NCBI GenBank assembly: GCA_021782545.1
Contig: JAJXUW010000007.1
Span: forward strand, 1 to 39,911
Reading direction: 5' to 3'
Origin: Deltaproteobacteria bacterium
Lineage (GTDB): Bacteria > Desulfobacterota > Desulfuromonadia > Geobacterales > Pseudopelobacteraceae
Length of the DNA: 39,911 nucleotides
Both the position numbers and the translations under genes were made by a program. How positions within the stretch are numbered: position 1 is the first letter of the stretch; every line of letters begins with the position of its first letter. Shown one piece after another: positions 1 through 39,911 of this stretch. The notes below the pieces were generated by a model. The model worked only from the letters and a program-made list of their open reading frames with translations, did not search any database and was not told where the DNA came from.

Positions 1-864
1 ATCTGGACAGTCGCCACAACCATACCCCGACGCGGCAAACCGGTTGCGCAGGGCAAAGGCGTTCAACGAACGTCCATCCAACCCGGTGGTAAAATTTACT
101 GCCGGCAGCATCCGCCGCCGCGCCAACAGGTCAACCAGGGCCGGCGTACCATGTTCCCTGATGCCAAACGGCCCGTAAAGGAAGGGGGACGCGAGAAAAA
201 GGCGCCGCACATCCTGCAACGCCGTAGCAAAGGCCGCCTGATCGGAGATGTCGGTGCTGTCTTCACCACCGCGCACAATGATGGCCTTCAGCCGCCGATG
301 CCCCATGACGGCCCCCAGCCCTCCCCGGGCAAACGGTTCGCCCTCCGATGTCTCCACCGAGGCGTACAAAACACCTCTCTCGCCGGCCGGGCCGATAGCG
401 GCTGCAGCCTCATCCCCGGCCAGTCGTCCAAATAGCGCATCGGTAGACAGCCCCCACAGCTCATCGGCCGGTTGCAGACTGATCCGTTCGGGTTCAACCG
501 CCAGTATGACCGGTGTTGCACTGACGCCGGTCATAACCAGGGCATCGAGGCCGGCCCGCCGCAACTGGCGGGCAAAAGGGCCACCGCTTGCACTGCTGAA
601 GATGGTGCCGGTGAGTGGTGAACGGCCGGTCAACACACAGCGGGTGACCATGGGTGCCGCTGTCCCGCACAGCGGGCCACCGGCCAGGACTAACGGCAGT
701 TCGTCAGCCAGGGGGTCTTTCCCTGCATGCCCCTGCAACAGGGCCACCCCCAACCCGCGCCCGCCCAGCCACTCATGCACCAAGTCGTCGCCGGCCGGCT
801 CAATCCAGCAACGGCCGCCGGTAAGATCAACGCGGCCTATCCGCCCGGCCCAACCGCAGGTCAT
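1..864 (-). CDS. Aldehyde:ferredoxin oxidoreductase family protein, N-terminal part (runs off the left edge)
   Basis: The reading frame stays open from an ATG at 864 to base 1 (288 codons) with no stop, so the 3' part lies outside the window. The N-terminus (GRIGRVDLTGGRCWIEPAG, then WLGGRGLGVALL) and the region with GPLCGT, RSPLTGT, SSASGG and RAGLDALVMTG follow the N-terminal AOR domain, which binds the tungsto- or molybdopterin. Near the window edge GCGDCP gives Cys283 and Cys286, matching the start of the family's 4Fe-4S cysteine motif. Known family members oxidise aldehydes to carboxylates with ferredoxin or another electron carrier in anaerobes; the substrate here cannot be told. The start lies 3 bases after the yhbY stop, suggesting coupling. 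Family assignment is strong; the exact subfamily is open. Confidence 0.85.
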   Translation of the reverse strand, partial: MTCGWAGRIGRVDLTGGRCWIEPAGDDLVHEWLGGRGLGVALLQGHAGKDPLADELPLVLAGGPLCGTAAPMVTRCVLTGRSPLTGTIFSSASGGPFARQLRRAGLDALVMTGVSATPVILAVEPERISLQPADELWGLSTDALFGRLAGDEAAAAIGPAGERGVLYASVETSEGEPFARGGLGAVMGHRRLKAIIVRGGEDSTDISDQAAFATALQDVRRLFLASPFLYGPFGIREHGTPALVDLLARRRMLPAVNFTTGLDGRSLNAFALRNRFAASGYGCGDCPD

Positions 865-867
865 CGA

Positions 868-1170
868 TCAGTCCGCAGATGAAGACGGCAGTGCCAGTTT
901 TGGTTCCTCGGCACGACGATAGAGCAGAAAGGTGCGGCCCAAGAGCTGGGCCACTTCGGCGCCGCAGGCTGCTGCCAGGGCATCTGCCGCCTCACGACGG
1001 TCAAGCATACAGCTCTCAAGCAACTTGACCTTCACCAGCTCATGGCACGCCAAGGCCGTCCCGGTCTCGGCGATCACCCCCTCTTCCAGTTCTTTCTTCC
1101 CGATCTGTATCACCGGCTTGAGGCCATGCCCCAAGGCCCGCAGAAAACGTTTCTGTTTTCCTGTCAGCAT
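868..1170 (-). CDS. yhbY: YhbY-type CRM-domain RNA-binding protein
   Basis: A 100-residue protein made essentially of one CRM (YhbY) domain: LTGKQKRFLRALGHGLKPV near the start, then QIGKKEL, and the later VKVKLLES segment. The GLKPVIQIGK stretch resembles the GxxG loop region of the family, which binds RNA and associates with pre-50S ribosomal particles in other bacteria. The start at 1170 is supported by a strong GAGGAGG ribosome site about 7 bases upstream. It is transcribed leftward ahead of the AOR-family gene with a 3-base gap. The C-terminal tail after about residue 85 is short and polar. Function is inferred from the family. Confidence 0.92.
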   Translation of the reverse strand: MLTGKQKRFLRALGHGLKPVIQIGKKELEEGVIAETGTALACHELVKVKLLESCMLDRREAADALAAACGAEVAQLLGRTFLLYRRAEEPKLALPSSSAD

Positions 1171-1210
1171 CCGCGCCTCCTCTCAAAACGTAGTACTCTT
1201 GGCTTTCTAT

Positions 1211-1240
1211 AGCATACCGGCAGCCGGCTGAACACTGCAA
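1211..1240 (-). promoter_or_regulatory. Candidate sigma-70 promoter for yhbY
   Basis: On the minus strand TTGCAG (1240-1235) and TATGCT (1216-1211) are separated by 18 bases, about 40 bases ahead of the yhbY start. Found by eye; no start-site data. Confidence 0.45.
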
Positions 1241-1277
1241 AGCTGCCGCCAGACAAGACTACCATGCAGCGACAAAG

Positions 1278-1320
1278 AAAGTGTACTTTATGTGCAAACT
1301 ATGCTAGAAAAGTACACTTT
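1278..1320 (+). promoter_or_regulatory. Paired AAAGTNNACTTT dyads upstream of the hopanoid operon (putative operator)
   Basis: AAAGTGTACTTT lies at 1278-1289 and AAAGTACACTTT at 1309-1320. Each is a dyad (AAAGT, two bases, ACTTT) and the two are exact reverse complements of each other. Their centres are 31 bases apart, about three helical turns, so two regulator dimers could bind the same DNA face. A TATGCT hexamer at 1300-1305 between them could be a -10 element, but no good -35 is visible. The site is 73 bases ahead of the chosen shc start. The regulator is unknown. Confidence 0.55.
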
Positions 1321-1392
1321 GGCTTGCCCTGTCACGTAACCGGTCGGCAGGCCAACGCTTATGAACCACACCACAGGAGCATACAAGCAACG

Positions 1393-3453
1393 ATGAAAAC
1401 GGGCAAACATCAGATTTCCTTGGCTCTGACATCATTTAATACCCCCAGCCAGACCACCACCAAACAATCCCAGGAGCAGCAGGCAGACAGACCGGCAGCC
1501 ACCAAGGTGCACCGTCTGCCACCCTCAGTCTGGAAAAAACTGGAAGACGTCGCCCAAAACCCCCTGGACAAAGCTATTGAAAATACACGCAACTTCTTCT
1601 TCCGCGAGCAGTTGCCTGACGGCTATTGGTGGGCCGAGCTTGAGTCGAACTGCACCATCACCGCCGAATATGTCATGCTGTTCCATTTTCTGGGCATGGT
1701 TGACCAGGAAAAAGAACGCAAGATGGCCAACTATCTGCTGCGGCAGCAGACCAAAGAGGGTTCCTGGACCATCTGGTACGGCGGCCCCGGCGACCTCTCA
1801 ACCACTATCGAGGCCTATTTCGCACTGAAACTGGCCGGCTACCCTGCCGATCACATCGCCATGCGCAAGGCGCGTGAGTTTATCCTCGCCCACGGCGGTA
1901 TCCTCAAGGCACGGGTGTTCACCAAGATATTCCTGGCGCTGTTCGGTGAGTTTTCGTGGCTGGGCGTGCCCTCCATGCCGATTGAATTGATGTTGCTGCC
2001 CGACTGGGCCTATTTCAACCTGTACGAACTATCCAGCTGGTCACGGGCCACCATCATTCCGCTGTCGGTGGTGATGTCCACCCGGCCGGTCCGCAAACTG
2101 CCGCCCCGCTCCCGGGTCCAAGAGCTATACGTCCGGCCGCCGCGTCCCACGGACTACACCTTTACCAAGGAAGACGGCATCATCACCTGGAAAAACTTCT
2201 TCATCGGCGTGGATCACCTGCTGAAAATCTACGAATCGAGCCCGATCCGCCCCTTCAAGAACAAAGCCACTGACATCGCCGAACAGTGGATCCTGGACCA
2301 TCAGGAGGCAACCGGCGACTGGGGCGGCATCCAGCCCGCCATGCTGAACGCCATCCTGGCCCTGCACTGTCTGGGCTATTCAAACGACCACCCGGTAGTT
2401 GCCAAAGGGCTCGAAGCCCTGGCCAACTTCTGCGTTGAGGATGACGACTCCCTGTCCTTGCAATCTTGCATCTCGCCGGTATGGGATACCGCCCTGGTAC
2501 TGCTGGCCATGCAGGAAGCCGGCGTTCCCAAAGATCACCCCGCCTTGATCAAGGCTACCCAGTGGCTGCTCGATCGGGAAGTCAGAATCCGTGGCGATTG
2601 GAAGGTCAAATCACCCGACCTCGAACCGGGCGGATGGGCCTTCGAATTCCAGAACGACTGGTATCCCGACGTGGACGATTCGACCGCGGTGATGATCGCC
2701 ATCAAGAATATGCCGGTCAAAAACGGCAAGGCTAAACAGGACGCCGTCCGGCGTGGGGTCGAGTGGTGCCTGGGGATGCAGAGCGCCAACGGCGGCTGGG
2801 GGGCCTTTGACAAGGACAACACCAAGTACCTGCTGAACAAGATCCCCTTTGCCGACCTGGAGGCGCTGATCGACCCCCCCACGGCCGACCTGACCGGCAG
2901 GATGCTGGAACTGATGGGCAACTTCGGCTATTCAAAGGAACATCCCCAGGCGCAGAGCGCCATCGCCTTCCTGAAACAGGAGCAGGAGCCGGAGGGACCC
3001 TGGTTTGGCAGATGGGGCGTCAACTACATCTATGGGACCTGGTATGTTCTGATCGGCCTGGAGGCCATTGGCGAGGATATGGGACAGACCTATATCAAAA
3101 AGGCGACCAACTGGCTTAAATCACAACAGAACATGGATGGGGGCTGGGGCGAATCCTGTGATTCGTACTATGATCGCAGCCTGATGGGCTGCGGCCCCAG
3201 CACCGCATCCCAGACCGCTTGGGCGGTGATGGCCCTGATGGCTGCCGGCGAGACCTCGTCAAAGGCGGTCAAACGGGGCATTCAGTATCTGCTGAGCACC
3301 CAGAATCCCGATGGCACCTGGGACGAAGATGCCTTCACCGGCACCGGTTTCCCCAAATTTTTCATGATCAAGTACCACGTCTACCGCAACTGTTTCCCGC
3401 TGATTGCCTTGGGGCGGTTTCGCCGGCTGGGCGGCGTCAACACCCAGCAGTAG
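1393..3453 (+). CDS. shc: Squalene-hopene cyclase
   Basis: Cyclises squalene to hopene or hopanol at the membrane, the committed step of hopanoid synthesis. The 686-residue protein carries repeated QW-type motifs (for example QQTKEGSW near 118, GMQSANGGWGAFD near 461, SQQNMDGGWGES near 578, STQNPDGTW near 635). The catalytic acid motif is PDVDDSTA, with Asp428/Asp429 in the position of the protonating aspartates; it reads DVDDST rather than the common DVDDTA. The first 40 residues are a Gln/Thr/Ser-rich extension. I chose the ATG at 1393 because AGGAG lies at 1375-1379; an in-frame ATG at 1264 would place the upstream dyads inside the coding sequence and has no ribosome site. It is the first gene of shc-hpnA-dxs-hpnH. 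Confidence 0.95.
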   Translation: MKTGKHQISLALTSFNTPSQTTTKQSQEQQADRPAATKVHRLPPSVWKKLEDVAQNPLDKAIENTRNFFFREQLPDGYWWAELESNCTITAEYVMLFHFLGMVDQEKERKMANYLLRQQTKEGSWTIWYGGPGDLSTTIEAYFALKLAGYPADHIAMRKAREFILAHGGILKARVFTKIFLALFGEFSWLGVPSMPIELMLLPDWAYFNLYELSSWSRATIIPLSVVMSTRPVRKLPPRSRVQELYVRPPRPTDYTFTKEDGIITWKNFFIGVDHLLKIYESSPIRPFKNKATDIAEQWILDHQEATGDWGGIQPAMLNAILALHCLGYSNDHPVVAKGLEALANFCVEDDDSLSLQSCISPVWDTALVLLAMQEAGVPKDHPALIKATQWLLDREVRIRGDWKVKSPDLEPGGWAFEFQNDWYPDVDDSTAVMIAIKNMPVKNGKAKQDAVRRGVEWCLGMQSANGGWGAFDKDNTKYLLNKIPFADLEALIDPPTADLTGRMLELMGNFGYSKEHPQAQSAIAFLKQEQEPEGPWFGRWGVNYIYGTWYVLIGLEAIGEDMGQTYIKKATNWLKSQQNMDGGWGESCDSYYDRSLMGCGPSTASQTAWAVMALMAAGETSSKAVKRGIQYLLSTQNPDGTWDEDAFTGTGFPKFFMIKYHVYRNCFPLIALGRFRRLGGVNTQQ

Positions 3454-3498
3454 CGTGCACCAGCCGCACGATGCGGTCAGGTAACCACATTATATGCA

Positions 3499-3533
3499 AG
3501 GCGAGCCCCGCGTATGTCAAACGGGGCTCGCCT
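3499..3533 (+). other. Perfect 12-bp hairpin between shc and hpnA
   Basis: AGGCGAGCCCCG (3499-3510) pairs perfectly with CGGGGCTCGCCT (3522-3533) across an 11-base loop. GTATTA follows, not a T run, so it is a poor intrinsic terminator. It may protect the shc 3' end, mark an RNA processing point or lower downstream expression. Confidence 0.6.
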
Positions 3534-3568
3534 GTATTACACCACGCTCAAAGGAGCTGCAGATCGTC

Positions 3569-4579
3569 ATGAAGGCCTTTGTTACCGGCGCAACCGGCTT
3601 TATCGGTGCCAGCATTGTCCGTGAACTGCTGAGCGATGGTGTGCAGGTGCGGGCATTGGTGCGCAGTGGCGCCGACACCCAAACGCTGCAGGGGCTTGAA
3701 CTGGAGCTGTGGCAGGGGGACCTGCTGGACTGCGCCAGCCTGGAACAGGGTATCGACGGGTGCGACTGGGTCTTTCACGCGGCGGCTGACTACCGGCTCT
3801 GGACCCGCACACCCGAAACGATGTACCGTGTCAATGTCGAGGGTACCCGTAATGTCCTGCATGCGGCCCTTGCGCACAACATCAAACGGGTGGTCTATAC
3901 CAGCAGCGTCGGCACCCTGGGTAACCCCGGCGATGGCACACCAGGTACCGAAACGACGCCGGTACGCCTCACCGACATGGTCGGGCACTACAAGAAGAGC
4001 AAATTCCTGGCGGAACGCGAGGCGGAAAAATTTATTGACAGGGGACTTGCCCTGGTGATAGTCAACCCCTCCACGCCGGTCGGCCCCTTTGACAGCAAAC
4101 CGACCCCCACCGGCAAGATCATCGTTGATTTCCTAAACGGCAACATGCCGGCCTATCTGGACACCGGCCTGAACCTGATCGCCGTGGAGGACTGTGCCCG
4201 CGGACATATCCTGGCGGCACAAAAGGGGCAGATCGGCGCAAAATATATCCTAGGCAACCGCAACCTCACCCTGCGAGAGATCTTCAGCATGCTGGAGCGG
4301 ATCACCGGGCTGCCGGCCCCCAAGGTCCGTCTGCCCTACTGGCCGATCCTGCTTGCCGCCTACCTGAACGAAGGTATCTCCCGCATTACCGGCCGGCAAC
4401 CGCTGATCCCTCTGGCGGGGGTACAGATGGCACGTAAATTCATGTACTTCGACGCCACACGCGCCATCACTGAACTGGGGCTCCCCCAAACATCAGTAGA
4501 ATCGGCCCTGGGACGGGCCGTTGACTGGTTTATGGCCAACGGCCATCTGAAAAATCGAGGTATTCCCTATGCTACTTGA
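3569..4579 (+). CDS. hpnA: Hopanoid-associated sugar epimerase HpnA (NAD-dependent epimerase/dehydratase family)
   Basis: A 336-residue short-chain dehydrogenase/epimerase. The Rossmann motif GATGFIG is at residues 7-13, the strand-end [10 protein letters not shown] supplies the catalytic Ser region, and YKKSK gives the Tyr-x3-Lys pair. HpnA proteins are found in hopanoid clusters and are proposed to act on the sugar-derived side chain of extended hopanoids; the exact reaction is not settled. The ATG at 3569 is preceded by AAGGAG at 3551-3556, whereas an in-frame ATG at 3494 lies upstream of the intergenic hairpin. The stop overlaps the dxs start by 11 bases. The assignment rests on family features and on the position between shc and dxs/hpnH. 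Confidence 0.88.
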
Positions 4580-6437
4580 AACCATACAACAGCCGGCCGA
4601 TCTGAAAAAGCTGTCCGTGGCCCAACTGCCGCAACTGGCTGAAGAGATCCGCGAGTTTTTGCTGCAGACCGTTTCTGAGACCGGTGGCCACCTCGGCTCC
4701 AACCTTGGCGCGGTTGAGCTGACCCTGGCCCTGCACTACTGTTTCAACACCCCAAACGACAAGATTGTCTGGGACGTAGGCCACCAGGCCTACACCCACA
4801 AACTGCTGACCGGACGCCGCGACCGTTTCTCTACCCAGCGGCAGTACAAAGGCATCTCCGGTTTCCCCAAACGGAGTGAATCGGAGCACGACGCCTTCGG
4901 CGTAGGGCACGCCTCGACCTCCATCTCGGCAGCACTGGGCATGACCGTGGCAAACGACCTGGACCACCGGCACAACCGCGCCATCGCCGTCATCGGCGAT
5001 GGTTCGCTCACCGGAGGTATCGCCTTTGAAGGCTTGAACCAGACCGGCCATCTCAAAAAGAACCTGATCGTGGTCTTAAATGACAACGAGATGTCCATTT
5101 CAAAGAACGTTGGGGCCTTTTCCGCCTTTATCTCGCGCAAGATGACCACCCGTTACTTCCGCGACCTCAAACGCGAGATGCAGGGGCTTATCTCCAGCAT
5201 CCCGGCCTTTGGCAAGGATATCCTCAAATTCGCCAAACGGGCCGAAAACTCCCTGAAGGGGTTTCTGACCCCCGGTGCCCTGTTCGAGGCCATGGGGTTC
5301 GACTACCTGGGCCCGCTGGACGGTCACGATCTGCCAAGCCTGATCGAGGTGTTTCAAAGCGTCAACGATTATGACGGCCCGTTGTTTGTGCATGTCATGA
5401 CCACCAAGGGCAAGGGCTACCGCCCGGCAGAGGAGAAACCATCAAAGTTCCACGGCGTGGGGGCCTTTGACCTCAGCACCGGCAAGGCGCCTCCCAAGGC
5501 GGCAACCCTCTCCTACACCGAGGTGTTCGGCCGCACCCTTGTAGAACTGGCGCAACAGGATCCCAAAGTGGTGGCAATCACCGCCGCCATGCCCGATGGC
5601 ACCGGCCTCAACTTCTTCGCCGAGGCGCTGCCGGATCGGTTTTTCGACGTGGGCATCGCCGAGCAGCACGGCGTCTGTTTTGCCGCCGGCCTGGCCGCCG
5701 ATGGCTACAAACCGGTGGCAGCCATCTACTCAACCTTCATGCAACGGGCCTACGACCAGGTGTTTCACGATATCTGCCTGCAGCACCTGCCGGTGGTAAT
5801 CGCCATGGACCGCGGCGGGTTGGTGGGTGATGACGGCCCCACGCACCACGGCGTGTTCGATCTCTCTTTCTTGCGGCACCTGCCAGGCCTGACCATTATG
5901 GCCCCCAAGGACGAAAACGAACTGCGCCATATGCTCAAAACGGCACTGGCCATGAACGCGCCGGTGGCACTGCGTTACCCGCGCGGTGCCGGCTATGGTG
6001 TGGAGCTGGATCATGAGCTTACCCTGCTGCCGGTCGGCAAAGGGGAGCTGCTGCGCGAGGGGACTGATCTCACCATCGTCGCCATTGGCTCCACGGTCAT
6101 ACCGGCCCTGCAGGCGGCGCAAGCCCTGGCAGATCAAGGCATCAGCGCCGGCGTGATCAACGCCCGCTTTGTCAAGCCGCTGGACGCCGACCTGATCCTG
6201 GGGCAGGTCCGCGCCACCGGCCGGATCATCACGGTCGAAGAAAACGCCCTGCAGGGCGGTTTCGGCAGTGCGGTCCTGGAGCTTTTGTATGACCACAACG
6301 CATCCCAAGTACGGATCAAACGGCTCGGTATCCCCGACCAATACATCGAACAAGGCACCCAGGCGCAACTCCGCAGCGATGTGGGGATCGACGCCGATGG
6401 GATTGAGGCTGCCGCAGTAGCGTTCATGCAGCGTTAA
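4569..6437 (+). CDS. dxs: 1-deoxy-D-xylulose-5-phosphate synthase
   Basis: A 622-residue, full-length thiamine-diphosphate enzyme that condenses pyruvate and glyceraldehyde 3-phosphate, the first and rate-setting step of the MEP isoprenoid pathway. Visible features are [18 protein letters not shown] near residue 40, the ThDP/Mg motif GDGSLTGG followed by AFEGLN, the [14 protein letters not shown] segment, and in the C-terminal half [17 protein letters not shown] and [15 protein letters not shown]. The ATG at 4569 lies inside the hpnA 3' end, with GAGG at 4557-4560. Having dxs inside a hopanoid operon ties precursor supply to squalene use. No internal break is visible. Confidence 0.97.
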
Positions 6438-6456
6438 CGCCCTCGGTACCAGAAAC

Positions 6457-6501
6457 AACGCAGGAGGCCGCACGTACCGGTTATTCCGTGCCCCCTGCGT
6501 T
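6457..6501 (+). other. Imperfect hairpin between dxs and hpnH
   Basis: AACGCAG (6457-6463) can pair with CTGCGTT (6495-6501), and GCACG with CGTGC inside it, separated by an internal bulge. There is no T tract. It could be a processing or stability element; weak evidence. Confidence 0.3.
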
Positions 6502-6523
6502 TCATTACGAAAGGAAGTCTGTT

Positions 6524-7525
6524 ATGCGTTTTCCCTGGCGTCTCAACTATGATCTGACCAAGTACCTCATCAAAAACCGGATGAACAAGGTGGAACGATT
6601 CCCGCTGGTGCTGATGCTGGAGCCGACCCACCTCTGCAACCTGGCCTGCTCGGGCTGCGGCCGCATCCGCGAATATGCCAACACCATCACCGACATGATG
6701 TCACTTGACGACTGCCTGCAATCGGTTGACGCATGCCCGGCCCCGGTGGTCACCATTACCGGCGGCGAGCCGTTTCTCTATCCCCACATCCACGAACTGG
6801 TCAAAGGGGTGCTCGACCGCGGCCGTCACATCATGTTCTGCACCAACGCCCTGTTGATGGAGCAAAACCTCGACAAGATGCAGCCCCACCCCAACTTCAC
6901 CTTCAACGTCCATATGGACGGCATGGAACAGACCCACGACCGTATCCTGGAGCGCAAGGGCTGCTTCAAAACCGCCATGTCGGCCATCCAGGCAGCCAAG
7001 CAGAAAGGCTTCAGGGTCTGCACCAACACCACCATCTTCAAGGATACCGACCTGGTGGAGATCGAAATGCTGTTCACCCGGCTGGAGGAGTTGGGGGTGG
7101 ACGGCCTGCTGGTGGCGCCCGGCTTCAGCTACGAGGCGGTTGAGGAAGAAAAGATGTTTCTGGAGCGGCTGGAGATCGAAAAGAAATTCAGCAACGTCTA
7201 CCTGATGAGCAAAAAACACCGCTTCTGGTCTACCCCGATGTACCTGCGGTTCCTTAAAGGGGAAAAGAAGCTGCAATGCACCCCCTGGGGCAACCCGACC
7301 CGCAACCCCCAGGGCTGGAAGGCGCCCTGCTACCTGATTACCGACGGTCACTACCCCACCTTCAACGACCTGATGGAAAAGGTAGATTGGGACAGCTACG
7401 GCGTGGGCAAAGACCCACGCTGCGCGCAATGCATGATGCACTGCGGGTTCGAGCCTACCGTTGTCAGCGAGGTGGGGAAAAGCCCCAAGGACATGATTGA
7501 GATGTTGTTCTGGAACCTGACCTGA
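6524..7525 (+). CDS. hpnH: HpnH, radical SAM adenosyl-hopene transferase
   Basis: HpnH-type enzymes attach the 5'-deoxyadenosyl group to diploptene, giving adenosylhopane, the entry to extended hopanoids. The 333-residue protein has the radical SAM motif CNLACSGC (Cys38, Cys42, Cys45), the TGGEP motif at 79-83, and later cysteines in WKAPCYLI and CAQCMMHCG. The ATG at 6524 follows AAGGAAG at 6511-6517; the in-frame ATG at 6488 has no ribosome site. It closes the operon. No hpnG homologue follows within the window, so later side-chain steps must be encoded elsewhere or be absent. Confidence 0.93.
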   Translation: MRFPWRLNYDLTKYLIKNRMNKVERFPLVLMLEPTHLCNLACSGCGRIREYANTITDMMSLDDCLQSVDACPAPVVTITGGEPFLYPHIHELVKGVLDRGRHIMFCTNALLMEQNLDKMQPHPNFTFNVHMDGMEQTHDRILERKGCFKTAMSAIQAAKQKGFRVCTNTTIFKDTDLVEIEMLFTRLEELGVDGLLVAPGFSYEAVEEEKMFLERLEIEKKFSNVYLMSKKHRFWSTPMYLRFLKGEKKLQCTPWGNPTRNPQGWKAPCYLITDGHYPTFNDLMEKVDWDSYGVGKDPRCAQCMMHCGFEPTVVSEVGKSPKDMIEMLFWNLT

Positions 7526-7532
7526 TCTGAAG

Positions 7533-7558
7533 AAAAAAAGGGGGGCTTTTAGCCCCCC
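7533..7558 (-). terminator. Intrinsic terminator of the 68-residue gene, possibly shared with hpnH
   Basis: GGGGGGCT (7540-7547) pairs with AGCCCCCC (7551-7558) over a 3-base loop. Read leftward the stem is followed by a T tract (A run on the plus strand, 7533-7539). On the plus strand it could also stop hpnH transcription, but without a T tract. The stop codon of the minus-strand gene lies inside the hairpin. Confidence 0.75.
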
Positions 7559-7755
7559 AGATACTTTGTCAATTCTGCCACCATGGTTGCCGGATGCAGC
7601 AGCCTGGCCGGTATCCTGTCGCCACCGAAGAACTCCTGTTTCCAGGGCTGACGTTTGGTCCAGGCCATCAGTTGTTCCCACCCCTGCCAGGTTTCAAACT
7701 CAACCCCGCGGATGTTGGTGATATTCTGCAGAAATTCCTGCTCATATGCTGACAT
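7549..7755 (-). CDS. Small conserved-looking protein of unknown function (68 aa)
   Basis: I do not recognise a family. The 68-residue product is soluble and rich in aromatic residues (FETWQGWEQLMAWTKRQPWKQ in two runs), with a Gly-Gly C-terminus. It is taken as real because it fills the only gap between hpnH and the tRNA unit, its stop codon sits exactly in a leftward intrinsic terminator, and its composition is protein-like. The start at 7755 has only a weak AAGGCGGG-type ribosome site. A tandem CGTACTAA repeat lies just upstream at 7776-7791. No function is proposed. Confidence 0.65.
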   Translation of the reverse strand: MSAYEQEFLQNITNIRGVEFETWQGWEQLMAWTKRQPWKQEFFGGDRIPARLLHPATMVAELTKYLGG

Positions 7756-7775
7756 GCTGTGACCCGCCTTTTCGT

Positions 7776-7791
7776 CGTACTAACGTACTAA
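7776..7791. repeat. Tandem 8-bp direct repeat CGTACTAA x2
   Basis: CGTACTAA occurs twice in direct succession 20 bases upstream of the 68-residue gene. It could be a regulator site or chance. Confidence 0.35.
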
Positions 7792-7845
7792 CAACCACGG
7801 CTGCCCGCCTGCCCTGCCGACTGCAGGAGTATACCTGATTAGTGG

Positions 7846-7887
7846 CAAAAAGCAAAAGCACCCAGCGCAGACCGGGTGCTTTTGCTT
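7846..7887 (-). terminator. Intrinsic terminator after tRNA-His
   Basis: AAGCAAAAGCACCC (7850-7863) pairs perfectly over 14 bp with GGGTGCTTTTGCTT (7874-7887) around a 10-base loop. Read leftward the distal arm runs into GCTTTTTGCC, giving a T-rich end. It closes the tRNA-Ala/tRNA-His unit. Confidence 0.8.
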
Positions 7888-7895
7888 GTACTAAA

Positions 7896-7973
7896 TGGGG
7901 TGGCCAGAGGGATTCGAACCCTCGAATGCATGAGTCACAGTCATGTGTGTTCGGCCGCTTCACCATGGCCACC
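7896..7973 (-). tRNA. tRNA-His (anticodon GTG)
   Basis: Read on the minus strand, acceptor GTGGCCA pairs with TGGCCAC, the anticodon arm CATGA/TCATG holds the loop CTGTGAC with GTG, and the T arm GAGGG-TTCGAAT-CCCTC is intact. An extra 5' G pairs with discriminator C, as expected for tRNA-His, and the CCA end is encoded. Second gene of a two-tRNA unit with tRNA-Ala. Confidence 0.96.
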
Positions 7974-7988
7974 GCAAGCCGTATGTCA

Positions 7989-8010
7989 AAAGCCGGCTTG
8001 CGCCGGCTTT
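7989..8010 (-). other. Hairpin between tRNA-Ala and tRNA-His
   Basis: AAAGCCGGC (7989-7997) pairs with GCCGGCTTT (8002-8010) over a 4-base loop. Only a short T run follows in the transcribed direction, so it is more likely a processing spacer than a full terminator. Confidence 0.5.
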
Positions 8011-8017
8011 GCATATA

Positions 8018-8093
<76 letters not shown>

Positions 8094-8144
8094 ACAAACA
8101 ACCTATTGCGTTTCCCACACCTTGCAAGCCGCTGTGGTCTTGAA

Positions 8145-8173
8145 TGTATACTATAGCTGGCGTTATCGGTCAA
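8145..8173 (-). promoter_or_regulatory. Sigma-70 promoter of the tRNA-Ala/tRNA-His unit
   Basis: On the minus strand TTGACC (8173-8168) and TATACA (8150-8145) are exactly 17 bases apart, about 50 bases ahead of tRNA-Ala. Close to consensus and correctly placed. Confidence 0.75.
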
Positions 8174-8276
8174 CTACTATTTGTCGACATACAACAAAAA
8201 ATTGGAACGGATAACTACCACGAAAGGCGTCTTCTGGCGACAACAGAAAATCACCCTGCGCCACACAACTACAGAT

Positions 8277-8305
8277 AAAAAAAGGGCGGGTCCGAAGACC
8301 CGCCC
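8277..8305 (-). terminator. Intrinsic terminator of the porin-like gene
   Basis: Read leftward, GGGCGGGTC and GACCCGCCC close on a TTCG tetraloop and are followed by seven T residues. It lies 34 bases past the stop of the outer-membrane protein gene. Textbook shape. Confidence 0.93.
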
Positions 8306-8338
8306 ACCACACAGAAGGAACTGCTTGGTACGAAATGC

Positions 8339-10072
8339 CTAGAAATGCACCTCGAAGGTACCGTAGATATCATGAGCATACTTGACCGGGGCCTGCAGCA
8401 ACATGCCGCCTTGTGCCTGGTACGCAGCCAGATCGTGGATGTTGATCGGGGCACCGACCCAGTTGTTGCTGCCGGTGTAGTCGAAGTCATAGAACTGATA
8501 GCCGAGCTTGAAGAAGGCCTTGCTGAAGTAGGAGGAGACCGGCTTCAGGTTCAGCTCTTGAATGACATAGGGCTCGTACACACGGCCACGGGTCCCCACC
8601 TTGCTGGTCCACATATCTTCAGCAGCCGGGGCGAAGGTAATCCAGTTTTTGGAACCGTAGTTGAACTCGAAGCCGATCTTGGTCTTGCTGGGCAGATCGT
8701 AACGCAGGCCGGTGAAGACGGCATAGCCGGTCTTGTCGGTTGGTCTTTCGGGATCAAACGGAGCGCCGGTCATCAGGCCCTGGAACATGGCCTGCGCTGA
8801 GACTGCCTGAGTCGGGTGGGTCACGCTCATGCCGCCGTCCACGAAGAAGTTGAAGTCGCCGGGGCCCACCTTCTTCAGGGTGGTCATGCCGCCAACGCCG
8901 TACCAGTCGATGGAGCCCAGGTTAGTTTTTGGTGAGGTATTGCCGAAGGCGGTGTTGTTCATGGCCGGGAAGTCAAAGATGTTGAAACCACGGTTCCACT
9001 GGAACCACAAGCGAATCGGATCGGTGTCGACAGGCACCAACGCCACGCCCAGCATGTCGGTGTCTTTGATCGAGTTGGTGGGGGTGGAGAAGCCGGATTC
9101 AAAGCCACGGCCGTAGCAGACCTTGGCAAAGAAGCCGGGCAGTGCGTCGATATCGGGGGCATAGCCCAGGGTACCGCCATCGAAGGCGTAGTTCACCAGC
9201 AGGGCCGGGGTACCGCCCACGCCAGGACGCTCGTCATCGTTGCGAAGCTGTGCCGGGAAGCCGTCGGTGGAGGGACGACGACCGACCGAGAACCAGATCG
9301 GCTGATCACCGATGTTCTCCCAATCGACATAGGCACGATCCACGTTCAGCAGACTGCTGGAGGGGGTATGGCCCAGGGTGCCGTCGAACACGCCGGTGCG
9401 GTCGGCAAAGTAGGCGTTGCCATCCAGGGCGCTGTCGCTCTGATTACCGAACATCTTGTACATGTTCAAACGGACGGCGGCGGTGACATCCTGAGTCACT
9501 TTCGCATGGAGGTCGATGTTAAGCAAACTGGTGTAGAGGGTGGGGTTGGTCGGTTTATAGGCGGGAACAAAAGCCTTTGTTGCATCACCAGCAGCCATTG
9601 GGTTGAGTGCCACGTTTCCATATAGTTGACCAATTAAGGCCATAAAGGTTGTTGCCTGCTGATTGGCAGCTTGATAGTTATTAATCTTCGCCATATTTGC
9701 ATTTGCGATTTGCAGTATTTGGCCTACGCTGGTGCCTGCTGGAAACGCGACTGAACCATTCGGATAATAGATGTTAGCTGTTGTGGTAAGTAGTGCGTTT
9801 TGCCCCAAAAAATTGAACATTGCCATGGGGTCCGTATAAGCGGCGGTCTGGCCTTGCAGGCTATCGATCTGGAAGCGGTATTTGCCGCCGATCGTCAGCC
9901 ACTTGCTGAGTGACTTGTCTTGAAGCTGATCAACCTGGCCTTTCAGGTCTTCCATCTGTTGGGACAGCTTGTCAATCTTGACCTGCAGGTCCGCATCGGC
10001 GGCGAATGCGCCGGTGGGCAGGGTGACGGCCGCCAACACAGCAGCCAGCATCAACTTGTTTGCTTTACGCAT
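8339..10072 (-). CDS. Porin-like outer-membrane beta-barrel protein (DUF3373-like)
   Basis: A 577-residue secreted protein. A signal peptide is clear (basic MRKANK, hydrophobic core, cleavage near GAFA-AD at 24), followed by a short coiled coil (about 28-53, LQVKIDKLSQQMEDLKGQV), a layout typical of porins with an N-terminal periplasmic helix. The rest is rich in alternating strands and aromatics and the chain ends YGTFEVHF, with the C-terminal Phe of outer-membrane barrels. The segment IWFSVGRRPSTDGFPAQLRN and what follows fits the DUF3373 family as I recall it. Residues about 80-170 are Gln/Asn/Ala-rich and their DNA is less GC-rich. The start at 10072 has AAAGGAG 8 bases upstream. The substrate is unknown. 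Confidence 0.8.
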   Translation of the reverse strand: MRKANKLMLAAVLAAVTLPTGAFAADADLQVKIDKLSQQMEDLKGQVDQLQDKSLSKWLTIGGKYRFQIDSLQGQTAAYTDPMAMFNFLGQNALLTTTANIYYPNGSVAFPAGTSVGQILQIANANMAKINNYQAANQQATTFMALIGQLYGNVALNPMAAGDATKAFVPAYKPTNPTLYTSLLNIDLHAKVTQDVTAAVRLNMYKMFGNQSDSALDGNAYFADRTGVFDGTLGHTPSSSLLNVDRAYVDWENIGDQPIWFSVGRRPSTDGFPAQLRNDDERPGVGGTPALLVNYAFDGGTLGYAPDIDALPGFFAKVCYGRGFESGFSTPTNSIKDTDMLGVALVPVDTDPIRLWFQWNRGFNIFDFPAMNNTAFGNTSPKTNLGSIDWYGVGGMTTLKKVGPGDFNFFVDGGMSVTHPTQAVSAQAMFQGLMTGAPFDPERPTDKTGYAVFTGLRYDLPSKTKIGFEFNYGSKNWITFAPAAEDMWTSKVGTRGRVYEPYVIQELNLKPVSSYFSKAFFKLGYQFYDFDYTGSNNWVGAPINIHDLAAYQAQGGMLLQAPVKYAHDIYGTFEVHF

Positions 10073-10183
10073 GCATCTCTCCTTTGGGTGGAATGTGTAC
10101 TGCCTCACAAATTGCATGTTACTTCCAACAAAACGTTGCTATTGCTAGATGTACAGCGCATTGAGCGCTTTTAATCGATTGTT

Positions 10184-10212
10184 TGTATACCACCAGCCAC
10201 CATGATTGGCAA
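10184..10212 (-). promoter_or_regulatory. Sigma-70 promoter of the porin-like gene
   Basis: Minus-strand TTGCCA (10212-10207) and TATACA (10189-10184) are separated by 17 bases. This gives a leader of about 105 bases, containing a small AGCGC/GCGCT dyad at about 10155-10169. Confidence 0.65.
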
Positions 10213-10323
10213 ACATTATTTCACTCTTGCAAAATATCCGAATATACATATACAAAGACTTAAACGCTCATCGCCCTCGCTCAACCGGCCTGCATGGCCG
10301 ATTTATACGATGATACCCTGGGG

Positions 10324-10854
10324 CTATACCAGTGGAATCGGCTGCGTGCCGCCCGGTGGCGGGGTGAATACCCGCTGGCCGAGCTCGGCATCGACCATTA
10401 AGAGCCCCTGGCCGGCGGTGCCTACCAGTTTAAGCCTGGCGATGATGTCGCGGTCGTTGTTCTCCTCCTCAATCTGCTCGGTGATGAACCACTGCAGGAA
10501 CACCTGGCTGGCATGGTCCTTCTCCTTGACGGCCTGCTCCAGCAGGTTGTTGATGCAAGAGGTGATCATCCGCTCGTGGGCCAGGGTCTTTTCAAACATC
10601 TCCAACAGGGAGGCGTAGCTGTTGGGCACCGCCTTACTGGCCAGAAACCCGACGTTGATCCCCTGGTCGACCAGATAGCGGTAGAACTTCATCACATGAA
10701 CCATCTCCTCTTGGTACTGCACCAGAAACCAGGTGGCGGTCCCTTTCAGACCCATCTCATTGGCGCAGGACGACATGGAGAGATAGAGGTGGGCGGAGAA
10801 CAGTTCCAGGTTCATCTGTTTGTTGAGGCTGTCGGCCATCTTGGCGCTGATCAT
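10324..10854 (-). CDS. ftn: Ferritin (non-haem iron storage protein)
   Basis: A 176-residue four-helix ferritin that oxidises Fe(II) and stores it as mineral in a 24-subunit shell in the cytoplasm. The ferroxidase residues are at the usual bacterial positions: Glu17 (NLELFS), Tyr24 (HLYLSM), Glu49/Glu50 and His53 (QEEMVHV), Glu94 (AHERM), Glu126, Gln127, Glu129 and Glu130 (TEQIEEE), so both the dinuclear centre and the third-site glutamates are kept. The C-terminal tail TPPPGGTQPIPLV is proline-rich. The start at 10854 has AAAGGAG upstream. It has its own promoter and is not obviously in an operon. No Fur box could be confirmed by eye. Confidence 0.95.
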   Translation of the reverse strand: MISAKMADSLNKQMNLELFSAHLYLSMSSCANEMGLKGTATWFLVQYQEEMVHVMKFYRYLVDQGINVGFLASKAVPNSYASLLEMFEKTLAHERMITSCINNLLEQAVKEKDHASQVFLQWFITEQIEEENNDRDIIARLKLVGTAGQGLLMVDAELGQRVFTPPPGGTQPIPLV

Positions 10855-10909
10855 GGACTAGGCTCCTTTGGTGATATGTTTGATAACGGGCAGTTGCTGC
10901 CTGCTCTTG

Positions 10910-10939
10910 TATATATACCGCAGCTCCCCTGATTTTCAA
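10910..10939 (-). promoter_or_regulatory. Candidate promoter of the ferritin gene
   Basis: Minus-strand TTGAAA (10939-10934) is followed after 16 or 18 bases by TATATA within TATATATA (10917-10910), about 60 bases ahead of the start codon. Confidence 0.6.
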
Positions 10940-10964
10940 GCATCAGGCTATGGCGCCGCAGGGG

Positions 10965-10992
10965 TTTACCTTTGCTGAAGATGCGGTATAGT
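10965..10992 (+). promoter_or_regulatory. Candidate promoter of the DUF748 gene
   Basis: TTTACC (10965-10970), 16 bases, TATAGT (10987-10992), with the start codon at 11025. It is arranged back-to-back with the ferritin promoter. Confidence 0.5.
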
Positions 10993-11024
10993 TACCCCAT
11001 ACCTGTTTCTTGCGGAGGGCTGCC

Positions 11025-14000
11025 ATGTACGGGAAAACCGTTTTAAACTGGGTTGGGCGGCATTGGAAAAAACTGGCCCTCTGGGGCGGCGGGATCTTGA
11101 CGCTGCTGATCCTGTTCATGGCGCTGGTGCTGCCGGGCATCATCCGCAGCCAGGCGGAACAGGGGATCGCCAAGGCGCTTAACCGCAAGGTGACCATTGC
11201 CGACGTGCGGGTCAATCCGTTCACCCTGACCGCCACCATAGACGGCTTTCGCCTGTTCGAGCCCGATGGCACCACCCCGTTTGTGGAGCTTTCCCGGCTT
11301 AAGGCTTCCTTAAGCCTCGCCTCGCTCTACCGGTTCGGCGTGGTGGCCGATCACCTGAACATCGTTGCCCCCCGTGTCCGGCTGGTACGCACGGCAGCCA
11401 ACCGCTACAATTTTTCCGACATCCTCGACCACCTGGCCAGACAGCCCAAGCCGAAAAGCTCGGGCGGCATCCGCTTCTCGATCAACAACATCACCATCAC
11501 CCAGGGCAGTATCGATTTCTACGACCAGGCCGTGGCCGGCGGCAGGCATCACACCGTGCGCAACCTGACCCTGGCGATACCCTTTATCAGCAACATCCCC
11601 CACCTGGCGGAGCAGTACACCGACCCCCATTTTTCGGCCGTGGTGAACGGCGCGCCGCTCAGCTTTGACGGCAAGGCCAAGCCGCTGGCCAAGGCGGTGG
11701 AGGCCACCCTCAACCTGCGGCTCAACCGCCTGAACCTGCCCTACTACCTGGCCTACCTGCCGGCCTCGGTGCCGGTAACGCTCGATAAAGGCAGCCTGAC
11801 CCTTGATCTGGTGGTGACGTACCGGATCCACGCCTCACAAAAACCGGAACTGACCATCAGCGGACTTACCCGCCTGGACGGCCTGAACGTGACCGAAAAG
11901 GACGGCACGCCGCTGGTATCGTGCAACCGACTCGATCTGCAGACCAAGACGATCGAGGTGTTCAGCCGGCTGATAGATCTTAAGCAGATCAATCTGGACG
12001 GGCTGCGGTTGGAGGTACGTCGCGACAGGCAGGGCAGGTTCAACTTCCAAAACCTGGCCATGGCGGAGAAAAAGGCTGGCCCCCCTTCCAAAAGAGATGC
12101 ACAGAAACCAAAGGCGGCCAACGAACCGTTGCCCACCTTCAGGCTAGGGCAGTTCTTACTCTCCAACGGCTCGGTGCATTTTAACGACCGTACGCCCAAG
12201 GGGGGCTTTACGGCCGCGCTCACGGGCATAACGGCCAAACTTGCCAACCTTTCCACCGCAAAGGGTGCCACCAGCACCTACGAGTTGGCGCTTACCGGGG
12301 ATAGGGGCGAACAGCTGCAGGCCTCGGGTACGGCGGTGATTGCACCGCTGGCCGTCGCCACCAGCTTTTCGTTGAGCGATATCAAACTGCAGCGGGGCTG
12401 GCCCTACCTGCAGGCCCTGCTCACCAGGCCGGTGAAGGGCACCTTGGGAGTGGCCGGCGCGGCCTCCTTCACACCTGCAGAGGGGCTGACCGCCCACGAT
12501 CTAAGCCTTACCCTGCAGAATCTGATGGCTGATTTTGGCACCAAGGATGGGGCAAAACTAGCGGCATTAGCGGTGAGCGGCGCCAGCTTCAACCAAAAGC
12601 TGAACCGGGCCGAGATAGGGGCCATCACGCTGAACAAGGGAACGGTTTCGGTATCACGCGAAGTAGACGGCAGCCTGTCGCCGCTCTCCCTGCTGGTAGC
12701 CCAGCCAAAGCCCAGCGGTGGGGCCATCTCCCCTAGCCTGACGGTAACGACGGCTCACCGGGTTTCTCCAACCAAAGACGCCGCCAGGCCGTTTTCCTAC
12801 CTGGTGAAGCGGATCAGCGTAACCGCCCTGAATGTAAACTTCAAAGACAACAGCTTCCAGGAGCCGCCGGTGTTCAGCCTGCGCAACATCCGGCTTACAA
12901 CCGGCAACCTGAGCGGCCCCAGGCTTACGCCGATGCCGCTTGCGTTCAGCGCTACCTATGGCAAAAACGCCCCGCTGCGGGCCAGCGGCACCCTCACCCC
13001 GCAGCCGTTTCACTACCGGGGCTCCGTCAGGTTCAGCCGTCTGCCGATCAGAGACTTTGAGGCGTATGTGCCGGACAACGTGAATGTGCTGTTTGTGGGA
13101 GGCACACTGGACGGCTCGTTGCGGTTGAACGTGGGGCTGGACAAGGCCGGCAATCCGTACGGCAGCTTTGCCGGCAGCGCCGGGGTGCGGGGGTTCCATG
13201 CCGTCGATACGGTGCAGGAAGAGGACCTGCTGAAATGGGAGAGCCTGCAGCTGGATCAGATCAGCGGGACCATCGCGCCATTTAGCCTGGGAATCCACCA
13301 GATCGCCCTAAACGACGTCTATTCGAGGATTGCGGTGCGCAAGGACGGCACCCTGAATCTGCAGAACCTGATAAGCAAACCGCCGGCACCGGTTACCGGC
13401 ACACCGGACAAGACACCACCGCCGGCAGCCGCCAGCCCGGCAGCGACACCAGCGGCCGCACCGCCCAAGGTCAGGATCGACGACCTCACCATCCAGAACG
13501 GTACCATCGCCTTCAGCGACGTCCATCTGCCGCGGCAGTTCAAGACCAGCTTCTACCGGCTGGGGGGACGGGTGACCGGGCTGTCATCCGATATGAACCA
13601 GTTTGCCGACGTCGACCTGCGGGGCAACCTGGAGAACCACTCGCCGCTGCTCATCAAAGGCCGGATCAACCCGCTGCGTAACGACCTGTTCGTGGACATC
13701 ACCATCTCGTTCAAAGATATCGAGCTGTCCCCGGCAAGCCCCTATTCTGGCACCTATCTGGGCTACCTCATAGACAAGGGCAAGCTGTATCTTGATCTGC
13801 ACTACCTGATTCAAAACAAACAGCTGAAGGCCGAAAACAAGATTTTTGTCGATCAGTTCACCTTCGGGCGCTCGGTGGCCAGCGACAAGGCCACCAGCCT
13901 GCCGGTGCGGCTGGCCGTGGCGCTGTTAAAGGACCGTAACGGCGAGATCCACCTGGATCTGCCGTTGACGGGCCGCACCGACGACCCAAAATTCAGCATC

Positions 14001-14669
14001 TGGGGGGTGGTCTGGCAGGTGGTGAAAAACCTGTTCATCAAGGCGGCCACCTCGCCATTTGCCCTGCTTTCGTCCATGATGGGCTCAAGCGAGGACCTAA
14101 GCGCCATACACTTTGCCTTCGGCAGCAGTACTCTGACTCCTGCCGAGCAGCAGAAGTTAATGACCCTGGCCAAGGGACTAAACGACCGGCCGGCCTTAAA
14201 GGTTGAGATTAAGGGGTATGTGGACCGGGAGCGCGATGCCGAGGGGTACCGCAACGAACTATTGACGAAAAAGATGAAACAGGAGAAATATCTGGACCTG
14301 GCCAAGGCCGGCAAGGTACCGGAAGGGCAGAGTGCCGACCAGATGACTATTCTGCCCAACGAATACAGCCGCTATCTGAAGGCGGTCTATCTGAAGGAAA
14401 AATTCCCCAAACCGCGCAACTTCATCGGTATGCTGAAGGATCTGCCCGATGCCGAGATGAAAAAACTGATCATCACCAACACCAAGGTGGGGGGACCTGA
14501 GCTGCACCAACTGGCGGCGGACCGGGTGGCCACGGTGCGCAATTTCCTGATAGCATCCGGCAAGATGGCACCGGAACGGCTGTTCCAGAAGAGGGACGAC
14601 ATCTACAAGGCACCTAAAAACGAAAAAGGGGCCACCAGCCGGGTTGAGCTGGACCCGATCGCCCCATGA
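11025..14669 (+). CDS. DUF748 (AsmA-like) envelope protein, 1214 residues
   Basis: A very long envelope protein: one N-terminal membrane segment (about residues 18-40, ending LVLPGIIR), then a large periplasmic part. The motif following the anchor (IAKALNRKVTIADVRVNPFTLTATIDGF) typifies DUF748/AsmA-like proteins, thought to form long lipid-conducting grooves or to affect outer-membrane assembly. Several repeated blocks begin with RIDDLTIQNGTIAFSD-like strands. A Pro/Ala-rich linker lies at about 13370-13465. The C-terminal 200 residues start with IHFAFGSSTLTPAEQQKL, which resembles an OmpA-type fold start. The ATG at 11025 follows GGAGGG; a TTG at 11010 is less likely. The stop overlaps mtaB by 4 bases. 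Confidence 0.85.
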   Translation: MYGKTVLNWVGRHWKKLALWGGGILTLLILFMALVLPGIIRSQAEQGIAKALNRKVTIADVRVNPFTLTATIDGFRLFEPDGTTPFVELSRLKASLSLASLYRFGVVADHLNIVAPRVRLVRTAANRYNFSDILDHLARQPKPKSSGGIRFSINNITITQGSIDFYDQAVAGGRHHTVRNLTLAIPFISNIPHLAEQYTDPHFSAVVNGAPLSFDGKAKPLAKAVEATLNLRLNRLNLPYYLAYLPASVPVTLDKGSLTLDLVVTYRIHASQKPELTISGLTRLDGLNVTEKDGTPLVSCNRLDLQTKTIEVFSRLIDLKQINLDGLRLEVRRDRQGRFNFQNLAMAEKKAGPPSKRDAQKPKAANEPLPTFRLGQFLLSNGSVHFNDRTPKGGFTAALTGITAKLANLSTAKGATSTYELALTGDRGEQLQASGTAVIAPLAVATSFSLSDIKLQRGWPYLQALLTRPVKGTLGVAGAASFTPAEGLTAHDLSLTLQNLMADFGTKDGAKLAALAVSGASFNQKLNRAEIGAITLNKGTVSVSREVDGSLSPLSLLVAQPKPSGGAISPSLTVTTAHRVSPTKDAARPFSYLVKRISVTALNVNFKDNSFQEPPVFSLRNIRLTTGNLSGPRLTPMPLAFSATYGKNAPLRASGTLTPQPFHYRGSVRFSRLPIRDFEAYVPDNVNVLFVGGTLDGSLRLNVGLDKAGNPYGSFAGSAGVRGFHAVDTVQEEDLLKWESLQLDQISGTIAPFSLGIHQIALNDVYSRIAVRKDGTLNLQNLISKPPAPVTGTPDKTPPPAAASPAATPAAAPPKVRIDDLTIQNGTIAFSDVHLPRQFKTSFYRLGGRVTGLSSDMNQFADVDLRGNLENHSPLLIKGRINPLRNDLFVDITISFKDIELSPASPYSGTYLGYLIDKGKLYLDLHYLIQNKQLKAENKIFVDQFTFGRSVASDKATSLPVRLAVALLKDRNGEIHLDLPLTGRTDDPKFSIWGVVWQVVKNLFIKAATSPFALLSSMMGSSEDLSAIHFAFGSSTLTPAEQQKLMTLAKGLNDRPALKVEIKGYVDRERDAEGYRNELLTKKMKQEKYLDLAKAGKVPEGQSADQMTILPNEYSRYLKAVYLKEKFPKPRNFIGMLKDLPDAEMKKLIITNTKVGGPELHQLAADRVATVRNFLIASGKMAPERLFQKRDDIYKAPKNEKGATSRVELDPIAP

Positions 14670-15958
14670 CCAGACGCGTTGCCATTGCCACTCTGGGCTG
14701 CAAGGTGAACCAGTTCGAGACTGCCGACATGGCAGAACAATTTCGCGCTGCCGGATGGGAGCTGGTGCCGTTTAGCGGCCAGGCCGACCTGTACCTGATC
14801 AATAGCTGCACCGTCACCAGCCGCAGCGACGCCGAGACACGCCGTCTGGTACGCCGCGCCCGGCGCACCAACCCCGCCGCCACCATCGTAGCCACCGGCT
14901 GTTATGCCCAGGTGCAACCCGAGGTGCTGGCAGCCCTGCCGGAACTCAATCAGGTACTGGGTAATGAGGAAAAACAGCAGATTGTGGCCGCCATTGCCAG
15001 TGGCACAAACCGCGTCACCGACCTGAGCACCCTGCATGAGGCCGGCCCGCTGCGGCTTACCAGCCACCTGGAGCACACCCGTGCCTTCCTGCAGGTGCAG
15101 ACCGGCTGTGAAAACGGCTGCAGCTACTGCATCGTCCCAGCAGCCCGGGGGCCGAACCGCAGTGTGCCGCCCGATGAGGTGACCGCCGCCGTTCAACGCC
15201 TGTCGGACGAGAGAGGCTACCAGGAGGTGGTGCTGACCGGCATCCACCTGGGGGCCTACGGGCTGGACCTGCGGCCAGCAACCGATCTGACCGGGCTTGT
15301 GGATCGACTTCTGGCCAAAACCACGCTCCCGCGCCTCCGTCTTGGCTCCATCGAACCCAATGAGCTGACCGATACCCTACTGGACCGTTTCGTCACCGCA
15401 GACCAGCTCTGCCCTCACCTGCACATCCCCCTGCAGAGCGGCTGCGACACGGTGCTGGAGAGGATGCGGCGCCGTTACACAGCTGATTTTTACCGCAGGC
15501 TGGTGGAACGTGCCATAAGCCGCCTGCCGCAGGCCTTCATCGCCGCCGACCTGATCGCCGGCTTTCCGGGCGAGAGCGAGGAGGAGTTCGAGGCCACCTG
15601 TCGGCTGGTGGAAGCGCTGCCGCTGGCCGACCTGCACGTATTTCCCTATTCGCGGCGCCCCGGCACCGCCGCTGCCGCTCTGCCCGACCAGGTGCCCTCA
15701 CCGGTCATCACCAGGCGGGCTGAAATACTGCGGCGGATGGCGGCCGACAAACATGCCGCCTTCAAACGACGGTGCGTCGGTCGCATCGTCTGGGCATTGG
15801 GGCTGCGCCATGACCCGCGCAGCGGGATGGTGACCGGTCTGACCCGCAACTATCTGGAGGTGCGGTACCCTGCCGGCGCTGAATTGTTGAATAGAGAGGT
15901 AGCGGTGCAGGTGACGGACAGTGAAAAGGGTATGTTGATTGGGACACGCAAGGATTAA
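14666..15958 (+). CDS. mtaB: tRNA t6A37 methylthiotransferase MtaB (MiaB-like radical SAM)
   Basis: Adds a methylthio group to N6-threonylcarbamoyladenosine-37 of ANN-decoding tRNAs. The 430-residue protein has the three UPF0004 cysteines (Cys12 in TLGCKVN, Cys48 in NSCTV, Cys79 in TGCY) for the auxiliary 4Fe-4S cluster and the radical SAM triad CENGCSYC (Cys148, Cys152, Cys155). LHIPLQSGCD and a C-terminal TRAM-like region complete the family layout. TLGCKVNQFE at the N-terminus favours MtaB over MiaB and RimO. Start and stop overlap (ATGA) with the DUF748 gene, implying translational coupling. It converges on xseA with 12 bases between. Confidence 0.92.
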   Translation: MTRRVAIATLGCKVNQFETADMAEQFRAAGWELVPFSGQADLYLINSCTVTSRSDAETRRLVRRARRTNPAATIVATGCYAQVQPEVLAALPELNQVLGNEEKQQIVAAIASGTNRVTDLSTLHEAGPLRLTSHLEHTRAFLQVQTGCENGCSYCIVPAARGPNRSVPPDEVTAAVQRLSDERGYQEVVLTGIHLGAYGLDLRPATDLTGLVDRLLAKTTLPRLRLGSIEPNELTDTLLDRFVTADQLCPHLHIPLQSGCDTVLERMRRRYTADFYRRLVERAISRLPQAFIAADLIAGFPGESEEEFEATCRLVEALPLADLHVFPYSRRPGTAAAALPDQVPSPVITRRAEILRRMAADKHAAFKRRCVGRIVWALGLRHDPRSGMVTGLTRNYLEVRYPAGAELLNREVAVQVTDSEKGMLIGTRKD

Positions 15959-15970
15959 CAGGTCGCCAGG

Positions 15971-17311
15971 TTAGGCCGAGGTATCCTCTACCCGGCACAG
16001 CGCCCCACCCTTGGCCAGCCGTAGCCGCAGACGCTGTCCCACGCTGAGCTGAGCGGCATCCCGCAGCACCGCTCCATCCTCAACGGACTCGACCACGCTG
16101 TAGCCGCGGGCCAGCGTCTGCAGGGGCGACAGAGTATCCAGCCGGACGGTGGCCTCGCCCTGTTCCCTGGCCAAACGATCAACGAACGCGGTTACCCTGC
16201 GCTCAGCCCGTTCAGACAACAGTAGCAGCTGGTGCCGCAGGGTACTTATACGGATCGAGGGATGCTGGGCTGCCAGCTGCCGCTCCAGCCGTGCCAACTG
16301 TTCCCGACGACGGGCCAGCAGATTACGCAGACCGTTATCCAGACGTTCGGCAAGATCGTCCACCCGCTGTCCCAGATGCCCCAAAAGCAACGTCGGGTCG
16401 TGCAACGCCCGGTGCAGACCTTCCACCCGTCGGCGCTGCATGGCCACCAACCCCTGCATGGCCTGACGTAAACCATGCTGTAAACCATCAAGCCGCTGCA
16501 GCAGTTCCTCACGGCTGGCGCAGACCAGTTCGGCTGCCGCCGACGGCGTGGGTGCCCGCAGGTCGGCGGCAAAATCGCAGATGGTCCAGTCGGTTTCATG
16601 ACCCACCGCCGAGATAACCGGTATCCGTGAGCGCCGCACCGCCCTGGCCACCACCTCTTCGTTGAAGGCCCACAGATCCTCCAACGAGCCGCCACCCCTC
16701 CCCACGATCAGGACGTCGGCCGCCTGCAGACGATTGAGGTCATCAATGGCCTGAGCCACCTCGGCACCGGCCCCCTCCCCCTGCACCCGCACCGGATAAA
16801 GCAGCAGATCCAGGGCGGCGAATCGTCTGCCGAGCACATTCAGGATATCGTGGATCACCGCGCCGGTTGCGGAGGTAACCACGGCGATCCGCCGTGGCAA
16901 GACCGGCAACGGACGTTTACGGGCCTCATCAAACAGCCCCTCGGCGGCCAGACGTTCTTTCAGCTGCATGAAGGCCAGCTGCAGGGCGCCGGCCCCCTTT
17001 GGTTCCAGATATTCGCAGATCAGCTGATACTCGCCGCGCTGGTCGTAAACCGATATCCGGCCACGCACCACCAGTGCCATACCTTCCAGAAGCCGGAATC
17101 TAAGGGCCTTGGCGCTGCTGCGGAACATCACGCAGCGCAGCATGGCCCCGCTATCCTTCAAGGTAAAGTACAGATGTCCCGAGGCCGGCTGCGAGAGATT
17201 CGACAGCTCGCCCTCCAGCCAGACCTGGTTGAAGTTTTCCTCCAGCAGCCCTTTAAGCAGCGCGGTCAGGCGTGAGACGCTGAAGATGGTCCGTTCACCG
17301 AAGAGATCCAT
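15971..17311 (-). CDS. xseA: Exodeoxyribonuclease VII large subunit
   Basis: XseA and XseB together degrade single-stranded DNA to oligonucleotides. The 446-residue protein has the N-terminal OB fold (WLEGELSNLSQPASGHLYFTLKD in two runs, residues 31-53), the catalytic-domain motifs VVTSATGAVIHDI (144-156), GRGGGSLEDLWAFN (204-217) and GHETDWTICDFAADLRAPTP (237-256), and a long coiled-coil region to about 400. The start at 17311 is weakly served by AGGGTGG. The usual small-subunit gene xseB does not follow; the neighbour downstream is the convergent mtaB. Intact by length. Confidence 0.96.
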   Translation of the reverse strand: MDLFGERTIFSVSRLTALLKGLLEENFNQVWLEGELSNLSQPASGHLYFTLKDSGAMLRCVMFRSSAKALRFRLLEGMALVVRGRISVYDQRGEYQLICEYLEPKGAGALQLAFMQLKERLAAEGLFDEARKRPLPVLPRRIAVVTSATGAVIHDILNVLGRRFAALDLLLYPVRVQGEGAGAEVAQAIDDLNRLQAADVLIVGRGGGSLEDLWAFNEEVVARAVRRSRIPVISAVGHETDWTICDFAADLRAPTPSAAAELVCASREELLQRLDGLQHGLRQAMQGLVAMQRRRVEGLHRALHDPTLLLGHLGQRVDDLAERLDNGLRNLLARRREQLARLERQLAAQHPSIRISTLRHQLLLLSERAERRVTAFVDRLAREQGEATVRLDTLSPLQTLARGYSVVESVEDGAVLRDAAQLSVGQRLRLRLAKGGALCRVEDTSA

Positions 17312-17340
17312 GACACCACCCTAACACAGCAGCGGATCAC

Positions 17341-17381
17341 GGTCAAACCAGGTTGACCACGACGACGCTTTTGCCTATCAT
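17341..17381. promoter_or_regulatory. Divergent promoter region between xseA and the ParA-like gene; leaderless start for the latter
   Basis: GGTCAA (17341-17346) and TTGACC (17353-17358) form a perfect inverted repeat with a 6-base spacer and can serve as back-to-back -35 boxes. Rightward, TTGACC is followed after 17 bases by TATCAT (17376-17381), which would place the transcript start within about 2 bases of the ATG at 17390. Leftward, the other TTGACC has a poorer TAGGGT at 17 bases. Confidence 0.65.
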
Positions 17382-17389
17382 GCGACGCT

Positions 17390-18781
17390 ATGAACTGCTT
17401 TCCTTATATCCTGACGATTTCATCGGAAAAAGGGGGGGTCGGTAAGACCACCCTGGCAACCAACCTGGCCATCTACCTGAAGGCGATGGTGCCCGACCTC
17501 CCGGTCACCCTCATGTCCTTTGACAACCACTTCACCGTGGACAAGATGTTCGAGCTGAAGGGTCAGCCCAGCAACGGGACGGTCTACGAACTGCTTCAGG
17601 GCACGCAGGCCGCGCAGCTGGTGCTCCAGGGGCAATACGGCGTGCAGTACCTCCCCTCCTCCGACCACCTGGCCGAACTGTATCAGAACTTCAAGGGGCC
17701 GATGGTGCTGTGCCGGATGATGGCCGAATCAGGCCTTTCAGGGATTGTGGTGATTGATACCCGGCCCGATCTGAACATCCTGACCCAGAACGCCCTATAT
17801 GCCGCCGACCGCGTGCTGATTCCGGTAAAAGACATGCCCAGCCTGGAAAACTGCAAGCATATCTTCGCCCTGTTTGATCAGCGGGGTATCGACAAGAAAT
17901 CCCTGTCGCTCATCCCCTGCCTGATCGACAACCGGATCAAGTTCGACGGTCTGTTCAAGGATCAACGCACCCTATTGAAGGCATTTGCCATCAACCGCGG
18001 CTACCGCTGCCTGGAGACCTACATCTCCAAGAGCCCCAAGGTTGAAAGCCTGAACACCAACCCCGACGGTAAGATCTATCCGATCTTGAACCATGCCCGC
18101 GAGACCGAGGTGCATAACCAGTTTACCGAGCTGTCCCAGGATATCCTGACCAGCTACCATGAGACGGCCGAGCCGCGCTCGTTCCTGTACCAGCGCTGGC
18201 TATGCGAACAGGAGGAGCAAAAAAAAGCGGCCTTTCTGGCACGGCTGGAAGGCATCCCGGCACACTGCATCATCTGCGGCAGGGCACTGGACGGGCCGGC
18301 CGGCAAAGGGTTCTTCTACGAATCGGCCGATCGGACAACTCGGGGGTTTCTGCACAGCGACTGTTTTGTGGGGATGCTCTGCAGCACCCTGTGCAGCAAC
18401 GTGTCGGCTGGCAGCGAGATGCATACGCTCTCGCAGCAGGTTGTGCGGGAAAATGCACGGGAGTCGGTGGCGGTGTTCCTGCCGAGGCGTGACGAACGGG
18501 GTGATTACCAGGTACGCTTTCTGCAGTTAGATCTTGGAGGGACGCCGCTTCTGGAGCGAACTATTGCACTGACCGGCTTTTTGGAGGGGTTGTTTGACGG
18601 GGTGCACGACCAGCTGTATCTGCTCTTGAATGAGTCACTGACCGGTTATGACGGGAGGTTGCGCAACAGTTGGCTGGCAGTGCATCCGGTGGATGAGGAG
18701 CGCCCCGAGCAGGTGCTGCAGGAGCAACGCTACCGCCAGGTGCAGGAGCTGCACCGGCGGGTCGCGCAACTCGTGGCCTAA
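17390..18781 (+). CDS. ParA/MinD-type ATPase with a Cys/His-containing C-terminal extension
   Basis: Residues 1-250 form a ParA-like P-loop ATPase. The deviant Walker A EKGGVGKTT (Lys14 signature lysine, Lys19 catalytic) is followed by a Walker A'-like VIDTRPDLN with Asp123. Most ParA/MinD proteins end near 260 residues; this one reaches 463. The extension has CIIC (Cys293, Cys296) and HSDC (His322, Cys325), spaced like a treble-clef or ribbon zinc site, then a region rich in beta-strand-like residues and a charged C-terminal helix. No Shine-Dalgarno precedes the ATG and the promoter suggests leaderless mRNA. No parB, minD partner or flagellar gene is adjacent. The cargo is unknown. The stop overlaps the convergent deacetylase stop. 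Confidence 0.85.
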   Translation: MNCFPYILTISSEKGGVGKTTLATNLAIYLKAMVPDLPVTLMSFDNHFTVDKMFELKGQPSNGTVYELLQGTQAAQLVLQGQYGVQYLPSSDHLAELYQNFKGPMVLCRMMAESGLSGIVVIDTRPDLNILTQNALYAADRVLIPVKDMPSLENCKHIFALFDQRGIDKKSLSLIPCLIDNRIKFDGLFKDQRTLLKAFAINRGYRCLETYISKSPKVESLNTNPDGKIYPILNHARETEVHNQFTELSQDILTSYHETAEPRSFLYQRWLCEQEEQKKAAFLARLEGIPAHCIICGRALDGPAGKGFFYESADRTTRGFLHSDCFVGMLCSTLCSNVSAGSEMHTLSQQVVRENARESVAVFLPRRDERGDYQVRFLQLDLGGTPLLERTIALTGFLEGLFDGVHDQLYLLLNESLTGYDGRLRNSWLAVHPVDEERPEQVLQEQRYRQVQELHRRVAQLVA

Positions 18782-19788
18782 CGGACCAATTTTGAGACAA
18801 CCACCAGCGTCACCCCCTGCTGGCTCAAGCCTGGCAACACCTTGGCAAGGGTGGCAAGGGTGGTTGGATGGGGATGGCAGATGGCAATCGCCCTACCGTT
18901 CTTCCTGGCCTTAGCCACAGCTATGTTCAACTGACCACGGATGTAACCTTCATTTTGTTCATTATCCAAAAAGACATCACGACGGGCGCTTTTCATATGC
19001 AATGCCGCCGCAACCCGGGGGCCGGTCGTTGCCGGCGTGGTGACGCTGTCTATGAAAAAAAGCCCTTTCTGCTTTAACAGGGTAAGCACTCGACGCATCT
19101 GCGCTTCATCCTCGGTAAAGGCCGATCCCATATGGTTATTGGCCCCCACTGCCTGGGGCACCCGATCTACATAACTATTCACCAACGTCTGTAACTGCTG
19201 TTCATCATAGCTTAACAACAGGCCGTTAGACTCCATCCGCCGTTGCGGATATTCCTTGGACTGCATCGGGATATGCAACATCACCTCTGCACCGTGGCCA
19301 GCGGCAAAGGCGGCCACTTCGCCATCGTGACGCAGCCCCGGTATCACCGAGACGGTCAGTGGCACCCCGATCGCCATCAGGCTGCGCACCTCCTGCAGGG
19401 AACTCCCCATGTCGTCCACAATGATGGCAAGCTCGGCCCGACCGCCCGTCCGCGACACCGGCACAGCCGTTGGCAACGCATCATGCCCCTTGTGCGCCTC
19501 CTCACCATTACCACCGCCAACCACCGCCGGAGGGGTAACCATCGGTGCGGGTACCGATGCCAAGGCAGATGAGCGGCGGGGCTGTGCCGGGGCGGCGGGT
19601 ACCACAGGACGGGCCAGCTGCTGCAACCGGACGACCGGTGCCGGTTTCTGCTGCCAGGCCAGAAAATAGTAGCCGCCGAGGAGCAACAGCAGGATCAGGG
19701 CAATGAAAACGGCAAGGGCGGTTGCACCCTTGCCGTTCTGCTTCTTGTAGCGATTCGAGCGGGTTTGACGAGGCTTCTGCTTCGTCAT
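18778..19788 (-). CDS. Divergent polysaccharide deacetylase family protein (YibQ-like)
   Basis: A 336-residue membrane-anchored protein: basic N-terminus, one membrane helix (about 22-46, ALAVFIALILLLLLGGYYFL), a Pro/Ala-rich periplasmic linker to about 115, then the Polysacc_deac_2 domain. Visible motifs are AIIVDDMGSS, VSVIPGLRH, MLHIPMQS, NHMGSAFTED and the closing AIAICHPHP. The paired DD and the histidines resemble the metal site of NodB-like enzymes, but activity in this divergent branch is unproven. YibQ genes often accompany envC, as here. The start is 3 bases after the ctpA stop, and its 3' end overlaps the ParA-like gene tail to tail. Confidence 0.88.
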   Translation of the reverse strand: MTKQKPRQTRSNRYKKQNGKGATALAVFIALILLLLLGGYYFLAWQQKPAPVVRLQQLARPVVPAAPAQPRRSSALASVPAPMVTPPAVVGGGNGEEAHKGHDALPTAVPVSRTGGRAELAIIVDDMGSSLQEVRSLMAIGVPLTVSVIPGLRHDGEVAAFAAGHGAEVMLHIPMQSKEYPQRRMESNGLLLSYDEQQLQTLVNSYVDRVPQAVGANNHMGSAFTEDEAQMRRVLTLLKQKGLFFIDSVTTPATTGPRVAAALHMKSARRDVFLDNEQNEGYIRGQLNIAVAKARKNGRAIAICHPHPTTLATLAKVLPGLSQQGVTLVVVSKLVR

Positions 19789-19791
19789 CGC

Positions 19792-21141
19792 CTACTTGCC
19801 CTGGCCATAGGTCTTGAGAATTTCCCACCCTTTCAGCAGATCGACAGCCCGCATCAACTGATAATCAGACTTGAGGAAGTCGGCAGACTGTTTCTCGGCC
19901 TTTTCAGACTTAAGCTCCAGGGCATGGTCCTGCTTGCTGCCCTTGTCATCCCCTACAAAATGGTTCTCAAGATCCTTTTCGCGGACTGACAGGATATCGC
20001 GCTTCACCGAATCCTTGGGCAGTTCAATCTGCTCCACCACAATGTCCGGCGTGATTCCCTTGGCCTGAATGGAACGCCCCAGCGGCGTGTAGTAACGCGC
20101 AGTGGTGAGACGCAGGCCCGATTCATCGGCCAGCGGGATGATGGTCTGGACCGAGCCCTTGCCAAAGCTCTGGATGCCCATCACCAGGGCGCGTTTATGA
20201 TCCTGCAGGGCACCGGCCACAATCTCGGAGGCGCTGGCACTGCCGGCATTGATTAACACCACGATCGGATAACCTGGTTCCTTGTGACGGTTGCTGGCGT
20301 TGAACTGCATGCGGGATTCCTTGTCCCGCCCGGCGGTATAGACAATCAGCTTGCCGTTCGCTATGAAATGGTCCGCCACCCGCACCGCCTGTTCAAGCAG
20401 CCCACCGGGATCGTTACGCAAATCAATAACCAGACCGGCCAGAGGCTTACCCTTGTTCTCTTCGCCTAGGGTTTTTAGTGCCTTGGAAACGTCATCATCC
20501 GTCCGTTCCTGGAACTGGGCGATCCGTATATACCCGTAGCCCCCGTCCAGCAGCCGGAATTTAACGCTTTTCACCTGCACGATGTCGCGCATCAGGGTGA
20601 ACTCTTTAGGACGATCGAATCCCTCGCGCATGATGGTCAGGACAACCTTGGTCCCCTTGGGCCCTCGCATCCGCTTGACCGCGTCGGTAATGGAGAGATC
20701 CTTGGTAAACCGGTCATCAATCTTGATGATCTGGTCGCCGGCCTTGATGCCGGCCCGCTGGGCCGGTGTGCCCTCGATAGGCGAAATGACCGTCAGAATG
20801 CCGTCCTTGACGCTGATCTCAATGCCCAGGCCGCCAAAGGCGCCTTTAGTATCGATCTTCATCTCCTTGAAGGTTTCCGGGGTCATGAAGGAACTGTGCG
20901 GGTCCAAGGCCGCCATCATGCCGTTTATGGCACCATAGATCAGCTTCTTGGAATCAACTTCTTCGACATAGTTCTTCTTCACAATGGCCATCACATCGGT
21001 TAGAAGGCCTATGTATTCATAGTCCTTATCGCCTTCGGCGTTGCAACGACGTTGAGTGCTGATGCCGATAAAAGCGATCAGTAGAACCGCCACCACCAAA
21101 AATCCGAGTGCCACCTTTTTAGTTCTGCCAGGTTTCAGCAT
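19792..21141 (-). CDS. ctpA: C-terminal processing protease CtpA (S41 family, PDZ domain)
   Basis: A 449-residue periplasmic serine protease with an N-terminal membrane anchor (about 10-28). The PDZ domain runs from about 98 to 185 (GAFGGLGIEIS, GIKAGDQIIKIDD). The S41 core has DLRNDPGGLL, then GSASASEIVAGAL with catalytic Ser303 and SFGKGSVQ with Lys328, and Gln332 four residues later as in other family members. In related bacteria such proteases trim or degrade periplasmic peptidoglycan hydrolases, which suits its place after envC. The start at 21141 has GGAGGA 10 bases upstream. The 82-base gap to envC may hold a promoter (TTTCTT, 17 bases, TATAAC). Confidence 0.95.
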   Translation of the reverse strand: MLKPGRTKKVALGFLVVAVLLIAFIGISTQRRCNAEGDKDYEYIGLLTDVMAIVKKNYVEEVDSKKLIYGAINGMMAALDPHSSFMTPETFKEMKIDTKGAFGGLGIEISVKDGILTVISPIEGTPAQRAGIKAGDQIIKIDDRFTKDLSITDAVKRMRGPKGTKVVLTIMREGFDRPKEFTLMRDIVQVKSVKFRLLDGGYGYIRIAQFQERTDDDVSKALKTLGEENKGKPLAGLVIDLRNDPGGLLEQAVRVADHFIANGKLIVYTAGRDKESRMQFNASNRHKEPGYPIVVLINAGSASASEIVAGALQDHKRALVMGIQSFGKGSVQTIIPLADESGLRLTTARYYTPLGRSIQAKGITPDIVVEQIELPKDSVKRDILSVREKDLENHFVGDDKGSKQDHALELKSEKAEKQSADFLKSDYQLMRAVDLLKGWEILKTYGQGK

Positions 21142-21223
21142 TCGCGTTTATTCCTCCGGTTTATCGTACACAACGATAGTTATACTACTACGCTTTCTAT
21201 CAAGAAACGAGAATTTTTTGGGT

Positions 21224-22414
21224 TCATCGGCGGATCCAGCCTGCCGGATCCTGGGGTTTGCCCTGATAACGGATCTCAAAATACAGTACCGGCCCCCGGG
21301 TGGAGTCGACATCACCGACAGCACCCAGGGTGTCGCCGCGTTTCACCTCGCTGCCGACCCTACGGGTAAGGCGTGAGGCATGGGCATATAGCGAGAAATA
21401 GCCGCCGCCATGATCGACGATGACCATATTGCCGTACCCCTTGAAGTAATCGGCAAAGATGACGGTACCGTCATAGATCGCCTTGATGTCACTGCCGGCC
21501 GGGGCGGCGATAAAAATACCCTTATTGAAGGTGTAGGAGTTGAAATCAGGGTGTTTGTGCTTGCCGAAGCCTTCGACTATCTCCCCCCGGACCGGCATCG
21601 GCAACCGTCCCTTTTGTGTAGCAAAACCGCGATCAGGCACCGGCGGCAACTCGGGTTGCGACCTGCGGGCAATGCCGGGTTTTACCTTTCTGCGAAGGGC
21701 CCGCCGACGGCTCTCGGCTTCAAGCCGGTTGATCATGCTCTGCAACCGGACGGCGTTGGCCTGCAGCACCTTAATGGACTGTTCGTATGACTTGCGATCC
21801 CCCTGAACCTTGGAGAGATAGCTGGCCTTCTTCTGCTTCTCCTGTTCAACCTCCCGTTTTTTGGAGGCGATGTTGTCCTTGAGGTGCTCCTTGCGACCGG
21901 CATCCTGTTCAAGCCGGAGCTTCAGCTGACGCAACTCGGCAAGTTTCTGGTTGTATTCGGCAAATATCCGCTTGTCGTGTTCCAGCACCGCCCGCATATA
22001 CCGGATGTTTTCAGCCATTTGCGGAAAACTCTCGGCGGAGAAGAACATCCGCATCGCGCCCAGTTCCCCACCCTTGTAAAGCGAGCCCAGACGCTGCTCA
22101 ATCTGGCGCTGTTTGATCTGCGTCTCGTTGGTGACCCGCACTACCTCCTGTTCGGTCTGGGAAATAGAGCCTTCAACCGTTGCCAGATCGCGATCCAACT
22201 GTTGCAGTTCCGATTCCTTGCTGGCAATGTTTTTAAGAATTCCCTGCAGTTCCTGGGAGACAGCCGCCTCGACCTTTTTTGTTTTTTTGAGCAGGGTCTG
22301 TTTTGCCCGGATCTCTTGGCGGACGCCTCGCAGTTCATCGTGCGGGGAACTGGCCAACACCAGGCCAACCGGCACTGCGAAGATGCTTGCTATAACGATC
22401 AAGACACGCAGCAT
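21224..22414 (-). CDS. envC: EnvC-like murein hydrolase activator (coiled coil plus degenerate LytM domain)
   Basis: A 396-residue periplasmic protein: signal peptide (MLRVLIVIASIFAVPVGLVL), coiled coil from about 25 to 215 rich in Lys/Glu/Gln, and a C-terminal M23/LytM domain from about 275. The zinc ligands of active M23 peptidases are mostly lost: the H-x3-D position reads NKGIF, and the HxH position reads VLY in GPVLYFEI; only the His of LYAHAS remains. This is the EnvC pattern, a non-catalytic activator of cell-wall amidases. The gene begins 5 bases after the ftsX stop with no good ribosome site, suggesting coupling. FtsX is the expected membrane partner. Confidence 0.93.
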   Translation of the reverse strand: MLRVLIVIASIFAVPVGLVLASSPHDELRGVRQEIRAKQTLLKKTKKVEAAVSQELQGILKNIASKESELQQLDRDLATVEGSISQTEQEVVRVTNETQIKQRQIEQRLGSLYKGGELGAMRMFFSAESFPQMAENIRYMRAVLEHDKRIFAEYNQKLAELRQLKLRLEQDAGRKEHLKDNIASKKREVEQEKQKKASYLSKVQGDRKSYEQSIKVLQANAVRLQSMINRLEAESRRRALRRKVKPGIARRSQPELPPVPDRGFATQKGRLPMPVRGEIVEGFGKHKHPDFNSYTFNKGIFIAAPAGSDIKAIYDGTVIFADYFKGYGNMVIVDHGGGYFSLYAHASRLTRRVGSEVKRGDTLGAVGDVDSTRGPVLYFEIRYQGKPQDPAGWIRR

Positions 22415-22419
22415 ACGGT

Positions 22420-23370
22420 CTAGGTATCTGCCATGAAACGGCGCAACGAGGTGAGACTCCCGAGAAAACCGAGCAGCGCTCCAGCCAGAACCAGCCCCAG
22501 CATAAACTCGGCTGGCAGGAAGGCCAAACCGCTGGAGGCCGGATTAAAGCTCAAAAAATTACCGGCATTGTGCAAAAACAGCTGGTAGATGGCGAGCAGC
22601 AGCAGCAGCGACAACAGCCCTCCTGCCAGCCCCTGCAGGACACCCTCGATCAAAAACGGCATCTTGATAAACAGCCGGGTAGCGCCCACCAATGCCATCA
22701 CCTCTAGTTCGTCACGACGGGCATAGATGGTAAGCCGAATGGTGTTGGAAACGATAAAGACCACCGCAACCAGCAGAAACCCCCCGACCAGGGCGCCCAC
22801 CAACCGCATAAAAGTCAGGAAGGTATTGAAACGGCGTACCCATTCCTCGCCGTACTGGACTTCGCCGATGCCGGGCACCGTCTTCAACCGACTGACATAG
22901 GCCTCCACCGCCTCACTGCTGCGGCTTTGCTTCTTCAGTGCTATCTCGAAGGAGGTTGGCAGCACATCGGAACTCACCCCTTCGAGCAGGGTTTCCTGCC
23001 CCTTAAGCCGCCCTTTAAAGCGCTTAAGCGCCTCATCGTGGCCCACCCAGGTCACATTGGCGGTGCCAGGCAGGGCCTGGATGCGATTTTTCAGATCGGT
23101 CTGCTCTTTAGGGGTGAGATCCCGGTCAAAATAGACGGTCACCTGTACCCGTTCACTCCACGAATCGGCCGCGTTTTCAAGGTTGACAACCAGGAGCAGG
23201 AACAGAGCGACGATCAGGAGGGCCAGGGTAATGGTCCCGACGGTGACCGCATTGACAACCATGTTCTGGCGGAGGTTAGACACGGCACGGCCGAAAAAAT
23301 AACGCAGGCACCCGCCAGCCCCTTGGTGGGACATGGTGGGACGTTTTGCCTTGTTACGCGGCGTTTTCAT
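22420..23370 (-). CDS. ftsX: Cell division protein FtsX
   Basis: The membrane subunit of the FtsEX complex, which recruits and switches EnvC at the septum. The 316-residue protein has a cytoplasmic N-terminus, a first membrane helix (about 43-66, VGTITLALLIVALFLLLVV), an extracytoplasmic domain (VQVTVYFDRDLTPKEQ onward) and three further helices in the C-terminal half, the last ending LGFLGSLTSLRRF. I chose the ATG at 23370, 7 bases after GAGGAGG, overlapping ftsE by 17 bases; a GTG-like earlier start at 23403 lacks support. Confidence 0.94.
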   Translation of the reverse strand: MKTPRNKAKRPTMSHQGAGGCLRYFFGRAVSNLRQNMVVNAVTVGTITLALLIVALFLLLVVNLENAADSWSERVQVTVYFDRDLTPKEQTDLKNRIQALPGTANVTWVGHDEALKRFKGRLKGQETLLEGVSSDVLPTSFEIALKKQSRSSEAVEAYVSRLKTVPGIGEVQYGEEWVRRFNTFLTFMRLVGALVGGFLLVAVVFIVSNTIRLTIYARRDELEVMALVGATRLFIKMPFLIEGVLQGLAGGLLSLLLLLAIYQLFLHNAGNFLSFNPASSGLAFLPAEFMLGLVLAGALLGFLGSLTSLRRFMADT

Positions 23371-24037
23371 TACCCGCCTCCTCAGCACCAGCCAGCTGCC
23401 CACCCTGCAGGCGGATTATCCGATAATGGGACTGTTCGATCAAACGGCGGTCATGGGTGGCCACGACGACCGTGGTCCCCTTGACATTGGCCTCCTTGAA
23501 GATGTTCATGATCTGCTGCTTGTTGGCATCATCAAGATTGCCGGTGGGTTCATCGGCCAGCAAGATCTTGGGGCTGTTGACCAAGGCCCTGGCCAGCGCC
23601 ACCCGCTGTTGTTCACCGCCGGACAGCCGCTGGGGAGTCAGGTGTATCTTGGACTCCATCCCCATCTGACGCAGGATATGCATGACCCGCTTGCCGATAT
23701 CCGCCCCATCCCACCCCAACACCTCCAGGGTGATGGCCACATTCTCAAAAACAGTATGGTTCGGCAGCAGCTTGAAATCCTGGAACACCACGCCGATGGA
23801 GCGCCGCAGAAACGGCAGCTGCGAACGGGTTAACCGGCTGATGTTCTGACCGTCGATCAGTACCTGCCCTCGGGTAGGGAACAGTGCCCCGTAGACAAGC
23901 CGCAACAGTGTAGTCTTGCCGGCGCCTGACGGCCCGGTCAGAAAGACAAATTCACCCTTTGCGACCTTGCAGGAGATATTCTGCAACGCCGTAGCGTCCT
24001 TTTGATAGTCAAGCGAAACGGAATGAAACTGAATCAT
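23354..24037 (-). CDS. ftsE: Cell division ATP-binding protein FtsE
   Basis: The cytoplasmic ABC ATPase partner of FtsX. The 227 residues hold Walker A GPSGAGKT (35-42), the Q loop FQDFKLLP (85-92, typical of FtsE), the signature LSGGEQQR (138-145), Walker B ILLADEP (158-164) and the H-loop region VVATHDRRL. The length is normal. The ATG at 24037 has no strong ribosome site. First gene of ftsE-ftsX-envC-ctpA-deacetylase. Confidence 0.97.
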   Translation of the reverse strand: MIQFHSVSLDYQKDATALQNISCKVAKGEFVFLTGPSGAGKTTLLRLVYGALFPTRGQVLIDGQNISRLTRSQLPFLRRSIGVVFQDFKLLPNHTVFENVAITLEVLGWDGADIGKRVMHILRQMGMESKIHLTPQRLSGGEQQRVALARALVNSPKILLADEPTGNLDDANKQQIMNIFKEANVKGTTVVVATHDRRLIEQSHYRIIRLQGGQLAGAEEAGNENAA

Positions 24038-24154
24038 GGATGGTCACCACGCATTGTTCAGAGGGTTTTCCTGTCGATCACGGACGCAGGAACAACAAGC
24101 CTCTATCACTTCAGGGGCTGAATAACAACCCAAACCTGCATTTTGTCTTCGCAC

Positions 24155-24340
24155 TTACGCCAAGGTCAGGCCCACGGCCCAGCAACCGGCGAATATCAGG
24201 GACAAACTCCCCCATACTAATGCCTGACGGCCGCAGAACCGCCGGTCGGCAGCAAACGAACGGGCGATGAAGAGAGCAACCGTGGCGACCCAGCACCAAA
24301 AGGAGAGTACTGTCAGCAGGGCCAAGCAGTGCAACGGCAT
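24155..24340 (-). CDS. Small membrane protein of unknown function (61 aa)
   Basis: Two hydrophobic segments (about 4-27, ending VALFIARSF, and 40-60, WGSLSLIFAGCWAVGL) separated by a basic Arg-rich loop (ADRRFCGRQ). The start lies one base after the stop of the glycosyltransferase gene (TGATATG), a typical reinitiation arrangement, which makes it a credible gene. I recognise no family. It may help anchor or partner the glycosyltransferase, but this is only from position. The 117 bases between it and ftsE show no gene or convincing promoter. Confidence 0.65.
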   Translation of the reverse strand: MPLHCLALLTVLSFWCWVATVALFIARSFAADRRFCGRQALVWGSLSLIFAGCWAVGLTLA

Positions 24341-24341
24341 A

Positions 24342-25073
24342 TCAGCGCCCCCTGCCCAGGAAACGGTGCAGCAGGCTGCCCAGCTTCAGTTTCCAGACCA
24401 TCACCACCGCCTCACGGACGATCCGCTTCGACATCTTCGATTGCCCGGCACGACGATCAATAAAGATAATCGGCACCTCACAGATATTGGCGCCGAGTTC
24501 GGCACAGCGGAAGTGCATCTCTATCTGGAAGGAATAGCCGTCAGAACGGATACCGTCCAGGTTTATCCGCTCCAGCAGGCTGCGCCGAAAACACTTGAAG
24601 CCACTGGTGCAGTCCATGATCTTCAGGCCGGTAACCAGGCGGGTATACACATTGGCGCCATAGCTGAGCATAAGGCGGCGCAGGGGCCAGTTGACCACAC
24701 TGATGCCGTTGGTATACCGCGATCCGATCACCAGGTCACACGTGGCAATCTTCTCAAGAAAAACCGGCAGGACGTTCGGATCATGGGAAAAATCGGCATC
24801 CATTTCTATCAGATAGTCCGCACCCAACTCCAATGCCCTGCGAAACCCTTCGCGATAGGCGGAACCCAACCCAAGCTTGGCTGGGCGATGCAGTACCTGA
24901 ATGCGGTTGTTTTCCTGTGATAAGGTGTCAGCCAGCTGACCGGTCCCATCAGGTGAGTTGTCATCGACGATCAGGATGCGCAGCGCATCATGCTGATTTA
25001 AGATGCGGCTGGTGAGGGACCGGAGGTTATCCAGCTCATTATAGGTGGGTATGACAACGTAGGCTGTGTCCAT
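24342..25073 (-). CDS. Polyprenol-phosphate mannosyl/glycosyltransferase (GT2, DPM1-like)
   Basis: A 243-residue GT2 enzyme of the dolichol-phosphate mannose synthase type, moving a sugar from a nucleotide donor to polyprenyl phosphate at the inner membrane. Motifs seen: VVIPTYNELDNL at the start, DDNSPDGT (37-44), EMDADFSHDP (the DxD metal site), GSRYTNG, and the acceptor-side GYSFQIEMHFRC and RRAGQSKMS. It has no C-terminal membrane helices, as in the short DPM1 form. The ATG at 25073 is preferred; an in-frame GTG at 25097 abuts the tRNA terminator and has no ribosome site. Sugar identity is not readable. Confidence 0.9.
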   Translation of the reverse strand: MDTAYVVIPTYNELDNLRSLTSRILNQHDALRILIVDDNSPDGTGQLADTLSQENNRIQVLHRPAKLGLGSAYREGFRRALELGADYLIEMDADFSHDPNVLPVFLEKIATCDLVIGSRYTNGISVVNWPLRRLMLSYGANVYTRLVTGLKIMDCTSGFKCFRRSLLERINLDGIRSDGYSFQIEMHFRCAELGANICEVPIIFIDRRAGQSKMSKRIVREAVVMVWKLKLGSLLHRFLGRGR

Positions 25074-25104
25074 CACGCTCACAATTTGGACAACCACTCG
25101 GACG

Positions 25105-25135
25105 AAAAAAGAGGGCGCCCGACGAACGCCCTCTT
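25105..25135 (-). terminator. Intrinsic terminator after the distal tRNA-Asp
   Basis: AAGAGGGCG (25109-25117) pairs with CGCCCTCTT (25127-25135) over a 9-base loop, and leftward the stem ends in a T run (A run 25105-25110). It separates the tRNA cluster from the glycosyltransferase gene. Confidence 0.88.
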
Positions 25136-25144
25136 GGTTACTTA

Positions 25145-25221
25145 TGGCGGGGTTGACGGGGCTCGAACCCGCGACCTCCGGCGTGACAGGCCGGCACTCT
25201 AACCAACTGAGCTACAACCCC
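25145..25221 (-). tRNA. tRNA-Asp (anticodon GTC), copy 1
   Basis: Minus-strand acceptor GGGGTTG/CAACCCC, anticodon loop CTGTCAC with GTC, T arm GCGGG-TTCGAGC-CCCGT, CCA encoded; 77 bases. It differs from copy 2 by one base in the D arm (CAGTTGG here, CAGCTGG there). Confidence 0.96.
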
Positions 25222-25261
25222 TCGCTGCTGCTTACTAATACTGCTGTTTTTGGCAGTGATA

Positions 25262-25289
25262 AAAAGGGAAAAGCAGCCTTTTCCCTTTT
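25262..25289 (-). terminator. Strong hairpin between tRNA-Val and tRNA-Asp copy 1
   Basis: AAAAGGGAAAAG (25262-25273) pairs perfectly with CTTTTCCCTTTT (25278-25289) over a 4-base loop; leftward it ends in a T-rich tail. It looks like an intrinsic terminator although a tRNA follows, so partial readthrough or processing is possible. Confidence 0.65.
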
Positions 25290-25296
25290 CCTTAAT

Positions 25297-25372
25297 TGGT
25301 GGGTGAAGAGGGGATCGAACCCCCGACATCCAGCTTGTAAGGCTGGCGCTCTCCCAGCTGAGCTATTCACCC
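25297..25372 (-). tRNA. tRNA-Val (anticodon TAC)
   Basis: Acceptor GGGTGAA/TTCACCC, anticodon arm CCAGC/GCTGG with loop CTTACAA (TAC), T arm GGGGG-TTCGATC-CCCTC, CCA encoded; 76 bases on the minus strand. Confidence 0.96.
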
Positions 25373-25389
25373 GTTTACTGCTATTAATA

Positions 25390-25466
25390 TGGCGGGGTTG
25401 ACGGGGCTCGAACCCGCGACCTCCGGCGTGACAGGCCGGCACTCTAACCAGCTGAGCTACAACCCC
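25390..25466 (-). tRNA. tRNA-Asp (anticodon GTC), copy 2
   Basis: Same structure as copy 1, 77 bases, with a single C/T difference in the D arm. It lies 42 bases after the hup stop and is probably cotranscribed with hup; no separate promoter is evident. Confidence 0.96.
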
Positions 25467-25508
25467 AACATCTAAAATGCTCTACGCAACAAACAGGTGA
25501 CGCGCCGA

Positions 25509-25787
25509 CTACTTCTTGTTTACCGCTTCCTTCAAGGTCTTGCCCGGCTTGAACTTAGGCACGGTAGCGGCAGCAATGGTGATCTTTTTGCCGGTTTGAG
25601 GGTTCTGCCCCTTGCGAGCGGCACGTTTGCTGGTGCTGAAAGTACCAAACCCTACCAGGCTCAGTTTATCACCCTTCTTGAGGGCACCCGTTACGGTTGC
25701 GATGAAGGCGGATACGGCCTTTTCTGCTTCTACCTTTTTCAGACCGGCTTTCTCGGCAACAGCGGTAATCAGTTCAGCTTTCGTCAC
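25509..25787 (-). CDS. hup: DNA-binding protein HU
   Basis: A 92-residue histone-like protein that bends and compacts DNA as a dimer. It has the HU N-terminal helices (TKAELITAVAEKAGL), the GDKLSLVGFGTFS core and the beta-arm region with RAARKGQNPQTGKKI, where the conserved NPxTG proline intercalates. The start codon is GTG at 25787, fixed by a near-perfect AGGAGGT site six bases upstream. It follows clpX in the place where many proteobacteria have lon then hupB; lon is absent here. A candidate promoter is in the clpX-hup gap. Confidence 0.96.
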   Translation of the reverse strand: MTKAELITAVAEKAGLKKVEAEKAVSAFIATVTGALKKGDKLSLVGFGTFSTSKRAARKGQNPQTGKKITIAAATVPKFKPGKTLKEAVNKK

Positions 25788-25833
25788 GTGACACCTCCTG
25801 ATAAATGTAAAGAGAAGTTGTGAAGCGTTGTCG

Positions 25834-25863
25834 TCTTTACCAGATGGAGTTTGACAGTGTCAA
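25834..25863 (-). promoter_or_regulatory. Candidate promoter of hup with a palindromic -35 region
   Basis: Minus-strand TTGACA (25863-25858), 18 bases, TAAAGA (25839-25834). The -35 sits in the perfect dyad TTGACACTGTCAA (25863-25851), which could be bound by a regulator. Confidence 0.45.
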
Positions 25864-25878
25864 GCAAATTTTCAGGTT

Positions 25879-27138
25879 TTATGCCGCCGCAGGAGCTGTC
25901 GCCTGGTCGTAAACCAGTAACGGCCGCTCTTTACGATAGATCACCTCTTCGTTGATCACAACCTCCCGCAGATGCTGCTGTGACGGGATTTCATACATGA
26001 TATCAAGCATGGAGCCTTCGAGGATCGCCCGCAGACCGCGTGCACCGGTGTTACGCTTTATGGCCTCTTTCGCGATGGCCACCAGCGCACCGTCCGAAAA
26101 GCGCAGACGGACCCCTTCCATCTCAAACAGCTTCTGGTATTGCTTGGAAAGGGCATTCTTCGGTTCGGTCAAAATCTGGACCAACGCCTCTTCATCCAGC
26201 TCGGTCAGACTAGCCAGCATCGGCAAACGACCTACAAATTCAGGTATATAACCATACTTAAGCAGATCTTCAGGGGTAACCTGCAACAGCAGTTCACCGG
26301 CCTTTTTCTCTTCACGCTTCTTGACATCGGCCCCAAAGCCCAAGGTCTTTTTGCCGATCCGCTGCTGGATCACCGCATCGAGTCCGGCAAAGGCGCCACC
26401 GCAGATAAACAGGATATTGGTGGTATCCACCTTCAAAAACTCCTGTTGGGGGTGTTTTCGACCGCCTTTGGGGGGGATGCTGGCTACGGTCCCCTCAATA
26501 ATCTTCAGCAAGGCCTGCTGCACCCCTTCGCCCGAGACATCACGGGTGAGTGAATGCGATGCGGCCTTACGGGCGATCTTGTCGATCTCGTCGATGTAGA
26601 CGATCCCCTTCTGTGCCCGTTCAACATCATAATCTGCGGCCTGCAAAAGCGAGAGAATGATATTCTCCACATCCTCGCCGACATAGCCGGCCTCGGTCAG
26701 GTTGGTGGCGTCGGCCATGGCAAAGGGAACCCGCAGGATTCTGGCCAGGGTCTGCGCCAACAACGTCTTGCCCGAACCGGTTGGGCCCAGGATCAGGATG
26801 TTACTCTTCTGCATCTCCACATCGCCCGGTTTGGGCGGTGTCTCAATCCGCTTATAGTGGTTATAGACCGCCACCGAGAGGACCTTTTTGGCCACCTCCT
26901 GCCCCACCACATATTCATCGAGAAACTCTTTTATTTCTCGAGGTTTGGGAAGTTTCTTGACGTCTGGCCCGATGGCGTCATCCATACGGGTTTCTTCAGC
27001 GATGATATCGTTGCACAGCTCAATACACTCGTCACAGATATAGACCGCCGGGCCGGCGATCAGCTTCTTGACCTCTTCCTGACTCTTGCCGCAGAACGAG
27101 CAGGTCAGGTTTTCCTGGCCACCATCCCGTCGACTCAT
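25879..27138 (-). CDS. clpX: ATP-dependent Clp protease ATP-binding subunit ClpX
   Basis: The AAA+ unfoldase that feeds substrates to ClpP. The 419 residues hold the N-terminal zinc-binding domain (CSFC near 14 and CDECIELC near 35), Walker A GPTGSGKT, the pore loop GYVGED, Walker [11 protein letters not shown], sensor and arginine-finger segments, and a ClpP-contacting loop [10 protein letters not shown] whose LGF matches the IGF-type tripeptide. Its ATG overlaps the clpP stop by 4 bases (ATGA). Full length. Confidence 0.98.
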
Positions 27139-27734
27139 TGCGCCTCTCCTGTAGCGGGCCGGCGCTCCATGACGGCATCAATCAATCCGTACGCGCAGGC
27201 ATCCTGAGCAGACATAAAATAATCCCGCTCGGTATCGTTCTCCACCTTCTCCAGCGACTGACCGGACAGATCCGCCAGGATGCCGTTCAGCTCCCGCTTC
27301 ATCCGTAAGATCTCTTCAGCGTGTATCTTGATGTCGGTGGCCTGACCGCTGAACCCGCCCAACGGTTGATGGATCATGATCCGGGCGTGGGGTAAGGCGA
27401 AGCGCTTGCCCTTTTCACCAGCAGTTAACAGGAGCGCCCCCATGGAGGCAGCCTGACCGATACAGATGGTGGAGACCGGCGCCTTGATATAGCGCATCGT
27501 ATCAAAAATTGCCATGCCTGCGGTAACCACGCCGCCTGGTGAATTGATGTACAGATGGATATCCTTATCCGGGTCCTCCGCCTCAAGAAAAAGCAGCTGG
27601 GCAATGATCAGATCCGCCACTTGGTCGTTGACCTCACCACCCAAAAAGACGATCCGCTCTTTGAGCAGCCGGGAATAAATATCATAGGCCCGCTCACCAC
27701 GACCGGACTGTTCGACCACCATCGGGACATACAT
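27135..27734 (-). CDS. clpP: ATP-dependent Clp protease proteolytic subunit ClpP
   Basis: The serine protease that forms the double-heptamer chamber. With the ATG at 27734 the protein has 199 residues and the catalytic triad falls at the canonical numbers: Ser97 (GQAASMGA), His122 (MIHQPLGG) and Asp171 (ERDYFMS). GAGGAG six bases upstream supports this start over an in-frame TTG at 27740. Second gene of tig-clpP-clpX, 12 bases after tig. Confidence 0.98.
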
Positions 27735-27745
27735 GCTCAACTCCT

Positions 27746-29065
27746 CTATGCCTCGCCGCCCTTTGTCAACTCAGCGGCGTCCACTTCGGTCACCTTCGAT
27801 TGCTCCAACAGAAAGGCGATCGCCTTTTCCTCTTTTAACTCTGCAACCAGTGAATTACGGGCATTGGCCTGGGTTGCATAGAACTCGCGGATACGGGTCA
27901 GCATATCCTCGTTGCCGGCGGCAATCCGGGTGTAACGCGTCTCCATGTCCTCATCGGTCACGGCGATGTTTTCCTTTTCTACCAGTGCCATTACCAACAG
28001 GCCGCCCTTTACCTTCTGGGCCGCCTCATCCCAGTAGCGGGCCTTGAAGGCATCCTCGGTGAGTCCCATCATCTCAAAGGAGAGACGCTGGCTTTTGAGG
28101 CGTTCCTTCATGTTCTCCAGCATGAACTCCACCTGACGACGCACCATCGAATCAGGCACCTCAAGGGGGTTTTTGGCGATCAGCGCATCAATCACCCGCA
28201 CCTTAAGGTCGGTGGCGATCCGTTCCTGTTCCTGTTGCCCTCGCATCTCAGTCAGCTTAGTCCGCATCTCATCCAAGGTTTCGAAATCACCAAACTGTTG
28301 GGCAAACTCATCGTTTAAGTCGGGGAGTTCTTTTTTCTTGATCTCCTTGAGCGTCACCGTAAAAGTGGCCTGCTTGCCTGCAATATCGGCCTTGCCGTGA
28401 TCATCCGGTAGCGTCACCGAGATCTCTTTGGTCTCGCCAAGCCGCATACCGAGCAGCCCTTCTTCCAGCCCGGACAAAAGCCGGCCAGGCCCCAGTTCAA
28501 CCTGGGCATCCTGCCCGTTGGAATCCTCTTCCGGATGTCCTGGGACACTGAAAGTATAATCGACAGTCAAGACATGACCCTGTTCAACCGCACCATCCTC
28601 CACCGGCACCAGCTGGGCCATATTCTCGCGCATCCGCTCGATCTCGGCAGCGACTGCGCCGGCATCGACATGATACCGCTCTTTCTGCACCTCCAGCCCT
28701 GTGTACTCATTCAGCAGGATCTGCGGCATCACCTCAACCAATGCGGCGTACTTGAAGGGGGTCCCCTCCTCAACCTGGGGCATATCCTGAATGAGCGGCG
28801 CATCAACCGGCTCGATCTTATGTTCATCAAGGGCAGGAAACAGTGTCTGTTCGTACAGACGACGCATCACCTCATCCTGCATAGCACCGCGATAAAACTT
28901 CTTGATCATCTGCAGCGGCGCCTTGCCCTTGCGGAAACCGGACACGGTGGCCTTCTTCTGGATCCCGGCGAATGTCTTCTCTATCTCCGCATTGACTCGC
29001 TCGGCCGGCACTTCGACGCTGACCTTCCGTTTGACTGCACTGATTTCTTCGACCTGAACCTGCAT
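27746..29065 (-). CDS. tig: Trigger factor
   Basis: The ribosome-bound chaperone and prolyl isomerase. The 439-residue protein has the three-domain layout: N-terminal ribosome-docking domain with the signature GFRKGKAP (43-50), an FKBP-like domain (about 150-240, with [11 protein letters not shown] and the PDDHG region) and a helical C-terminal chaperone domain rich in Glu/Lys. The start at 29065 has GAGGA upstream, and tRNA-Leu(TAG) ends only 39 bases before it, so tig is probably made from a tRNA-mRNA precursor. Confidence 0.97.
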
Positions 29066-29104
29066 CAGAGTTCCTCACTTGGCTGGAATTAACGTAACAA
29101 AAAA

Positions 29105-29187
29105 TGGTGCGAGAGAGGGGAGTTGAACCCCTACGGTTGCCCGCCAGATCCTAAGTCTGGTGCGTCTGCCAATTCCGCCACTCTCGC
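29105..29187 (-). tRNA. tRNA-Leu (anticodon TAG)
   Basis: Type II tRNA on the minus strand: acceptor GCGAGAG/CTCTCGC, anticodon arm CCAGA/TCTGG with loop CTTAGGA (TAG), a short variable arm CGGGCAACCG, T arm GGGG-TTCAACT-CCCC, CCA encoded. Confidence 0.95.
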
Positions 29188-29207
29188 ACAAAATGCCTGA
29201 ATGGGTA

Positions 29208-29236
29208 AACGTATGGGAAACGAATGTGCACGTCAA
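29208..29236 (-). promoter_or_regulatory. Candidate promoter for tRNA-Leu(TAG) and the tig-clpP-clpX genes
   Basis: Minus-strand TTGACG (29236-29231) and TACGTT (29213-29208) are 17 bases apart, placing the transcript start about 14 bases before the tRNA. Confidence 0.55.
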
Positions 29237-29247
29237 GATAAATTCGA

Positions 29248-29334
29248 TGGTGCGGGCAGCCGGGGTCGAACCGGCACAGCATCGCTGCCGAGGGATTTTA
29301 AGTCCCTTGTGTCTACCAATTCCACCATGCCCGC
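29248..29334 (-). tRNA. tRNA-Leu (anticodon TAA)
   Basis: Type II tRNA: acceptor GCGGGCA/TGCCCGC, anticodon arm AGGGA/TCCCT with loop CTTAAAA (TAA), long variable arm, T arm GCCGG-TTCGACC-CCGGC, CCA encoded; 87 bases. No clear promoter lies between it and the rpsA terminator. Confidence 0.95.
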
Positions 29335-29341
29335 CAATGTC

Positions 29342-29382
29342 AAAAAGTCAGGGGCACGCAGCATGTGACGCACCCCTGACTT
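29342..29382 (-). terminator. Intrinsic terminator of rpsA
   Basis: AAGTCAGGGG (29345-29354) pairs with CCCCTGACTT (29373-29382) around an 18-base loop that can fold further (TGCG/CGCA). Leftward a run of five T residues follows. It ends the rpsA transcript just before tRNA-Leu(TAA). Confidence 0.8.
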
Positions 29383-29415
29383 ATCTATCTGCTACCGGTC
29401 GTTCAGCGGACCCGA

Positions 29416-31143
29416 CTAATTGCTTTGGGCCTTGTCCAGTTGGCTCTTCAGCAGATCGCCAAGATTGGATGTCGCCTCGCCCTGACTGCCGAGGTAAGAC
29501 TCGAACTCGGCCTTCTCGGCCGCAGCCTGCAGACCTTTAATCGACAGGGAGATGCGACGCTCCTTGGGATCTACACTCAACACCACCGCTTCGACGGAAT
29601 CACCCACCTGGGCAAACTCCTTAGCACTGGGCACCTTCTCCCGCGAAAGCTCGGACACGTGAATCAGCCCCTCGATGCCCTCCTCGATCTCGACAAACAC
29701 GCCAAAATCAGTGGTTGAGGCAACCGTACCGGTAAGCCGGGTGCCAGGAGCGTATCTTTGTGTCACCAGCGACCATGGGTCGGGAGAGAGTTGTTTAATA
29801 CCCAGCGAAACACGCTCATTCTGGGGATCAACCTTCAACACCACCGCCTGTATCAAATCACCCTTCGCATAGACATCGGCAGGGTGCTTGATGCGTTTTG
29901 TCCAAGAGATGTCGGAGACGTGCACCAGGCCGTCAATGCCATCCTCGATGCCGATAAACATGCCAAAGTCCGTCATGTTCTTGATCTGGCCTTCCAGCTT
30001 GGTGCCTACCGGATAGCGCTCGGCAATGGACTGCCAAGGGTTATCGGTAACCTGCTTTAAGCCCAGAGAAATCTTGCGGTTTTGCAGATCGAGCCCCAAC
30101 ACCACCACCTCAACCTGGTCACCGACGTTCAGCATATCGGCAGCCTTGCGCACCCGCTTCGTCCACGACATCTCCGAGACGTGAACCAGCCCCTCAATAC
30201 CAGGCTCGAGCTCGACAAAGGCGCCGTACTCCATCAGACTGACCACACGGCCGGCGACACGTACGCCAATAGGAAAACGATCTGCAAGGTCCTGCCACGG
30301 GTCCGGCAGGGTTTGCTTGATGCCGACCGACACCTTACTTTTTTCACGATCGAACTTGAGCACCTTGACAGACACATCCTGGCCGGGGGTCAGGACATCG
30401 GCAGGTTTGCCGACACGTCCCCATGAGATGTCGGTCACATGCAGCAGACCATCCACGCCGCCCAGATCAACGAAGGCACCGTAATCTGTCAGATTCTTCA
30501 CCACACCCTGCAAAATCTGGCCTTCAGCCAGTTTTTCCATGGTGACCTTGCGGGATTCAGCCCGCTCTTCCTCCAGGAGAGAACGGCGGGACAGAACGAT
30601 ATTGCCGCGCTTCTGATTCAGGCTGATAACCTTGAATTTCGAGGCCAGACCGATATAGGCATCGCCGTTACCGGAAGGACGGATATCCACTTGGGATGCC
30701 GGCAAGAAGGCGTTCACACCACCGATGCTGACCGTAAAACCACCATTGATCTTGGCGGAGATGATCCCTTCCACAATGGCGCCTTCCCCACCCGCCTCGT
30801 TGATGGTCTCCCAGGCAGCCATCTGGTCTGCCTTGCGCTTGGAATAGCGGTTCCCCCCCTCGCGGCTGGCCATGACCTTGATCTTGTCACCGACCTGGAC
30901 GTTGATAGCGCCCTCGGCGTCCTTAAACTCGCTGATCGCCACAACCCCCTCGGACTTACGACCGACATCGACCAAAACGGTATCCGGATCAACACGAACA
31001 ACCGTACCTTCCCATATCTTGTCGCGCTCAGACCGATCCTTCTGTTCTTTCAGACTGGCGCTGAACAGTTCAGCAAATTCATTACTCTGGTGCTCAACAT
31101 CCATCTCATCTGCATCGACGTTGAGCCGTTTTACCTCAGTCAT
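29416..31143 (-). CDS. rpsA: 30S ribosomal protein S1
   Basis: Binds mRNA leaders on the 30S subunit. The 575-residue protein shows six S1 repeats; recognisable starts are GTVVRVDPDTVLVDVG, GIISAKINGGFTVSIG, GVVKNLTDYGAFVDLG, GRVVSLMEYGAFVEL, GQIKNMTDFGMFIGI and GTVASTTDFGVFVEI. Repeats 3-6 are the conserved RNA-binding type with HVS/HVT-D/E-S/MSW endings. The ATG at 31143 follows a purine-rich GGGGGGTAAGGG; a GTG 15 codons earlier lacks a site. It ends the long rimI-to-rpsA gene row, 93 bases after ispH, where TTGAAT-16-TAACAG could be a weak promoter. Confidence 0.97.
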   Translation of the reverse strand: MTEVKRLNVDADEMDVEHQSNEFAELFSASLKEQKDRSERDKIWEGTVVRVDPDTVLVDVGRKSEGVVAISEFKDAEGAINVQVGDKIKVMASREGGNRYSKRKADQMAAWETINEAGGEGAIVEGIISAKINGGFTVSIGGVNAFLPASQVDIRPSGNGDAYIGLASKFKVISLNQKRGNIVLSRRSLLEEERAESRKVTMEKLAEGQILQGVVKNLTDYGAFVDLGGVDGLLHVTDISWGRVGKPADVLTPGQDVSVKVLKFDREKSKVSVGIKQTLPDPWQDLADRFPIGVRVAGRVVSLMEYGAFVELEPGIEGLVHVSEMSWTKRVRKAADMLNVGDQVEVVVLGLDLQNRKISLGLKQVTDNPWQSIAERYPVGTKLEGQIKNMTDFGMFIGIEDGIDGLVHVSDISWTKRIKHPADVYAKGDLIQAVVLKVDPQNERVSLGIKQLSPDPWSLVTQRYAPGTRLTGTVASTTDFGVFVEIEEGIEGLIHVSELSREKVPSAKEFAQVGDSVEAVVLSVDPKERRISLSIKGLQAAAEKAEFESYLGSQGEATSNLGDLLKSQLDKAQSN

Positions 31144-31236
31144 GTGACCCTTACCCCCCTGGTTGATTTTGCCCCCTGCCACCGCCAACCGATAACAGGT
31201 GCGAGTTAAGTACTGTTACATACTTTCGGTTATAAT

Positions 31237-32082
31237 TCAATGCGAATTATTGATCTCTTCCAGCCGTGCCATGACGTCGTCAATGATCCATTTGGGAGTT
31301 GAGGCACCGGCCGTAACACCTACCCGCTCAACCCCCCTAAACCATTCAGGGTTAATCTCAGACGCCGTCTCAATATGATGCGTCCGCGGCTGCAGATCGG
31401 TACAGATCTCGGCCAGACGCCTCGTGTTGGCGCTGTTGTAACCGCCGATCACCACCATACAGTCTACCTGCTGGGCCAACTCAGTGGCCTCCTGCTGACG
31501 CACCGCGGTGGCGTCACAGATGGTGTTAAAAACCCGCACCTCGCCGCCCCGCCGAAGACATTCGGTGACGACGCTGCGCAGATTGTCAAAGGACTGGGTG
31601 GTCTGTGCCACCACCCCCATCTTCCCCATCTTCGGCAACTTGCGCACCTCGTCGCCGGAGGCCACCACATAGATCCTGTCCTTGCCACCGTACGAAACGA
31701 TCCCCTGCACCTCGGGATGGTCGGCATCCCCCACCACCAGCACACTGTACCCGGCATCGGAGAGATACTGCACGTATTCCTGGGCCTTTTTGACAAAAGG
31801 ACAGGTGGCATCCACGATCTCCAACTGCTTGCGCTGGGCCTCTTCCATCTCACTGGCCAGCACCCCGTGGGAACGGATGATCACGGTACCGTCATGGACA
31901 CCAGAGAGGTCGTTGACAACGCCAACCCCCAGATCTTCAAGCTTGTGCACCACCTGGGGAGAATGGATGATCGGCCCCAGGGTAAAGGTCTTCTGTTCCT
32001 TGCCGGCCGCCTCAAAGGCCATCTGCGTTGCCCGCTTGACGCCGAAACAGAACCCAGCGCTTTTTGCCAGGATCACCTGCAT
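31237..32082 (-). CDS. ispH: 4-hydroxy-3-methylbut-2-enyl diphosphate reductase
   Basis: The last MEP-pathway enzyme, making IPP and DMAPP with a 4Fe-4S cluster. The 281-residue protein has the three cluster cysteines Cys12 (AGFCFGV), Cys94 (DATCPFV) and Cys189 (NTICDAT), substrate histidines in LGPIIHS and RSHGV, and the catalytic Glu in HPEV. The ATG at 32082 has GGGAGT upstream and lies 4 bases after cmk. An in-frame extension to 32232 overlaps cmk and is rejected. It complements dxs at the other end of the window. Confidence 0.97.
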   Translation of the reverse strand: MQVILAKSAGFCFGVKRATQMAFEAAGKEQKTFTLGPIIHSPQVVHKLEDLGVGVVNDLSGVHDGTVIIRSHGVLASEMEEAQRKQLEIVDATCPFVKKAQEYVQYLSDAGYSVLVVGDADHPEVQGIVSYGGKDRIYVVASGDEVRKLPKMGKMGVVAQTTQSFDNLRSVVTECLRRGGEVRVFNTICDATAVRQQEATELAQQVDCMVVIGGYNSANTRRLAEICTDLQPRTHHIETASEINPEWFRGVERVGVTAGASTPKWIIDDVMARLEEINNSH

Positions 32083-32086
32083 AAAA

Positions 32087-32779
32087 TCATACTCCCTTTT
32101 CCGCAATCGCGGTCTGTACAGCCCGTTCCATAAAAGACACCACTTCATCGATAGACATTCCGGTCGAATCAAGTGGCAGTGCATCCTCTGCCTGGCGCAG
32201 CGGGGCCAGCGCCCGGCCGGCATCCTGGGCATCGCGCTGCTTTACCTCTTCAATCGTGGCTTCCAGCGAGATCGAATTCCCCTTGGCCTGCAGTTCGAGA
32301 AACCGTCGCCGTCCCCGTTCCTCAGCCGAGGCGGTAAGAAAAAACTTCAGCTCGGCATCCGGAAATACTACCGTCCCGATGTCACGCCCTTCCAAGACCA
32401 CCCCGCCATCCGCCCCCATGCGACGTTGCAATTGGGTCATCGCCTCGCGCACCGGCCGCAGGGCCGACATTCTCGAGGTCAGCATGGAAATCTCAGGGGT
32501 ACGGATCTCTGCCGTCACCTCGCGGCCGTTGGCAAAAACCCGGCTGGAGCCGTTTTGCGGCTGCAATTCGATATTCGCCCCTACGCAAAAGGCCGCAACC
32601 GCCGCATCGTCATTAAGGTCAAGGCCGGTCTCCCTGGCCAGCCAGGCCATGGCACGGTACATGGCACCGGTATCCAGCTGCCGATAGCCGATCCGTTTCG
32701 CAAGCTCCTTGGCCAGGGTGCTTTTGCCGGCTCCGGAGGGACCGTCTATGGCAACGATAATGCCCCGTTCCCGCCTCAT
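32087..32779 (-). CDS. cmk: Cytidylate kinase
   Basis: Phosphorylates CMP and dCMP. The 230-residue protein starts with the P-loop GPSGAGKST, followed by [12 protein letters not shown], the NMP-binding region and [17 protein letters not shown], the CMK hallmark; [13 protein letters not shown] is the lid. The ATG overlaps the aroA stop by 4 bases. The aroA-cmk-ispH-rpsA order is common in related bacteria. Confidence 0.97.
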
Positions 32780-34080
32780 CGTACCGCTACCTGAACCAAC
32801 AGCTCAAAGAACCCGGGAAACGAGGTGGCAACACAGGATACATCATCTATGCTGACCTGACTGCGACACGCCAGCGCCGCCACTGACAACGCCATGGCAA
32901 TGCGGTGATCACCAAAACTGGTCACCGTGCCGCCTGCCAACGATTCAACACCCTGGATAGCCATACCGTCGTCGGTCTCCTCAATGGTTCCAGCGCCGAT
33001 CAGACGCAGGTTTGCAGCCATAGCGGCGATCCGGTCGGTCTCTTTTACGCGCAGTTCGCGGGCATCACGCAGCACGGTCGTCCCTTCCGCCAGTGCGGCG
33101 GCCACGCAGATGGCCGGGAATTCGTCAATGGCACGCGGTACAACGTCACCGCCGATCTCGATCCCTTTCAGACGTGATGACCGCACCAACAGGTCGGCCA
33201 CCGGCTCACCGGAGACCTCCCGCTGATTCTGCAGGGCAATATCACCCCCCATGGCCAGCAGGATATCAAGCACCCCGGTTCGGGTGGGATTGATCCCTAC
33301 GTTACGGATCAAAAGCTCAGAGTCGGGAACGATGAGGGCCGCCACCAGCAGGAAGGCCGCTGAGGAGATATCGCCCGGAACCGATATCTCGCGCCCCTGC
33401 AATTCCTGCCCCCCCCGCAGAGTGACGGTAGCACCAGCCGTCTCCAGCCCGGCTCCAAAGTAACGGAGCATTCTCTCGGAGTGATCGCGGGACAGGGTAG
33501 GCTCCGAGATGGTCATCTCGCCATCGGCGTACAGTCCTGCCAGCATCAGGGACGATTTGACCTGGGCGCTGGCGATCGGCGACTGATAGGTTATGCCCGA
33601 CAGTTGCGCCCCGGTGATCGCCAACGGCGCCAGGGTACCATGCCCTCGGCCCGAGATCTGCGCTCCCATACGGGCCAACGGCTCGGTAACCCGTTTCATG
33701 GGACGCCTGCGCAGGTATTGGTCACCGGTCAGCACCGAAAAAAAACGCTGCCCGGACAAAAGCCCCGTCATCAAACGGATGGTGGTGCCCGAATTTCCGC
33801 AATCCACCACATCGTCCGGTTCCTGCAGACCATGCAGTCCCACGCCATGCACCGTCACAAGCCGGCCGTCATCCTCAATAGCCACCCCCATGGAACGAAA
33901 GGCCGCCATGGTGGAAAAATTATCCTCGCCGCGCAGGAAGTTACTGATCGTGGTGGTACCGTTAGCGATGGCACCCAACATAATCGAACGGTGCGAGATC
34001 GACTTGTCGCCGGGCACACTGATTTCACCCCGCACCGCCCTAGCAGGCGCCGTGGTCATCGGTTGTATCTGTTCGTGCAT
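32776..34080 (-). CDS. aroA: 3-phosphoshikimate 1-carboxyvinyltransferase (EPSP synthase)
   Basis: Joins shikimate 3-phosphate and PEP in aromatic amino acid synthesis. The 434-residue protein carries [32 protein letters not shown] and [10 protein letters not shown]. The combination GDKSIS, SAQVK and NPTRT is that of the class II group rather than the E. coli type (PGSKS, SSQ). The ATG at 34080 has AGGGG 6 bases upstream; the in-frame GTG at 34086 is less likely. It lies 8 bases after tyrA. Confidence 0.97.
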
Positions 34081-34088
34081 GTTCACCC

Positions 34089-34955
34089 CTAGGCTATACC
34101 GTCGCGCAGGCGCTTGGAGGTATGAAAGAACTCCTCCAGCCAGGGGCCGTCACCCGAGGCCACCCGTTTTCGCAAGGCAGTAAATTCAGTACAGTAACGA
34201 TCAAGCATCTCCAGCAACGCCCCCCGGTTCATCAAGGCGATATCACGCCACATGGTCGGGTCAGACGAGGCGATGCGGGTAAAATCGCGGAACCCACCCG
34301 CTGAGAAGGCCAGGATGTTCTCTTCCCCCTCGGCAGAACCGGCCACGGCATGCACCAGGGCATAGGCCACCATATGGGGCAGATGCGAGACCGCCGCAAA
34401 TATCCGATCGTGGCAGGCGGCCTCCATGCACTCCACCCGGCTGCCGGCGGCCTGCCAGAGGCAACGCACCAGCTCCAGCGCAGCTGCGTCAGTGGTCGCG
34501 GTAGGGGTCAGGATGCAACGCCGTCCCCGGTACAGTTCGGCAAAAGCCGCCGCGGCCCCCGAGTGTTCGGTACCGGCGATCGGGTGCCCACCCACGAAGT
34601 GGACGCCTTCCGGCATGAGCGGATCACAGAGCCGTACCACTTCACCCTTGACACTGCCGCCGTCAGTGACAATGCAGCCCGGCGGCAAAAACGGCGCTGC
34701 CTGCGCCACAACCGCCGCCACCGAACCGACCGGCACGGCGATAAAAACCACCTGAGCTCCGCCCACCCCGTCGGCCAACGATGGCGCTGCCTCGTCCACC
34801 ACCCCCAACCGCAGGGCCAGCGCCAGGTTGTCGGCATCGAGATCGACGCCGACAACCCGCTCAACGACGCCTGCCGCCTTGAGGGCACAACTGAATGAAC
34901 CGCCGATCAGCCCTACGCCGACCACAGTCAGTGTCTGTATGATCGGCTTGGTCAT
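34089..34955 (-). CDS. tyrA: Prephenate dehydrogenase
   Basis: An NAD-dependent enzyme converting prephenate (or arogenate) to the tyrosine precursor. The 288 residues have the Rossmann motif VGVGLIGGS (12-20), the VDLDAD acidic end of the second strand, TDGGSVKG, the catalytic-region [12 protein letters not shown], and the helical C-terminal dimerisation domain with [11 protein letters not shown] and [10 protein letters not shown]. No ACT or chorismate mutase domain is fused. The ATG overlaps pheA by 4 bases. Confidence 0.95.
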
Positions 34956-36028
34956 CGGGCTTTGGGATATGATCCGAGAATTTTCAGGAACTGGCAGAAG
35001 CCGCGCAACTCTTCAATCGCTTCACGCACCGGCTGTTCAGAGACGTGCCCCGACATGTCCAAAAAGAAGATATACTCCCACGCCTTGGTCTTCACCGGAC
35101 GGGATTCGATCTTAGAGAGGTTGACACCCCGCCGGGCAAACGGCTCCAACATCCGGTGCAAGATGCCGGGCTGATCCTTGACCGAAAACATGATGGAAGT
35201 CTTGTCATTGCCGGTCGGGTCCGACGGCTTGTGGGAGATAACCAGAAAGCGGGTGACATTGTTAATCTGGTCCTCAATCCGGCTGCGCACCACCTTCAGA
35301 TCGTACAACGAGGCCGCCAATTCACTGGCGATGGCCGCCGCGGTATAGTCCTCGCTGACAATCTGGGCCGCCACTGCAGTGGACGCCACATCGACCAGGG
35401 GCACATTGGGCAGGTTGTCCTCCAGCCAGTGCCGGCACTGGGCGATCGGCTGCGGGTGGGAATAGACCTTGCGGATATCCTCCATCCGGCCGGTGCGCGA
35501 GAGCAGGTCGTGATGAATGTCGAGGATGATCTCGTTCGTGATCAGCAGAGTGCTGTCCACGAACATATCCAAGGTATGGGAGATCATCCCCTCGGTTGAG
35601 TTCTCCACCGGCACAACGCCGTACTGGGCCTTACCCTTCTCGACCTCTTCAAAGACAGCCGGAATCGATTTCTGGGGCTCAAGCAGGGCTGACATGCCAA
35701 ACTGCTGCATGGTGGCGATATGGCTGAACGTTGCCTTGGGCCCCAGATAGGCGACCTTCAGCGGCGACTCCAGGGCCAGGCAGGCCGACATGATCTCGCG
35801 GAAGATCCCCCGCAACGCCTCATCGGGAAGCGGCCCTTCATTGAGCTGTGCCACCCGTTCATACACGGCCCGTTCGCGGCTGGGCACGTGGAAATCACGA
35901 TCCTGTGAAACCTTCAGACGCCCCACGGCGGCAGCAATCCGGGCCCGCTGATTAAGGGACGCGACGATGGTGGCGTCCAAGGCGTCAATCTCCGTACGGA
36001 GTTGGTCGAGGGTTGGAGATTCCGACAT
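34952..36028 (-). CDS. pheA: Bifunctional chorismate mutase/prephenate dehydratase
   Basis: A 358-residue P-protein making phenylpyruvate from chorismate. Residues 1-90 are an AroQ-type chorismate mutase (LRTEIDALDATIVASLNQRA, ERAVYERV). The dehydratase domain starts near 93 with VAYLGPKATFSHIA and includes VPVENSTEGMI and the NNVTRFLVIS motif with the catalytic TRF. The C-terminal ACT domain (QPGILHRMLEPFARRGVNL, then KIESRP) predicts feedback inhibition by phenylalanine. First gene of pheA-tyrA-aroA-cmk. Confidence 0.97.
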   Translation of the reverse strand: MSESPTLDQLRTEIDALDATIVASLNQRARIAAAVGRLKVSQDRDFHVPSRERAVYERVAQLNEGPLPDEALRGIFREIMSACLALESPLKVAYLGPKATFSHIATMQQFGMSALLEPQKSIPAVFEEVEKGKAQYGVVPVENSTEGMISHTLDMFVDSTLLITNEIILDIHHDLLSRTGRMEDIRKVYSHPQPIAQCRHWLEDNLPNVPLVDVASTAVAAQIVSEDYTAAAIASELAASLYDLKVVRSRIEDQINNVTRFLVISHKPSDPTGNDKTSIMFSVKDQPGILHRMLEPFARRGVNLSKIESRPVKTKAWEYIFFLDMSGHVSEQPVREAIEELRGFCQFLKILGSYPKAR

Positions 36029-36075
36029 AGTTAGATCATCCTGAAGGCGCTAGTGACGGGTTTTTCGGGAGGTTC

Positions 36076-36104
36076 ACTGTAGTGGATCGGCAGCAGAAAT
36101 GCAA
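36076..36104 (-). promoter_or_regulatory. Candidate promoter of the pheA operon
   Basis: Minus-strand TTGCAT (36104-36099), 17 bases, TACAGT (36081-36076), about 45 bases before pheA. A small AACCCT/AGGGTT hairpin just upstream (36105-36122) might weakly terminate the HD gene. Confidence 0.5.
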
Positions 36105-36121
36105 CCCTTTTACAAACAGGG

Positions 36122-36664
36122 TTATGCCGCAAACTCTCCACACCAGCCATCAAAGATGGCCACCTTGTCCGCCCCATACCTGGCCAGCCCCTGACGCACC
36201 TTTTCTACCGGCTTCTCGTATTCAAGTCGTTCGGGAGTTTTGGAAAAAAACAGGTCGCTGTAACAGATGATCCGCTCAGCCAACGAATGGGGGGTCATAT
36301 CCCGGTGGGGTAACGGCAGCTTTTGGCTAACGATATCCGCCACCGTCAGCCCCACACCGGTGTGACGTTCGCAGATCAGGGCGTGCAGCGGCAGCCCTTC
36401 TGTCTCCAGAATCTCTCTACCGATAACACCATGACGGATATAGGGCTCCGTGCCGGTGCAGCCGATATCTGCCGCAGCGGTGCGGCAGACACCGATATCA
36501 TGCAGATAGGCCGCCTCCAGCACCAGCGTGCGGGTCTCGGCATCAAGATTCAGGTGGCCGCAGACCTCTAGAGCCTTGCCGGCCACCATCTTGCCGTGCG
36601 TCAGTAAAATAGCAATGGTTTGCCTGCTGCAGTGACGCTCCAGCAGGTCACGGATGGCAAGCAT
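36122..36664 (-). CDS. HD-domain protein, probable metal-dependent phosphohydrolase
   Basis: A 180-residue protein with the HD signature: His in LLTHGKMV (about 23-30), YLHDIGV (the HD pair), RHGVIGREIL and HALICERHTGVG, which together fit a metal-bound phosphohydrolase active site. The C-terminal third (YSDLFFSKTPERLEYEKP) is seen in small archaeal and bacterial HD proteins of unknown substrate. The ATG at 36664 is preceded by GGAGGGGTAGGGGGG and starts 11 bases after pyrD, so it is part of the pyr unit. A nucleotide substrate is plausible from position but unproven. Confidence 0.85.
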   Translation of the reverse strand: MLAIRDLLERHCSRQTIAILLTHGKMVAGKALEVCGHLNLDAETRTLVLEAAYLHDIGVCRTAAADIGCTGTEPYIRHGVIGREILETEGLPLHALICERHTGVGLTVADIVSQKLPLPHRDMTPHSLAERIICYSDLFFSKTPERLEYEKPVEKVRQGLARYGADKVAIFDGWCGEFAA

Positions 36665-36675
36665 CGGTTCCCCCC

Positions 36676-37590
36676 CTACCCCTCCAGCGCCCCGATTAAC
36701 GACCGGACCGTAGCCACACCATGCTCCGCCAGCCACTGTTGCATCCCCTCGGCAATCTCCTGGGCCGCACCGGGGTTGACGAAACTGGCGGTACCGACCT
36801 GCACCGCCGTGGCGCCGGCCAGCAGGAATTCCAGGGCATCGGTGGCGGACATGATCCCGCCGATGCCGATCACCGGCACCGTGACCGCCCTAGCCACCTG
36901 CCAGACCATCCGCAGCGCCACCGGCTTGATGGCTGGTCCCGAAAGGCCGCCGGTGACGTTGGCCAGCACCGGTCGGCGCCGCTCAAGATCAATCGCCATA
37001 CCGGTCAGGGTGTTGATCACCGAGAGCGCATCGGCCCCGGCCTCTTCGCAGGCCTGGGCCATCTCGACGATATCGGTCACGTTGGGGGAAAGCTTGACGA
37101 TCAGCGGCTTGGTGGTGGCGGCCCGACAGGCCGTGACCACACTTGCGGCGCAGCCCGGGTCGGTGCCGAACACGATCCCCCCCTGCTTGACGTTGGGACA
37201 GGAGATATTCACCTCCAGGGCAGCCACCTCAGGGATTGCATCCAATCGTCCAGCCAGTTCGGCGTATTCATCAGGGGTAGAGCCGAAGAAGTTGGCGATG
37301 GCCGGAGTGTTGACGGTACGCAGAAACGGCACCTTCTTCTGGATAAAGGCCTCAACCCCCACATTCTGCAGGCCGATGGCGTTCAGCATGCCGCCGGGGG
37401 TCTCCACGATGCGGGGCGTCGGGTTACCGGCCCGCGGCTTTAAGGACAACCCCTTGGTGACAAAGGCGCCGATGGCCTCCAGGTCCACATATCGGCTGAA
37501 CTCCTCGCCGTAGCCGAAGGTACCGGAGGCGGTCATCACCGGGTTGCGTAAGTTAAGGCCGGCGATCTCGACTGACATATCAGGTTGCAT
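36676..37590 (-). CDS. pyrD: Dihydroorotate dehydrogenase, class 1B catalytic subunit
   Basis: Oxidises dihydroorotate to orotate with FMN in the cytoplasm. The 304-residue protein has TASGTFGYG, the lysine region [19 protein letters not shown], and catalytic Cys131 in [11 protein letters not shown]; the cysteine base and the pyrK neighbour define class 1B, which passes electrons to [22 protein letters not shown] binds the FMN phosphate. The ATG at 37590 is supported by GGGAGGGGG and overlaps pyrK by 11 bases. Confidence 0.97.
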
Positions 37591-38413
37591 GGCAGGCCCC
37601 CTCCCACTTCAGTTCAGTTACATCAAAAACCGGGCCCTCACTGCAGACACAGCGGTAATCGGGAGTCTCGCTACTGTGATTGGCACCCTGGCAGACGCAG
37701 CCCAGGCAGGCCCCCACACCGCAGGCCATGTAGCCTTCCAGCGAGACCTGGCAGGGGATATGCCGCCCGGCGGCAATACCTGCCACAGCCTGCAGCATGC
37801 CGTGGGGACCGCAGGCGAAGATGCGTCCTTTGTTACCGGTAGTATCCAGGCGCTGTTCCAGCACCTTGGTCACAAAGCCCTGCTCCCCCAGTGAACCATC
37901 CTCGGTGGCGGTGTAGCACTCCACCCCCAACCGTTCGAATTCGGTGATGCAGAGTACGTCGTCCTTGCTGCGGCCACCGGCGAACAGGCGCACCGGCGAG
38001 TCTTTGACCAGTTCCCTGGCCAGCAGGTAGAGCGGCGCCAGCCCCACCCCGCCGCCGACAATCAGTTTCTCCTCCCCGGCCGGACCGCAATCGAAACCGC
38101 TGCCCAGCGGCGCGATGATATCCAGCAGGTCGGTCCCATGCAGGGCCGACAACATGGCCGTCCCCTTCCCCACCACCCGGTAGAGGATCTCCAGGTAGGG
38201 CTGCGGCGCAGCGCCGGTGTAAGCCGGCTGGTGCAGCCCCACGTCAAACACGCCAAAGGGGCGCCGGATCAGGGGATCGATGGAGGGGTTAACCCGCACC
38301 ATCACAAACTGCCCCGGCTGCGCCTCCAGTATCTCCGGCGGTGCGGTCATCCGCATCCGCCAGTAGCCGGGCGACACCTCGGCATTGTCCAGAATCATCG
38401 CCTTAAACTGCAT
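37580..38413 (-). CDS. pyrK: Dihydroorotate dehydrogenase electron transfer subunit
   Basis: Carries electrons from PyrD to NAD through FAD and a 2Fe-2S cluster. The 277 residues show the FAD-binding RRPFGVFDV (about 50-58), the NAD-binding [13 protein letters not shown] (120-132) and the C-terminal cluster cysteines Cys231, Cys236, Cys239 and Cys255 or Cys257 ([12 protein letters not shown], then YRCVCSEGP). Length is normal to slightly long. Start and stop overlap rimI and pyrD by 11 bases each, a tight operon. Confidence 0.96.
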
Positions 38414-38861
38414 CTACATCCTCCTCATTGAGCTTCTTATCCAGTAACAGGGCATCGATACCATGTTCATAATAGGCCTTGCGCAGGCCGCTGCGCACAA
38501 AACCAAACCGCTCGTACAGGCTGATGGCAGGCTTACTGCTAGCCCGCACCTCCAGCCGTAGCACCTGAGCCCTCTGCTTTCTGGCGTAGTCACAGGCCCA
38601 GACCAGCAACGCGGCACCAATACCACTACGTTGCAAGGCCGGGTCAACCGCCACATCCAGTATCTCGGCCTCGTCCATGATCACCGACAGACACAGGTAA
38701 CCGGCCACCCGGCCATCCTGTTCCGCCACCACCGGGGTGCCGTGAGGCGCGGCAAGCTCGCTCAGAAAATGCTGCCGTGTCCAGGCACGGGGGAAACAGG
38801 CCTGCTCGATGGCCAGTACGGCATCGAGGTCGGCCTCGGTCATGGGACGGATACGGATCAT
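38403..38861 (-). CDS. rimI: Ribosomal-protein S18-alanine N-acetyltransferase-like GNAT protein
   Basis: A 152-residue GNAT acetyltransferase. The N-terminal IRIRPMTEADLDAVLAIEQA and AWTRQHFLSEL, the acetyl-CoA loop QRSGIGAALLVWA, RLEVRASSKPAISLYERFGF and the tail AYYEHGIDALLLDK match RimI closely (SxxAxxLYxxxGF variant, YY..DA.). RimI acetylates the N-terminal Ala of S18 in E. coli; the target here is inferred. The ATG at 38861 gives the usual length; the longer GTG start at 38924 adds an atypical leader. First gene before pyrK. Confidence 0.9.
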   Translation of the reverse strand: MIRIRPMTEADLDAVLAIEQACFPRAWTRQHFLSELAAPHGTPVVAEQDGRVAGYLCLSVIMDEAEILDVAVDPALQRSGIGAALLVWACDYARKQRAQVLRLEVRASSKPAISLYERFGFVRSGLRKAYYEHGIDALLLDKKLNEEDVDAV

Positions 38862-38952
38862 CGAGGGAAGAATATCGTCAGCAGAGGATGGCGTAAACAA
38901 AAATCCACCAATAGCAGACTCCACACCGGCATTGGGGGCGGAACCGACTGGC

Positions 38953-38981
38953 GCGATAAAAAAACAGTGCTAGAGTATCAA
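38953..38981 (-). promoter_or_regulatory. Candidate promoter of the rimI-pyrK-pyrD unit
   Basis: Minus-strand TTGATA (38981-38976), 17 bases, TATCGC (38958-38953). On the plus strand the same gap holds a possible mscS promoter, TTGGGG (38932-38937), 17 bases, GATAAA (38955-38960). Both are weak at one element. Confidence 0.35.
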
Positions 38982-39020
38982 GGCATACGCACGAATGTTC
39001 GACAGGAGGAAGGTGCACCG

Positions 39021-39866
39021 ATGGCGATCGAAACCATACCGTTATCAGGGCAACTGAACGCCCTCAACCAGGCACAGGGCAAACTGATCGACCTGAGCAT
39101 CGAATTCGGGCCCCGGCTGCTGGCAGCGGCACTGATTCTTGGGGTAGGCTACTACGTTGGACGCTGGGTCGGACGCATGCTGGACAAGATGCTGACGCGC
39201 ATGTCAATGGACATCACCATCCGGCAATTACTGGTCCGTATAGCACGCATGCTGGTGTTGATCCTGTTCCTGATCATGGCTTTGCAAAACCTGGGGGTCG
39301 ACCTGCTGCCGCTGATTGCCGGCCTGGGTGTGGCCGGTGCAGGCATCGCGCTCGCCATGCAGGGGGTGCTGTCCAACCTGGCGGCTGGTCTGACGATCAT
39401 CTTCACCCGCCCCTACCGGGTGAATGAGTACATCTCGATTGTCAAGGAAGAGGGGTTGGTGGAAAGCATCACGCTGTTCAACACCACCTTGAGCCACCTC
39501 GACCTGTCGAAGGTAATTATCCCCAACCGCAAGATAGTCGGTGAGATACTGCATAACTATGGTGAAATCCGGCAGGTCAGCCTAGCAGTCGGCGTCTCTT
39601 ACAGTACCGATCTCAACCTGGCGCTTACAACCGTACAGGAACTGCTGCGCAGCAATCCTCGGGTGTTGCAGGACCCTGAACCGGTGGTCCAGATCGTCAC
39701 CCTGGCCGACTCATCCGTCACCATCGCCGTACGCCCCTGGGTTAACCTGCCTGACTACGTGGCAGCTATCGGCGAACTGAACCAGGCGTTACTCGAAACC
39801 TTCCGGCAGCGCGGCATCAGCATTCCCTGCCCGCAACGGGAGGTACGCCTGGTGGAACGAAGCTGA
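39021..39866 (+). CDS. Small mechanosensitive ion channel of the MscS family
   Basis: A 281-residue MscS-type channel that opens under membrane tension to release solutes. Three membrane helices are visible: about 28-46 (LLAAALILGVGYYVG), 71-97 (IARMLVLILFLIMALQNL) and the pore-lining TM3 GVAGAGIALAMQGVLSNLAAG, with the Gly/Ala packing pattern of the family. After it come TRPYRVNEYISI and the beta domain with IIPNRKIVGEILHNY, then the C-terminal alpha/beta domain. The ATG at 39021 follows AGGAGGA. It is divergent from rimI. Bases 39867-39911 after it show no clear feature. Confidence 0.93.
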   Translation: MAIETIPLSGQLNALNQAQGKLIDLSIEFGPRLLAAALILGVGYYVGRWVGRMLDKMLTRMSMDITIRQLLVRIARMLVLILFLIMALQNLGVDLLPLIAGLGVAGAGIALAMQGVLSNLAAGLTIIFTRPYRVNEYISIVKEEGLVESITLFNTTLSHLDLSKVIIPNRKIVGEILHNYGEIRQVSLAVGVSYSTDLNLALTTVQELLRSNPRVLQDPEPVVQIVTLADSSVTIAVRPWVNLPDYVAAIGELNQALLETFRQRGISIPCPQREVRLVERS

Positions 39867-39911
39867 TACCTGTTGTAATAAGCCGCGTAAACGAAAAAAG
39901 CACCTACAGAA

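Follow-up and report, generated by a model that had tools for sequence, protein, structure and literature searches.

A gene for a ParA-like ATPase whose predicted promoter ends within a few bases of its ATG raises the question of where its mRNA begins and how ribosomes would read it. The gene lies in a window of 39,911 nucleotides (the whole stretch of DNA that was analyzed), contig 23 of a 2.05 Mb draft genome of the Geobacterales, and is transcribed divergently from xseA, the two start codons being 78 bases apart. A preliminary description of the window had predicted that this mRNA is leaderless, with 0-2 bases ahead of its ATG. The features on which the argument turns are as follows.

15971..17311, minus strand: xseA, exodeoxyribonuclease VII large subunit (TIGR00237, E 6.2e-149; Pfam Exonuc_VII_L), possibly leaderless
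17318..17323, minus strand: putative -10 element TAGGGT of xseA, spacer 17, ending 6 bases before the xseA ATG
17341..17346, minus strand: putative -35 element TTGACC of xseA, the left arm of an inverted repeat
17353..17358, plus strand: putative -35 element TTGACC of the ParA-like gene, invariant in 13/13 orthologs of the window's genus with upstream sequence
17354..17356, plus strand: in-frame stop TGA, restricting the start to ATG 17390
17376..17381, plus strand: putative -10 element TATCAT of the ParA-like gene, spacer 17; TAT.AT in 13/13 orthologs of the window's genus with upstream sequence
17387..17390, plus strand: predicted transcript start from sigma70 geometry, at G17387 (leader 3) or at A17390 of the ATG (leader 0)
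17390..18781, plus strand: ParA/MinD-type ATPase gene, 463 aa, assigned from Pfam AAA_31, likeness to Soj/ParA in sequence and fold, and conserved residues

We read the 78-base gap as a compact divergent region holding two back-to-back sigma70-type promoters, from which the ParA-like mRNA would emerge leaderless, and assign this reading a probability of about 0.87.

Promoter, start codon and product of the ParA-like gene

Re-reading of the positions confirmed the arrangement first described, TTGACC-17-TATCAT ending 8 bases before ATG 17390 with no Shine-Dalgarno (SD) sequence: the promoter agrees with the sigma70 (RpoD) consensus TTGACA/16-18/TATAAT at 10 of 12 positions, with a spacer of 17, and the SD hybridization energy at the gene is +0.4. 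The start codon is well fixed, since a reading-frame scan found no in-frame ATG, GTG or TTG between the stop at 17354-17356 and 17390; none precedes the Walker motif either, as had been stated for ATG and as now also holds for GTG and TTG. Orthologs mostly align from residue 1-4 of the window's protein. An out-of-frame ATG (17380-17382) sits within the -10 element (TATCATG), and TATNATG recurs in many relatives.

The sigma70 RNA polymerase initiates about 7 bases after the -10 element. The ParA-like transcript is therefore likely to start at a purine, 17387 or 17390, each of which follows a pyrimidine; the resulting leader of 3 or 0 bases agrees with the 0-2 bases originally proposed. Polymerase bound at TTGACC-17-TATCAT would begin transcription at A17390 or no more than about 3 bases ahead of it, and the mRNA would open with AUG, without an SD sequence. 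Translation would then take a leaderless route, in which a 5'-terminal AUG is engaged probably by 70S ribosomes or in an IF2-dependent manner.

The product belongs to the ParA/MinD-type ATPases by its deviant Walker A motif, KGGVGKTT, in which K14 and K19 are present in 128/128 aligned orthologs. Pfam searches placed AAA_31 (E 3.6e-16) and CbiA above their gathering scores, and the nearest solved relatives by sequence are Soj/ParA chains. Its predicted structure has a mean pLDDT of 75, with a weak C-terminal part; Foldseek likened the N-terminal ATPase part to Soj/ParA, with TM scores in the best rows of 0.7-0.8 by target and about 0.45 by query. The C-terminal remainder has no family assignment, and in it Cys 293, 296 and 325 are invariant (128/128). 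Against the NCBIfam equivalog model of the ParA partition ATPase (NF041546) the protein scores 49.5 bits, below the cut-off of 180. The gene is near-universal in the order as sampled, being found at E 1e-60 in 130/141 genomes and in 101/103 of those of good quality, and the records of its relatives are mostly named Geobacter or other Geobacter-like bacteria.

Promoter position and Shine-Dalgarno pairing among orthologs

A scan of positions 14000-21000 with a simple sigma70 consensus yielded two promoter-like sites on both strands together, as against 1.9 in shuffled sequence, TTGACC-17-TATCAT being the only one reported on the plus strand; hexamer matches being at chance level in this region, hexamers alone prove nothing. 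Of 20,000 dinucleotide shuffles of the 60 bases upstream of the ParA-like gene, 0.055% placed a promoter at 5-9 bases from the ATG. Within the draft genome the pattern TTGACN-(16-18)-TANNAT-(6-8)-ATG occurs twice, with no occurrence in the reversed control, and a relaxed pattern gave 18 matches (control 6), 12 of which begin open frames of at least 80 residues. Comparison of positions 15900-18900 with Rfam retrieved no known RNA element up to E = 1.

The SD context of the same genome was surveyed in 266 gene-like ORFs drawn from 298,689 bases. Some candidate start with an SD energy of -4 or lower was present in 236 of them. Among 75 single-start ATG genes, the ParA-like gene included, the median was -5.8; 49 stood at -4 or lower and nine above -1, the ParA-like gene among the nine. 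SD-lacking starts occur elsewhere in this genome, as a minority. A promoter precedes five candidate starts in the surveyed ORFs by 5-9 bases; of these, only the start of the ParA-like gene comes first in its ORF. Two typed patterns for the 16S 3' end, which would carry the anti-SD, matched 0/15 genomes, the single-contig genome G002 included, the rRNA perhaps being masked.

For comparison across the order we assembled 133 distinct orthologs, each with 60 or more bases of upstream sequence, 19 duplicates having been removed from 152; five (L079, L080, L081, L125, L145) are additional copies from genomes in which another ortholog is present. Seven rows were left out in which the Walker motif had no ATG 16 residues or fewer away: L038 and L122 are cut by a contig end, in L065 and L070 the ATG is located further upstream, and L051, L116 and L118 appear to be leadered. 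L042, which has no such motif, was dropped.

The orthologs fall into three sets. In 65 of the 133, termed proximal, a sigma70-type promoter ends 6-9 bases before the ATG (6 bases in 10 orthologs, 7 in 45, 8 in nine and 9 in one), with TTGACC (60) or TTGACG (5) as the -35 element and a spacer of 17 (20) or 18 (45). Here the median SD energy is +0.3 and no ortholog reaches -4, weak pairing of -2.6 to -3.5 being confined to five; the ATG common to all 65 follows by construction, as the search looked for Met. Shuffled upstream sequences gave this layout in a mean of 0.12 of 133 orthologs, with a maximum of 2 over 200 rounds. A distal set of 47 has TTGACC throughout, as TTGACC-17-TAGTAT or TACTAT in 41, with the promoter ending 52-61 bases upstream in 45 and 83 (L041) or 96 (L030) bases upstream in the other two; the SD median is -6.3, with 40 at -4 or lower and seven above. 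The remaining 21 have a median of -4.8, with 15 at -4 or lower; in 19 of them the 140 bases scanned contained no promoter match, the match in L052 has a gap of 27, and that in L145 is TTTACA with a gap of 95. One member of this set, L063, lacks both a promoter match and an SD sequence (-0.2).

In 17 genera, which span three families (13 genera in f3, three in f4, and the window's own in f1), all counted rows are proximal, and the only other proximal row is without a genus assignment; 46 of the 47 distal rows come from sister genera of the window's family and one from f2. The uncounted L116 and L118 are extra copies in G083, a genome of genus g17, and their leadered appearance means that this genus is not uniform. 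Around the distal -10 element a conserved cAAATTG.CTA.TAT was seen at L013-L015, L018-L021, L024, L026, L028-L030 and the loci of genus g6; by eye, the same loci show a leader of about 50 bases with CGGCGG or CGGTGG before the ATG and often a small hairpin. Upstream sequence at the f4 loci L060, L063, L065, L070 and L144 resembles, again by eye, the 3' end of a tRNA, a terminator-like hairpin, or both.

Two further properties of the proximal set bear on the start site. A pyrimidine precedes the ATG in 64/65 proximal orthologs as against 49/68 of the rest (the rows being related), as expected if the A of the ATG is often the start. The gap stays at 6-8 bases while the distance to xseA runs from 57 to 521 bases, and crowding by the neighbor thus does not explain its shortness. 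Reduced 5' structure was considered as further support and set aside, as the tendency ran the opposite way: the median folding energy (MFE) of the first 40 bases is -2.2 in the 65 proximal and 0.0 in the 47 distal orthologs, making the former slightly more structured. The window gene, at -2.2, is weakly folded in absolute terms, though no more weakly than its leadered orthologs.

Two other accounts of the transcript can be weighed against these results. Leadered mRNAs without an SD sequence are common in bacteria (PMC4611024), and the main transcript might accordingly begin further upstream, inside or beyond xseA, and be translated independently of SD pairing. We consider this unlikely: the scan of 14000-21000 with a simple sigma70 consensus reported no second promoter-like site on the plus strand, and a promoter with a 6-9 base gap is kept in 65 of the 133 orthologs, while those with other layouts mostly carry an SD sequence (55 of the 68 in the distal and remaining sets at -4 or lower). 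It is extremely improbable that the promoter match is fortuitous and that the real start or promoter of the gene lies elsewhere; the regional hexamer count would allow it, but the match is conserved across the order, the full arrangement is rare, and the reading frame leaves no other ATG, GTG or TTG to serve as start. The leaderless prediction for the ParA-like gene is well supported by this conservation, its layout co-occurring with the absence of an SD sequence in relatives as in the window, and the preliminary description is in this respect upheld.

The inverted repeat and the putative mirror promoter of xseA

Between the two genes lies GGTCAA-6-TTGACC, a perfect 6+6 inverted repeat whose right half is the -35 element of the ParA-like gene. 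The other half, scored as GTCAA, accompanies 54/67 promoters adjoining xseA but only 3/45 where xseA was not found upstream, the latter loci having been read over 697-2500 bases and comprising many close relatives that often keep a remnant such as CAAACGG. Since most loci that lack xseA as a neighbor also lack its half of the repeat, the repeat is best understood as a back-to-back pair of -35 boxes and not as an operator. A repressor operator, with the -35/-10 match incidental, would fit the perfect symmetry of the repeat and the recurrence of repeat followed by -10 in 9/15 genomes of the genus, among them the genome that holds the window. Against it, the left half tracks xseA whereas the right half persists, both halves are retained at L002 and L003 with 20 bases between them, and each half stands at the correct distance from a -10 element to act as its -35. 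The operator reading is disfavored by the xseA-adjacency control and seems to us very unlikely; a regulator may additionally use the site.

Divergent back-to-back sigma70 promoters are known elsewhere. The likeness here lies in -35 boxes that face one another with 5-8 bases between them in 52 of the 67 xseA-adjoining loci (with 20 in two, and no half found in 13); the difference is that both transcripts of the region may be leaderless in the window's genus, a situation that would make the intergenic gap little more than two core promoters. A literature search for divergent promoters with both transcripts leaderless gave no recognized case among the titles. From the geometry, two polymerases might compete at such a region and exclude one another from it.

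On the xseA side, TTGACC-17/18-TANNNT-6..8-ATG is present in 11/11 loci of the window's genus that adjoin xseA, and gaps of 6 or 10 occur in five sister-genus loci of f1. In the 51 other xseA loci a promoter lies 11-59 bases upstream (17) or was not found (34), and SD-like scores of -4 or lower occur in 47. With start codons taken as the candidate nearest the alignment start, xseA begins with ATG in 16/16 loci whose promoter gap is at most 10 as against 27/51 otherwise, among rows that are related; this is the pattern predicted by a requirement for AUG at a 5'-terminal start (PMC4611024). SD-like scores of -4 or lower, arising from G-rich sequence about the -10 element, also occur in 8/16 of these near-promoter loci, 3/11 in the window's genus, and make xseA a weaker leaderless case than the ParA-like gene. 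At the window's own xseA the score is -7.1; the G-rich stretch responsible overlaps the -10 element of the gene and would fall outside the xseA mRNA if the promoter is used as proposed. In the window's genus xseA may also be leaderless, the mirror promoter probably giving such an mRNA, although less certainly than its counterpart.

Evolution of the layout and relation to known leaderless genes

On a FastTree phylogeny of 128 proteins (five short ones left out), the proximal state requires only four changes, related species not being independent. A single long branch serves as the outgroup, and each of the three deepest groups under it has members in that state. It is plausible from this distribution that the leaderless condition is ancestral and that leaders were gained later. 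In three independent contrasts an SD sequence never accompanies the proximal state; a sign test on three cannot reach significance, and with so few changes of state the relation of SD to promoter position fails as an independent-contrast test. We advance only tentatively, as a doubtful extension, the view that a leaderless state, possibly ancestral, has been selectively kept across the order within a two-sided core-promoter block, from which xseA and ParA-like mRNAs, both leaderless, would be mutually exclusive at the polymerase step and would respond together when ribosomes favor 5'-terminal AUGs, the sister genera having exchanged this, on the ParA side, for an SD-bearing leader of about 50 bases.

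A second conserved leaderless candidate, one of the relaxed-pattern matches in the genome, is mltG, a YceG-family gene (Pfam PF02618). Thirteen of 14 loci could be compared, L211 being a fragment; TTGAC(G/C)-16-TACAAT-6..9-ATG without an SD sequence is found in 12/13 loci of the genus, L208 having yielded no start. Its position and relatives are:

contig 110, 59919-58900, minus strand: mltG of the same genome (L198, 1501-2520), with relatives L199-L210

Elsewhere in the genome, nine frames of at least 80 residues (L183, L185, L187, L189, L190, L191, L193, L196 and L197) begin 6-8 bases after TTGAC-16..18-TANNNT; L183, L189 and L197, among these candidates, have SD-like scores of -4 or lower.

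One earlier study reportedly holds a start-site map for Geobacter. Our literature search found no accessible map of this kind for the Geobacter group, and no paper joining Geobacter, the ParA family and the exodeoxyribonuclease VII large subunit; G. sulfurreducens is among the species with promoter data (PMC3918002). Zheng et al. (2011; PMC3160421) defined TA-led genes by a TANNNT whose second-position A lies 8-14 bases from the start. In the window gene, which opens on ATG 17390, this A lies 13 bases from the start, and the gene resembles theirs in having TANNNT near the start, no SD sequence and ATG. Theirs is a genome-scale survey, whereas the present comparison traces a single gene, SD-led relatives included, through an order; the word "Geobacter" is absent from the main text of that paper, as distinct from its gene lists. 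Caulobacter crescentus has 375 experimentally mapped leaderless mRNAs, dnaQ being shown as an example (PMC4117421). These are alike in that the predicted 5' end of the ParA-like mRNA is at or adjoining the A of AUG; they differ in that the Caulobacter ends were mapped, in a distant bacterial group, while the start given here is predicted from sequence.

Leaderless genes of this kind are already known, and the ParA-like gene appears to be a good, if fairly ordinary, further example. The analysis adds the putative mirror promoter of xseA, an explanation for the palindrome, and a natural leaderless/leadered difference within one family. The conserved palindrome, which could be mistaken for an operator, now has an explanation, and mapped leaderless cases in the Geobacter group would be useful. 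An ortholog that looks leaderless in 17 genera and SD-leadered in close relatives, under the same kind of promoter, offers a ready test of the effect of a leader on expression.
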